From Crambe crambe (lineage: Eukaryota > Porifera > Demospongiae > Poecilosclerida > Crambeidae), in assembly GCA_963924555.1 (NCBI GenBank), contig OZ004586.1, forward strand, positions 6,406,501 to 6,470,500: 64,000 nt of DNA. The letters are read 5' to 3'. The notes beneath the pieces are model-generated. The model made no database searches. It worked only from the letters and a program-made list of their open reading frames with translations, and was not told the DNA's origin. Position 1 is the first letter of the stretch. Each line of letters opens with the position of its first letter. The position numbers and the translations under genes were made by a program. This document shows positions 1 to 64,000 of this stretch, in pieces.

Positions 1-898
1 AACATGATTTTTTTACAGGCACCTTTAAAAAGTACATATGTACATATAAATGATCACTACCTAACAGATTAGTGGGGGAAAAGAGACTATACTTTTAACA
101 TCCAAGCTCCAGAGGTCCACAAAGTCGAACTACCATTGTTACTCGCAATTATACCCTCCAACACTTGAGAAACCAGCCTTTTTAAGAACTATGCTTGTTT
201 AGCACTATACTAGCCCACTCTTTGCATTCTTTGAACTTACCAATTGGCTATAGTTTAGCAGAAATTTGGCACACTACTTCTCCTCCCCTGTTTGTTTGGG
301 GCAATTTAGCACGAACAGCTGCCTACACGGATTGTAGTCTGGCATAGCACCGCCCACCGACTGGAGTAGGTATAGGTGGTCTGGTGACATACAATACAAC
401 GAGTTGTGCCGGTGGATTCTACTGCGCATGCGCGTTACTAACAGGAAGTGTCGTAGGAAACGGTATTATAATTAGCCAGTGACATCACAGTTGTCATAGG
501 TATGAATTATGAGTGAATTGATAATGTAGCTAAGATTTAAAATAACCTTAGATTACTCATTTTTTACTCCATCTTGTAGCATCATTGCTTCCCTGCGCCT
601 TTTTTTATTCAGATTGGTAAAAAAGGTTTAAGATTATGAATAAAGGCATTTTCTGGTAGCTATGATTTTATTACCAAAAAAAATTATCAAGTTTTCATAT
701 CTAAACTATCAACTCTTGTAGATTCTTATCAAGTGGATAGAGACCGACTCATAATACCCACATCTACGCTAACTACTGTTGATGTGACAGAATATAACAC
801 TAACACTGTCTATCTTTAGTAGCCTTGCATCAGGTGATTTTTGTTGTGTTGTAATCTTGGTTTTGGATCTATCAAAATCCTATATGGCGGCAGCAGTG
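1..898. other. No gene recognised; AT-rich intergenic DNA
   Basis: I see no convincing reading frame, RNA gene or repeat in this stretch. It ends exactly where the first copy of the 4.7-kb tandem duplication begins. Confidence 0.5.
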
Positions 899-899
899 G

Positions 900-1694
900 G
901 ATTCAACCGAAATGACTGGTGCCTAAAACCAGTGAAAAGATACTGTATTGCCCTTCACATCAACTGCTGGAAGTTCAGGGACAATTCAGAGGAAAGTTCC
1001 GGTACAAAGACAGGTATGTAGAGTCATCAGAGGCCTCAAGACAAACTGGGACTACAAGCAATTATGGCCCTGAAACTTCTAGATGAAACAAGCACTTCAG
1101 TCATGAGGAGATACTCATTGATCTTCCAAGGACTAGGAAACTTGGGGGAACCATACAAGATAAAACTCAATCATGATGCAAAACCCCACTCCCTGTTCAC
1201 AGTAAGAAATGTACCTCTTATCTAAGTATTATTTTAGAATTGAAGCATTTTTGGCTTCACACTCTGCGCGGATCCCCCTCCCGCACCCTCCCCCCCACTG
1301 TGGCCTTATGGACACACGTTCCATGAGCTTCCCCTCCAAGGTGAAATTCCTAGATGAAACCCTGCTCTACTACTACGTGACAAAGTCAAAGACGAGCTCT
1401 CGAAACTCTATTGCCAACAGTGGATTCTGGCACATTCCACTTGCCAATGAATCAAGACATCTCGCACCTTTCGGGAGATACTGCTTCAACAAGTTGCCAT
1501 TTGATGATATCTCCATGAGCAATATCAGCATCATCCTATCTGGGTTGGAAGGAGTCTTATGCCTGATGGACGACATGCTGGTGCATGGAAAAACCATGGA
1601 AGAACATGACAGAGCATATTGTAGCTGCAGGAGCAATGTTATAAAAACCCAACCTTTTCTCTGTTTCTCAAATCTTTTCTTAGATGGAGAATAG
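900..1694 (+). mobile_element. Ty3/Gypsy reverse-transcriptase fossil, copy 1
   Basis: The translation of 1209-1694 holds a recognisable piece of a Ty3/Gypsy RT: a run like SGFWHIPLANESRHLAPFGR, then FNKLPF and CLMDDMLVHG, the last being the catalytic YxDD-type block in altered form. The part upstream to about 900 also looks retroelement-derived. It is an old, broken fragment with several breaks and no LTRs. It was present before the tandem duplication because both copies carry it. Confidence 0.7.
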
Positions 1695-2372
1695 AGTCAA
1701 TGCCCCAGTTTCCCTATTCTTTACTATTATTTCTTGTCTGTAGGGTCATGTTCATAAAATGTTGTTATCCTGGGCTCTAGTTTTGTTTCTTGTAGGGGCT
1801 TGTTGCTTCATGAATATCATACTAACTAAATGGAGATAAGCTAAGAAGCAGACTGTTCCAGTAATGAAAATCGACAAGGTCAACATGAGCCAATAATTAC
1901 GTATGTAAATGAACCCAACATGTTACAAATTCATGAAAATGAAGCTTACAAACTTAAAAAAAAAAAAAAAACTCTATCAGACAGCTACAACTCATCAGTT
2001 TATTGTTTTGTTAGCTATATATTAAAATAATACCTCACTATTTTTTTTGTTTACTATGATAATTAAAACTACACTGTGACTGTCAAACTATATGTCATTG
2101 TAGCATCACTACAAAAATATTGAAAATTATAAACCCGAGAAGTAATTGTTGCTGGGCCTCCATTCTTTTACACAACAAAGGAACTGCTCCTGTGTGTTAT
2201 AATAGTGGAATTAGCAGACTGGGATTAATGGTAGAACATAATACACTAGCTACCTAGTAGTTATAACTAGTGGCTTAAGTGATCACCTTCTTACAGGACA
2301 AATCCCTTCACCCATTACTCCTTCTATCCAAGCAATTAAAGTTCATTGCAAGGAATAATCAAGCATACGTAC

Positions 2373-2507
2373 CTGATGAACATGAGCAGGATTCAGATGA
2401 ATCTGGTAAATGGGGATCAGATGAGTTCTGGCGTTGACATTTATCGTAAGTTTTCACAATAAATTCAGGACTTTTCACATTACTGGGAATTGCCATTAGG
2501 GTTGAAA
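2373..2507 (-). repeat. Partial duplicate of the FN3 exon's 3' half (copy 1)
   Basis: Resembles the end of exon 3 (2620-2757), including the GTACGT donor, and keeps an open frame reading AIPSNVKSPEFIVKTYDKCQ. No acceptor was recognised, so it may be a dead half-exon. The flanking intron DNA (TAGTTATAACTAGTGGCTTA type) is duplicated with it. Confidence 0.65.
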
Positions 2508-2619
2508 TTATATATACTACCTAGTAGTTATAGCTAGTGGCTTAAGTGATCACCTTCTTGCAGGACAAATCCCTTCACCCAGTTAATTTTTATTGCAAGG
2601 AATAATCAAGCAGACGTAC

Positions 2620-5180
2620 CTGATGAACATGAAAAGGATTCAGATGGATTAAGTGAATGGCGGTTCCGGCCTTGACATTTATCATAAGTTTCCACAATAA
2701 ATTCAGGACTTTCCACATTACTGGGAATTGCCATCAGGGTTGAACTTAAGCTTGGATGAAGGACATCGGTAAAAATATTATTATCAGGACCATTCATCAC
2801 AATAACTGTGTAATTCTCCAGGTTTTGAATATTATTAGTAGCATCCCATGATATATTGAACAGCTTCATACTAGACTCTGAGTCACAGGCAACCATATAC
2901 ACGCTGATATTTTCAGGGCAGTTAGGACCACTGGGTCCTAAAGAATATTAATCATTAGCTAGAGAAACAATAAAGTAACATTGTAGTTACATACCTAGGA
3001 CTTCAAATGAAATGGAATCATTCTTTAGAGTATTGTTGTTTTGTGGATCCACAGTCAAACAGCGTATAGTTACAGGCCCGGGCATGTTGGCAGTCATCAT
3101 CATGAGAGAAGTGCAGTTGTAATAGCAATTTGGACTATCAGCTGTGGTACAGTTGCCTGTTTCAATATTGCTTCCCAACAGAAAATCAAAAGAATAATTG
3201 TCTCTTGTCAAAGGATCAAATATACCACAAGTATTGGCATCAGCAATATAAGATTTTACCGGATCATTATTCAAAAACCATATTAGTGTTCTGCCAACAA
3301 TAGAGCATGTGAAAGTGACTTCTTCCATTAAGCAAGCTGGATCATTATATTTTGAGTATGTTACATCGGCAGTAAAATTCATACGTTCTTGTCCTTCACC
3401 TATCAACAGCAAAAATACAATGCGAGTTATAAAATTGATGCATTTTTGAATGCCAGTTAGTGTCTCCAATTCTATTGATTAGTCACTATACTTGTGCTCA
3501 TTAAGGGTGGTGGCACATAGCAACGCACGTGCTAACAATTAAATTTTAGTCTTTCTTACATATCTCCAAAATTACTATAGCTATGGACTTCAAATTGCAC
3601 ATAGTTATAAGGTAGTATGTCACTAATACACACACTAAAAATGAAGAAAAATGGTTAATTCTTACAGGTGATATGAGTCTTTTTACTCCTTAGAGATAAA
3701 AAACATTGCTTCTCACTGACCGCTGGAATTAAGTGGCTGATTTTTGGCCTAGAGCTTCTTAGTAGCCCTCTCCACAAAATTACAGAAGGATTTGTTGGTA
3801 TCTTCTTTACTTTTTGACTTCCCAAAAGTGAGTATTTAAGTTTCTGGGCTAAATCGAGAAGTAAAATTGATATCAACAAACCCTTCTGTAATTTTGTAGA
3901 GAGTGGTGCTAGAAAGCTACAAACCAAAAATCAGCCAGTGAAGTTTGGTGGTTGGTGAGAAGTAATGCTTTTTAGTTTGAGTTTGAAAACTGTTCATAGC
4001 ACCTGTAGGATTTGACCTTGCTTCGTAGTATTACAAAGCTGCTTTATAGCCATGTGCAGTTTAAAGTCTACAATGTAAGTAGTTTTGGAGATATGACCCC
4101 TTAGCAACCATGTGTGGGCGGGATGTGCCACCTCCCTTAAAAGCTTTAAAATGATACCAATGACTCAGATGCTAAGTTTTTTTTTAAAAAAGTTATATTC
4201 ATAACTAAGCAGTTTTCTCTATAGCCGTGTTTACATGTGCACCCTACCCGGGTTGAGATTCTAATCCACCTAATTGATGTGGGTTGGGCTACCTGGATTG
4301 GACTCCGGGTTGGCACTGTTCACACGCGAAGTGAATCCAGGTCGAATTCAGGTTAGAACCCCCATGTAAACAGGGCTTATGATATCAGATTACAGGTTTG
4401 GTTCCTATTTCTATTCAATTTTTCTGGTTTAAAAAATGCCAGAACCAGCCATGTAAAGAAATCTTTCTGGTTTTTGGGTGCCACGCCCGTGAGGAACAGT
4501 CTGTTTCACAATCACAAGATTAGCACTTGGAGAGAATGTTTGTTTCAGCCATACAGTTGTCAATGAAAATCATAACAATTTTTATACATTATACCTCTCT
4601 CTAGCATGGATGGGATGTCCTGCACTTACAGCTAATACTATGCAATAGCTAGCTACTTTGTCCATTCTTTTTTGATATTTTCTTGCATGCTTACAATAAT
4701 TAGCCATTTTTCCATCAATACAATGTCATGCTCAATTATTCTAGGCAAATAAAACATGGTTAGAGTTGTTTATTTGTATGACATTAAACCTTCTAGTTAC
4801 CAACAATTCTTGAAGAGCAGCTAAGTAGTTTTGAAGTCCAAAATAGCTATTGGTGTTTGCTTGCAAATGTGGGAGTTGAGGAAGTAGGTTAGAATCACAC
4901 CTCGTACCATTCAGCATGTTGATCTTAGGTAGTGATGTAGCTAGTGACTATTATTAACCTCTCTATATAAGGGAATCATTTATAGGCTCATACCAACATA
5001 TTTTTATGGACTATAATGATTTATCTTATTTCAAAAACTTGTTGATTTTTTTTTTCAACAATCCACAATAAAGTTTTTTTTTTTTTTTTTTACTAGCTAT
5101 AATAGCTAGAGAAACTTACAGTGAACTGTGAATAATAGTCCTAATAGAACAATCTTCCAAACTTGGGTAAATCCTTCCAT
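2620..5180 (-). CDS. Ig + FN3-domain secreted or surface protein, copy 1 (three exons seen)
   Basis: Exon 1 (5180-5120) starts at an ATG and encodes a signal peptide, MEGFTQVWKIVLLGLLFTVH, ending in a GTAAGT donor. Exon 2 (3399-2995) follows a TTGATAG acceptor and encodes an Ig-like domain (FTC ... LIWF ... Cys), rich in N-glycosylation motifs; it ends at GTATGT. Exon 3 (2937-2620) encodes an FN3-like domain (NISWD ... NYTVIV) and ends at GTACGT. All three junctions are phase 1, as is usual for shuffled extracellular domains. No transmembrane or terminal exon was found, so the product is partial. The in-frame ATG at 3469 lies in intron 1 and is not needed. Function unknown: a receptor, adhesion or immune-type protein would all fit. 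Confidence 0.72.
3733..3944. repeat. Intronic palindrome in Ig/FN3 gene copy 1
   Basis: Two roughly 70-bp arms around a 66-bp centre: left arm ends CAGAAGGATTTGTTGGTATC (to 3802), right arm starts GATATCAACAAACCCTTCTG (from 3869); the outer ends pair GGCTGATTTTTGG with CCAAAAATCAGCC. It lies inside intron 1 and looks like a foldback MITE. A small frame across it is not a gene. Confidence 0.7.
4223..4377. mobile_element. 155-bp MITE with TGTTTACATG inverted ends (copy 1)
   Basis: Ends AGCCGTGTTTACATG and, inverted, AGCCCTGTTTACATG, flanked on both sides by TAT. GC-richer than its surroundings. Sits in intron 1 of the Ig/FN3 gene. Confidence 0.6.
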
Positions 5181-5609
5181 TTTACAGCTAAAAGCTGCCA
5201 GAACTGGAAACTAGTAAAATAGTTATAGGTGCCACACCCACTTTTTTTTTCAAAAATTATAATGTGAATCATACCTGATGCAGGGGGGGGAAGTAATGGG
5301 GGCCCGCGCGGGGAAAAATTTTTTACGAAACCATGCCCACCTCTCAGGGGCAGATCCAGAAAACAAGCTTGTCCCAGAATATTTATGGGGTGCCGTTTGT
5401 GTCAAAATTATTTCATGCGATATTAAATCTTGAAGTTAACAGGAGGCGATGTTTAGAGAAGGGTAAGACTCATCAAAGGCAGAGATTTAGTGTTGCTCTG
5501 AAGGCGATAGCTATTTATATACTGGACTGATATCTAAATACTAGAGTGATATTATAGGTCAGGAGGCGCTGTTTCGAGTAAAGTTCATCGAAGCTGTAGC
5601 TATTTAGAT

Positions 5610-5852
5610 GAGTGCAAAAAATTTCTTCTAAATAAAAAGGGATAGCCTAAAATCTAGCTGGGCTATATAATGTACTGCAGCCTCGTATGAATACAATCCC
5701 TACTTTTACAACTGCTATAGCTAGCTATAGGTAGTGGATGTAAATGTAGGGATTGTATTCATACGAGGCTGCAGTACATTATATAGCCCAGCTAGATTTT
5801 AGGCTATCCCTACTTAACCTTTTTATTTAGAAGAAATTTTTTGCATGCACTC
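5610..5852. repeat. Foldback repeat at the junction of the tandem copies
   Basis: Arms of about 100 bp pair around a short centre near 5712-5738. The left arm runs from GTGCAAAAAATTTCTTC through ATAGCCTAAAATCTAGCTGG to CAATCCCTAC; the right arm is its reverse complement with GTAGGGATTG inside and CTATCCCTACTT outside. One arm also occurs at 55733-55835. The element stands exactly where copy 1 of the duplication ends. Confidence 0.8.
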
Positions 5853-6034
5853 ACTTGTTTCTATCCTTTTTTCTTAGTGCTTGAAGTTTAATATAAGTTT
5901 GTGTATGTGGCAGTATTTACTGTCACTTCAACTGAGAGTATATGCATGCAGTGATTATCAATTTGACATGAGTATCTTTTTCTTTTGTAGGTAGCAGTCT
6001 CTGGTTGAAGAATTTGTTTAGCTATTTAAGTTTT
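5853..6034. repeat. Dispersed repeat also found inverted near 55.6 kb
   Basis: CTCTGGTTGAAGAATTTGTT and TTAGCTATTTAAGTTTTG here recur in reverse near 55607-55660, and GTGCTTGAAGTT recurs near 55725. With the foldback arm, the shared unit is about 280 bp. It forms the rest of the spacer between the tandem copies. Confidence 0.6.
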
Positions 6035-6035
6035 G

Positions 6036-6829
6036 GATTCAACCGAAATGACTGGTGCCTAAAACCAGTGAAAAGATACTGTATGGCCCTTCACATCAAC
6101 TGCTGGAAGTTCAGGGACAATTCAGAGGAAAGTTCCGGTACAAAGACAGGTATGTAGAGTCATCAGAGGCCTCAAGACAAACTGGGACTACAAGCAATTA
6201 TGGCCCTGAAACTTCTAGATGAAACAAGCACTTCAGTCATGAGGAGATACTCATTGATCTTCCAAGGACTAGGAAACTTGGGGGAACCATACGAGAAAAA
6301 CTCAATCATGATGCAAAACCCCACTCCCTGTTCACAGTAAGAAATGTACCTCTTATCTAAGTATTATTTTAGAATTGAAGCATTTTTGGCTTCACACTCT
6401 GCGCGGATCCCCCTCCCGCACCCTCCCCCCCACTGTGGCCTTATGGACACACGTTCCATGAGCTTCCCCTCCAAGGTGAAATTCCTAGATGAAACCCTGC
6501 TCTACTACTACGTGACAAAGTCAAAGACGAGCTCTCGAAACTCTATTGCCAACAGTGGATTCTGGCACATTCCACTTGCCAATGAATCAAGACATCTCGC
6601 ACCTTTCGGGAGATACTGCTTCAACAAGTTGCCATTTGATGATATCTCCATGAGCAATATCAGCATCATCCTATCTGGGTTGGAAGGAGTCTTATGCCTG
6701 ATGGACGACATGCTGGTGCATGGAAAAACCATGGAAGAACATGACAGAGCATATTGTAGCTGCAGGAGCAATGTTATAAAAACCCAACCTTTTCTCTGTT
6801 TCTCAAATCTTTTCTTAGATGGAGAATAG
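6036..6829 (+). mobile_element. Ty3/Gypsy reverse-transcriptase fossil, copy 2
   Basis: Duplicate of the fossil at 900-1694, carried along by the tandem duplication. The 161-residue reading frame at 6344-6829 has the same protein sequence as copy 1. Broken and old; no LTRs seen. Confidence 0.7.
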
Positions 6830-7504
6830 AGTCAATGCCCCAGTTTCCCTATTCTTTACTATTATTTCTTGTCTGTAGGGTCATGTTCATAAAATGTTGT
6901 TATCCTGGGCTCTAGTTTTGTTTCTTGTAGGGGCTTGTTGCTTCATGAATATCATACTAACTAAATGGAGATAAGCTAAGAAGCAGACTGTTCCAGTAAT
7001 GAAAATCGACAAGGTCAACATGAGCCAATAATTACGTATGTAAATGAACCCAACATGTTACAAATTCATGAAAATGAAGCTTACAAACTTAAAAAAAACA
7101 AAACTCTATCAGACAGCTACAACTCATCAGTTTATTGTTTTGTTAGCTATATATTAAAATAATACCTCACTAATTTTTTTGTTTACTATGATAATTAAAA
7201 CTACACTGTGACTGTCAAACTATATGTCATTGTAGCATCACTACAAAAATATTGAAAATTATAAACCCGAGAAGTAATCGTTGCTGGGCCTCCATTCTTT
7301 TACACAACAAAGGAACTGCTCCTGTGTGTTATAATAGTGGAATTAGCAGACTGGGATTAATGGTAGAACATAATACACTAGCTACCTAGTAGTTATAACT
7401 AGTGGCTTAAGTGATCACCTTCTTACAGGACAAATCCCTTCACCCATTACTCCTTCTATCCAAGCAATTAAAGTTCATTGCAAGGAATAATCAAGCATAC
7501 GTAC

Positions 7505-7639
7505 CTGATGAACATGAGCAGGATTCAGATGAATCTGGTAAATGGGGATCAGATGAGTTCTGGCGTTGACATTTATCGTAAGTTTTCACAATAAATTCAG
7601 GACTTTTCACATTACTGGGAATTGCCATTAGGGTTGAAA
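7505..7639 (-). repeat. Partial duplicate of the FN3 exon's 3' half (copy 2)
   Basis: Same half-exon duplication as at 2373-2507, so the internal duplication is older than the 4.7-kb tandem duplication. Confidence 0.65.
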
Positions 7640-7751
7640 TTATATATACTACCTAGTAGTTATAGCTAGTGGCTTAAGTGATCACCTTCTTGCAGGACAA
7701 ATCCCTTCACCCAGTTAATTTTTATTGCAAGGAATAATCAAGCAGACGTAC

Positions 7752-10318
7752 CTGATGAACATGAAAAGGATTCAGATGGATTAAGTGAATGGCGGTTCCG
7801 GCCTTGACATTTATCATAAGTTTCCACAATAAATTCAGGACTTTCCACATTACTGGGAATTGCCATCAGGGTTGAACTTAAGCTTGGATGAAGGACATCG
7901 GTAAAAATATTATTATCAGGACCATTCATCACAATAACTGTGTAATTCTCCAGGTTTTGAATATTATTAGTAGCATCCCATGATATATTGAACAGCTTCA
8001 TACTAGACTCTGAGTCACAGGCAACCATATACACTCTGACATTTTCAGGGCAGTTAGGACCACTGGGTCCTAAAGAATATTAATCATTAGCTAGAGAAAC
8101 AATAAAGTAACATTGTAGTTACATACCTAGGACTTCAAATGAAATGGAATCATTCGTTATAGTATTGTTGTCTTGTGGATCCACAGTCGAACAGTTTATA
8201 GTTACAGGCCCGGGCATGTTGGCAGTCATCATCATGAGAGAAGTGCAGTTGTAATAGCAATTTGGACTATCAGCTGTGGTACAGTTGCCTGTTTCAATAT
8301 TGCTTCCCAACAGAAAATCAAAAGAATAATTGTCTCCTGTCGAAGATGTAAAGTTACCACAAGTATCGGCAGCAGTATAAGTTTTTACAGGAACATTATC
8401 CAAAAACCATATTAGTTTTCTGCCAACAATAGAGCATGTGAAAGTGATTTCTTCCATCAAGCAAGCTGGATCATTATATTTTGAGTATGTTACATCGGCA
8501 GTAAAATTCATACGTTCTTGTCCTTCACCTATCAACAGCAAAAATACAATGCGAGTTATAAAATTGATGCATTTTTGAATGCCAGTTAGTGTCTCCAATT
8601 CTATTGATTAGTCACTATACTTGTACTCATTAAGGGTGGTGGCACATAGCAACACACGTGCTAACAATTAAATTTCAGTCTTTCTTACATAACTCCAAAA
8701 TTACTATAGCTATGGACTTCAAATTGCACATAGTTATAAGGTAGTATGTCACTAATACACACACTAAAAATGAAGAAAAATGGTTAATTCTTACAGGTGA
8801 TATGAGTCTTTTTACTCTTTAGAGATAAAAAACATTGCTTCTCACTGACCGCTGGAATTAAGTGGCTGATTTTTGGCCTAGAGCTTCTTAGTAGCCCTCT
8901 CCACAAAATTACAGAAGGATTTGTTGGTATCTTCTTTACTTTTTGACTTCCCAAAAGTGAGTATTTAAGTTTCTGGGCTAAATCGAGAAGTAAAATTGAT
9001 ATCAACAAACCCTTCTGTAATTTTGTAGAGAGTGGTGCTAGAAAGCTACATACCAAAAATCAGCCAGTGAAGTTTGGTGGTTGGTGAGAAGTAATGCTTT
9101 TTAGTGAAAACTGTTCATAGCACCTGTAGGATTTGACCTTGCTTCTTCTTTTTTTGTGTGTGTAGTATTACAAAGCTGCTTTATAGCCATGTGCAGTTTA
9201 AAGTCTACAATGTAAGTAGTTTTGGAGATATGACCCCTTAGCAACCATGTGTGGGCGGGATGTGCCACCTCCCTTAAAAGCTTTAAAATGATACCAATGA
9301 CTCAGATGCTAAGACCCTTTTTTAAAAAGTTAGCTATATTCATAACTAAGCAGTTTTCTCTATAGCCGTGTTTACATGCGCACCCTACCCGGGTTGAGAT
9401 TCTAATCCACCTAATTGATGTGGGTTGGGCTACCTGGATTGGAATCCGGGTTGGCACTGTTCACACGCGAAGTGAATCCAGGTCGAATTCAGGTTAGGAC
9501 CCCCATGTAAACAGGGCTTATGATATCAGATTACAGGTTTGGTTCCTATTTCTATTCAATTTTTCCGGTTTAAAAAATGCCAGAACCAGCCATGTAAAGA
9601 AATCTTTCTGGTTTTTGGGTGCCACGCCCTGAGGAACAGTCTGTTTCACAATCACAAGATTAGCACTTGGAGAGAATGTTTGTTTCAGCCATACAGTTGT
9701 CAATGAAAATCATAACAATTTTTATACATTATACCTCTCTCTAGCATGGATGGGATGTCCTGCACTTACAGCTAATACTATGCAATAGCTAGCTACTTTG
9801 CCCATTCTTTTTTGATATTTTCTTGCATGCTTACAATAATTAGCCATTTTTCCATCAATACGATGTCATGCTCAATTATTCTAGGCAAATAAAACGTGGT
9901 TAAAGTTGTTTATTTGTATGACATTAAACCTTCTAGTTACCAACAATTCTTGAAGAGCAGCTAAGTAGTTTTGAAGTCCAAAATAGCTATTGGTGTTTGC
10001 TTGCAAATGTGGGAGTTGAGGAAGTAGGTTAGAATCACACCTCGTACCATTCAGCATGTTGATCTTAGGTAGTGATGTAGTGACTATTATTAACCTCTCT
10101 AAGGGAATCATTTATAGGCTCATACCAACATATTTTTTATACATACATAGGGACTATAATGATTTTATCTTATTTCAAAATCTTGCTGATTTTTTTTTTC
10201 AACAATCCACAATAAATTATTTTTTTTTTTACTAGCTATATAGCTAGAGAAACTTACAGTGAACTGTGAATAATAGTCCTAATAGAACAATCTTCCGAAC
10301 TTGGGTAAATCCTTCCAT
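7752..10318 (-). CDS. Ig + FN3-domain secreted or surface protein, copy 2 (three exons seen)
   Basis: Exact structural twin of the gene at 2620-5180. Exon 1 (10318-10258) encodes the same signal peptide with Trp8 replaced by Arg. Exon 2 (8528-8127) is the Ig-like domain, one codon shorter than in copy 1 and with about 17 amino-acid differences over some 135 residues. Exon 3 (8069-7752) encodes an FN3-like domain whose listed protein sequence is identical to copy 1 over its last 98 residues. Splice sites and phases match. The contrast between a changed Ig exon and an unchanged FN3 exon is the notable point. No terminal exon was identified. Confidence 0.72.
8862..9073. repeat. Intronic palindrome in Ig/FN3 gene copy 2
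   Basis: Second copy of the palindrome at 3733-3944, duplicated with the host block. Confidence 0.68.
9364..9518. mobile_element. 155-bp MITE with TGTTTACATG inverted ends (copy 2)
   Basis: Duplicate of 4223-4377 within the second tandem copy, same length and ends. Confidence 0.6.
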
Positions 10319-10740
10319 TATACAGCTAAAAGCTGCCAGAACTGGAAACTAGTAAAATAGTTATAGGTGCCACACCCACTTTTTTTTTTTCAAAAATTAT
10401 AATGTGAATCATACCTGATGCGGGGGGCCCGTGCGGGGAAAAATATTTTACGAAACCATGCCCACCTCTCAGGGGCAGATCCAGAAAACAAGCTTGTCCC
10501 AGAATATTTATGGGGTGCCGTTTGTGTCAAAATTATTTCATGCGATATTAAATCTTGAAGTTAACAGGAGGCGATGTTTAGAGAAGGGTAAGACTCATCA
10601 AAGGCAGAGATTTAAAATTAGTGTTGCTCTGAAGGCGATAGCTATTTATATACTGGACTGATATCTAAATACTAGAGTGATATTATAGGTCAGGAGGCGC
10701 TGTTTCGAGTAAAGTTCATCGAAGCTGTAGCTATTTAGAT

Positions 10741-11316
10741 ACTAGACTATTCGATTAGGCCTAATTCGAGAAATACTTTCTCCGTTTAATTAGAATAGCT
10801 TACGCGGCACAAAAAAAGTGTGTGAAATTTAAACGCGGTAGCTATTTTGAGCTCGTTTTTTTTCAGTTTGAAAATTGTCCTGGGGTTTTGGGGGTAGCTG
10901 AATTTTGTTATTTCATCAGTTTCAGGTGAGTATTTAATTTTGTAGCATTTTCCTAGGCATTTGAAGTCGTTGCTTAGAAGTTATTCGAAATTCTTGAACT
11001 TTTAGTGGTTGAAACAACCTTGTATCAGAAAATAATGCTATTTTCAAAGAGTTTCACTGCTTTTACCCGATCTATAGGAATTGAATTATGAGGACCAAGT
11101 GGTGATTTATTGTGAGCTGGTATTCAGTATAATTATGCTCTGCACTGTTATAATTTTGTCCAAGACAGTCAGTGTAATGCTAGCCGTTTATTGTTAGCTA
11201 GTTTGTTAAATGATGCTGTTGAAAGTGTCAGTGGGCATGTAGGTAACAGTGGAATATCTACAGGGTTGGTGTGTGCTCTATTTAGAAATTTCACAACTTC
11301 ATTGTCTTTATAGATT
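10741..11316. other. No gene recognised upstream of the decayed transposase-like gene
   Basis: Unique AT-rich sequence. A T-rich stretch ending CTTTATAG just before the ATG at 11317 could be a splice acceptor, so an upstream exon is possible, but I cannot identify one. Confidence 0.35.
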
Positions 11317-14300
11317 ATGGCTGGGGTTGGACTGGGATCTTACTTGCAATCAGTGGGAATAAACCCTTCTATGTTGCTGTGCTCTGATCTATCAGCTTTA
11401 ACAGCATTAAAGCTTAGAGTTACTAATGGTTTGGTACTGGATCTCCATTGGTTTATGAAAAAAGTGTACCTACCACACTTTCAAAAACTGGCTTGCTGCA
11501 TTATTCGGTGAAAGCTGGCCTGGAGATCACCTTCCTACAGTCAAAGCTCTGCGTCAGAGTGTCATCCGTTTATCAATTTATCAAGCAGGTTAGCAAAGTT
11601 TAAAAAGGAGCGAAACTCAAAAGTTAAGGAGGCTTTTATTTCAAGTTTTCTAGATGAGGAATATTGTCTTCCAAGAGTTTTTGTTTCTCAAGGTAAAATC
11701 ATACGACGTGTATCCAGTTCATCATCTACCACATCAAATGATTGGGAAAAAGAAGCTCTGGAGTTGGCCAATAAAAGGCTCTGTGAAGAACTCTCTGAAC
11801 TGAGTTTAAAGACTAGTGAATTGAAGCATGAAGAACAAAAGCTTAAGAAATCTCAACAAAAAATGTATTGTAAGCGTCGAAATGATCTCAAGAAGCTAAA
11901 GAGGAGCTTCAACTAAAAAAGAAAGTAATTGTGGATGGGAAGAACCAAATTCATGAATTGCAAAAAGATTTGAGTGATCGAGAATCTGGCATTGAGGAAA
12001 TGAAGAAAAATATTGATCGTTTACGTCATAGAGCAGTATACTGGAAGGCAAAGTGTGATGATTTAAAGTCCTCAAGTGGTGAGGAAGTAACTGATGCAAT
12101 AATCAAAGAACAAAAGGTACAAAAGAAGTTAATGGATGAAGTCGATGCATTGGAACAAGAAAATTTAGAGCTACAAGATGCTGTAGATGAACTTATGGCA
12201 TCAAATGAAGATATTCTTACTTTTGAAAAAAGTAGATATACTGACAGTATTAGATCTTGTTGTTATGAGCTTTTATCACTCAATGTTGGGATCCGTAATA
12301 TAAGACCAGTGATCAAATCTGTTCTTAGTAATATTGCGAAGAGATCTGTTGATCGTATACCGAGTAAAACTACCTTGTGTGATGTGATGGTTGAATATTT
12401 AACAGTTGCTCAATCCCAACTTGGAGAACAGCTAACATGTGCGGGCAAAGATTATTTCACACTACATACAGATGGAACCACCAAATATGGTGAACATTTT
12501 GGTACCTATGATGTAACTACTGAAGATAAAACTTATCATCTTGGTCTCCGTCATGTCTTTTCTGGTTCTGCTCAAACCACTCTCGACACTTTTCTTGAAA
12601 TTCTTCAAGATCTGGACACTGTTTCTCAAGAAGTCGGTTCTTGTAAAGTTTCAGATACAATTTTATGTAAAATAAAAAATACCATGTCTGATAGGCATGC
12701 AGCAGAGAAACTATTTTGTCAAATGTTATCAGATTACCGAGAAAGTATTCTTCCCGATGTTGTATCTGGTTGGGACCAAATGTCTCGCAGCCAAAAGAAC
12801 CAGATGATTCGCATGAATAATTTTTTCTGCGGCCTTCATTATTTAGTAGGTCTTGCAGATTCAGCTGAAGCAAATCTTAAAATATGGGAATCAACTATTG
12901 AAGAGAACAATAGTCATGGAAACTCGTCGGGACACAGCAATTGATTCGAACAGCCTGTAAGGCATTCCATTCACGGGGTTCTGAACAGGCTGGATGTTCA
13001 GTCCATTTTCGTACTTATCTTCACAGTCAAGGTATTCACAAAATGCCCTTGACACAATTTCGTGGAAATCGCTTTAATATACTTTTTTATGATGGTGCTG
13101 GTGTGTACTTCCTAAGATCTCACTTCGAAAAGTATTTATCAGAGCACCACGATGGTCTACTTAATCGACTTCTTCAGGCAGTGTTAACTGATATCCGTAT
13201 CCCTCAATATATTGCTGGCTGTAAAGCCCTCGGAATCATTGATAAAGTAGTGACTGGACCGTTTTGGCGAAAAATGGAGTCATCCACAATATCAATTCTT
13301 GATATGAGTGAAGTTTACTCTAAAATGAAGGGAAAATTTGACAGGTGGGGTAAAGATGCACGTCTTATAATGGACAATGAAGAGGTATTATTTCCTGAAT
13401 TCACCAATTGCAATGATCTAGTAGCTGAGGAATTGTACATGCCGTCAGCATTTGATGTTATGGCACAGGAAATACTAGAACTCCTTTTCAAGTCTTTCTC
13501 ATCTACAACACAAAGGTTAGTACTAGATCACCTACCAGGTGCAGTTTCATTCAATCAGTGATTCACAGATAGTTCATGAAGTGAAGTGTGTACCCAAAAT
13601 AAATGTGGCACCTGAATGTGATTTTGCTGTCCTTGATAGACTTCTATCACAGAAACCTAATGCCACCTATATAGCACTTGAATCTTTACTCCTTTATTCT
13701 CAAAACCAAACAGCAGAATGGCTACTTGGAAAAACTGAAGAAGAAAAGGAGAGGTTGTTTAGTGCAGCTCGGACATTGACATCAATTCACAAAGCTAATT
13801 TTAAGAAGAGAAGAGATGAGATAGAACGGAAAAGGTTGGAAGTTCAGCAAGCAAGAGACCGAGCGAGACAATTGAAGCATGAAAAGGAAGTGAGAGAAAA
13901 GGAAGAGCTAACGAAAAGACTTGCTCCATTTGGTCTATGGACTACAACAACTGAGGTTGATCAAGGTTTGGGAGTGCTTAAGACCACTAAAGAAAGGCAA
14001 GAAGCACTAAAGCTCCAGATTAATTTTCGTAGAAAGGTTCTTGGTCAAGCTCACCAAGATAAAAATTTATTCTATTTCTCACACAATCGGAAGCCTTTAT
14101 CAGACAACCAATTAAAATTGAATTTATTCAGATTACTCCCACAAATGGATCACATCCAACAGTATATTAATCCTGAAGAGATTGCTTCTGATCCAGATCT
14201 CTTAATTTACCGCCGTATTTTGTAATGTGGCCGACTTGCGGAATATCTCGCAATCAGAGTAGGAGGTTTACAGCAGCAATTATTATCTTATAACTCACAA

Positions 14301-14717
14301 TTTTAGCACGCTAACAACTGACAAGACTACTACTTATATACTAGACAGAGAGATGATGACCTAATATATGATGTGTGTATGCAGTGACCCATTGATGTGA
14401 ATGCATGGTGGAGTTTACAGTCAGTCGTGGACTATGACACAAAATATAACTAAATCTCAGACACAACACATGACATCAATCTGTAGCTAAACTGTCACTA
14501 TCCACAATCAATGGATGGCTAGGCCACAAAAGTATTAACTAAGGTTAACACTTATTAAAACTACTTAACACTGTTACAGTTTGATTATGAAGGTGAGCTG
14601 AAATGGTTTTGTGGAACTGTGCTTGGTTATAACAAGGACACACAAGAATACAGAGTACAGTATGATAATGAAGATGAAATATATTCATTTACTTTGCTGG
14701 ATGACAAAAAACAATGA
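11317..14717 (+). pseudogene. Decayed transposase-like gene of an unnamed multicopy family
   Basis: Coding pieces in order: 11317-11511 (VLDLHWFMKKVY); a coiled-coil stretch to about 11915 and into 11931-12944; the same frame then holds LHTDGTTKYGEHFGTY and NNFFCGLHYLVGLAD; 12941-13561 has SEQAGCSVHF and FNILFYDGAG; 13539-14220 has a Lys/Glu-rich coil; the last part, 14580-14717, encodes a short barrel-like tail (WFCGTVLGY). The two Asp blocks resemble a DDE/RNase H fold, but this is inference. The gene changes frame near 11.5, 12.94 and 13.54 kb and is split before its tail by a solo LTR, so it is dead. I recall similar proteins as multicopy and unnamed in sponges and cnidarians. No inverted ends were found. 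Confidence 0.6.
14221..14578 (-). mobile_element. Solo LTR of a Ty3/Gypsy element
   Basis: 358-bp sequence starting TGTAATGTGGCCGACTTGCG and ending CTGTTACA. It matches both LTRs of the element at 58037-61619 along its length, with more differences than those two have between them, so it is an older insertion. It lies inside the transposase-like pseudogene, whose reading frame resumes after it. Flanks ATTT/GTTT may be a 4-bp target duplication with one change. The orientation is assigned by matching the minus-strand element. Confidence 0.88.
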
Positions 14718-14940
14718 ACTTCATGTATTTCGTTAAAAAATTATTCAAAATTAGGTTCAAAGGTCATAATTCTGCGCATGCTCAGCGAGTATCGAAGCTG
14801 ATAAAAATTCTTTTGACTTATGGTCTAAATCAGTATATTTACTCCTAGTAGTGGGGCAGCATAGCAAAAAATTATTAAGCAATTGTGCATTTTGTGATAA
14901 AAGCACCAAAATTTGTGTGTATGTTAAAAAATGTATAATA

Positions 14941-15116
14941 CAGTGGATTGCAGTGATCTTGCAACATGAAATTCAGAACACCAAACCAAAATTTACATAG
15001 CCTCCTTTCAAAGGACTTAATTGTGGCTTTAGAGTTGGGCTATACTTAAAAGGAAGCTATGTAAATTTTGGTTTGGTGTTCTGAATTTCATGTTGCAAGA
15101 TCACTGCAATCCACTG
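14941..15116. mobile_element. 176-bp palindromic MITE with Tc1-like ends
   Basis: Arms of about 62 bp (14941-15003 and 15053-15116) are near-perfect inverted repeats. The ends, CAGTGGATTGCAGTGATCTT, resemble the ends of the Tc1-like element at 48156-50427 (CAGCGGATTTCAACGATCTT), and both sides are flanked by TA. A related sequence at 32985-33120 lacks the insertion. Confidence 0.85.
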
Positions 15117-15619
15117 TAAACAAATTTGGATATTGGGCCATCAAATATTTTGCCCCTGAGAACATTTGTGGTGAGTATTCTGTTGATTAGTGGTTTGTTT
15201 TGTAGGTACGTAAGTAGGTAGCATTAGCTTCTGAATGTTTCACTGCAGGTTCTGCAAGGTAGCTAAAGCTATAGCGTAAGCAACCAATTACCGATCAACT
15301 TTTGTACCGACGGTTATATCTCCACTTTGGAACGGCTTCAGAACTTCATTTCAGTGACAGAGGAGCCTTCAGTTACTTATCACTACACTAGAACAGTTTC
15401 ATTCCAGTACTAGAATTCAAACTACAGCTACAATCCGATGTTGAGATCATCCTAGCAACCAATTATCGATCACGGACATCAATTATCGATTCTCCGTTAA
15501 AGTCAATATTCCAATTATCACCCACTTGGACTTTCCCCTTCTCTTCTCTGGCTGTAGTTTATTCCACCATTACCAGATCTGTATACTGCAATACTAGAAC
15601 GTATATGGAACATTATTAT

Positions 15620-16391
15620 ACAAGTAAGGGAAAAAACATTTAAAAAAAATGAAAGGTGATGTAGGGATGACAAAAAACAGTGTACAAAAAAATAAAGGAA
15701 CAAGGGAAGAAATTGTGGAAAGAAAAAGGCTTGACTTATTATCATCCCTACATCAAGCCTATGAATGGAATTATTGTAGCTAATTGACATCTACCATAAT
15801 AGCTACTGGCATCTGACTATAATATTGAAACCTCCTAATAGAGGCTCTCCTCTTTCAGAGGTGAAAATCTATTAGCAGTCACTCCACGTTTCAGGTTGTT
15901 GAGACTGTCCTTTCAGTACCTTTATCAGAGGTTGAATTGTGAGCACCAAGTACATGCAGTGAAATGAGTGTGTACATTCAATTGTACCAGTGAGTTAAAT
16001 GAATCATGAATTATGCAATTGTCCATAGTTATGCAGCCTTTTTGGTAATGAAATCAATTTAGTGGAAAAAATTGAATGAATTGATGGGAAGGTGTGATGA
16101 CTGTACATATACTCCATGTAATCAGAGTATAGATAGGACATTATTGTACAGGAAGAGAAGGTGGAGGAAGAGTACAAGGTAGGGGAAGAGTATAATTATA
16201 GCTTGAATAGTCAAAGTAGCTAGCTAGCTAGCTACAATAATTCCATTCATAGGCTTGATGTAGGGATGATAATAAGTCAAGCCTTTTTCTTTCCACAATT
16301 TCTTCCCTTGTTCCTTAATTTTTTTGTACACTGTTTTTTGTCATCCCTACATCACCTTTCATTTTTTTAAAATGTTTTTTCCCTTACTTGT
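15620..16391. repeat. Foldback element with 165-bp arms and a 445-bp centre
   Basis: Left arm 15620-15783 and right arm 16229-16391 are near-perfect reverse complements. Ends are ACAAGTAAGGGAAAAA, followed by a small A/T hairpin and the box GATGTAGGGATGAC; an inner box, GATGTAGGGATGAT, closes the arm. The same ends occur in the foldbacks at 52971, 54035 and 54851, though the sequence between boxes is different. Confidence 0.85.
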
Positions 16392-17651
16392 TTTCTCTCT
16401 TTTTTTAAATTAAATTTTTAGCATTAGCTCCCCTGCTTAAGTCCTTGGTAGCTACATGTCAAAGGGTGGACTAGCTACATATATAAGATCATGAAACTTT
16501 GAGGAGACATAGCTATTATTATGACAAATTGCTCCTTCCCCACATGCAGCTCATGTGGGGTATGAAATATAAATTTTGTACTTGGTAACCATGGACAATC
16601 GACCACACAGCATGCATTATAAGCATGGTGTGATTGATTGCCCCTCTGTTAAAGAGGAAAGTGGCAATTCGACTGTTTCGCTCTATTTGGAGCTCTTCAG
16701 CATGGTGCAACCAAGTACATAGAACACATTCAGGTTTATAAAATTGTCTCAGTACTCTTCTAATCACTGTCAGAGCAGTCAAGTTCTCTGCCCTCTGCTT
16801 TAATTCATATGTACAAGTTAAAATCAAAATGTTCGCACAATTAAATTTCATTTTTGATAGAATAACTGAATCTGACATAATAATGCCTTGCATTTTTGCA
16901 TGAATAGCCAGCTGCAAACCTTGACATGCATGACCCTCCATAGGACTAATAGCTATAAAATGAAGTAGTTGGATTTTCTCAGGAAACAGTAAGATGTAGC
17001 TGCTATGACTGCTTACCCCGTATTCTTATAAAATATAATTTTGGAGCCTGAAAGATTAAACACTGAAGAACAGTAAAAATGCATTAGCTATAGCTGTAAA
17101 CCCGAGTTACTTGATGTGCATGAGCACAAACGTTAAATGCGAAATAAATTTTGCACGAATGGTTTGATTTTAACTTGTACTGTATGTTACCATACAGTGG
17201 CACCAAGTTTTTTAGCCTGTGAGTCTGTGTTAAGTACTGTTGCCTATACAGAGAAAGGATCAGTGCTCGTTGGGACTTTTACATATATCCATATCCATAC
17301 ATATACAGTTAAACTGGAAGTGAATGACATCTGGCCTATGTGTTAATGTGCGCCAGTACACTATAATGATGCCATTCTTTATGCAACACCACCTTTTTAC
17401 TTCCAGCTGTGTCCCAACGTTTCAAGTGGCACCCCCCTGCACTGTTGTAATCATTATCCTTCTCTACAGTACTTCTTCCTTCAATCATATAAATAAGCTG
17501 GGAAGTGCCATTGTGGTGTTGCTCCTGGTGCTTATACACAGCAGGCTATACATGATGATGCTGTATAACAACTGGCATAATTGCCAAGTATACTTTGTGA
17601 TGTGCAATAAGTAGCACTGACACAATCATCATAGTGAAGGTATTCAAGTAA
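16392..17651. other. No gene recognised; probable Helitron 3' flank and one arm of a flanking inverted repeat
   Basis: Includes 16931-17078, which is an inverted relative of 25531-25686. A minus-strand frame at 16519-16941 (140 codons) has no recognisable domain. I could not place the Helitron 3' end (a hairpin followed by CTRR) with confidence. Confidence 0.4.
16931..17078 (+). repeat. Left arm of a 150-bp inverted repeat flanking the Helitron region
   Basis: GACCCTCCATAGGACTAATA, TTGGATTTTCTCAG, AACAGTAAG and GTAGCTGCTAT recur in reverse at 25531-25686, with roughly four-fifths of bases matching by eye. Confidence 0.7.
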
Positions 17652-20600
17652 TTATAAGACTGAGCATACGACTTCAAAGTGTTCAGAATGAAATCTTATG
17701 TACATTGCCTTTTGTGTGACATCATCACATGTGACATCATCATACATGGTTAGATTTATCCGGGAGGGGGGATATTTATGCCAATCATTTAAATTTTTAA
17801 CAAATGAATATATTGGAGTATTTAGCAAATGTGCAAAAGCAAACATTTCGATATCAGTACCCCAAGTGTTTATTTTGTCCATATTGGTTCTATTCAAGTA
17901 GTCATTAACACTTTTATAGCCATAGGTGCCCAAGAACCCAGGAATTCTTTGCAAGTGTTCTATTATGGCCAAACGTACAGCTACATGATGTCTTTGAGTT
18001 CCCGTTACTATGTGGGAAAGACACCGAAACAGACAATTGCCATCTGCTATAATTTTTTGCATCTTATCTGGACGTGTCAGAATTACATTGGCACCACCCC
18101 GACTTAATCCATTTTTGCAATGATATGGAATATTTAGTACACCACATGCAACTTTTTGCCACTCTTCGTCCACTGAATGGAATCTACACTCTGGCCACTC
18201 TTCCTGTAATATTATGTTTCCATCTATGTGATTGCTTGTGGGAATGCTGTTACCACTGCTATGGTCTGCTTTCTTTTCATCTGGTTCATTGGATTGAGGT
18301 GGGTTTGAATTTATCAAAGGTTCAACAGCAAGAACAACCTCATAATGAGCTTGTGGGTGTCTTAGATACAGGGAACTTGATGCTAAGTCTGTTTTCACTG
18401 TCTTGTCTATGCTGCTAGGTTTGAACCTATCCCAGGTGTCCCTTTGTGTGTCATAAGAGAATATGCATGTTTTTAGTAAGTGGGCAAGGGTTAGTAATTC
18501 TATATCAGTGCCCCACACACCAGTTTTGTCCATTCCACTGCCCTGTATGTATTCCCCAACAGTGGTGTATCTATCTTGAGAACGGCCCCTGATATGTCCT
18601 ATAATAAGGGGAGCGATATCATGCATGTGCTGAATAATTTTTGTACGTAGCCTCCCATGTTGGGCTTGTGAACCCGTGATAATATAAGACAGAGATCGAA
18701 ACATGCAATTTCCGTCTCCAACTATTGTCTTAATTTTATTCTTGTCTGGACAAGTGAGAGGCAAACTGCCACTACCTGGACTCGCTCCATTGCTTCTCTC
18801 AAACTGGAGACCAAGGGAGGCACAAGCATTGCGCTGCCATTGCTCATCGACTGAATGAAATTTGAAAGGCCATACCCTTTGTTCCAGCTGAGAGTTGATA
18901 GGATTGGCTTTGATAGGGTTGTCAACCCTTCTCTTCTTAGCATTGGGCTCAATTTGTTCAGAAGTACCAATAAGCTTGCGCTTGGAGCGAGTTCTTGGTG
19001 CTGGCACATCATACAGAGGAAGGTCTTTTCTATACATTTCCCTCAGTCTATTGATTTCCATGATGCTTTTCCTATTGACCCTGATTGAGTCTTTGTCCAG
19101 AGAAATTAGGTGCAACCCAAGAAGCGATTTCACCCTTGAGAGTGCTACGTAAGCCATGCCATCAGCAAATACCTTGCTTGATAAGTCTATGATAGCACAA
19201 TCCAAGGATAAACCTTGGCATTTGTGAATTGTAACTGCATAGGCAAGGATAAGGGGAAATTGCTCACGGTAGACAAAGTAATTTTTCATCACCATGAACT
19301 TTGTTTTTACCTTTTCAATATCACATGGATCATTGATGTGGTCAAATTGAACAGAGATACATCTTGCTGAGATTGCTATAACTGTGCCAATGGCTCCATT
19401 GACCAAACCTGTTTCTATATCAATGTTACGTCTCAGCATGACACGTGCACCAACAGCTAGTTTCAGCACTGCTTCTAATCCTGCAGTGTTATTGCAGTCT
19501 TTGTTTAGTTTCTCTAGCTTCTCAGCTGCTTTCTTGTTCCACTTGCTTTTGCTCTTTGTTTCATCAACTTCGTCAGTGCACGATATTTTATATATTTCTG
19601 AGTCCAGGCTTCCAAGCATTTCATTGTTGACTTGGTCGCACTGCTCTCTGGTGGGGAAAAGACAGACAGGATTCATGTCTGAGTTCTTAAGATCACGAAA
19701 GAGTTCAGGTACAGAACGGTCAGTAACACGTTCTTGGAGTGTGCATAGTGTTTCCTCAGTTGGAGAACCTCGCCTCACACTGTCCAGCATTTGTGAGAAC
19801 TCCCTGTCTTTCTTTTGTCTCTCATTGATGGTGAGCTCATCGTATTTGATGGAACTTTTCCATATGTTCACTGATGTTGTACAGCCAAGTTTGTGACATA
19901 GTGATTTTTTGGATATCATTTCAAACACAGGACTACCGTTAACAGGCTGCAACTGAAGCAAATCACCTACAAATATAACATTTTTCCCACCGAACCAACT
20001 GTGTCCACCAAATAGTTCCTCAAGTCTCAGGTGCATGTATGCAAGGTTGAGACTGGAAACCATGGACACTTCATCTACAATAATCATTTTGAGACCACGA
20101 AGCACGGTCTTCATTATTTTCTGTGAGGCTTTTGAAAGAGACCAGTAACCAGCCTCTTTGCCTTCATGTTCTATAGGCAATTGAAAGAGCCTATGGATGG
20201 TTACTCCACCAACATTGAAGGCAGCCAAACCAGTAGGTGCAGCAACTGCACACGTCAAATCATCAGACGTCCAAATGCCATCTATGAGCTGTTTCAGAGC
20301 TTCAATGAGAAACGATTTGCCAGTTCCTCCGACACCACTTATGAACATGCAAAGTGGTTCAAATTCACAATTACATTCGTCAGCTTCATGCTGTACTTGA
20401 TGAAGGAGGTGGTCCTTTACACGTTCAAAGATCCTCCTCTGATCAGAATTCAACATCATGACTCTTTCTTGTAAGGTGAGTTTATCAGGCTTTTTGGCGT
20501 TCATGTGCAATGCATCCAGCATTGCTGACTTTGCCTGACCTAGCAACTCTGGTTCGTCATGATCTTCCTTGTTGGTTCCCTCATTATCATTATTTGCCGC

Positions 20601-23600
20601 TCTTGCATCATTGATTTTCTTCAGAGCCTCCCGTGCTTTCAATATCTTCTGCAATCTAGAGTGATACTCTGAGCAGCTCTCATTGGAAGGTAAGAGGCGG
20701 TTGAATGCTTCCTCTGGTTTTTCATTCTCCTGGAGCAAGGAAGCCTCATTTCTAAAGGGAACGAAAAGAAGTACGAGGGAATAATAGAAGTCTTCCCTCT
20801 CCTCTTCTTTGTTTGGATCATAGAGCTTGTGATTCACAAGTCTAGGTTTTGTCAGCCTCCTGTAAATCCTATCGCCATTACGATCCTTGCTGTACCAATC
20901 ATAATTGGCTACAAAGTCATGCAGGCAGACGTCCTCCAGATCAGCTGGTCTTTTGGGATAGTGGGTATTGAAGAGGTCATCCTCAAAGATGTCCTCACTC
21001 TCTGGATTCTCGTCTGCAATTTCCTGCAACACACTATGGTTTTTCAACCTGCGACTTCTCTTGTGAGGCATCTTGACACAGATCCACTTCACAGTGGTCG
21101 ATTTTTCACATAGGTGATCACCTATTAATAAATCGCTGGCTTCATATAAGCCACATTCTCGAGAGCGGAGGGCTCTCACACCAAAGCTCCACAAACGACT
21201 GTAGACACTCTTGTTATCACTTACCTCATTCCATACTTCCTGCAAGGTGCTTCTTTCAGCTTTGGTAACATAGGCAGTGACATAATAGCTGAGAGCCAAG
21301 GAGGACTCGGCCACAAACTGTATGTCAATGTTAGCCTTCCACAGCAACAAAAGAAGGGGATTATAATCATTCACCCTTGTCTCGGACTCTGTCCGTGGGA
21401 GCTGATAAATTTTTTGGCGCTTTTTGAGCTTTTCTTCCACACAATGTAGCACTGCATTTTCACAGGGCTCACGAGGAAAATTGAATTTGCAAGTGGTTGT
21501 ATAGATAGAACCACGCTTGACTCGTCGTCTGCAATAAGCACTGCACTTGTGCATTTGGTATCTCGTGACCAGTGAATTCAGTTCAGGATTACTTTCCTTT
21601 TCTGGGATGTGGCAAGTAATTCTTTCCTGAATCCAGGCCAGGATTTTGTCTGGATCGTCCTTACCAATCACAGGTGCATCACGTATCCACAAAAGTACGT
21701 GGAAATGGGGAGCACCACGTGCTTGGTACTCTTTTTTCCAAAAGTAATGGTCTACACAGCCCAAAACCTCACCTTTGATCAACACTTTTTGGAAGAAAGC
21801 ATGAAATTTGTGCGAAAACTGCCTAGAGACAGAAACAGGGTCCTCTGTGCATAGCTTTCCTATATTGTAACTATCAGACACATCATTCAAAGACCTGAGA
21901 TAGCTTACAATGTCATAAGATTCATACTCGGCACAGCTGAATGTGAGGAAGAGAGTTGGTGAACCGTATTCGCGTACCATACACCTCAGATCACTCTGCC
22001 GCACATACCAATACTGCTTTGTGCCACGGACTGACTGAAGCATAGTGGATAAATTGGATTCCAGGTGTTCGTCATTTGCTCCCACCTTGTCCAATAAGTT
22101 GCCAACGGTCATTGAGTGTGATTTTGAAGATTTCAGTATGTTGTAAACACCTGCTGAAATTTCCCTCATTTCTTTCTGCCAAAGCAAGTAAAATATGTAG
22201 CGAGGCTCCTTTCTGAATCGAGGGTCTTTATTAAAGAGGCGGGACTTTATATATTCGCTGTGGGAAATTTTCACACTGCGAGGGTGATACTTTCCAAACT
22301 TTCCATCTGGGAAAAGTGTTGGAAAACACATAACATCAAGGAACTTTTGACGATTGTCTAAAGGTTCCTCCTCAACGTGCAAAAGCTTATACTGTTCTAT
22401 GTCAGAATCAGTATTCAGCTTGTTGTTCAAATTTCTTATCGTGTAACATTGCAATCCAGATATGTCATTATCTGAAGCTTTCTCAAGCATAGTGCTAGAA
22501 GCGTTACTTACTACTTCTACGACTTCCTTGAGTGTTGTGTCTAGAGAACTGTCATCTACGTCTTTGTAAAGCCAGTTGATTTGTCTGAGCTTCTCTACAG
22601 CTCCCTTGATATCTTTGACATTCACAAGGCTGCGCCACACCATTTTGTTGGTGGTAGGCTTACCATTGACTATGATATAGAGTTCAGGACTGGCTAGAGA
22701 TGTAACTGGATGGTTAACCTGATCTAAAGTCTCTAGGGTCTTTCCCAGAGGCAAAGGAAGGAAGAACATTGTACCCTTGCATGCCTGTAATGAGTTGTAT
22801 GTGGGTACTTTATTTGTGTAAGTGCCTAACCTAACAACAGTTTGATAACTTTTGGCACGTTGAATGAACTGCTTACTCAAGCAATCCAAATTTTTCAGCT
22901 CTTCTGGAATGGGAATCACCTCTAAACCATTGAGCACACAGCGTGGTGGCATTTTATCATGTTTCATACTAGATTTACAGTAGTTGCACATGAAATGTGT
23001 CTCATCTGCAGCTTGTTTGTTGTCTCTTAGCATGAACTGTTTCAGCGCAGGCCACACAGTGTCTCCCAATCTATTTGAGAAATTAATTTTGGTTACATTT
23101 CTGCGCTGATGTAGCTGCTGACAACTACAGCATGGATTTTGAGGATAGTCCTCAACTGCCTTTTGATACTCAGCTATTAGCCCAGCATGAGTGATCTGAA
23201 GATGCAATTCTAGATCTCTCCTTCTCAGGACTGAGTGTGCTGTTTCAGTAAGCTCATGAGTTGTTTCCACGTCATTACTCAAAAGAGAGTCAAAATCACC
23301 ATCTAAATTGTTCATTAGAAAGGCAAAGTCACCAGACTTGAGTGCTTCATCAAGCTTAGATACGCTGCGCAGGCTATTAATAGCTACATACACAGCACGT
23401 ATTAAAGAACACAAAATAGGATAATGGGTGGCAGCTGATCTCAAAATCCTGAGTCTGCTTTTGCATTCTGTACCCATGTAACAAAGCAAGCTGTGCCCTT
23501 TAAGTTCTCTAGATTGACCACTTACAGCCTTACTATAATGGTAGTTTGGACAACTACCATCAATATTGTCCAAAACTCGTGACAGTTCATGAATCGGGTT

Positions 23601-24806
23601 CTCAAACTCTGACTTAAGATCAAGTATACTGCTCACTTCTGACTCAGTGAGAGGTTTGCACTTTGAACTACATTTCCATGTATGTGCATGTGGGATATCA
23701 CTACTAACCTTACTCTCAGAAACATTCTCTTCTTGCCTACATATCCCACTTTGGTCTATAGTCAAAATATCAGGTCTTTTTGCAAAGAGGTATGCAGAAT
23801 CATAGAAGTAGGGCTCACTGTGAGCCGAGTGCAAACCCTCACCAAAGTCTGCCCTTCCTTTGATCTTAAGTCCATTTATATATCTGACAGCTTTGAGCAA
23901 GGCACCAACATATTGCTTGCGTATCTGTATAGCTTTGCATACTACTCTCTGCGCTGCCAGATTAGAAATTGCAGTCTTGCGATTGCCTTTTGAAATCTTA
24001 TTGCATGCACAGGTATGCTCCTTTTCAAAAGTGTCTATTAGGTTAGACAACAATCCAGTATTGCGCATCAGATTTTTCTTTATCTTGTGCACATAAAAGA
24101 GTTTAGTCAGTGGCTTTGGTTCTGCTAATTCATACTTCCGTCTCTCATTAGCACAAATGTAGCCCCTGTTCTTAGCATAGTATTGCCTTGCTCTTTTAAT
24201 AACAGCTTTTGCCTTCTTTGAATATCCAGCTTGAGCAGCAACTTTCCTTGATTCAGAGTTGGATCTATAGTAGGCATGATTAGCTGCTTTGATTTTGTCA
24301 CTGTTTTGTTGGTATCTTTTTCTCTTCAGAGAGCAGAGACGGTCTTTATTTTTTTGATAATGAGCATTCAGTTTAGATTTAATGGAAATTTCATGCTTTT
24401 GGTTGTATTCTTTGATTTTATATTTGAGGGCATCCTGATTCTTTTCATAATACTGTTTAGATTTTAATTTGATGTCATCTTTGTTCTTTTCATAATATTT
24501 GTTGAATTCAGATTTCCTAGCATCTTTGTTCTTTTCATAATGTAGTTTAAATTTAGATTTCATGGCGTCTTTGTTTTTTTCATAATTTTGCTTAGATCTA
24601 GATTTTGCAGCATCTTTGTTCTTTTCATAATTTTGTTTAGACTTAGATTTTATGGCATCTTTGTTCTTTTCATAATTGTGTTTAGATTTTGATTTCATGG
24701 TATCCCTGTGTTTATCATGGTACTGTTTCATTGTGGACTTTTCTGCAGCTTTATTCATTTCATACCTCTTTTTTCGCTGTGCCCTCTTTTTTTTTGCTGA
24801 AGCCAT
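17652..24806 (-). CDS. Helitron Rep/helicase protein with two OTU domains
   Basis: Uninterrupted 2384-residue frame. Residues about 20-200 are a Lys-rich repeat of roughly 15 residues (YEKNKDAMKSKSKQN type). A Helitron-type Rep domain follows: HUH motif in PHFHVLLW near 1034 and paired tyrosines in YYVTAYVTK near 1177. A PIF1-type helicase has Walker A GGTGKS near 1494, Walker B VDEVSMVS near 1578 and the late motif TIHKCQGLS. Two OTU cysteine-protease domains close the protein: GDGNCMFRSL near 2030 with HYEVVL, and DGNCLFRCL near 2256 with HFEVVC, so Cys and His are present in both. Rep and helicase would carry out rolling-circle transposition; the OTU role is unknown. The intact frame implies recent activity. 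The start is the ATG at 24806. Confidence 0.95.
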   Translation of the reverse strand: MASAKKKRAQRKKRYEMNKAAEKSTMKQYHDKHRDTMKSKSKHNYEKNKDAIKSKSKQNYEKNKDAAKSRSKQNYEKNKDAMKSKFKLHYEKNKDARKSEFNKYYEKNKDDIKLKSKQYYEKNQDALKYKIKEYNQKHEISIKSKLNAHYQKNKDRLCSLKRKRYQQNSDKIKAANHAYYRSNSESRKVAAQAGYSKKAKAVIKRARQYYAKNRGYICANERRKYELAEPKPLTKLFYVHKIKKNLMRNTGLLSNLIDTFEKEHTCACNKISKGNRKTAISNLAAQRVVCKAIQIRKQYVGALLKAVRYINGLKIKGRADFGEGLHSAHSEPYFYDSAYLFAKRPDILTIDQSGICRQEENVSESKVSSDIPHAHTWKCSSKCKPLTESEVSSILDLKSEFENPIHELSRVLDNIDGSCPNYHYSKAVSGQSRELKGHSLLCYMGTECKSRLRILRSAATHYPILCSLIRAVYVAINSLRSVSKLDEALKSGDFAFLMNNLDGDFDSLLSNDVETTHELTETAHSVLRRRDLELHLQITHAGLIAEYQKAVEDYPQNPCCSCQQLHQRRNVTKINFSNRLGDTVWPALKQFMLRDNKQAADETHFMCNYCKSSMKHDKMPPRCVLNGLEVIPIPEELKNLDCLSKQFIQRAKSYQTVVRLGTYTNKVPTYNSLQACKGTMFFLPLPLGKTLETLDQVNHPVTSLASPELYIIVNGKPTTNKMVWRSLVNVKDIKGAVEKLRQINWLYKDVDDSSLDTTLKEVVEVVSNASSTMLEKASDNDISGLQCYTIRNLNNKLNTDSDIEQYKLLHVEEEPLDNRQKFLDVMCFPTLFPDGKFGKYHPRSVKISHSEYIKSRLFNKDPRFRKEPRYIFYLLWQKEMREISAGVYNILKSSKSHSMTVGNLLDKVGANDEHLESNLSTMLQSVRGTKQYWYVRQSDLRCMVREYGSPTLFLTFSCAEYESYDIVSYLRSLNDVSDSYNIGKLCTEDPVSVSRQFSHKFHAFFQKVLIKGEVLGCVDHYFWKKEYQARGAPHFHVLLWIRDAPVIGKDDPDKILAWIQERITCHIPEKESNPELNSLVTRYQMHKCSAYCRRRVKRGSIYTTTCKFNFPREPCENAVLHCVEEKLKKRQKIYQLPRTESETRVNDYNPLLLLLWKANIDIQFVAESSLALSYYVTAYVTKAERSTLQEVWNEVSDNKSVYSRLWSFGVRALRSRECGLYEASDLLIGDHLCEKSTTVKWICVKMPHKRSRRLKNHSVLQEIADENPESEDIFEDDLFNTHYPKRPADLEDVCLHDFVANYDWYSKDRNGDRIYRRLTKPRLVNHKLYDPNKEEEREDFYYSLVLLFVPFRNEASLLQENEKPEEAFNRLLPSNESCSEYHSRLQKILKAREALKKINDARAANNDNEGTNKEDHDEPELLGQAKSAMLDALHMNAKKPDKLTLQERVMMLNSDQRRIFERVKDHLLHQVQHEADECNCEFEPLCMFISGVGGTGKSFLIEALKQLIDGIWTSDDLTCAVAAPTGLAAFNVGGVTIHRLFQLPIEHEGKEAGYWSLSKASQKIMKTVLRGLKMIIVDEVSMVSSLNLAYMHLRLEELFGGHSWFGGKNVIFVGDLLQLQPVNGSPVFEMISKKSLCHKLGCTTSVNIWKSSIKYDELTINERQKKDREFSQMLDSVRRGSPTEETLCTLQERVTDRSVPELFRDLKNSDMNPVCLFPTREQCDQVNNEMLGSLDSEIYKISCTDEVDETKSKSKWNKKAAEKLEKLNKDCNNTAGLEAVLKLAVGARVMLRRNIDIETGLVNGAIGTVIAISARCISVQFDHINDPCDIEKVKTKFMVMKNYFVYREQFPLILAYAVTIHKCQGLSLDCAIIDLSSKVFADGMAYVALSRVKSLLGLHLISLDKDSIRVNRKSIMEINRLREMYRKDLPLYDVPAPRTRSKRKLIGTSEQIEPNAKKRRVDNPIKANPINSQLEQRVWPFKFHSVDEQWQRNACASLGLQFERSNGASPGSGSLPLTCPDKNKIKTIVGDGNCMFRSLSYIITGSQAQHGRLRTKIIQHMHDIAPLIIGHIRGRSQDRYTTVGEYIQGSGMDKTGVWGTDIELLTLAHLLKTCIFSYDTQRDTWDRFKPSSIDKTVKTDLASSSLYLRHPQAHYEVVLAVEPLINSNPPQSNEPDEKKADHSSGNSIPTSNHIDGNIILQEEWPECRFHSVDEEWQKVACGVLNIPYHCKNGLSRGGANVILTRPDKMQKIIADGNCLFRCLSHIVTGTQRHHVAVRLAIIEHLQRIPGFLGTYGYKSVNDYLNRTNMDKINTWGTDIEMFAFAHLLNTPIYSFVKNLNDWHKYPPSRINLTMYDDVTCDDVTQKAMYIRFHSEHFEVVCSVL
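24300..24770 (-). repeat. Coding 45-bp minisatellite in the Helitron N-terminus
   Basis: About ten degenerate units of the phrase CTTTGTTCTTTTCATAAT (plus strand), each encoding a roughly 15-residue block with Y-E-K-N-K-D. Lys-rich and probably helical; unit number may differ between copies. Confidence 0.85.
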
Positions 24807-25530
24807 AGTAATTATTAGTGTAGACAGATGTATAGGTTTTTTTTTCTATTATGTTATTTATCCAATATATATAGAGTAGTAGATAAAATTAATATGCCAA
24901 TAAAATAATAATTAATAATAATAATATGCTGTATACTGTAGCTGAGTATTACACTACAGCTAGCATTAAATACAAGTTTACAGAGCTAGCAATTTGCTGT
25001 AGCTAACTATTCAGCTAAGTGATAAGAGCTACAAAGGTAGCTGGTTAACACTAAGTAGTTGGCTAGCTCAGTATAAAGTTGACTTTTAACCAACTTGAAT
25101 TTTGGTAAGATTTACCTAGGTATTTAGCTAGCTAGTTAGTTAGCTAGCGAAAATAGCTATAACAATAGCTAATAAAAGAATAACAATAACTTATCTCGAG
25201 GACTTTGAAGAATAGCAAGTAGCTAGTTTAGCTCAGACGGTATCGATCCGGACGGTAGATTTTAGTCATGGTAACTGTACGTACGCATGCGCAATCTATT
25301 TAAGTTTAATGGCTGATTAGCTGTATAACTGTACTAAGGAAGCGGCTTTTTTTTCTGAGTGAACTAGAGGCTAAACTGATGGGATGTGGACCTGGTCCGA
25401 GTAAAATGGTACAAATTCATATATAGAAGATGGCCAAAGCGCGGCCCAATTTTACTCCAGATCGTGCCATTATGAAGAATATGATGATGATTAAGAACCT
25501 GAAGAATAAGAAATCATGAAAAAGTGCGCT
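24807..25530. other. Upstream region of the Helitron gene; no further gene seen
   Basis: Very AT-rich with many TAGCTAGC runs. It should contain the Helitron promoter and possibly its 5' TC end, but no boundary could be fixed by eye. Confidence 0.35.
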
Positions 25531-25686
25531 ACTACTGTTTCTCCGTGTTGAGTATTTCAGCCTCCAAAATTCTCCTGCATGATAAGAATGTGCATAAGAG
25601 ACAGGGTGAGCAGTTATAGCAGCTACAACTTACTGTTTTCTGAGAAAATCCAACTTCATTTTGTATTAGTCCTATGGAGGGTCATA
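25531..25686 (-). repeat. Right arm of the 150-bp inverted repeat flanking the Helitron region
   Basis: Inverted relative of 16931-17078. It continues on its left into the hairpin plus GTAGGGATG box at 25690-25722 (reading on the minus strand, the hairpin comes first). Confidence 0.7.
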
Positions 25687-25689
25687 GGT

Positions 25690-25722
25690 CATCCCTACAT
25701 AGAGAGCGCTACCGCGCTCTCT
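25690..25722 (-). repeat. Hairpin + GTAGGGATG box, copy 1 (C-G variant)
   Basis: On the minus strand: 9-bp stem AGAGAGCGC, loop GGTA, closing stem GCGCTCTCT, two bases, then GTAGGGATGAC. The five other copies have T-A in place of one C-G pair. Confidence 0.85.
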
Positions 25723-25794
25723 GATATTTAAAATGAATTTTTTATATATTTAAAATCACAAAAACTGTCACACAAAAAATGAACATACAGTATT

Positions 25795-28209
25795 TCAAGT
25801 AGAAAAGACATCTAAACAAAATGGACAAATGCGATCATTGCCCTCATCATCCCTTTCACAATCCTCCACACAATCCTCGTGAAGCCAGCGGCCACATGCA
25901 CAACATATCCAATTTGCTCCTAATCCTTGAAGAACATCATCATCATAATTGCCGAAACACATACAGCACATGTTTGTGTCAATGGTCTCCAATTCTGTTG
26001 CTGTTGACTCCCGAGTTTTTCGCTGTTTCGGAGCAGATGGCCCTGCTGCTGAGGCACCGTGTTTTGGAGCAGACTCTCCTGTCCGTTTTTTCTTCTTTCC
26101 TCCAGTTTTCTTGGCATTTTGTGCTTTCTCTTCTGTAATTTTTTGTGCTTTCTCCTCTGCTTTCCTTTTCCGTTCATTTTCCTTTTCCACTTTTTCTTTT
26201 GCTTTGATTACTCGTTCTTCTGCTTTCCTCTGTAGTTCTAACTCTCTTTTCTTCTTCTTTTCCTCTCTCTCTTTCTTTCGGACTTCCTTTTGTTCAATCT
26301 CCTCTTGTTTCTTCTTTTCTTTCTCTTTCAACATCAGCAGTGATTCGTTGCTAGTCAAGAGTTTGGCACGTGGCAAAGACTTAGATCCTCTCTTTGGGGT
26401 AGTGATTAGAGGACTATCTAAATACTTGGATATTATCCTTTCTCCACTGGAACCAGATGAACTTGAGCCCTTTAACAAAACACTAACTGCTGGGGTAACA
26501 TTGGGCGTCACTGTCGCAGTAACTTTGGAAGTCCCTGTAACAGAAGTAATTACGGGGGTGTCTGTTACAGTAGTTACCTCGGGAGGAGACTCTGGTATAG
26601 CAGTTACCTCTCTGGAACTCTCTGTGGACAAGGGCAAAGGAGATTCAGGAGTGATATCAGAAAATAATTCTGTTAGAGAATTGTTCTCAGCAGAGGTTAG
26701 ATCGTAGCGATCAGGAGGAAGGGCCTCAGGATGGTGAAGTTCGAGCCAATGGACATAGTCTTGATCAATAAACAAATTATACCCTTCTTTGAAGCGATTT
26801 TCAAAAAGAATCACCTGCTCTTCTGAGAAAGTATCTTTAAGCGAAGTTACATGACCAACTTGGTTACTTCCTGTATGAACCGAGGACAATACAGATGCTT
26901 CTCCACTGCTAGAGTTAGATGATTTGAGATCTTTTCCAGCACCCTTATCATTATCATCACCATCATCGTCACTACTATCACCAGGAACAGAGATAGCATT
27001 CTGATTGAATGGGTAAACTCCACACGTCTTAAAACCGGCAACAATATTTGATGGAATAAGAGCTTTCAGCCAAGCCTGGGAAAATAATAAATTAAAATTA
27101 AACTTGGTGATCAGTTTCCCTGGATTTTTCTGGAAATAACGGTGGCATACTTCTGTCCACTTGTTTTTAAGGGGCTTGAAGACTCCACAATCTAGTGGCT
27201 GAGACTCATGAGTTGTATGTGGTGGTAAGCAGAGCATGATGATATTATGAGTCTTGGCAAATGTAACAACATCCAATTGATAGTGTGTGCTATGGCCATC
27301 TAGGAGTAACAAAATGGGACGTCCAGGAACGGCATATTCAATAAAATGTTCTGATAACCATCCTTCAAACAGATCAGTGTTTATCCAACCGTTGTCACTT
27401 AAACCATACCTGGTTCCAGGTACTTCATCCTTTGTCCATGCATGGTTAAGGTTTTTGGAGTCAAAAATTATCATTGGTGGAATTGCTTGGCCTATTGCAT
27501 TGGCACAAGCTACTATTGTAACCTGTCCTTTCCTTCCTGTCTGACGATATCGCACTTTCTTTGAGCCAGTTTTAGCCACTACATTAGGAGTTTTGAAGTC
27601 AAACGGCATACCACTTTCATCAACATTATAAATTTGTGCTGGACTTGCAAGTAAATCGTATTCATCGAGAACATTCTTTAGTAGATCAAAATATTGGTTT
27701 ATTGTTTCCCTATTGATTGCATCCATTCGAACATGGCCAGTACTATCACCTCTTCCGAGTGATAAATCACCCTGACGTTGAAGGTACCGATTCCACCAGC
27801 CACGTGTGATACGATTTTTTCTCAGCACACCTTTTTCTCTGGCAATGGACTCCACTACATGCATTACATCACTTCTAGTTCGGCCATAGCCTACATTAGC
27901 ACATTCCTTCAAAAAGGAACCAAGTTCTTTTTCTTCCTTAGGCTCTAGGTAAGGCTTAGGTCCTGGTTTTGATCCAACCTTCACCTTACCACTGACACGA
28001 TCTCTCAAGGTAGTAGCCGGCACGCCATGGTCTCTTGCTGCTTTATTAACTCCTGTACCTTCTGCCACTGTCTTCAGTGCTGCTGCCATACTCTCTTGAG
28101 TCCAGGTTTTCCTCTTTACTGATGGTCTCGACTTTGGAACTGGCGGAGAGATGGAATGAGACCTTTTACGTTTAGTAGACAGCCTTAGTCTTACTCCTTT
28201 ACGTGGCAT
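25795..28209 (-). CDS. Pogo/Tigger-type DDE transposase with C-terminal zinc-binding domain
   Basis: 804-residue intact frame. An N-terminal helix-turn-helix (KRKTWTQESMAAALKTVAEG) is followed by a CENP-B-like DNA-binding segment. The DDE_1 catalytic core shows YNVDESG, LLLLDGHSTH and LPPHTTHESQPLDCGVFKPL, giving a D-D-D triad as in Pogo elements. A Ser/Thr-rich linker and a long Lys/Glu-rich coil follow; the last 60 residues form a PHD/RING-like finger (CCMCFGNY, CCACGRWLHEDC, CPFC). It would cut and paste its element at TA sites. It lies just inside the right end at 28532. Could be a domesticated gene, but the nearby matching inverted ends favour a transposon. Confidence 0.93.
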   Translation of the reverse strand: MPRKGVRLRLSTKRKRSHSISPPVPKSRPSVKRKTWTQESMAAALKTVAEGTGVNKAARDHGVPATTLRDRVSGKVKVGSKPGPKPYLEPKEEKELGSFLKECANVGYGRTRSDVMHVVESIAREKGVLRKNRITRGWWNRYLQRQGDLSLGRGDSTGHVRMDAINRETINQYFDLLKNVLDEYDLLASPAQIYNVDESGMPFDFKTPNVVAKTGSKKVRYRQTGRKGQVTIVACANAIGQAIPPMIIFDSKNLNHAWTKDEVPGTRYGLSDNGWINTDLFEGWLSEHFIEYAVPGRPILLLLDGHSTHYQLDVVTFAKTHNIIMLCLPPHTTHESQPLDCGVFKPLKNKWTEVCHRYFQKNPGKLITKFNFNLLFSQAWLKALIPSNIVAGFKTCGVYPFNQNAISVPGDSSDDDGDDNDKGAGKDLKSSNSSSGEASVLSSVHTGSNQVGHVTSLKDTFSEEQVILFENRFKEGYNLFIDQDYVHWLELHHPEALPPDRYDLTSAENNSLTELFSDITPESPLPLSTESSREVTAIPESPPEVTTVTDTPVITSVTGTSKVTATVTPNVTPAVSVLLKGSSSSGSSGERIISKYLDSPLITTPKRGSKSLPRAKLLTSNESLLMLKEKEKKKQEEIEQKEVRKKEREEKKKKRELELQRKAEERVIKAKEKVEKENERKRKAEEKAQKITEEKAQNAKKTGGKKKKRTGESAPKHGASAAGPSAPKQRKTRESTATELETIDTNMCCMCFGNYDDDVLQGLGANWICCACGRWLHEDCVEDCERDDEGNDRICPFCLDVFST

Positions 28210-28581
28210 AGATACTTTCCTAAGGTAACAAGATTATGATTTATTGCTAAGTATTTAGTATTGAGTAGCTATGATACTTTAGCGACTTTAGCTTGATAAA
28301 AATGTAGAAATAGTAAGATGAAAACTTTACCTGCACCGTAGATCTTAAGAAGAAAGAGATCGAAGAAGATAGAGCTAGCTAACACACACTGACTCTTGTT
28401 GCATCTATGGTTGCATGCACCTTTCTCCGCATACTTCCGTGCATTTCCGGTTTCCTACGTAGATTGTTTCAGTACTCTTGGTTAGGAAACCCGATCGATA
28501 ATAGATGCTGATCGATAATTGGTTGCTTACGCTACTGTTTAGTGTAGTGGTGCACATGGTGGTGTTACTCAATTAGAAAAA

Positions 28582-31500
28582 ATGTCAAAGACCTTCAAGC
28601 TAGTTAATTCAGGGTTACCTGTTCCAACCCCATCTACGTCCTCCAGGCATTTAATGGTAACAAACTGGAAGCTGTGTGTGATGTGCCAAGAAGAAAAGGC
28701 TGAACTACTAACATGTCCATCTAAATCCAAGAGGAAAGATGTGGGCAGTGGTTACAGCTCACTTGCAGAAAAACTGATGGAGTTCAATGAACTCGGACAA
28801 TTACCAATTCAGTTGGAAAGACTAGATGAAGGGCAGGGAATTGAAATGACTATGATTGCTAACAATGCACAATACCATCAAAGTTGAGAAGAGCAGAGAA
28901 GAGGGCTTTGAAACAGATCTTGAGGTCAATACCACATGCAAACGCAGTAGGTCACGAAGTACAAATATCCAAAGGGACTTGTGCTTTTTCTGTGAACAAC
29001 CACCAGGCAATAGTGGTCTCCATGAAGCAGCTACTTTCCAGGTTGACAAGTGGGTGCAAACTTGTGCTGAAATTCTTGAAGACACTGAACTGCTGGCAAA
29101 ACTAAGTATTGGAGATATGGTAGCTCTGGATGCCAAGTATCATGCAAAGTGCTTAGTTGGATTATACAATCGTGCAAGAAAAGCAAAGGCCAAAGGATAC
29201 ATGAGCACAGGCGAAAAGGAAGTAGTGTCAAGACTTGCCTTTGCGGAGCTGGTGATGTACATTGAAGAAACAAGATACTCAGATGAAGACAAGGCACCAG
29301 TATTCAAACAGTGATTTGGCACAGCTTTATGGGTCACGGATGGAGCAGCTTGGAGTTAAGCTGGATACAAGAGTACACACAACACGACTCAAGCAACGTC
29401 TTTTGGCTCAGTTTACAGACATGCATGCTCAGAGAAAAGGGAGAGATGTCCTAATGGCATTTGAAGAGGACATTGGATTGGCCAAAGCATGTGAGTTCGA
29501 CAGTGACAATGAAGCCATTCACCTTGCACGTGCAGCAAAGATTGTACTTTCGGGGAAGCTAAACCCTTTACTGGGTTCCCAGCAGGATGTCAAAAAGAAT
29601 TTGTGCCATCTCTACTGCTTGCTCTAGTGAACATGATAGCATCCAGGACCAGAGTGAGGCCTCAACGCCTGCTGCACTGTCAATTACTCAGCTGCTGAAG
29701 TTCAACAGCATCAAACACAAGCGCAAGCAGGCCACCACCCAATCTGTCACTGTTAGGCACTGCATTGCCCAGGAAATATCAGTCCCTATATACATAGGAT
29801 TAATGTTGCATGCTCACACTCGCAAGAGGGATTTGGTGGACAGGCTCTACCGAATGGGCATGAGCATCTCCTAATGCTATGACAACATCCTGCCTTGTTT
29901 GGCGATGGATTGGATAGAAATATTTATACTGCTGGAAGATCTGTGGATATAGGCTCCAAGAAAGTTGATGTTGATCACTTGCCACACTTTTACACTGACG
30001 TGCCCCCTGTCACTAGTAGCATCAAGAAGTCGTCTGTCCCAGCATCTAGTGTCACATCCCTGAAGAAGGACAATTTCAAGCAGCAGACAGAGAAGGAGTA
30101 TCTGTGGCTTGATCACACAAGGCAAGTCTTGGAAAGAGTTTGGAGAATACATCTTGGGCTGCATACCATGCAAGTCATCAATCACCAGAGAGTAGTGTCA
30201 TCTGTCCCACTGCCCTGCTTCCACTCTTCCTTGAGTCTGCCCACACAGTGGCAATGATCAAACACTCCTTCTGTGTAGTCAAGAGTGCAGTTGAACATCT
30301 ACATCCTGGGCAGACTCCAGTGATCACATTTGATCAGCCACTCTACGCTTTGGCAAAGCAAATTCAATGGAAGTGGCCAGAGGATTATGGTGAAGACAAG
30401 TTTGTCAGCCCTCAAGACCCTTGGGGACTGGTTGAAAGGAAGTGACTGGGTGCAAGCACTGGTGCAAGCTGAAATAGCAACAGCAGGAACAGCTGACTCT
30501 TTCTTGCATGCAGCGCATGTTACTCATACGAGAAGAGTCCATCAAGTTACAGTGGCTGTTCTGAACATCTTGAAGCATCGTGCTTATGCCATAAGTCATG
30601 TACACGGGATGGACAGGATGTGTTTGGGTTCAAGCAATGGTGTAATCAGAGAGAACAAGCCTGCCCACATTTTCAGTATTGGGCGACTGTAATGGAACTA
30701 GAGATCTGTGTACTGGTCTTTGTACGTTCTCTGCGCTTAGGATCCTTCCCTATGTACCTTGATGCTTTGACAGAATTTGTTTCCTGGTTCCATGCCCTTG
30801 ATCATACCAATTATGCTCACTGGATCCCTGTTCATCTCAGGGACATGGCTCAACTGTCAATGAAGAATCCTGACGTAGCCAAAGAGTTCAATGAAGGCAA
30901 CTTCACTGTTCGAAAGATCAACAGAGTGTTCTCTGCAATCGCTATTGATCATGCACATGAGCAGAACAATGCCCACATCAAAGGAGACGGAGGAGCTGTT
31001 GGGCTCACTGACAACCCAAGTGCCCTTCGACGTTGAATGGTTGCAGGACCAGAAGTGGCAAGGGTGATAGAGGAGTTCCACGATCAACAACATCATTGTG
31101 GGAGTAAAGTGGATACACGTCATCATGACCAAACTCCAAGTATCCAGATTTGCTAAGGGTGCAATTGAAGATCTTGGCAACCCCTTTGAAGAAGAAAGTA
31201 CTGATCTGCTTGTCCTTGATACCAAGGAGATTACAGACCATGCATCAGTGGAGGCTGTTCAAAATGTGAGGAGGATTGGTCAAGAACAATTTGAAGCTTT
31301 TACCAGAGAATGCCTTGTCGAAAGATCAAAGTCGATAGATGATGTAATTCATCGTAATAAGCTGAAGTTATTCGGAAGTGCAACCAAAAAGAATGCGAGC
31401 AAAGCAGTTAACTTCCCTGAAGTCTGATGTGGGACTCTTTTCAAGGCTCTACATTGGGTGTCAAACTAGAGATGGAAATCTGGAAGAGTTCTTTCGCCAC

Positions 31501-32788
31501 GAAAATCAGGCTTCTCCTCCAGCTCTCTCTGATAGTGGTAACCTCCACCTAGGTACCAAAAGTGACCTCCTGATATGCTTAGAGGATCTTTGTGAGAACC
31601 AAACTGAAGCTCCTGTGACAAGTAGTGTTGTTGATGGAGCTGCCATTGTCCAAATGCTGAAACCTGCTGCTGAAATTTTTTTTTGCAGAATATGCCTCTG
31701 ATATTTTCATCCCTTACATTACTTTATAATTTTAAAATGCTTCATGCTTGGACCTGGTTTGGGATAGGTACATAGAAGATTCCTTGAAAAGCACAGCTAG
31801 AGTAAAGCGTGGGAAAGGAGTGCGCAGGCGTGTAGTGGCTGGAGGAGTCATTCCAGGGAATTGGCAGAACTTTCTTCATGTTGACAAAAACAAAACTGAG
31901 CTTTTTAGCTTCTTGTCTAAGGCTCTGTTAAAGGCATTCAACCACGAAGGAAAACAGCTTGTGATCACTGATGGTGAATCCATTTTGAGCAAGCCTCTAC
32001 TGCATGATCCTGATTCACTCTCCCCATGCAGCCATGAAGAGGCTGATAGCCGCATGTTGTTGCATGCAAACCATGCAGCACTCAATGGTCATCTGAAGAT
32101 ACTGATCCGGACAGTGGACACAGATGTTGTTGCATTGTCTGTATCTGTTGCAGTAACCCTAGGCCCAGAGTACGAACTCTGGCTAGCATTTGGAACTGGC
32201 AAACATTTCCGGTAGGCACTTCCAATGTTTCATGCTCTCACTGGTTGTGACACTGTGTCCAGCATTGTAAGAAGACAGCATGGACCATTTGGAATGCACT
32301 GCCAGAACTCACCGGTGCAATGTTGAGATTGTCGTGCGCACAAAGTGACATAGAGGAAGATGTTATGCATATACCATTGAGAGGTTCGTCATCCTGCTGT
32401 ATGACAGGACCAGCACATGCAAGGACATCGACAAGGCCCGACTAAAACTCTTTGCAAAGAAGACCAATGTGAAGCTGATCCCACCTACCAGAGCAACTTT
32501 GGAACAGCATGTAAAGAGAGCAACCTACCAGGGAGGTCATGTATGGGGCCAGTCATTACTAGCAACTCCTGCACTGCCATTGCCAACCAGTTGGGGCTGG
32601 ATAAAGACAGAGAATGGTATGTACGAACCGAACTGAACAACTTTACCCGAGGCTTCAAAAGCCTGCTATGAGCTGGTATCATGCAAGTGCAAGAAGGGTT
32701 GTGTGATACATTGCAAATGCAAGAAGGCTGCACTGAAGTGCACAGCTCTGTGTGCATGTGAAGGGGGGTGTTCACAGAATTGACACTA
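28582..32788 (+). pseudogene. Decayed gene of a multicopy PIN-like/Cys-rich-tail family
   Basis: Coding pieces in changing frames run the length of this segment: 28856-29314 (CFFCEQPPG, ALDAKYHAKCLVGLYNRARK), 29262-29627, 30140-30445 (VITFDQPLYALAKQIQWKWP), 30620-31036 (ELEICVLVFVRSLR, DHTNYAHWIPVHLRDMA, EQNNAHIKGDGGAVGLT), 31098-31427, 31378-31701 and 31748-32215 (CSHEEADSRMLL, IRTVDTDVVALSV; a PIN/FEN-like acidic core). The end, 32660-32788, encodes a Cys-rich tail (CKCKKGC, CKCKKAALKCTALCACEGGC). I recall the family as multicopy and unnamed in invertebrates; a mobile origin is inference. At least seven frame changes mark it as dead. Confidence 0.65.
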
Positions 32789-33186
32789 TAATACTGATAT
32801 TTGAGTTTTTTTTTTATTTTCTATTTTTTTTTAATCAAATGTAGGGACCTAGGTTTTCATTTTTGAGATTCAAGTTGTGCAGGTGACTATAGTTGCCTGA
32901 AAAAAAATTCGAATGATTAATTTTGAATTATTACTTAACAATGACATCATAATGACATCATCGTATACTCTCAATAGGCTCATGGCCAACACGGGTGGAA
33001 TCTGCGATGGCCCAATATCCAAATTTGTTTATAATGTAAATGTCAACCTGTGTACCAAATTTGGTACTTTTATCACAAAATGCACAATGGTTTTGCTATG
33101 CCGCCCCACTATAGGAGGCTCTAAGGAACAAAATGATATGCGGATCAAATGATTTCGTTGAGTAACTACTGAGCTACAAGCACTAA
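32789..33186. repeat. Dispersed repeat; related empty site for the 176-bp MITE
   Basis: From 32985 to 33120 this is an inverted relative of 14850-15150 (GGCCCAATATCCAAATTTGT; TTTTATCACAAAATGCACAA). At the place where the MITE stands in the other copy, this copy runs straight through a TA. The part next to the retroelement (33100-33186) is also an inverted relative of 38400-38480, so similar DNA lies on both sides of that element. Confidence 0.7.
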
Positions 33187-33375
33187 AAATGTAGGTTAAA
33201 GAGTAAGTTTAACCAAGGTTAATAAGGGATTGTCAGGTGGGCTACTGCACTGCGGTAAGTAGTATTGATAGTAACAGGAAGTACCACATGGTCTCTGGGC
33301 ATGCTCAGTAGGGTGCTGTACCTCGTGGGCTACAGCTGCTTTATCTAGAAAGTTTCACAAGCTAAAGCTAATTTC
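33187..33375 (+). repeat. A1 terminal repeat of the YR retrotransposon
   Basis: 189 bp, starts AAATGTAGGTTAAAGAG and ends GCTAAAGCTAATTTC; matches A2 at 37816-38004 with about one difference. Confidence 0.92.
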
Positions 33376-33726
33376 TAGTAGCCAAGTTGCCGTGAAAAGT
33401 TGAGCATAGCATGTCAGATCCCGATAACAGCCTGGAAGAAAGGATCGATGGGTTGGTAGAGAGAGCTCTCGCCAAGCACTTGCCACCCCTAATCGAACGA
33501 TCGCGAAGGGAGGCAGAGGCACACAGGACTCCGGAAAGAGGGCCTAGCGGAGGTAAGTGGTAGAATACATTCTCCCCCAGAGGGATGACGAGCAGCTATC
33601 CGAGCGCTCACTATTGAATGAACGAGCACCGGGTGCTTGGGGTATACTAATTGAGGGACGGCGAAGTAACCGTAGCATTAATTATTTGACCCAGGACTCG
33701 AGGAGGATCCCCCTGTCGAGGGGGAC

Positions 33727-34656
33727 TTGGAGGGAATCAGACTAACGGATGACCCTCTGGCGCACGACTCTCGAGAGGCCGGGGCTGTGGACACTGCCAG
33801 AATGCTACTGGCAGGTGGTTTGAGAGCAAGGCCATCGGGGGACAAGAAAGGGGAGGAGCAATCAAAGCCATTAGGGGTTTTCATGGGGGATGGTCTTCCC
33901 CCAGTTCCAACTAGGATTGCAGAGAGAATTGGCAGAGGAGAGTTTGTCGAAATGTACGAGCTCCTGCCTGAGTTCTGGACCACCCATGGTGAGGATGAAT
34001 TAGGCAAGCAAGCCAAGCGATCGAAAGGAAAGAAAAGGGTCCAGGAGATTAATGTTTGGCTACAGTGCTATGCTCTATATGTTGCTGTGAGGGCAGTGAA
34101 GGCCCCCAAGCTTGTGCCAGAATTGATGGCTTATCAAATAAGCATTGTGAGAGCGAGTCAGGAGTATGAGGGTGCTGCATGGGCAACATACGATGCCGCT
34201 TATCGGAGGCAGGCAGCAGCCACAGGACATCAGATGTGGTCAAAAATAAACCCATCTCTTTATACCGTATGCTTTACAGGGAAGGCCCGGAAGGTAACCC
34301 GCTGCGATTGGTGTCTTAGTGCATCTCACAAGTCAGAAGAATGCTCTCTGGCAGCCGATGAGGACCCAGATATAGCTAAGAGAATGAAGGCGGTGGAATC
34401 GGCGGTAGTTGCATTTTCGAGCAGCAATGAGGCCAGTCGGAGCCAACGGTCACCAGAAGTATGCCGGCTCTTCAATGAGAAGCGGTGCCGTTTCCGAAAC
34501 TGCAAATATCGGCATGTGTGTCAGATATGCAAAGGCCAACATGCAGTAGCCGACTGCACAGCAAAGCAAGGGGAACGAGGGTCGACCGGGGGAACAGGCC
34601 CCATGCGGCGGGATAACTCCCTGGCTTTCGGGGCAAGGGGATCAGGGCCATATTGA
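33727..34656 (+). CDS. Gag-like protein of the YR retrotransposon
   Basis: 309-residue frame. The C-terminal third has a Cys/His-rich segment (CRLFNEKRCRFRNCKYRHVC followed by CQICKGQHAVADC), that is, a CCCH-like finger and a knuckle, fitting nucleic-acid binding. The middle part (YELLPEFW, RVQEINVWLQCYALYV) recurs in many DIRS-order elements as I remember them. A short upstream stretch beginning at the ATG near 33413 is open and could belong to the same transcript. Expected to form the ribonucleoprotein particle for reverse transcription. Confidence 0.75.
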   Translation: MEGIRLTDDPLAHDSREAGAVDTARMLLAGGLRARPSGDKKGEEQSKPLGVFMGDGLPPVPTRIAERIGRGEFVEMYELLPEFWTTHGEDELGKQAKRSKGKKRVQEINVWLQCYALYVAVRAVKAPKLVPELMAYQISIVRASQEYEGAAWATYDAAYRRQAAATGHQMWSKINPSLYTVCFTGKARKVTRCDWCLSASHKSEECSLAADEDPDIAKRMKAVESAVVAFSSSNEASRSQRSPEVCRLFNEKRCRFRNCKYRHVCQICKGQHAVADCTAKQGERGSTGGTGPMRRDNSLAFGARGSGPY

Positions 34657-34788
34657 CAGTGGGACAATCGGTACTGTTAATGCTGTAGTACAGTTAATTA
34701 ATAGAATATTAATTTTGATCTCATCAACTTGTTTTGGTGTTTCCATGTCAACCATGTGGGGGGTGATCTGTAATTGTGGTCATGTTAG

Positions 34789-36567
34789 TTGTGGGTGCTA
34801 ATTAAGGTTACTCAGGTTATAAGGATGAGAGCTGAATTTCATGCTCTTGCAGTTACCAATGACCTCTGGGGACTGGAACAAGGAAGGAGAGCCCGGCCTA
34901 GGGTAGTGCCAGTAGAGCTAACAGCAAGCACATCTCCATTGCGGTGGGAGGATTGGCAGGCCTGCTTAGCTAATCACCCCGACAGCCATTTCGCTGATTA
35001 TATCATGCAGGGCATCAGAGAGGGTTTTAGGATTGGCTACGACTACACCCACCACAGATGCAAGGCAGCCAAGGCAAACATGCGGTCGGCAGGAGAACAT
35101 CCTGAGGTGGTGAGGGATTATATCGCCAAGGAGTGCTCGTTGGGGCGTCTGCTAGGCCCATTTGATCCCCAAGCGTTGCCAGGGGTACACACAAGCAGGT
35201 TTGGCATCATTCCTAAGGGGAATTCAGGTAACTGGCGGCTTATTTTGGATCTCTCTGCCCCAGAGGGATTCAGTGTCAACGATGGCATTGAACCAGGCCT
35301 ATGTTCCTTATCATATGTCAGTGTAGATGACGCAGCAAAAGAAATCCTGCGAATGGGCAGGGGCACCAGGTTGGCAAAAGTGGATATCAAGAGTGCTTAT
35401 AGAATTGTACCAGTACATTCTGAAGACCGGGCACTGCTGGGGATGCTTTGGGATGGAGCTCTCTATGTGGATTCAGTGTTGCCATTCGGGTTACGCTCGG
35501 CCCCCAAAATATTCACAGCAATTGCCGATGCATTGGAATGGAGAGTAAAGGAAGAAGGGGTGGAAGTAATCTTTCATTATCTAGATGACTTTCTGATTGT
35601 GGCTCCTCCAGATTCCAGTGTTTGTGAGGAGAACTTGTATAAGCTGAGGGCTCTGTTTGACAAGCTGCATATCCCAATAGCCGAGGAGAAATTGGAGGGC
35701 CCAACGACAAGACTGACATTTTTGGGGATCGAGATAGACACAACAGCACTGGTTCTCAGGCTCCCAAGAGAAAAATTAAGAGACCTGAAGTTGCTAGTGG
35801 AAGAGTGGTTAGGCAAGAAATTTAGTTTGGTAAAAGATCTCCAGTCGCTAGTTGGGAAGTTGCAACATGCATCAAAGGTGGTGCACCCAGGCCGAACCTT
35901 TTTAAGGAGGATGTTTGATCTGTTGAAAGGAATCCCACGGAAACAACAATTTGTACGACTTAACGTATCCTTTCGTTCAGATCTCATGTGGTGGCACTCA
36001 TTTTTAGAGTCATGGAATGGGGTATCGATGATGCGTAGTCAGGGAGCAGAGCCAGATCACCATTTGATTTCCGATGCCTCAGGGCGGTTTGGTTGTGGTG
36101 CTTTCTGGGATTGTCAGTGGCTGCAGTATCAATGGCCGGATGGTTTAGAGTCTTGGTCCATTGCAGTGAAAGAATTGGTGCCGATAGTCATGGCGTGTGC
36201 ATTGTGGGGGCGTAAATGGCAGGGCAGCTCAATTTTGATACACTGTGACAACGAAGCAGTGGTTAGTGTGGTAAATGCAGGCTGTGCAAGAGAGACAAAT
36301 TTGATGCATTTATTGCGGTGCATTTTCTTTGTGGCAGCCCAATTCGAACTAACCCTGACAGCAGCCCATATACCAGGGAAAGATAACACAGCAGCAGATG
36401 CAATTTCAAGAAATAACCTTCCTCTTTTCCATTCACAGGTCCCGCTGGCAGCAAGGGAGCCGTCCCCCATTCCAGCCGCTCTAGTGGAATTGCTAATACA
36501 TCAGCAGCCAGATTGGATGTCCACAACTTGGTCCCAATTGTTCAAGAGCTCTTTGCAGCCGGTGTAG
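34789..36567 (+). CDS. Reverse transcriptase-RNase H of the YR retrotransposon
   Basis: 592-residue frame. RT blocks: RLILDLS, KVDIKSAYRIVPV, LPFGLRSAPKIFTAI and the catalytic FHYLDDFLIV. RNase H follows with ISDASGRFGCGAFW, HCDNEAVVSVVNAG and AAHIPGKDNTAADAISR. Protein style and order match DIRS-order polymerases rather than Ty3/Gypsy. The first part may begin at a non-ATG or upstream start. Its end overlaps the recombinase frame by 55 bp in another frame. Confidence 0.9.
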   Translation: MWVLIKVTQVIRMRAEFHALAVTNDLWGLEQGRRARPRVVPVELTASTSPLRWEDWQACLANHPDSHFADYIMQGIREGFRIGYDYTHHRCKAAKANMRSAGEHPEVVRDYIAKECSLGRLLGPFDPQALPGVHTSRFGIIPKGNSGNWRLILDLSAPEGFSVNDGIEPGLCSLSYVSVDDAAKEILRMGRGTRLAKVDIKSAYRIVPVHSEDRALLGMLWDGALYVDSVLPFGLRSAPKIFTAIADALEWRVKEEGVEVIFHYLDDFLIVAPPDSSVCEENLYKLRALFDKLHIPIAEEKLEGPTTRLTFLGIEIDTTALVLRLPREKLRDLKLLVEEWLGKKFSLVKDLQSLVGKLQHASKVVHPGRTFLRRMFDLLKGIPRKQQFVRLNVSFRSDLMWWHSFLESWNGVSMMRSQGAEPDHHLISDASGRFGCGAFWDCQWLQYQWPDGLESWSIAVKELVPIVMACALWGRKWQGSSILIHCDNEAVVSVVNAGCARETNLMHLLRCIFFVAAQFELTLTAAHIPGKDNTAADAISRNNLPLFHSQVPLAAREPSPIPAALVELLIHQQPDWMSTTWSQLFKSSLQPV

Positions 36568-37493
36568 CACCCTCCACAAAGAAAGTATATGGGAGTGGAG
36601 GAGGTAGATATGAAAAATTCTGCAGTTCAGCTAAGATAGAGCCATACCCAACATCAGAGAAAACTTTATTGTTATTTGTCAGTTACTTACACCAGGAAGG
36701 TCTGGCACCGGGAACCATCAAGAGCTACTTAGCAGCAGTGCGCTATGAACAAATAAGTAGGGACCTTGGGAATCCAGCCATTCATGCAATGCCACAACTG
36801 GAATACGTGCTAAAGGGCATCAAGAGAGTAGCACCAGCAGCAACAAGGAAGCGCCTGCCAATTTCACCTTCAATATTGGCTAGGCTGAAGGAGGTGTGGA
36901 AGAAGGACGAGGACAGAAGGAACGCCAAGATGCTCTGGGCTGCTGCATGTTTGTGTTTTTTCGGCTTTCTGAGATCGGGAGAGGCAGTGTCCCCATCAGA
37001 GCAGGGTTATGACCCTCGTCACCACCTGTGCTTCAGGGACATCCAGGTAGACAGCCACAGGGCACCTTCCAGGTTACAGGTGACTATTAAGGCATCAAAA
37101 ACAGACCCATTTCGGCAAGGTGTTATTTTGTATCTGGGGGCTACAGGATGCAAGTTATGCCCAGTTGTGGCAGTGCTGGAGTATATGGTGGCCAGAGGCA
37201 CAGAGGAAGGCCCCCTATTTGTGTGGGATAATGGGAAGTACCTCACGAGGGAGAGGTTTGTTGCAAGCGTGAGATCTGCACTGACAGTGGCTGGCTATAA
37301 TGCAAAAGACTATGCAGGCCATAGCTTTCGAATAGGGGCCGCCTCCACTGCAGCGAGGTGTGGTATCCAGGATTCGTTGATTAAAACTCTCGGCAGATGG
37401 GAGAGTGCAGCATATACTAGGTATATTCGGACAGCACCAGATGTATTGCAGAGTGTATCCCGAACATTAGTGAACCAGGCTGAACATTCTTAG
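36513..37493 (+). CDS. Tyrosine recombinase of the YR retrotransposon
   Basis: 326-residue frame with a phage-integrase-type fold: N-terminal SAM-like helices (TLLLFVSYLHQEGLAPGTIK), the first catalytic Arg in FFGFLRSGEAV, the HxxR box in GHSFRIGAAS and the final nucleophile Tyr within WESAAYTRYIR. It would integrate a circular DNA intermediate without target duplication. Overlaps the RT frame upstream. Confidence 0.93.
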   Translation: MDVHNLVPIVQELFAAGVAPSTKKVYGSGGGRYEKFCSSAKIEPYPTSEKTLLLFVSYLHQEGLAPGTIKSYLAAVRYEQISRDLGNPAIHAMPQLEYVLKGIKRVAPAATRKRLPISPSILARLKEVWKKDEDRRNAKMLWAAACLCFFGFLRSGEAVSPSEQGYDPRHHLCFRDIQVDSHRAPSRLQVTIKASKTDPFRQGVILYLGATGCKLCPVVAVLEYMVARGTEEGPLFVWDNGKYLTRERFVASVRSALTVAGYNAKDYAGHSFRIGAASTAARCGIQDSLIKTLGRWESAAYTRYIRTAPDVLQSVSRTLVNQAEHS

Positions 37494-37592
37494 AATTATG
37501 GTGGAAATATATTATAAATGTTGGGTATAAGGATGTTGACTTGGGGGAGAAGAGATCCCCATGGTAACAGGCACAAGGGGTGGGGATCTCTC

Positions 37593-37817
37593 TCTGGGTA
37601 TAGTGGAAGGCTCCTCCCACAATAGTCCCCCAAGTTATGCTAATTGCTGCTAAGGAATGTTGGGAATTCAGAGGGAGGAGCTATTGGCAGGTAATCTCAT
37701 TATTAAGCTATAATGGGGCTATACCCAGAGCCCCAAACCACCAGATCTCTGGTCAGTGGTGAGCTCTGGTGATGACAATCGGTCAATAATTCTGCTAGAG
37801 ACAATCAATCTTGTTAA
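37593..37817 (+). repeat. B1 repeat of the YR retrotransposon
   Basis: 225 bp, starts TCTGGGTATAGTGGAAGG, ends CAATCAATCTTGTTAA; matches B2 at 38089-38313 with about one difference. Confidence 0.92.
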
Positions 37818-38004
37818 ATGTAGGTTAAAGAGTAAGTTTAACCAAGGTTAATAAGGGATTGTCAGGTGGGCTACTGCACTGCGGTAAGTAGTATTGATAG
37901 TAACAGGAAGTACCACATGGTCTCTGGGCATGCTCAGTAGGGTGCTGTACCTTGTGGGCTACAGCTGCTTTATCTAGAAAGTTTCACAAGCTAAAGCTAA
38001 TTTC
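37816..38004 (+). repeat. A2 repeat of the YR retrotransposon
   Basis: 189 bp, same as A1. It abuts B1 directly and is followed by a unique 84-bp stretch before B2. Confidence 0.92.
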
Positions 38005-38088
38005 CCCTCCCTTTCTCTCCCACCCTTGTTTTATGTCATAGCTAGCACTTATCCAGGGGATGTATTAGTCTCCATCCCCTGTGAAGGG

Positions 38089-38313
38089 TCTGGGTATAGT
38101 GGAAGGCTCCTCCCACAATAGTCCCCCAAGTTATGCTAATTGCTGCTAAGGAATGTTGGGAATTCAGAGGGAGGAGCTATTGGCAGGTAATCTCATTATT
38201 AAGCTATAATGGGGCTATACCCAGATCCCCAAACCACCAGATCTCTGGTCAGTGGTGAGCTCTGGTGATGACAATCGGTCAATAATTCTGCTAGAGACAA
38301 TCAATCTTGTTAA
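38089..38313 (+). repeat. B2 terminal repeat of the YR retrotransposon
   Basis: 225-bp copy of B1; marks the right end of the element at CTTGTTAA. Confidence 0.92.
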
Positions 38314-38913
38314 CGGAATCTTAATCCTGCCACGCCCACATTTCATTTTGTGCCATATTATTTAATATCTTATTATACGAAAAACGGAGAAAAATTTTTT
38401 AAATTGATGTTAGTTTTTGCTTGTAACTCGGCGGTTTCTCAACCAAATTGCTCGATCCGCATATCATTTTGATGCTTACAGCGCCCTAGAGGTGAATATA
38501 ACATCCATTAAAAAATCAAGGTATTTAAAATTTTTTATCGGCATCGCTAGCTATAGGTGAATAGGTAATGGTCGACAAGCATACAAAAAATCGCACGCGC
38601 AATAGTGAGCGCGCGTGCGCGCGTATTGCTCGAGTGACACATGAGAATGTTGATGCTGTGTGTGCGTGTGTGTATGAATTCCCCATCCCTCCCCTGACCA
38701 AGAAGAGTGGCCAATGGAGCTTACACAGTTCCAGGGTAGTGGTCGTTTAATATGAGGTCTTCATATCTCAGTTTTTGCTGCTCTCAGGATGTCTAGTTAC
38801 ATTATACTTTTTTTTGCTGTATACTATACTGCATATCCTATTGGGTCAGTCAGTGATAATGAACTTTATGTGTGTAGTGATAATGAACTTTGTGTGTGTA
38901 GGAATATATATGC
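38314..38913. other. No gene recognised; flank of the YR element
   Basis: 38400-38480 is an inverted relative of 33100-33186 (CGATCCGCATATCATTTT shared core). A CG-rich patch of alternating GCGCGTGCGCGC lies near 38605. No coding signal. Confidence 0.45.
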
Positions 38914-39791
38914 ATGTGCATTATGAACGGTAAGTTGCTCCACTGTAGTAGCTATTCGAGAATTGAGTCAGATCATCTAAAGATTGTTACAATTGTCAAT
39001 AATACTCCATCCTCCTGCTCATGTGGCCACAACTTCTCTGTGGAACATGCTTTCTCCTGCCCAACTGGAGGTTATCCATCCATCAGACATGAGATTCGGG
39101 ACTTCACTGCACATCTCCTTTCAGAAGTTTGTCACAATGTGGCAATAGAGCCACATCTCCAGCCACTACAAGGTGAAGCCCTCCACAATCAATCATCAAA
39201 TCGTCAGAATGGACCGCTTAGACATCGCTGCTGATGGTTTCTGGGGAAGTAGGCATGAGAGAGCTTTCTTTGATGTAAGGATTTTTAACCCATGATATGC
39301 TCCCTCAAACTGAAACTCGCAATTTGCTACAGATCTCATGAAAATGCAAAGAAAAGGTCTTATGATCAACGAATCAGAGAAGTTGAACACGGCTCTTTCA
39401 CTCCCCTCGTTCTGTCTTGCACTGGTGGCATGGGACATGCTGCCATAAACATACAAGAGACTAGCTGCTCTTATCTCAACAATATCTACAGCAACACCAT
39501 GGGCTGGATATGATGTCGTCTCTCATTCTCTCTGCTACGTGCAGCTATCATGTGCATCAGGGGTGCCCATTCCACCATTGGCCATGCTACCAGGGAACCT
39601 GAGGCCCCAACAGACCTTATCACCCGGGTCTGCCACATCCCAGCATTGGACTAATTACATGTATTATTCACTTAAACCTTTTGTCTCACTTTTCATATTA
39701 TTTACCACATTTTTATATTTCAGTTGCTGAGCAACATATTTCCCCATAATAATAAAAATAAAAATAAAATAATAATAATAATAATAATAAT
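38914..39791 (+). mobile_element. 3' fragment of a LINE-like element with nuclease-like domain and AAT-repeat tail
   Basis: 38914-39234 encodes SCSCGHNFSVEHAFSCPTGG, a Cys/His finger, and RHEIRDFTAHLLSEVCHNV. Another frame continues with LDIAADGFWGSRHERAFFDV, which resembles a PD-(D/E)XK-type nuclease, and later IREVEHGSFTPLVLSCTGGM. The fragment ends in an AAT/AAAT microsatellite (39744-39791), as many LINE 3' ends do. At least two frame changes mean it is dead. RT part absent here. The exact LINE clade is not clear to me. Confidence 0.6.
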
Positions 39792-40088
39792 AGAGATCAT
39801 TTCAATGATCACTATACATGATCAGTCATAATTATTCAATATTCTAGTTAATCAGTCAATTGTATTCTATAGATGATCGAGTTCTCGAATATAATACATA
39901 CGTAGGCGGAGGAAGCAAAATAAAAGTGGGGGGACCAATGTAGTCTAGCTATATGTATTGTGTACTTTAACACAATTATCATTATAACTATTATGGAAAA
40001 AACAAAGCACATATACAGCTATTACAGCTAAAAGTCACCAAAAAAATTCTTCCTCCTATCATTAACTGTAAATTCTTTAGTAACAGAG
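39792..40088. other. No gene recognised between LINE tail and LTR element
   Basis: AT-rich sequence with no supported feature. Confidence 0.4.
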
Positions 40089-40541
40089 TGTGATGGGATG
40101 AGTGAGGGGTTAGTCACTCTGCCACCAGTAGGATTAGTATGCTGCCACCAGGTCCTGTCTTAGCTAGCTACAGCTGCAGGTTTTACACTGAGTGCAGGTA
40201 AGAAATCTTCTTATAGATAAATACAAGACTAAAACAGAGGACACACAACTGACACAAACTGTTCCTTTTATACTAAGTCCACAGATGGCTAAACATAGTA
40301 ACATTCACACTCTAACACAGAAACTTCTAGAACACACACTGGAAGGGTGACAAAAAGAATAGGCTAAACACATACATGTGACAATGAAGAACAATAATAC
40401 TTAGAATAACGATAAACACACATATACACACATACAAGTGATAATGAATAAAGGATGACAGACACAACAGAATAATGATGAACAAACACATACACGCACA
40501 CACATACACACAGGAGGTTCATGTGAGGCTGTCCCTCCACA
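40089..40541 (-). repeat. Putative 3' LTR of the Gmr1-like relic
   Basis: Begins TGTGGAGGGACAG on the minus strand directly after a purine tract (GGAGGGGGAGA) and ends CATCCCATCACA. No second copy is in the window, so the far end is inferred from the TG...CA ends. Confidence 0.55.
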
Positions 40542-40553
40542 TCTCCCCCTCCT

Positions 40554-42746
40554 TCAAAGTCCGACGTCCTCGTCGAGGTCCGTGTCCACCAACTCCCAAG
40601 CCTGTCTTGATAGCCCATCCGCGTTCTGGTGATGCTTTCCTGCCTTGTACTGGACAGTGTAGTGAAAGTGTTGCAATGACAGGGCCCAACGAGCGAGCCG
40701 TCCAGTGAGGCGTTTGGATGATTGAAGTGCTTCCAGAGCCTTGTGGTCCGTTCTCACGATGAAGTGCTTCCCAACCAGGTAGTGACCAAAGTGCTCAATG
40801 GCCTTGATGAGTGCCAGACACTCTAGTTCCATGATAGCATAGTTGCGTTCAGCGCTCGTGAGCTTCCGGCTGAAGTAAGCCACTGGGAGGTCCACTCCAG
40901 AACGAGTGACACTGAGGACCGCACCAATCCCCTGTCCCGAGGCATCAGTAGCCAGGACAAAACTGTCTTGTGGTGAGGGAATGGTGAGTTGGGAATGCTT
41001 GCAGAGGGTGTCCTTGAGTGTATTGAAGGCACCCTCCATCGGTTCAGTCCAAGATAGCTTGTTTGGAGATTTGAGATGAGTGACTTCAGTAAGGGGCAGG
41101 GCGATGGAGGAGAACCCAGGGATATATCGTCTATAATACCCAAGCATGCCTAGATAGGACTTAAGCTCTTTCTTTGTAACAGGCTTCCTAAAATCCCTGA
41201 GGGCCCTCACCCTTATTTCAGGTATGCTAACTTTGCCCTTCCCCACTCTATGTCCCAAATATTCAATTTCTGCCACACCCCACACACATTTCTTGGGGTT
41301 TGCTGTCAAGCCAAATGCTTTCAGTCGATCAAGTACCTCCCTAACCTGTTTGATGTGATCTCCCCAATCTGAGCTATGCACCACAATGTCATCAATATAG
41401 CAAGTTGAGAACTGTTCTAGGCCTTGCAGGACATGGTTCATGGACCGTTGGAAGGTTGCCGGGGCATTCATGAGCCCAAATGGCATTCGAGTAAACTCAA
41501 ATTTTCCCCACGGGGTCTGAAAGGCTGTCTTAGGCTGGTCATTTTCATTCACGGGAATTTGCAGGAATCCCTTATTCAAGTCTATTATTGTCAGATATTT
41601 GGCACTGTTCAGCTCATCTATGAGGTCATCAATTCTGGGGATTGGGAATGGGTCTGGGGTAGTAATTTTATTCAAGTTCCTGTAATCAATACAGAGTCGT
41701 AGGGAGCCATCTGGTTTCCGAACGGGAACAACTGGGGAGGACCATGGCCTAATGATTCCTTTTTCTAGCCAGGACTTTACTTCCTCTTTCAGGGGTTCCC
41801 TCCATGCAGGGGCTATTCTGTGTGGGGGGGTCCAGCTAGGGTCATGTCCCTCTGTGTTGATGGCATGACTCAAGCCTACTCCCTCACCTAGGGTACCATC
41901 AGTTTGGTTCTTGTAGTCTATGAGAATCTGCTCAATGTCTGCACGCTGTGGAGGCTCAAGGAGAGATTTCCAATCAGGCTCTTTCATTTCCTCCACCTCC
42001 ACCTCCTCATCAGCAACAACCACTCTGAGGATAGAGGCGTCGGGGGCATTCCAGGGCTTCAGCCTATTTATGTGGGCTGTCATGCACTTCCTTCGCTTAT
42101 GAGGGACTGCCAGTCTGTACGTGACATCTGCCACCTTGCTCTCTACCTCATAGGGTCCATCCCATCTGTCTCCCAGTTTCCCCCCAGGGTCAACAACACG
42201 GATAAGGACCTGGTCTCCCTTGGAAAAGTGTCTAGCTTTAGCTTTATGCTCGGATCTAGAGGCCATTTTGTCTTTAGCCTTTTGCTCCTTCTCAACCGCT
42301 ACCTCCCATGTCAGAGCCAATGTGTCTTTCAATTTCTCAATCCACTCAATGGCACTACTCTGGGAAAGGTCACCACCCATCCATCCCTCATCCACCACAT
42401 CTAGGGGGCCTCTAAGCTGCTTCCCAAAGACAAGCTCAAAGGGAGAGTAGCCAGTGTTAGCATGTGGGGCCGCACGACAGGCAAACAGGATGTATTTAAT
42501 CAGCCTGTCCCAGTCACTGTACCTCTCAGGATATTTCCTAAGTGTGGCCTTGAGGGTGGCATGCCAACGCTCTAAGCAGCCGTTACTCTCAGGGTGGTAT
42601 GGACTTGACTTGACATGCTTGATGTCTAGGATCTGACACAACTGTTTCATGAGTTTACTAGTAAAGACAGAACCCTGATCTGTCAGAATATGGGCCGGAA
42701 TTCCAGTTCTCGAAAAAAAAAACCTCACACAATCCTTCTGCCACAC
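40554..42746 (-). pseudogene. Integrase (part)-RT-RNase H of the Gmr1-like relic
   Basis: The 730-residue frame opens within the integrase core (TDQGSVF, YHPESNGCLERWH), passes a GPY/F-like module (WDGPYEVESKVADVTYRL), then RT (LRLCIDYRNLNKIT, FTRMPFGLMNAPATFQ, CYIDDIVVHS) and RNase H (LATDASGQGIGAVLS, VRTDHKALEAL, NADGLSR). The fusion of integrase in front of RT in one frame is what places it near Gmr1. Part of a broken element. Confidence 0.85.
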
Positions 42747-43317
42747 TGTCTACATCCACTCTCTTTAGTGGGATGGCCTCTGGGTATTTGCTTGCCAGAC
42801 AAATGGAGGTTAACAGATACCTGTAGCCGGACTTAGTCCTGGGTAAGGGACCTACTAGATCAAATGCTAGCTTGGTGAATGGCACATCTAGTACTGGGAG
42901 TGGTTGCAGGGGTGCCTTGCCTACACCTGCCCTGCTGGCTTTCTGGCAAGATGTGCACTGGCTGCAGAGGTTTTTCACATCCACAGACATGCGGGGCCAT
43001 GTGAACTTTCTATTGAGGAGTGCAATTGTTTTGCCATGAGAAAAATGTCCCCCTAGCATGCTACTGTGGGCGAGTTTCAACAGCTCACTCCTTCTACTGC
43101 TGGGAACAGCAATCCTTTTGTGGACCTGCTCAGCCGGGGTTGTTAGGGTATGGACTAACAAGCCGTCTTCTACAGAGTATCCCTTTTCACCCTTTTTGGC
43201 CCACTCTCTAAGCTCCTTAAGGCTCACGTCTTGGCTTTGCTCTTCAATCAGCCGGGTCCTTTCCTCCTCCCCACCTGCCATGTCTTCAGCAATACAGGTC
43301 TCCCTGAGACAAGCCAC
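42658..43317 (-). pseudogene. Integrase N-terminal part of the Gmr1-like relic
   Basis: Encodes an H2C2 integrase zinc finger (HSSMLGGHFSHGKT ... CSQCTSCQKA) and the first integrase-core block (FDLVGPLPRT). It belongs to the same broken element as 40554-42746. Confidence 0.8.
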
Positions 43318-43493
43318 AATACAGGTGGAATTGTCTGACGGATCTGGTCAATTATTCGATGGCTTTCTGCAGTCACACACAAGCCTTCCAGCCAACTCTT
43401 CCAACATTCCTTTCTGTATAATAATCAGAAAACACTGCTTTGTTCCAGTAAGTAAACTAGACTAGCTAGGCTGTAGCTAGCTATGTGTTGATG

Positions 43494-43975
43494 AAGTGAT
43501 AAAAGTAATCAAGCATCATGACTTCATGTACAGGTTGAAGAATTCTGCAAAGTTGTTTATGTGCGCCATTTAAGAACTGTCAAGGATCATGGGCTTTTGG
43601 TCATAATGGAGTGGAGCTTGAAGTCTAAGAGTACTGGTGAGGATGATGAGGATGAGAGCCCTGAATGCAGTGATGGTAGTAGTGAAGCCAATGAAGAGGG
43701 AAGTCAGAGCTCTGTAGACTTTAAGTGACTCGAGAGTCAGTCTATCAGAGCATTTTGAGTGATGTACGAGATGTGATTCAGTGTGGAGGTGTGAGGTTAG
43801 CACCAGAGCCTGAAAATCCATTTGATGCCAATGCCATTGCTTTCCAGTGCATGCACCATGGTGAATGGAAGACAATTGGGTATGTAGTTGCAGAGGTATG
43901 TGAAGATGTTTTGGCTGCTAGCTTGTTTACTCCAGTATGTACATTCAGGAATTTTGCAACGCCCACATGTTAGCC
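43494..43975 (+). pseudogene. HIRAN-domain-like gene fragment
   Basis: Two pieces: 43540-43728 encodes CKVVYVRHLRTVKDHGLLVI and an acidic Ser-rich stretch (GEDDEDESPECSDGSS); 43725-43975 encodes VRLAPEPENPFDANAIAFQC and WKTIGYVVAEV, which match the HIRAN pattern (EPxNPxDxNAI ... IGYV) of DNA-end-binding domains. The two pieces sit in different frames and no flanking domains are seen, so I take this as a decayed fragment. HIRAN domains are known from HLTF/Rad5-type proteins and from stand-alone or mobile genes. Confidence 0.55.
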
Positions 43976-44102
43976 TACCTCTTCACATGATCAGTGCACA
44001 TAGAACTTCAAAAATGGTTCTTAGCAAAGTAAGATTTAAGCTGAAGATTAACAAGTGAACTCTATTTAGAAAATGATTGTGATCACACCATGATATGTAA
44101 AT

Positions 44103-47100
44103 TTACTGGTAATGTGGCTGATCTATCATGAATAAGAGTGTTCGACTTCGATTGAGGGGCATGGTGGCACGGCCACTTTTAAAGACCACACTAGATTCAA
44201 CAGCTGGAAGTCTCTGAGCCTTCTTTGATTTTTTAGGTTCGATGTCAAAATGAGGCCGTTTACCCTCATAAAACCTATCATGACTAGAAGTGTAGTAATA
44301 GAAAGGTAAGTTTGGGTTTATTCTTTTTTTGAATTCCTGGCTAATTTTCCTCCATCCAATCTTTACTTGCTTTAGGGTGAAATTTTTGCCCACTAGATCT
44401 CTGATGACACTAAAAAAAACACTCAACGTCATCAGTAGTGCTGGCCCGTGGGTTTTCTGGTGGTAGCCCTTCATCCACAAGTTCTATCCGTCTCCATTCA
44501 GTAGTCTCAATCAAGGCCACTACTGCAACTAAAACTTCCCTGGTAAACCCACATACTCTAGTGATATCCCTACATTCAAGATGACATGAAACTCTAAATG
44601 CACATACACAGAATACAACCTGCAGCTTACTTGTTAACCTCCAATGTGCTGAAATCATAATTACTATGGTGCCATGGCATCAGGTCATCCAAGATGTAGT
44701 TGAAAAATTGGTAATTTAAATGACACCTTTCCAGATTTGAGAGCCCTCTCTCATGCACAGCCCTCCTCCAACCATTAACCACACGGATATACTTGGCCTC
44801 TTCAGTGTAATCCTTGCGTTCCATGAAATCAGCAAGAAGTAAAGAGAACATTCTCTCTGCATCTTGCACAGACTGTTTTCGCAGCCCAACAAGAGCAGGG
44901 TATGTAAGGCCAGTTGCTTCGTTGCCGAGTGCCTCAAAAAATCGCTCCAGTTTGATACCATCAGGGCCTCCCTCCCGAGTGCACTTTGCAATTCTCTATT
45001 ATGACAGGTCATGTTAACATCCTTTTTAGAAAATAATGTGAGCTAACCTTGAGAACATGTGCTGGATCCTCTCTCTCATACCATGCATGCCCAGTGTCTG
45101 GGTGCACTTCAGGACAGTGTGAATGAACTCTAAATGGAGTTCCCTTCTGGTCATACTCACAAACTCTATGAGAAAACTCTAGTTGTGATAGAATTGATCT
45201 CAGCTTGTCTACACGTTCTTCAGTCTCCACACTTTGTCCTACATAAAATAATAGACATAATGTCCATAAAATCATTTGATAGAATGATGATCACCTCTCT
45301 TCCAAGCATGATATGGATATCCCGCTGGAACTGTGCGGGAATGCAGCCTTGATATTACATCATCCCAAGACAGGCTTTGTTGTACTAGCCAAAGGAATAC
45401 TTCACGCAATAGTGTTGAAGGAACTACTGGACTAGGGTTGTTAGCTGTAATCAGCGGGGTAGTGGATACTGCAATAATTATCAAGAAAAATATTATACAT
45501 GACACATGACAATTATATCCTTACATGGTGCTCTCTGACAAGCGAGCATACTTTGCTCGTACTTCAGAACGAATCTGAAAAACAGAAATTGGTCTAGTGT
45601 ATCCTTTATTCCTCATCGAATTGAACTCTCCATTGCTACAGAATCCTACAAACAAATAAATACAGTAACCACTAGTTTGAAACTAGGACAAAATCCTATC
45701 AAGTCAATTGAATGTACCAAATCAGACTACAGTGAGAGTTAAGATTAGTGTGGATTCATGCATGCCAACTGTGCTCAAGCAACACTTCCTTCTATTACAC
45801 AGTACTAAGTGCTTGCTAACATACCAACAACTTTCATCCCTCTAGCCTTCATGGTCTTCAAAATGTCACGAATCAAGCCACGCATGGTGGTCTCATTGAT
45901 AGAGGCATATGGAAGCAGCTGGATTGGTAATGCATATGGTTTAACCTGCCGTTGTTCACTACTAATCATCATCACATAAACATTGGTGGCTGGAGTGCGC
46001 TTGTGGTGATAAAGAGCTCGAATGAAAGATGTCAGTCGCTGACGGATGTTGGTCAAGAGCAGGGCAGGATTTGACACCTCCATACCACCTTCTAGGTAGC
46101 CAAGCAGTGCATCAATATTGACCACAATTTGTTGGCGTTCTTCAATCAACTTCTGTAGTTCTTCAACTGTCCATCCAGCAGAAAACAATTCATTTGTCCC
46201 ACACTTGGCTTCCATTGCTTTTTCACTATAGGTTTTCTCAGCAGTCTGAAGAGCTAAAAATAGAAAATAGGCATGCATAGAAATTTACACATACTTTTTA
46301 CAAGGAACTCTTTCTCCTCCAAAAGAATACCACGACACTTTCTAAGATCTTCAACAGCATCGGGTGTCAGGGAAGCTACTAGATTAAGAAGATTTCTATA
46401 TGACTGGTACAACTGTTGTAAACTGCCAGTATTCAAATCCACATCACCTGACCACTTCAAACGCATTGACTCCCCTAGACCAGCAACCAAATCACACCCA
46501 TCACCTTTCAGCCACCAATTACAGTTGGGGTTACTTCGGTGAGCAGTTTCAAGCATCTTGATCTGTTCTCCCAAATAATAATAGTATTAATCATAAATAC
46601 ACATAGTACCTGAATCTGTGATCCTGTAGACATTTCACTGCCTGCTATGTTTCTTTCCAGCTGTCTCTCGGAAAGTCCAGGAATGTTTACCCGTGCCTAA
46701 GTTTTATAGTTGTAACATCATGATTACCAAAACAACCACCACTTACTTGTAATGGGTCCATCAAATCAGGAGAAGCATATGTAGAATCACCCTGATTTGT
46801 TGCTTCAACTTTAAACATGGGCCCACAGAATAGCTTTACCCATTTGGTTCCAAACAACGAAAACATAGACACCAACCATTGCCGGTAATCATCTGGGCAG
46901 CGAATCTTCACCAAGCAAAAACAACAACAGCAACAATACATAACTTTTTTAAAGAGTTCATACCTGCTGTACACGAGTTGAACTGTAAAAGTTCACACGA
47001 TGTTCCAACAGTCCCATTGGCATCCTTGTGACAGGTAGACGGGATTCATCACTGTTTGGACGCTTAGTTCCAATGGCTTTCACCAGATTGTACACCACAT

Positions 47101-47933
47101 TTGTTTGACCTGCGATCCTTCTGAAGCAGTGGATTACTATTTTCCACAAGGATTGCTCACTCTACTACCATCACCACGTGACAAGGATATTGACTTGGAT
47201 AAGCTATTTCTGGAAACAACTGAGTCTCTAGCATTAGCTCACCCTGATGATCAACTGTCCTTCATTTCAAAGTTGTTTCAGAAACACGTTTTGTCCTGTT
47301 CTGGTGTAATTATCCCCAGTGATTTCCTTCAGCTATCTTTGGCAGCTATGTTGAAGCTTAGTGAAGCTGAAGCGTAATTTTAAATCCTTTTGGATTTTGC
47401 TCCGACAGCCACCAGCTATAATAGTTTACAATCACAGCTAATTTATTATGTAGACATCAAATTCTTACATGACCGTGAACTTCGAATTTGCTTGCTAAGA
47501 TAATCCACAGTTTCAATCCAAAAACAATGACAAGTTTTAAAACTTGGCCATTTATCCTTGTATCCTTTCAAATAAACAAACTTCACCAGTTCTTTCACCT
47601 CTTCTTCCTTCCACCAGGTTGCTAATAAGCATTATCATTAATTTTGATATCATCATTGCTAGCTATTATTACCTGCAACGACTGAGTAGTGCAAAAATTC
47701 AAAACCTTTCTTGCAGAAATAGCCGAGCCCCTACAACTCTCAGCTAGAGCAAGGGTTCTAGGATCAGTGTTCTCGATCTGCAGTAAAGCTTCAGGCGAGG
47801 AGGCCACCATCAACCTGCTCCTCTGTTTCTTTGATGGTTGCCTAGGGGTACTTGACGTCGATAACGCACGCATAACGCACAACACACTATCAGGACTGCT
47901 AGCCGCAGCTTCTCCATGCACTCGCTTAGCCAT
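44103..47933 (-). pseudogene. Multi-exon gene of an expanded unnamed family, SANT/Myb-like N-terminus, probably broken
   Basis: Exons by splice signals: 47933-47673 (start ATG); 47621-47469 (SANT/Myb-like WWKEEEVKELVKFV ... FWIETVDYL); 47415 to about 47380 (GGCRSKIQKDLK); about 47113-46964 (IGTKRPNSDES, TRMPMGLLEHRVNF); 46905-46747; 46696-46610; 46562-46295 (NPNCNWWLKGDGCDLVAGLG); 46253-45825 (HHKRTPATNVYVMMIS); 45645-45525; about 45463-45294; 45238-45048; 44995-44631 (RKQSVQDAERMFS, MPWHHSNYDFST); 44569-44103 (TTDDVECFF, YYYTSSHDRFYEG). I recall this unnamed family as multicopy in sponges and cnidarians. Defects: one internal exon is inverted, the phase into the 45.46-kb exon does not fit, and an eight-T run shifts frame right after DVECFF. 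Function unknown; a DNA-binding role is suggested only by the SANT-like part. Confidence 0.6.
47115..47380 (+). other. Internal exon of the 44.1-47.9 kb gene, in inverted orientation
   Basis: The plus strand reads YYFPQGLLTLLPSP ... SKLFQKHVLSCSGVIIPSDF ... LKLSEAEA, the part that I expect just before GQTNVVYNLVKAIGTKRP in this family, yet that next part is on the minus strand directly beside it. The preceding part (GGCRSKIQKDLK) is also on the minus strand, on the other side. CTGAAGC/GAAGC motifs lie at both junctions. A roughly 260-bp inversion explains all of this. Confidence 0.65.
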
Positions 47934-48265
47934 CACAACGGTTGTCAAGAAAATGCTCGATTATCAGCTGCCACGTGATTTCCGCTAATTTATCTGTTGC
48001 ATGTGACAGTGACTGGAATTTTGCAATCAAGGCTGATTCGATTGCAGTACGCATGTCGCAAGTCACTTGTCACAAAAATTCACATGAACCAATCAGCTTT
48101 GAGACCGGGATCACGTGTACCGCCCGGCTTAGAGCAAGTGCGATCGATCAATCTACAGCGGATTTCAAAGTTCTTGCAATTTCCTCCTAGAAGCGGATAT
48201 GAAATTTATCACGTGACTGCGATTGCCACGTACGTACGTACGTACGTGTACATGTAAAAAAAAAA

Positions 48266-49290
48266 ATGAAGTCAAATCATCAGCCTACCGCTAATCTCCT
48301 TCAACAGCAGTTGCTGCAGCGAATTTTGGGTCTTCAACCAACTGTTGAATCTCTTGTTAATATTGGAGGATCTACAGTAGTAACTGGCTCTGGCCCATCT
48401 CAGAATGCTAGAGTAAGCGTAACAGGCGCTCAAGGTCAAGGTCCACCACTCCATCCTCAGGCTCAGCCCAAGAATACCTACAGTTAAAATAATTAACCCA
48501 ACAAAGAAAAGTGATGTTACTGTTCGTCATTTAAACGATTTTAGTTCAAAATTCGAATCGGTACTATCGTTGAGGGTGAAATTTATAGAAGCTTTTAAAG
48601 ATAGTGTTCCCAATACTATTGATTTTATATAGTGTAGGATATTTTGAGGGGAGTCAACAAGCTAAGGTATGGTTAGTTGGGACTGAAAACCTTAAAATCA
48701 TGTATCAGAAATACCCTAGTGGTGGCTCAATCACTCTGTGGTGTGATGCCCGTTGTGAAGAAAATACGAGTGAAGGTGGCTGCAAAAGAAAGAGGGATAT
48801 CGATGCACCCAAAAAACAATCTAATACCATTGAAGAAAATGAATGTGAAGTAGATCGTGTGTACAAGAAGTTACTGGATAAGCATGATTCTAAGTGGGAC
48901 ACACCTAGACTTCGACTATGGGCACAGTGCATTGTTACAGAAATGCATGAGAGTTATGTAGACCCTCCTGATCTACCTGCCTTTAAAGCTCCAGAACCTA
49001 AGAGACGCAAGGAGTCTTTAACTGAGGCTCTCTCAGGTGCTGCTGTTGCTTTTGCAGGAGTTATTAGCAAACAACAGGCTCCTCCCGTTCAGGAAGGTGA
49101 ACATTCAGGCACACCTCGATCCTGTTCTGGGCAAGGAGTGTCATCCCCCAGGAAAATTGTTGAACTAAGATTGAAGAACTATGAGCAGTTGCGCTATGTC
49201 CAACAACTTTATAATGATGGAATTTTAAATGAGAAGGAGTTTAATGAACAAAAAAGCAAAATATTAGATTTTATTCATAAGATAATATAA
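48266..49290 (+). CDS. Accessory protein of the Tc1-like element, SHOCT-like C-terminus
   Basis: First piece 48266-48484 (Gln-rich, LLQQQLLQRILGLQPTVESL), a continuing open stretch around 48480-48630 (TVKIINPTKKSDVTVRHLND), and the main piece to 49290: a compact domain with GYFEGSQQAKVWLVG and ITLWCDA, a basic hinge (KRKRD), RLRLWAQCIV, and a C-terminal SHOCT-like helix pair (YVQQLYNDGILNEKEFNEQK). Two frame changes (near 48480 and 48630) mean it is either spliced or slightly decayed. A similar protein lies next door at 50.5-51.5 kb, with an intron. Known for SHOCT: a short oligomerisation or binding module. Role in transposition: unknown; regulation or DNA targeting is a guess. Confidence 0.7.
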
Positions 49291-50304
49291 CTCACATATA
49301 TATTTCACTATCCCATTACAATCTTCCTCTGTTACTGATGTGAAGCTAGCTAATAGCAAGGTTTCGAGATCAAACCTCTGTGTGCATTGTGTCTCCTGTT
49401 GTAGCTCTAAAGATTTGAGTTCGGTTTTCACTTTCGAAAAAAGTTCCTCTATCGGGTTCAAATCAGGGGAATAGGGGGGAAGAAAGTACACTAATGCTCC
49501 TACTTCCTCAATTGATTTAACAATTGCATTGACATGGTGTATCGCACAGTTATCAAGCACCACCACTGAATGTGGATTGGTGCCATTGTATAGCATTAAC
49601 TTTGGTAATAGGTGAGTCTGTACAAAGCCATAGAAAACTTCGCCATCTACTGTTCCTGCATGGGTTTTTACATCCAAAAGCCCAGCAGTGGACATGCATG
49701 CAATAGCAGATATATGTTTTCCCCTTGACAGGAATGAGAATCTTTTGGGAGGCTTGCCACGTATACTATAGCCATACTTCCATAGTGTATTTCTTCTATC
49801 TGCTCCTGTCTCATCAACAAAAGCAAACATTTCGGGAGAATGAACTGAAACATTGAAGCTGAATTGTAGCCTCAGTGATTTATCTAGCTGTGAAGCCACT
49901 GTTTGAAGTCTTTGGCGGGTGAAGCCACTTGCATGCAGAAATTTGCATAGGGTAGACATGCTAACCTCCAATAGAAGTGAGTGCTGCAGCTCTTCCTGAA
50001 TTTCATGCAAATAGATTCCTGGTTTTTGGAGAACAAGGTTAAGCACAAATTGCTGGGCTAAACTAGTAAGTTTTCTTGAGGCTCTCTCTTTAGGATAGGG
50101 TTTCTTTAGTAGGCTGCCAGTGTTATTGAAGAGATGAACAGTTCTCAGAATGGTGGACTTGTCTACTCCAAGATTATTGGCTATTGTATCATAAGTAAGT
50201 CCAAGTGCTTTTCTTTGCCAAATCATTCTCCATCTTAAATCCACATTATATGCACTGGATCTCCAAGGCTCGCATGAAGTTTTCATTGCAAACTTACTTT
50301 TCAA
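49264..50304 (-). CDS. Tc1/mariner-like DD34E transposase
   Basis: 346 residues, intact. N-terminal paired helix-turn-helix: LTYDTIANNLGVDKSTILRT and a second helix set (KPGIYLHEIQEEL ... STLCKFLHASGFTRQR). Catalytic core: FAFVDETGAD (first Asp), VVVLDNCAIHH (second Asp), LPPYSPDLNPIEELFSKVK (Glu, 34 residues after the second Asp). It should bind the inverted ends and insert at TA. The start chosen is the ATG at 50304; the 3' end overlaps the convergent accessory gene. It may also move the 176-bp MITE at 14941-15116, whose ends are similar. Confidence 0.94.
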   Translation of the reverse strand: MKSKFAMKTSCEPWRSSAYNVDLRWRMIWQRKALGLTYDTIANNLGVDKSTILRTVHLFNNTGSLLKKPYPKERASRKLTSLAQQFVLNLVLQKPGIYLHEIQEELQHSLLLEVSMSTLCKFLHASGFTRQRLQTVASQLDKSLRLQFSFNVSVHSPEMFAFVDETGADRRNTLWKYGYSIRGKPPKRFSFLSRGKHISAIACMSTAGLLDVKTHAGTVDGEVFYGFVQTHLLPKLMLYNGTNPHSVVVLDNCAIHHVNAIVKSIEEVGALVYFLPPYSPDLNPIEELFSKVKTELKSLELQQETQCTQRFDLETLLLASFTSVTEEDCNGIVKYICELYYLMNKI

Positions 50305-50489
50305 GCTACAAGATTTGAATGTCCCGCGCTGTGCGCGACCTATCGTCTATCGATTAAGACACGTGCCAATCACATGCGCCGAATTACCGGTACGCATTTC
50401 CTGTTGCAAGATCGTTGAAATCCGCTGTATATAGAATTTTTAGATCTACTGTAGTAGTACTAACGCTATAAATCGGTCTTCGATAACAA

Positions 50490-51528
50490 CCACAACAAGT
50501 GGAAGAAACATTAGACAACCAAGTGTGTTAGCATCGAGTATCCCTAGTAATTTACAGCCTATTATCACAGCACTTCAAACTTTAACAAGGAATCAGACTG
50601 CACAAGCTGTAAAATCCTTCAATATTAATGTTAAACTTATCAACCCAGATAAGAAGAGTATAGTTAGCTAAGACCTATGTCCTGCGTGAGGTTGGGTGCC
50701 TTTAATATTTCCACTCCTTTGCAGCTAAAGGAGCATATCTTCAAACAATTTGGAGACCAGTTAGTATCATCTAGACTTGATTTTCCTGTTGGATATATAA
50801 AAGCAGGTTCAAAGGTATGGATTCAAACAGATGCCGATATTAAAGATGTGTGGTCATTTATTAGTAAAGGTGATACTATATCATTCTGGTGTCATGGAAT
50901 AAATATAAGTGAAGATGTTGATGATAATGAAGAATTTCCTACAAGGAAGCCTAAGCGTAAAAAGAGAAGGAAGACAACCTATATGGAAGGAAAAAATGAA
51001 CGAGTTGATGGTCTTGTTAGTCAATTACGGGGAAAACATGGTGAACTCTATAATGGTGTGCAATATCGTCTTTGGGCAGAGATGCTGGATGTGGGTACAT
51101 ATAAGTAAGTTTAAAAGTGATTATATTTTGGATTTTTAACTCTGGTGTGCTTTATTTGGAAGCATTGATAATAGGTCAATTGAAGAGCCACCAAGAGTAC
51201 CTATATTCACAGGTGGCCGTGAAAAGAAACCAAATCAAGTCCAGGCCTTAACTTCAGCTGTGACAGAAATGGCAAAAGCCATGTCTACTTCTCGTGGTAG
51301 TTCTACTGAGCATGCAGATGTAAGACCGGTGGTGCAAACTCCTGTTGGAATCTCACCTGGAAAGATAGCTAACTTGCGATCAAACTATCTACAGCAACTG
51401 AGAGATCTCCATTCCTTGCTGGAAAGTGGTGCAATTAATGATAAGGAGTTTCAGGAACAAAAAATGCCAATAGGCAACTTTAGTCCAAGCTACAAGGAAT
51501 CAGAGAGTGCGGTAGCACTCTCTAAGTA
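50490..51528 (+). pseudogene. Intron-bearing relative of the SHOCT-tailed accessory protein
   Basis: Same layout as 48266-49290: N-terminal LQPIITALQTLTRNQT and KLINPDKKS near 50540-50665, then from 50677 GYIKAGSKVWIQTDADIKD and ISFWCHG, a basic hinge (RKPKRKKRRK), YRLWAEML, and, after a 70-bp intron (51105-51174, GTAAGT...ATAATAG), SPGKIANL and a SHOCT-like end (DLHSLLESGAINDKEFQEQK). The transposon copy has no intron at that place. The frame breaks near 50665, and the last residues (SESAVALSK) come from a hairpin repeat that has joined the 3' end. Probably decaying. No inverted ends flank it. Confidence 0.65.
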
Positions 51529-51534
51529 GGGATG
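51502..51534 (+). repeat. Hairpin + GTAGGGATG box, copy 2
   Basis: Stem AGAGAGTGC, loop GGTA, stem GCACTCTCT at 51502-51523; box GTAGGGATGGC from 51526. Sits at the 3' end of the SHOCT-relative gene. Confidence 0.85.
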
Positions 51535-51966
51535 GCAGGTCAAAGTCCATAGGACAGTATAAACTAAAAACTCTTCTTTCTCTTCTACCCTTACTCTACA
51601 GGTTCTCAGAAGGCTACAGTGAATTATTATATCTACAAAGAAGAGAGGAGAATGTTCAAAAGCCAAAAATTCATTCGCCAACATAAGAAAAAAACGAGTT
51701 CTAAAATTGACTTTTCGTTCTTTTTCTTTATAATCAGAGAGTGCGGTAGCACTCTCTAAGTAGGGATGGCAGGTCAAAGTCCATAGGACAGTATAAACTA
51801 AAAACTCTTCTTTCTCTTCTACCCTTACTCTACAGGTTCTCAGAAGGCTACAGTGAATTATTATATCTACAAAGAAGAGAGGAGAATGTTCAAAAGCCAA
51901 AAATTCATTCGCCAACATAAGAAAAAAACGAGTTCTAAAATTGACTTTTCGTTCTTTTTCTTTATC
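51502..51966 (+). repeat. Two tandem 234-bp units, each led by the hairpin
   Basis: Units start at the hairpins 51502 and 51736 and are nearly identical (shared CAAAGTCCATAGGACAG, AAGAGAGGAGAATG, CAAAAGCCAAAAATTCATTC). Not coding. Confidence 0.9.
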
Positions 51967-52445
51967 AGAGAGTGCGGTAGCACTCTCTATGTAGGGATGA
52001 CTCGGACGGCCGCGCGCGCCGCCTATAGACTAATACAAAAGTGAAATTCCAGTTCCCCCACTTAGACCTAACAAAAGCTACTGTGAATGATTATCCAGCC
52101 TACTAGAGCCTACTACAATGTGCAGACCAAGTTTCAGGACCAGGGAGCTTACCGTTTCAGAAATACGGCAAGCAGGTAAATCGCTATATTCTTCTTCTTC
52201 TCTATCAGAGAGTGCGGTAGCACTCTCTATGTAGGGATGACTCGGACGGCCGCGCGCGCCGCCTATAGACTAATACTAAAGTGAAATTCTAGTTCTCCCA
52301 CTTAGACCTAACAAAAGCTACTGTGAATGATTATCCAGCCTACTAGAGCCTACTACAATGTGCAGACCAAGTTTCAGGATCAGGGAGCTTACCGTTTCAG
52401 AAATACGGCAAGCAGGTAAATCGCTATATTCTTCTTCTTCTCTAT
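51967..52445 (+). repeat. Two tandem 240-bp units, each led by the hairpin
   Basis: Hairpins at 51967 and 52207, followed by GTAGGGATGACTCGGACGGC, then a very CG-rich GCGCGCGCCGCC patch that stands out in this AT-rich sequence. Units differ at a handful of bases. Confidence 0.9.
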
Positions 52446-52970
52446 TATTATTATTATTATTATTCTTCTTCTTATTATTATTCTTCTTAGACAACCATAT
52501 CTTTCGAACCACTCAAGCTACAGCTATGATTTCTGGACAAATCCACTCCAAATTCTACGAACTACGATCTTTTCTACTCGTTGATCCTCGAAAGAGTCGA
52601 TGAAAAAGGAGACACTAAGGAGCACAGCACTCGACTAATTCAATTAGGAAGCCATCTTTTCTATAATACGCATGCGCATGTATTTGATATCCAATTATTC
52701 GAAATTATAATATTACTCAGCTGCCTCTAGCTAGCTAGCTAGTCCTAGGTATAGGTATATGTAGCTAGAATAATGATAGACTACTGTATCGACTCGGGGA
52801 TTTAGATTCAACAAGGTAGACTCTATTTCAGCATCTTCTACCTCCACCTTGACTCGTTGGGCTGGTATGCTATTGGAGAACTATTCTTCTTTCATCTGTC
52901 CCTGCATACATATAGAAGAATGAACTCTATACATAGCTAAAACCATAAAAGAGAGGAAAAAAGACCAGGA

Positions 52971-53261
52971 ACAAGTAAGGGAAAAAGCATTTCGTGAAAT
53001 GAAAAAAGATGTAGGGATGACCACTGCTCAAAAAAGTAAGGAAACAAGAAGGATGGAATCTTTGTTCTGTATATCCAGCCAACAATCCCTACATATACGT
53101 ACATTACTACACTATAATCTGAAGCTACCCGACGTATATGTAGGGATTGTTGGCTGGATATACAGAACAAAGATTCCATCCTTCTTGTTTCCTTACTTTT
53201 TTGAGCAGTGGTCATCCCTACATCTTTTTTCATTTCACGAAATGCTTTTTCCCTTACTTGT
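52971..53261. repeat. Foldback element, ACAAGTAAGGGAAAAA ends (array unit 1)
   Basis: Arms of about 125 bp. Each arm: end, hairpin CATTTC-GT-GAAATG, box GATGTAGGGATGACC (53011), payload, inverted inner box CAATCCCTAC (53083). Centre about 40 bp. Confidence 0.88.
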
Positions 53262-54034
53262 TATCAGAGAGTGCGGTAGCACTCTCTATGTAGGGATGAC
53301 TCGGACGGCCGCGCGCGCCGCCTATAGACTAATACAAAAGTGAAATTCCAGTTCCCCCACTTAGACCTAACAAAAGCTACTGTGAATGATTATCCAGCCT
53401 ACTAGAGCCTACTACAATGTGCAGACCAAGTTTCAGGACCAGGGAGCTTACCGTTTCAGAAATACGGCAAGCAGGTAAATCGCTATATTCTTCTTCTTCT
53501 CTATTATTATTATTATTATTCTTCTTCTTATTATTCTTCTTAGACAACCATATCTCTCGAACCACTCAAGCTACAGCTATGATTTCTGGACAAATCCACT
53601 CCAAATTCTACGAACTACGATCTTTTCTACTCGTTGATCCTCGAAAGAGTCGATGAAAAAGGAGACACTAAGGAGCACAGCACTCGACTAATTCAATTAG
53701 GAAGCCATCTTTTCTATAATACGCATGCGCATGTATTTGATATCCAATTATTCGAAATTATAATATTATTCAGCTGCCTCTAGCTAGCTAGCTAGCTAGC
53801 TAGGTATAGGTGAATAGTGATGATGATGATAGACTACTGTATCGACTCGGGGATTTAGATTCAACAAGGTAGACTCTATTTCAGCATTTTCTACCTCCAC
53901 CTTGACTCGTTGATAGTGATTGGGCTGGTATGCTATTGGAGAACTATTCTTCTTTCATCTGTCCCTGCATACACATAGAAGAATGAACTCTATACATAGC
54001 TAAAACCATAAAAGAGAGGAAAAAAAGACCAGGA

Positions 54035-54320
54035 ACAAGTAAGGGAAAAAGCATTTCGTGAAATGAAAAAAGATGTAGGGATGACCACTGCACAAAAAAG
54101 TAAGGAAACAAGAAGGATGGAATCTTTGTTCTGTATATCCAGCCAACAATCCCTACATGTACGTACATTACTACACTATAATCTGAAGCTACCCGACGTA
54201 TATGTAGGGATTGTTGGCTGGATATACAGAACAAAGATTCCATCCTTCTTGTTTCCTTACTTTTTTGTGCAGTGGTCATCCCTACATCTTTTTTCATTTC
54301 ACGAAATGCTTTTTCCCTTA
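54035..54320. repeat. Foldback element (array unit 2)
   Basis: Same sequence as 52971-53261 with few changes; one base differs in matched fashion in both arms (TGCTC to TGCAC and its complement), as expected if one arm templates the other. Confidence 0.88.
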
Positions 54321-54850
54321 TTATTATTATTATTCTTCTTCTTATTATTATTCTTCTTAGACAACCATATCTCTCGAACCACTCAAGCTACAGCTATGAT
54401 TTCTGGACAAATCCACTCCAAATTCTACGAACTACGATCTTTTCTACTCGTTGATCCTCGAAAGAGTCGATGAAAAAGGAGACACTATGGAGCACAGCAC
54501 TCGACTAATTCAATTAGGAAGCCATCTTTTCTATAATACGCATGCGCATGTATTTGAATATCCAATTATTCGAAATCATAATATTACTCAGCTGTCTCTA
54601 GCTAGCTAGCTAGCTACTAGCTAGCTGATGATAGACTACTGTATCGATTCGGGGATTTAGATTCACCACGGTAGACTCTATTTCAGCATCTTCGACCTCC
54701 AAGTATGGCTCAACAACACAACACCTTGACTCGATAAATGATTGGGCTGGTATGCTATTGGAGAACTTCTTTCATCTGTCCCTGCATACACATAGAAGAA
54801 TGAACTCTAATCATAGCTAAAACCATAAAAGAGAGGAAAAAAGACCAGGA

Positions 54851-55156
54851 ACAAGTAAGGGAAAAAGCATTTCGTGAAATGAAAAAAAGATGTAGGGATG
54901 ACCACTGCTCAAAAAAGTAAGGAAACAAGAAGGATGGAAATGGGATCAATCTTTGTTCTGTATATCCAGCCAACAATCCCTACATATACGTCAGGTAACT
55001 TCAGATTATAGTGTAGTAATGTGTGTATATGTAGGGATTGTTGGCTGGATATACAGAACAAAGATTGATCCCATTTCCATCCTTCTTGTTTCCTTACTTT
55101 TTTGAGCAGTGGTCATCCCTACATCTTTTTTTCATTTCACGAAATGCTTTTTCCCT

Positions 55157-55158
<2 letters not shown>
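54851..55158. repeat. Foldback element (array unit 3)
   Basis: Same family; a short insertion (GGGATCAAT type) is present in both arms as mirror copies. Confidence 0.88.
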
Positions 55159-55191
<33 letters not shown>

Positions 55192-55606
55192 GGATAATAA
55201 TAATAATAATAAGATCGACGTACTGACTTACTGGCTATAGTCATCAAAATTCTGCTTTGGCCATCTGTTAGAGCGGCACCTAGAGGCTGATCTTTTGCTA
55301 TTAGTTTTGACTAAGGCTCTACTTCACTATTCGATAGCACTCGGAACACAGCTGCTAATCTTTCTACGCCATTTTGAAGGGGGCGGGGCTTATGGGCGGA
55401 GCCACGTAAGCTTAAGTTTAGCTATAGCCAAGGTCTTCATTCATTATCTGATGATGTTCCAGTCACTCCTTGCTGAATTACAGTACAGATGCTCATCCTA
55501 TAGTAGCATTATAGCCAGTACTTGGCTGTAGTGTAGTCAGCTCACTTCACCATGCTGTGTACATGTCATTTACATTGCTGTTGCTGTAAAGTTTTATATC
55601 AACAAA
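55159..55606. other. AAT microsatellite and non-coding DNA
   Basis: 55159-55212 is an AAT repeat; the rest shows no supported gene. A GC-rich GGGGGCGGGGCTTATGGGCG patch lies near 55378. Confidence 0.45.
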
Positions 55607-55835
55607 ACTTAAATAGCTAAACAAATTCTTCAACCAGAGACACTGTATGTACCTACAAAAGAGGTTTATGTAGAGCTGGCTTTGTATAGTACTGTACTGT
55701 AGCCTCCCTCATTCAACTTCAAGCACTAAGAAAAAGGATAGAAACAAGTGAGCGTAAAAAATAAAAAGGTTAAGTAGGGATAGCCTAAAATCTAGCTGGG
55801 CTATCTATAATGTGCTGCAGCCTCGTATGAAAAAA
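55607..55835 (-). repeat. Inverted copy of the spacer repeat at 5.75-6.03 kb
   Basis: Reverse relative of the DNA between the two tandem copies, including one arm of the foldback (ATAGCCTAAAATCTAGCTGG and CTGCAGCCTCGTATGA). Confidence 0.65.
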
Positions 55836-56227
55836 ATCTTCGCGATATTACCTCATAAAAGGGGTGGGGCAATTAATAGCAGTTCTCCTCATATAACACC
55901 TGCACAGGATGTGGCCATTTGATGGCATCCACTATTATGATCACTACACCAAATGCATAAGATCCCCATACTCCTCCCTCAAGCAAGACATACGTACCAT
56001 CTCAATAATTATTTCAGTGATCACATATGTAACAATTAGCTAATACTGTTCACTTTTTAAAATGTTCACTCCTTTCAGTACTCCATTACACTGCAGATGA
56101 TCATCCTTCAAACTCTCCTCCCTGAACAGAATGAAATACTGATCATTAAATAAATTTAGTTCAATCAAGGAAGCCTTTAGTGTCTATCAATTTTCATAAT
56201 CACAAAGAAAAAGAATGCAAACAAGTG
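55836..56227. other. No gene recognised
   Basis: AT-rich sequence before the large palindrome; no supported feature. Confidence 0.4.
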
Positions 56228-56664
56228 AATGCAAAAAATTTCTTCGAAATAAAAATGTGAAGTAGGGATGCTATTATAACTGCAGCTTCATTATGAAAAC
56301 CAAGTACTGCAGCATCGAAGCAGTATGGCCCAAAAATCTAGCTGGAATATGTATTATAACTGCATGCAAGAGAGTGAACTTAGTGAAGTGACCCTTACCC
56401 ATCATCAAGTACGAGATACTATTCCTACTTCACTCCCTTGGCCCTTGATCATGGGAGTGAAGTAGGAATAGTATCTTGTACTTCATGATGGGTAAGGGTC
56501 ACTTCACTAAGTTCACTCTCTTGCATGCAGTTATAATACATATTCCAGCTAGATTTTTGGGCCATACTGCTTCGATGCTGCAGTACTTGGTTTTCATAAT
56601 GAAGCTGCAGTTATAATAGCATCCCTACTTCACATTTTTATTTCGAAGAAATTTTTTGCATTCA
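56228..56664. repeat. 437-bp near-perfect palindrome (foldback element)
   Basis: Arms of about 210 bp pair with only a few mismatches around a centre of some 15 bp (TTGGCCCTTGATCAT). Outer ends GAATGCAAAAAATTTCTTCG contain a small ATTTC-TTC-GAAAT hairpin, followed by GAAGTAGGGATGC. Ends are related to the foldback at 5610-5852, but the payload differs. Confidence 0.92.
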
Positions 56665-56836
56665 TTCAATTAGTAGTAATCAACACTCACGTCATCACTG
56701 GCGTAAAATTTTAGGACCGCGCGGACGAATCTTCCATAGAAAATAATACAAAAGGCCCAGATCTTCAAGCATGCTTTTCTGTACGCTAAAGCTATAGTGG
56801 CGATTTATGCCTTTGTCCACCGTAGCTAAATGCACT

Positions 56837-57586
56837 ATGGATGTTACGGTACTAATGATTGGCTCCACTAGAAATGGAAAGAGTGCACTAGGGAACTTTC
56901 TTTTTGATCCCAGGTATGATAATAAAGAACACTTTAAAGTTGGTAGAGACAATCTACCAAAAACACAAACATGTAAACCAGTAACATGTGATGTTAAATA
57001 CCGACGAGGCAGAGATGAAAAGTATGGAATCCTCACTATAATTGATACTCCTGGCATAAATGAAAACGAGGAAAAAGATCTTGAACATATGACTGACCTT
57101 GTTACTACTCTGAAAAAACAACAGAGCTTCAAAGTGTGCATTTTTGTTGTCAATTTTTCAGCAAAAATTGATCAGCAGTACAGAGACACCATCAAGTACT
57201 ATGCTACACTACTGCCTGACTTGTTCAGTCATAACTGTCTCATTGTTATGACTCACTATGCAACTGATAAACGTTCAGAAGCACTCCGAAAAAGAATAAG
57301 TATCGATACTATCATAAAAAATATTCGGGAAGAAATTGAAAAATACTCCAGCAATCCGATGATGTTTGTTATTGATAGTGTTCCATATGATGAAGTGGAA
57401 GCAGAACGGAGCAAACAAGTTAGGGATTCTATGCTCTCATACATTTTTTCATTAAGGGAGATCAATGTGGCTAAATTCCGCATTTCCAAGACAAGGTTCT
57501 TACAGAGTGAATATGTCAATGAAGCAAGGTTCCATCACTATAGTGACAATGGTGAGATAAGCATATTTCCATACTTCCCTCCATAA
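56837..57586 (+). CDS. AIG1/GIMAP-like GTPase 1
   Basis: About 249 residues from the ATG at 56837, chosen because it aligns with the start of the relative at 61762; an in-frame ATG at 56807 would add ten residues. Counting from 56807: P-loop GSTRNGKS at 19-26, switch Thr in the KTQTC stretch near 53-55, DTPG at 80-83, a G4-like THYATDKRS near 147, and FVIDS as the G5 region. These fit the AIG1 family, whose vertebrate members (GIMAPs) form GTP-dependent scaffolds on membranes and whose invertebrate and plant members respond to infection or stress. There is no obvious C-terminal membrane helix. Two AIG1-like genes side by side suggest a local cluster. Confidence 0.88.
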   Translation: MDVTVLMIGSTRNGKSALGNFLFDPRYDNKEHFKVGRDNLPKTQTCKPVTCDVKYRRGRDEKYGILTIIDTPGINENEEKDLEHMTDLVTTLKKQQSFKVCIFVVNFSAKIDQQYRDTIKYYATLLPDLFSHNCLIVMTHYATDKRSEALRKRISIDTIIKNIREEIEKYSSNPMMFVIDSVPYDEVEAERSKQVRDSMLSYIFSLREINVAKFRISKTRFLQSEYVNEARFHHYSDNGEISIFPYFPP

Positions 57587-57633
57587 TAGGATCAGTTGTG
57601 TGAGTGACCTGACCTCACAACCAACCCTGTAGA

Positions 57634-57786
57634 TGCCCTACATGTGCAGGTAGCTAGTCAGTGATTGGTCAGCCTGGTACATGCATATATTAGGCAGGTC
57701 TCATTCCTTACATTACTTATATGGTTACATTCATGCAATGGGATAGGCTGACCAATCACAGACTGGCTAATTGCACATGTAGGAGT
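57634..57786. mobile_element. Small palindromic MITE
   Basis: CTACATGTGCAGGTAGCTAG and TGATTGGTCAGCCTG on the left recur inverted on the right (GGCTGACCAATCACAGACTG ... TGCACATGTAGG). About 40-bp arms around a unique 75-bp centre. Confidence 0.7.
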
Positions 57787-58036
57787 TGATTGTGAATCAA
57801 TAGTTTACACAACTGCATAATCATGAAAGGATCCACTACATTGATGGATAAAACCATATTAGATATTAGTTAACTAGTTAACTCAATTGTATAAAAGGAG
57901 CAGCTATTATAGCTAGTGGTGACTAACTAGCAAATGATAGTACCATAGACAAGGAGTACTATAGACAAGGAGAAGAATTATTAGTTCAGCTGAAGAGAGA
58001 AGGTAGCTACTAACATACCTGAAAATCTCATTATAG

Positions 58037-58385
58037 TGTAATGTGGCCGACTTGCGGAATATCTCGCAATCAGAGTAGGAGGTTTACAGTAGCAAATATT
58101 ATCTTATAACTCACAATTTTAGCACACTTAACAACTGACAAGACTACTACTTATATACTAGACAGAAAGATGATGACCTAATGTATGATGTGTGTATGCA
58201 GTGATCCATTGATGTGAATGCATGGTGGAGCTTACAGTCAGTTGTGGACTATGACACAAAATACAACTAAACCTCAGACACAACACATGACATCAATCTG
58301 TAGCTAAACTGTCACTATCCACAATCAATGGATGGCTAGGCCACAAAATGATTAACACTTATTAAAACTACTTAACACTGTTATA
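58037..58385 (-). repeat. 3' LTR of the 58.0-61.6 kb element
   Basis: 349 bp, TGTAATGTGGCC...CTGTTATA on the plus strand; near-identical to 61271-61619. Confidence 0.95.
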
Positions 58386-58427
58386 CCACTCCCCCTTTTG
58401 AAGAATATGTCCCATATTCGCTGACTG

Positions 58428-61241
58428 TTAGTGGGAAATTCCTGGCATGAAAAAATCAGGAGGAGCACGATTTCGCTGTGGATATCGGTGTGGGGGTGGA
58501 GAGTTTGAGGGTGCATGTGGCACCGATGAAACATCATCCAATACTGTGAGATGAGTTCCTGGTGGTGGTGGGGGTGGAAGTGGGTCTTTCTCCTGGTCAT
58601 TCTTCCTTTGCTTTGTCTTTTGGCGAGTGGGTAGGCGCATGTCTGGCGGACATGCCTTGAGACGGTCAAAGTGAACCACCATTCGTTGTCGTCTGGCTTG
58701 AACATTCTCTATCCGATAGGTTACTTCCGATATTACAGTGACAACTTTGTAAGGTCCTGTCCATGGGGAATATAGCTTCCTAGATTGCCCACGGGGTATC
58801 GCTGGTGAATTTAACCACACCAAGTCTCCAACACTAATGGGTTTTCCATGCACCTTTCGATCATAGAATTCCTTTTGTCGCTCAAGTTTTTGTCCCGTTT
58901 TCTCTCGTACAAACTCATATGCAGTCTGCAGTTGCTGTTGCAATTGAGTTGCGTATTCTGAATGAAATTGTGGATCTGTGGTTTCTACAGGAGTCCCATA
59001 CATAATATCGATAGGCATTCGAGCCTGGCGACCAAACATGAGAGCAAATGGTGTATATCCCGTAGTTGGATGTACACTGGTGTTGTAAGCCATACAGAGA
59101 CGTCTCAGATGATCTTCCCAAGCAAATGGTTGGCCTGCAGCTGCTGTTGAGAGCATACTCAAAAGAGTGCGATTGAATCGCTCAACTAGACCGTCATATT
59201 GAGGATGGTATGGTGTTGTTCGGGTCTTAGCCACCTTGAGCAGTCTGCATGTTTCAGCAATCACTTCTGACTCAAACTGTCTTCCTTGGTCTGAATGAAG
59301 TTGCTCAGGAATTGAAAATCTAAAGAAGAACTCATCTGTCAACTTCCTTGCTATGGTAGTTGCTTCTTGGTTGGGAATTGGATACGCTTCAGTCCATCTG
59401 GTAAAGTAATCAGCCACCACCAGTATATACTTATTCCCAGTGTTGGATTCTGGAAAAGGTCCCAGAATGTCTGTTGCCACCATTTGTAATGGATATCCTG
59501 TTCCGATGCTCTGTAATGGAGCTCTTGGCTTTTGTGGAGGGTTCTTCCTAGCCGAACAAGTAGCACAATTCCTACACCAGTTCTGCGTGTCTTTGTGATG
59601 ACCGGGCCAGTAAAATCTTTCTTTTACACGGGCAAGCATCTTTTCCATGCCCAGATGACCACCGAGTGCCCCTTTGTGTAAATCTTCAAGCACCTCATCT
59701 CGTAGTGATTTTGGTATAATCAACTGCAGATGAGATTTTTCTTTCGCAGGATGTGCATATTGCCTGTAGAGAATGCCATCGCGCACAATCAGCTGGTCCC
59801 ACAGCTGCATTAAGCGTCTTGCAGCTGAGCCAAATTCTCGCTCATCTGCTTTTAATGGTTTCTCTCCTGCTTCTTTGGATATCAGTAATGGTTTGATAAT
59901 TGGATCTTCTAGTTGAGCATCTCGTAGGGTCTTCTGAGTGCTCTCTGATGGAATTTTTACAGTCTCCATTGCATGGACAACAGGCATGCCAGGTGAATCG
60001 AGAACGGACTCAATTAGTGAGAACTTGCATCCTTTTTTTCCAAAATAAAGCAGCTTCTTTGCAATATCCACACTGGCCTCCATCTCCTTCAGGAAGTTCA
60101 GACCAATGATTGCTTCTGTGGTCAAAGAGCTCACCACAATGACATTGAGAGGTAATTCTTCTTCATCCAGCTTGATGGTCACATTGGCTTGTCCATGGAC
60201 ATGAATTGGCGAACCATTTACACCTACCAGACTCTGTCCAGTCCATGGCTCTAGATCACGTTGAAGTCTGGCATTGATCTTGTCCCACACATCCTTCCTC
60301 AGTAGTGTTACTGGAGCACCAGTGTCAAGCAGGAAATTCACAGGCTCGCCTTCCACTGAGGTCTGTATCCTTAGGCACCCTACTGAGGAAATGGTGGAAA
60401 TACTAGAAATTAAGTTACACTCATGGGCCTTACTGTCACCCTCTGGTATTTGGCCCTTCTGCTTGTAGCATTTCCAACAGGTTCTTGGCGAACTGCTTGA
60501 CTTCTCAGTCCATCGTTTCTTGTTGTATTGATGGTTGTGCTGAGTTGGCTTCTTCTGTGCCTCACTGTACTCCATTCTTTGGGAAGATGGGTTATTCAGC
60601 TTGCTCTCCAGCATGTCAACTCGCTCTATCAGTTTCTCAATGAGGTTAGTCAGCTTGTCTGATGATGACATAGCTGACACAGAAACTTCTTCTTGTAGGA
60701 CACCAGCAACTGCCTGTTCTCCACTCTTGTTTCCAATCACATATGCTTCCATTTCCAGAGTGGAAGCAACGGCATCATCTAGCTTCTCAGGCTTCTGCTG
60801 CCTTACACTAAAGGCTACCTGAGGGTGCTCAAGCTGCTGGAGGTACTGATTAAGCGCCAGTCTCTCCCTTGCTTCTGCCTGCAGCTTTGGGTAAGCTTTG
60901 TCTGCCAGCTTGCTCAGGTCATCTGCCAAATCAGCCCAGCCCTCAGTCTTCTTCTTCCTGCGGGACTGGAACTCTGCTTGGTATCGTCCTTGACGACTCT
61001 TGGGCTCAAATCGTGTTGTCAGAGCTTCCTTTGCATTATCATATGTCCCCCTAGCTTCTTCAGATAGGCGCTGAAAAGCTGTCTGAGCTCGACCAGTAAG
61101 TCGTGTTTTCAGCCACTTCAGCTTCTTCTCATCATTCCACTCATTAACATCTGCGACACTTTCAAAGTGATATAGCCATTCTTCCCATTTCCCATCTCCA
61201 GTGAAGGGTTCTGGAATCACAAGTGGTCTTGAAGTTGCCAT
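58428..61241 (-). CDS. Gag-protease-integrase polyprotein of the LTR element
   Basis: 937-residue single frame. Residues 1-230: gag-like (PEPFTGDGKWEEWLYHFESV, AYPKLQAEARERLALNQYLQ). About 300-320: aspartic protease, VNFLLDTGAPVTLLRK. The second half is a Ty3/Gypsy-type integrase: zinc finger HKGALGGHLGMEKM ... CRNCATCSARK, core ATDILGPFP, SDQGRQFESE and YHPQYDGLVERFNRT, then a GPY/F-like end (WTGPYKVVTVISEVTYRI). The frame is open throughout. Reading of parts is from motifs; no reverse transcriptase motif was found in it. Confidence 0.9.
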   Translation of the reverse strand: MATSRPLVIPEPFTGDGKWEEWLYHFESVADVNEWNDEKKLKWLKTRLTGRAQTAFQRLSEEARGTYDNAKEALTTRFEPKSRQGRYQAEFQSRRKKKTEGWADLADDLSKLADKAYPKLQAEARERLALNQYLQQLEHPQVAFSVRQQKPEKLDDAVASTLEMEAYVIGNKSGEQAVAGVLQEEVSVSAMSSSDKLTNLIEKLIERVDMLESKLNNPSSQRMEYSEAQKKPTQHNHQYNKKRWTEKSSSSPRTCWKCYKQKGQIPEGDSKAHECNLISSISTISSVGCLRIQTSVEGEPVNFLLDTGAPVTLLRKDVWDKINARLQRDLEPWTGQSLVGVNGSPIHVHGQANVTIKLDEEELPLNVIVVSSLTTEAIIGLNFLKEMEASVDIAKKLLYFGKKGCKFSLIESVLDSPGMPVVHAMETVKIPSESTQKTLRDAQLEDPIIKPLLISKEAGEKPLKADEREFGSAARRLMQLWDQLIVRDGILYRQYAHPAKEKSHLQLIIPKSLRDEVLEDLHKGALGGHLGMEKMLARVKERFYWPGHHKDTQNWCRNCATCSARKNPPQKPRAPLQSIGTGYPLQMVATDILGPFPESNTGNKYILVVADYFTRWTEAYPIPNQEATTIARKLTDEFFFRFSIPEQLHSDQGRQFESEVIAETCRLLKVAKTRTTPYHPQYDGLVERFNRTLLSMLSTAAAGQPFAWEDHLRRLCMAYNTSVHPTTGYTPFALMFGRQARMPIDIMYGTPVETTDPQFHSEYATQLQQQLQTAYEFVREKTGQKLERQKEFYDRKVHGKPISVGDLVWLNSPAIPRGQSRKLYSPWTGPYKVVTVISEVTYRIENVQARRQRMVVHFDRLKACPPDMRLPTRQKTKQRKNDQEKDPLPPPPPPGTHLTVLDDVSSVPHAPSNSPPPHRYPQRNRAPPDFFMPGISH

Positions 61242-61270
61242 GTAGGTATGATCCTGCCGACTACGCCAGT

Positions 61271-61619
61271 TGTAATGTGGCCGACTTGCGGAATATCTCG
61301 CAATCAGAGTAGGAGGTTTACAGTAGCAAATATTATCTTATAACTCACAATTTTAGCACACTTAACAACTGACAAGACTACTACTTATATACTAGACAGA
61401 AAGATGATGACCTAATGTATGATGTGTGTATGCAGTGATCCATTGATGTGAATGCATGGTGGAGCTTACAGTCAGTTGTGGACTATGACACAAAATACAA
61501 CTAAACCTCAGACACAACACATGACATCAATCTGTAGCTAAACTGTCACTATCCACAATCAATGGATGGCTAGGCCACAAAATGATTAACACTTATTAAA
61601 ACTACTTAACACTGTTACA
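61271..61619 (-). repeat. 5' LTR of the 58.0-61.6 kb element
   Basis: 349 bp, TGTAATGTGGCC...CTGTTACA on the plus strand; near-identical to 58037-58385. Confidence 0.95.
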
Positions 61620-61761
61620 ATAGCTACAGTGTGACGTATATAATATCGATAGATTTCTGGAAAGTAGCTTCATTCACTCTCATGCACATTCTTTGTATTG
61701 TCTCCCTATGATCTCTTGCATTGATCTTTTACAGGTAAAGTGCTAGCTAGCTGAATACACC

Positions 61762-62724
61762 ATGGCAGCTTCCGCTGTACTGTTGATTGGCTCCACTGGA
61801 AGTGGAAAGAGCGCATTAGGGAATTTTCTTTTCGATCCTAGATATACTAATAAAGAGCACTTTGAAGTTGCTACAGACAATCGACCAAAAACACAAACTT
61901 GTCAAGCAGTAACAGGTTCTGTTGAATACCGACAGGGACAGGGAAGCAGTTATTCTTCTGATGGTACTTCTTTAGGAGCTCAAAGTGCTACTTTACATCA
62001 AAGTAAGGAAAATGTTTCTTCTGGAACTGCTACTGGCTTCATGAAGGACATTTTTAATAAATTTTCCAAGCTTGCAATAGGTGCCAAAAATGAGGGTATT
62101 GAAATGAGTGGAATTCTCACTGTAATCGATACTCCTGGCATAAATGAAGGCAGGAAAGAAGATCTTGAACATATGACTGGCCTTGTTACTACTTTGAAGG
62201 AGCAAGAGGTCTTCAAAGCATGCATTTTCGTTGTAAAATTTTCAGCAAAAATTGATCAGCAGTACAAAGACACCATCAAGTACTATGCTAAACTACTGCC
62301 TTCTTTGTTCAGTCAAAACTGTTTCATTGTTTTGACTGACTATGCAACTGACAAACGTTCAGAAGCACTCCGAAAAAGAAGAAATGAAGATTATGGTATT
62401 ATTGTAAATAATATCAAGGAAGAAATTATAAAATGCTCTGGCATTTGTTTTAATCCAATAATATTTGCTATTGATAGTATTCCATTTGAAGATGAGGAAC
62501 TGGAACGAAGCAAACAAGTTAGGGATGCTATGCTCTCATACATTTTTTCACTAAGGGAAGTCCGTATGACTAGATTTCTTGTTGCCAAGACAAGGATCTT
62601 GCAAATTTTTATGCGTGGTCTGTATGCCAATATTAGCGTAAGCCGCCGATTATCGACCATACTTTGCCCCTCGCACCATATCTCCCTCACCGATGGTCGT
62701 CAAAGTCTCAAACAACAACTATAG
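61762..62724 (+). CDS. AIG1/GIMAP-like GTPase 2, with a tail altered by a MITE
   Basis: 320-residue frame. P-loop GSTGSGKS at 10-17, DTPG at 123-126, G4-like LTDYATDKRS, and FAIDS. It aligns with GTPase 1 throughout, except for about 50 extra residues (62-112, Ser/Thr-rich, SSYSSDGTSLGAQSATLHQS) between the switch region and DTPG, and a different C-terminus. From 62636 the frame runs into a Pogo-type MITE, so the last 29 or so residues are transposon-derived; the native end is lost or spliced elsewhere. Start ATG follows TACACC. It stands 4.2 kb from its relative, in the same orientation. Confidence 0.87.
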   Translation: MAASAVLLIGSTGSGKSALGNFLFDPRYTNKEHFEVATDNRPKTQTCQAVTGSVEYRQGQGSSYSSDGTSLGAQSATLHQSKENVSSGTATGFMKDIFNKFSKLAIGAKNEGIEMSGILTVIDTPGINEGRKEDLEHMTGLVTTLKEQEVFKACIFVVKFSAKIDQQYKDTIKYYAKLLPSLFSQNCFIVLTDYATDKRSEALRKRRNEDYGIIVNNIKEEIIKCSGICFNPIIFAIDSIPFEDEELERSKQVRDAMLSYIFSLREVRMTRFLVAKTRILQIFMRGLYANISVSRRLSTILCPSHHISLTDGRQSLKQQL

Positions 62725-63493
62725 GAAAGATAATTTCATCCTCTATAACGTCATATAAATTATTTTTCTCACAATTGGATAGAAATTTTGCTATGCTGAA
62801 TCTACTACGTCAACTAAAAAATCATTTATCGATCACCGACACCTATTTTCGACGACCCGTTGAAAATCATAATATCGATCATCGTCCGTTCCATTCTTTC
62901 TTTCAGTTTTGCTCCACTACATGTTAGGGCCCTTAAAAAGATACTTTTATACTATTTTATGCTATAAAATACATCATCATAACAAATTTTATAAAAAATG
63001 AACGAAGCATTTCTACCATAAACTGCTCCACAATTTAACGGTGGAATGGAACTGCTGCAGAAGCTCTCCTTTTTGTTGGATTCTGGTGATACTTTCAGAA
63101 ACAGTCTTCATTGGTCTGTGTTTCATATTCCTACAGAATCCAGTCATAATCTATGATACAGTCCTCACTAAACAAGCACCAAATTCGACTTTAAGTCGAT
63201 AGCTTTCGTACCTTTTAAGCGATCTTCCGGAGCCATGACGATAGATAACGTGAGCTAGTAACTTACTTTCATACTGCAGTTGATAAATACTTGCTGTTGA
63301 AGTCCTGTTTTCTCTCTAGAGCTTGTAAGTTTTTCCCATATATTTTTCAATGCAGCCATTTTCTTAAACTCCGTTTACGTTTGTGTACTACCGTAGACTT
63401 TCCGTATACTAAGTAGTCGATAATTGGTGCTGCCACGGTCGATAATACGTACTGGTCGATAATACGTACTGGTCGATAATCGGCGGCTTACGC
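62636..63493. mobile_element. 858-bp Pogo-type MITE
   Basis: Ends GCGTAAGCCGCCGATTATCG and its inverse, with TA on both sides (62634-62635, 63494-63495). The ends match those inferred for the Pogo element at 15274-28532 (GCGTAAGCAACCAATTATCG), and TCGATAAT motifs repeat inside both ends. No coding content. Inserted in the 3' part of GTPase gene 2. Confidence 0.87.
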
Positions 63494-63495
63494 TA

Positions 63496-64000
63496 TAATG
63501 GAAACGACACTAAGAATTAAGTATGCAAAAGATATTCATCAATTAAAAACAAATATTCAATTATTAATGGGTAACTGACATGAAAAAATTATTTCTCAGT
63601 TTATTATATTTTTGGGTTGTTTTGTATGCCTACATTACTGGGAAGAAATATGAGAAGCATTGGTGGAAGTCTCACTGAGAAAATAGCAGTAGAAGTTGGC
63701 CATTTCTGTTTGGGGCGGGGCTTACTTGTGATGTCATAGAGGGAACTCATTGTACAATCTCTATTGAAAATAATACAAATATTGGAGTCTGTGTTTCACA
63801 TAAGGTTTGATACTTCCATTCCAAAGTTTGCACTAACAAATGCTAGGGTATGTTAAAGGCTGTAACAAAATTTAAAGTCCATGCCTCTGATCAAAGGTGA
63901 GCTATCCTTCACTACATACAAGATGTAAAAACAGGCTTTCTGAGCTGAGGCCAATCTAAGTATGCTGTAGGTAGGGGCCTAAAAGTCTTAGATAAACTTA
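63496..64000. other. No gene recognised
   Basis: AT-rich sequence to the window end with no supported feature. Confidence 0.4.

Follow-up and report, generated by a model that had tools for sequence, protein, structure and literature searches.

Tc1/mariner transposases are the textbook example of one-protein machines and form the base of gene-delivery tools. As a rule, or at least usually, the elements that encode them carry a single transposase open reading frame (ORF), according to excerpts of three sources (PMC8533490; PMC10379824; PMC7325037). Ciliates harbor elements with further genes: in one Paramecium survey, an ORF2 of unknown function was present in 13 of 13 elements, and the Tec and TBE elements carry extra ORFs, with three in Tec, one of which lies in the complement (excerpts of PMC5405496; PMC3464196; PMC7325037). 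Two-gene DNA transposons are also described in PIF/Harbinger, where excision requires the ORF1 protein, as does nuclear localization of the transposase (excerpts of PMC2836001), and where this protein binds the element ends (excerpts of PMC2836001; PMC9179366). In fish, both genes of PIF/Harbinger persist and evolve in step (excerpts of PMC9179366; PMC2836001).

The window analyzed here is a stretch of 64,000 nucleotides from the sponge Crambe crambe (contig OZ004586.1, positions 6,406,501 to 6,470,500 of the forward strand). It contains a Tc1/mariner-type element in which the transposase gene is faced by a second gene on the other strand, referred to below as the accessory gene.

Anatomy of the window element

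The element occupies positions 48156–50427 (2272 bp, no strand assigned), and a sister copy on contig C12 is 97% identical to it over element positions 80–2272. TA target duplications lie on either side, at 48154–48155 and 50428–50429 (no strand), and the terminal inverted repeats at 48156–48179 (forward strand) and 50404–50427 (reverse strand) are each 24 nt long, with two mismatches over the 24 nt. TA-flanked ends thus enclose both genes, as the earlier note had described. A TA target duplication with terminal inverted repeats, a criterion of the IS630-Tc1-mariner superfamily, is found in the window element and its relatives; the group departs from the single transposase ORF of the superfamily, a feature that is usual but not strictly defining.

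The transposase is encoded on the reverse strand at 49264–50304 as an open frame of 346 aa, which as listed begins at a TTG codon, with the first in-frame ATG six codons later. It matches DDE_3 at 89.3 bits (cut-off 28.6; E 2.8e-25) and HTH_23 above the cut-off. The spacing between the second aspartate and the glutamate of the catalytic triad is 34, which makes this an IS630/Tc1-type DD34E enzyme; a DDE_3-type transposase with a catalytic triad is a further criterion of the superfamily. Using the NCBIfam IS630 model, the transposase of the window group scores 128 bits (cut-off 100), but this model does not separate the group because two accessory-less Tc1-type transposases from the same genome are also above the cut-off (105.5 and 115.5 bits). 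In a maximum-likelihood tree, 24 group transposases fall on one side of a branch with support of 91/91, a value below the starred level of the tool. Bacterial IS630 sequences stand next to the group in this tree, a nearness that is partly by choice, because the bacterial rows were picked as high matches and this favors closeness to the group. The two accessory-less Tc1-type rows are far off on a long branch, in a set of rows without reference sequences of Tc1, mariner or pogo.

The accessory gene lies on the forward strand at 48266–49290. In the C12 sister it is an open frame of 397 aa, and compared with that copy the window gene is short of 8 nt following position 48482 and carries 4 additional nt near 48627, which puts its 5′ half out of frame. 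The frame that remains open (48604–49290, forward strand, 228 aa) is the 3′ part of the longer gene; the gene itself does not begin at 48604, as the sister copy reads through the same region. The frame disruption probably leaves the window copy unable to make the accessory protein. A 71-nt intron within the 5′ portion of the window gene was also considered and was dropped because the C12 copy is open there.

Internal sequence of this subfamily, at an identity of at least 85%, is found at four places in the genome (the window, C12, C3 and C5), and both genes are present at all four, so that every other copy of the same subfamily with internal sequence carries the second gene as well. Three further places found by DNA search hold only about 90–115 bp of one subfamily end (two left ends and one right end); no right end of the window subfamily was found in the stretches read at the two left-end-only places. 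We regard this anatomy of the window element, a mobile unit with two genes, as very likely correct.

The surroundings of the element contain other repeats. Just beyond its right end, at 50600–51472 (forward strand), lie the remains of a further accessory gene, a diverged member of the family, with no transposase found beside it in 50428–53500. An inverted repeat at 52970–53262 has perfect 131-nt arms separated by 31 nt, and five copies of the palindromic 22-nt unit AGAGAGTGCGGTAGCACTCTCT are present (51502, 51736, 51967, 52207 and 53266).

The two genes are paired, move together and are inherited together

The genome searched comprises 143.1 Mb in 119 contigs, and its Wnt genes, with 14 of 14 matches above the cut-off, mark it as that of an animal. 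At least 142 matches were obtained with the accessory query and at least 126 with the transposase query. Only the best candidates were scored (accessory, best 150 of 170; transposase, best 117 of 337; DDE_3, best 150 of 278), and thus the numbers of clusters, defined as matches merged at 600 bp, are lower bounds. Two further accessory queries were added before the final count, and from these, new or longer matches were selected. The earlier note had held that the two-gene element would fall if most full-length copies lacked the second gene. The opposite is seen: the subfamily has it at 4/4 places, and in the wider group 89 of the 112 transposase clusters among the matches listed have a convergent accessory within 2 kb, with six same-strand cases and 17 without any. 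For the first accessory query alone, at 3 kb, the counts among the matches listed were 79/112 convergent, 5 same strand, 28 none and 0 divergent, against a chance expectation for a convergent accessory of about 0.6% per transposase cluster in that count. The convergent share among the listed matches falls with the transposase score band, from 15/15 at 300 bits or more to 39/48, 15/21 and 20/28. Three of the 17 transposase clusters with no accessory listed were read directly with a profile, and convergent accessory remnants were present in all three, one of them weak (E 1.7e-4).

Viewed from the accessory side, the 150 clusters among the matches listed divide, by the transposase or DDE_3 match found within 2 kb, into 97 convergent, 9 same-strand and 1 divergent case, with 43 lacking any such match. 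Four of these 43 loci were read: convergent transposase remnants were found at three (L023, L024 and L028), and no transposase was found in the stretch read at the fourth (L035). Clusters with DDE_3 only, judged as such by absence from the transposase matches listed, served as a control. Among these 42, an accessory within 2 kb is absent from 32, convergent at 8 and on the same strand at 2, and the ten with an accessory may be fragments of group members. At four accessory-less Tc1-type control loci from two families, no accessory was found by profile within the 1.5–1.7 kb fetched. The convergent order is not absolute, since the two genes share a strand in head-to-tail order at C6:1727 (L080) and at C16:6167984–6169924, the latter taken from the match table. 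The stretch of contig C11 from 1.6 to 3.9 Mb contains over 20 transposase relics of the group at intervals of tens of kb. Almost all of them are on the minus strand, which looks like the outcome of tandem duplication of the region.

Inverted, TA-flanked ends with a score of at least 13 surround both genes at 18 of 37 two-gene loci, several of these 18 being near-copies of each other, compared with 1 of 37 in a reversed, non-complemented control; the remaining 19 loci showed no such ends. Many of the 18 share the end pattern CAG..G.TTTgCA......TTGCAA, and two (C10:4575004 and C3:6304385) depart from it and could be repeats of another kind. The copies on C8, C19 and C10 are 98.7–99.4% identical exactly from end to end (2533–2544 bp) with TA on both sides, and their 150-bp flanks have no match between them. 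Because three copies about 99% alike from end to end sit in unrelated flanks, the accessory gene and the transposase gene moved together. The copies on C16 and C17, alike at 98.7%, behave in the same way, and those on C12 and C15 share 99.6% identity over 2311 bp.

Over longer times, the two genes have also diverged together. From 61 accessory and 63 transposase frames, 21 pairs were formed with at least 200 transposase and at least 170 accessory residues matched, and the protein distances of the two genes correlate with a Mantel r of 0.905 (0 of 5000 permutations). Restricting the set to 14 non-redundant pairs, with transposases more than 15% different, gives a coefficient of 0.72 (again 0 of 5000 permutations). 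For deep pairs, dS has reached saturation, and dN is 0.24–0.36 for the accessory gene (three pairs) and 0.23–0.31 for the transposase gene (two pairs). In close pairs, where changes are few, the values are mixed: dN/dS of the accessory gene is 0.26–0.64 in six of seven pairs, the seventh standing at 3.24 with 11 changes, and that of the transposase gene is 0.49–1.13 (four pairs). The 27-bp overlap of the two frames that had been noted earlier is present in the window at 49264–49290 but is not conserved in relatives: frames overlap in two of the 21 pairs (window and C21) and not in the other 19, which rules out a conserved 3′ overlap of the two genes. Leaving stop codons out, the gap between the two frames is anywhere from -52 to +342 bp among the 21 pairs; in the C12 copy it is +8. 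The data show that members of the lineage share an end pattern enclosing both genes, that relatives have recently moved with both genes, and that the pair has long been co-inherited.

The accessory protein

An alignment of 14 members defines a first conserved domain, 'YKVKIINP..KKSD...R.L...F..KF.S...L.....EEF.D.VP...F.VGY.EG.....K.WL....DL..MY.......ITLWCDG', followed in order by a basic linker, the block 'RLWARMI..G.HDS...PP..P' and a SHOCT-like tail; the open frames upstream of the first domain vary widely among members. Judged by eye against the features of PB1, strands and helices in the first domain follow the order seen in ubiquitin-like or PB1 domains. In the window this possible domain lies at 48480–48756 (forward strand), read with one frame step. 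Pfam PB1 (PF00564) matched 0 of 14 members at E of 1 or less. In a single comparison by hhalign with three host PB1 sequences, the domain obtained a probability of 13%, an E value of 0.0021 and a score of 21.0, the best of 20 column shuffles reaching 15.6. A model of the region (pLDDT 43.7) was too weak for a meaningful Foldseek search, which gave no match at E of 0.001 or less. A PB1-like head is thus a possible lead with weak support. The host genome itself has a cluster of seven PB1-domain matches at C12, 4.25–5.93 Mb, which look like host genes.

The basic linker contains in the window the cluster KRKRD, which resembles a nuclear localization signal (NLS), at 48784–48798 (forward strand, position computed from the offset). 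Such a cluster occurs in 19 of 21 accessory proteins, compared with 5.2 expected from shuffles, and in 2 of 21 transposases, compared with 2.8 expected. The idea that group transposases miss an NLS present in other Tc1 transposases was not supported, since the basic cluster is found in 0 of 4 transposases at the accessory-less Tc1-type control loci (two families, one locus being a fragment); because these controls lack the cluster too, its absence from the group transposases is no sign of dependence on a partner. The conserved block around RLWA...PP..PAF, at 48850–48995 (forward strand, limits set by eye), has no Pfam match.

The SHOCT-like C-terminus named in the earlier note stands in a loose sense, with SHOCT (PF09851) matched at E of 1 or less by 11 of 14 members; the window protein scores 20 bits against the curated cut-off of 27. 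In a recheck of 10 members, five matched at E of 0.01 or less and one passed the cut-off (27.1 bits). In the window, the tail is a predicted helical hairpin at 49201–49266 (forward strand), placed by the SHOCT match and a structure model; residues 231–260 of the modeled stretch have a pLDDT of 80–91, and the rest of this single-sequence model is poor. Three of three accessory proteins match phrog_2700, a PHROGs family of unknown function, at the C-terminal end (best E 5.1e-6), which is taken for the SHOCT-like tail. Sequence search of the PDB gave no match to the accessory protein, and its profile gave weak, unconvincing matches there (best E 0.029). No accessory match was found in the plasmid collection, no confirmed relative of the accessory protein or of the transposase in viral contigs, and no confirmed accessory relative in the prokaryote genome collection by peptide-pattern search. 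Dozens of natural variants of this uncharacterized protein family are present in the one genome.

Role of the second gene and comparison with described elements

The element lineage is a cut-and-paste DNA transposon of the IS630/Tc1 type, with a DD34E transposase and a TA target, in which two genes are the normal and probably the ancestral state. The best explanation overall, to which we assign a probability of about one-half, is a two-gene lineage whose accessory protein acts as a transposition cofactor. The cofactor role itself, proposed by analogy with PIF/Harbinger, falls slightly short of even odds in our judgment. The accessory protein would enter the nucleus via its basic cluster, would oligomerize through the SHOCT-like tail and perhaps through the PB1-like head too, and would bind the transposase or the element ends; it may help the transposase to reach or pair the ends, like ORF1 of PIF/Harbinger. 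Because the group transposase has its own HTH domain, it should need no help in end binding, and this speaks against a plain copy of the Harbinger scheme. A more specific proposal is less likely than not in our judgment, namely that this is an undescribed animal IS630-like lineage that moves by the joint action of a DD34E transposase and an indispensable nuclear cofactor. This cofactor would assemble with itself, would have a PB1-like head and a SHOCT-like tail, and would have been kept for most of the history of the lineage. To our knowledge, a cofactor with such a head and tail is known from no other transposon group.

The same features of the protein could serve other ends. A nuclear-type basic cluster and an oligomerization-type tail would equally suit a chromatin or transcription factor, and convergent genes with near-abutting ends could yield antisense RNA; the accessory protein may work against the host, through anti-silencing or transcriptional control, or limit copy number, outside the transposition reaction. 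Nothing ties the protein to silencing, and Pfam finds in it no known chromatin, methyltransferase or DNA-binding domain, and we consider such a role less likely than not. The second gene might also do nothing for the element, as a host gene captured once and carried as a passenger, which would fit the 43 listed accessory clusters with no transposase within 2 kb and locus L035. The transposase remnants at the three other loci read argue against this, as do accessory frames that are open with amino acids conserved over deep divergence and the correlated distances of the two genes; among the four of 43 accessory-only loci read, no host gene outside elements was identified. We therefore judge a passenger highly improbable. 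As to a chance insertion, which the earlier note had itself raised, or an annotation artifact confined to the window copy, the out-of-frame 5′ half of the window gene is in its favor, but it is refuted by the genome-wide pairing and by the joint movement of the C8, C19 and C10 copies, and the open frames of relatives also count against it; we give it a negligible probability.

The cofactor reading thus remains the one we prefer. The genome contains a large, old family of the Tc1/mariner type whose members usually have a second conserved gene opposite the transposase, and this pairing suggests that their movement may depend on the partner protein. A two-gene lineage raises the question of why a partner protein has been kept while relatives manage without one.

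No described Tc1/mariner group with this gene was known to the earlier note. This holds insofar as no animal Tc1/mariner element with this gene was found among the papers listed in the literature search, although a database-only description, for instance in Repbase, may exist because the eukaryote sequence searched was that of this one genome; it is qualified by the extra genes known in ciliates (excerpts of PMC5405496; PMC3464196; PMC7325037). No literature linking SHOCT with a transposase and Tc1 was found. The animal Tc1/mariner families (Tc1, mariner, Sailor, Mosquito and others) share with the window group a DDE transposase, short inverted ends and, in most, a TA duplication, and the DD34E triad of the group is as in Tc1; they differ in that a single transposase ORF is usual in them, according to excerpts of the sources (PMC8533490; PMC10379824; PMC7325037), whereas the window group has two genes. 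Bacterial IS630 transposases are 26–33% identical to the group transposase over 75–94% of length in the 8 records listed of 908 plasmid records with a match, but no accessory match was found in plasmids or, by peptide patterns, in prokaryote genomes.

Among animal DNA transposons, KolobokP likewise combines a transposase with a second gene, but it belongs to the Kolobok superfamily, its second gene encodes a His-Me finger nuclease, and its architecture is composite-like (excerpts of PMC9587614). PIF/Harbinger is alike in being a two-gene DNA transposon whose second protein positions the transposase (excerpts of PMC9179366; PMC2836001). Its transposase is of another superfamily and its second protein is Myb-like; moreover, the Harbinger transposase has no obvious DNA-binding domain, whereas the window-group transposase has an HTH. 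The ciliate IS630-Tc1-mariner elements (Anchois, Tennessee, Sardine and Thon of Paramecium; Tec and TBE) share both an IS630/Tc1-type DDE transposase and further ORFs with the window group, and, as given in the source excerpts, are set apart by their ciliate hosts, by up to four ORFs, by a tyrosine recombinase in some and by long palindromic ends in some. The sponge lineage stands as a parallel to these ciliate elements with their shared ORF2 of no known function.
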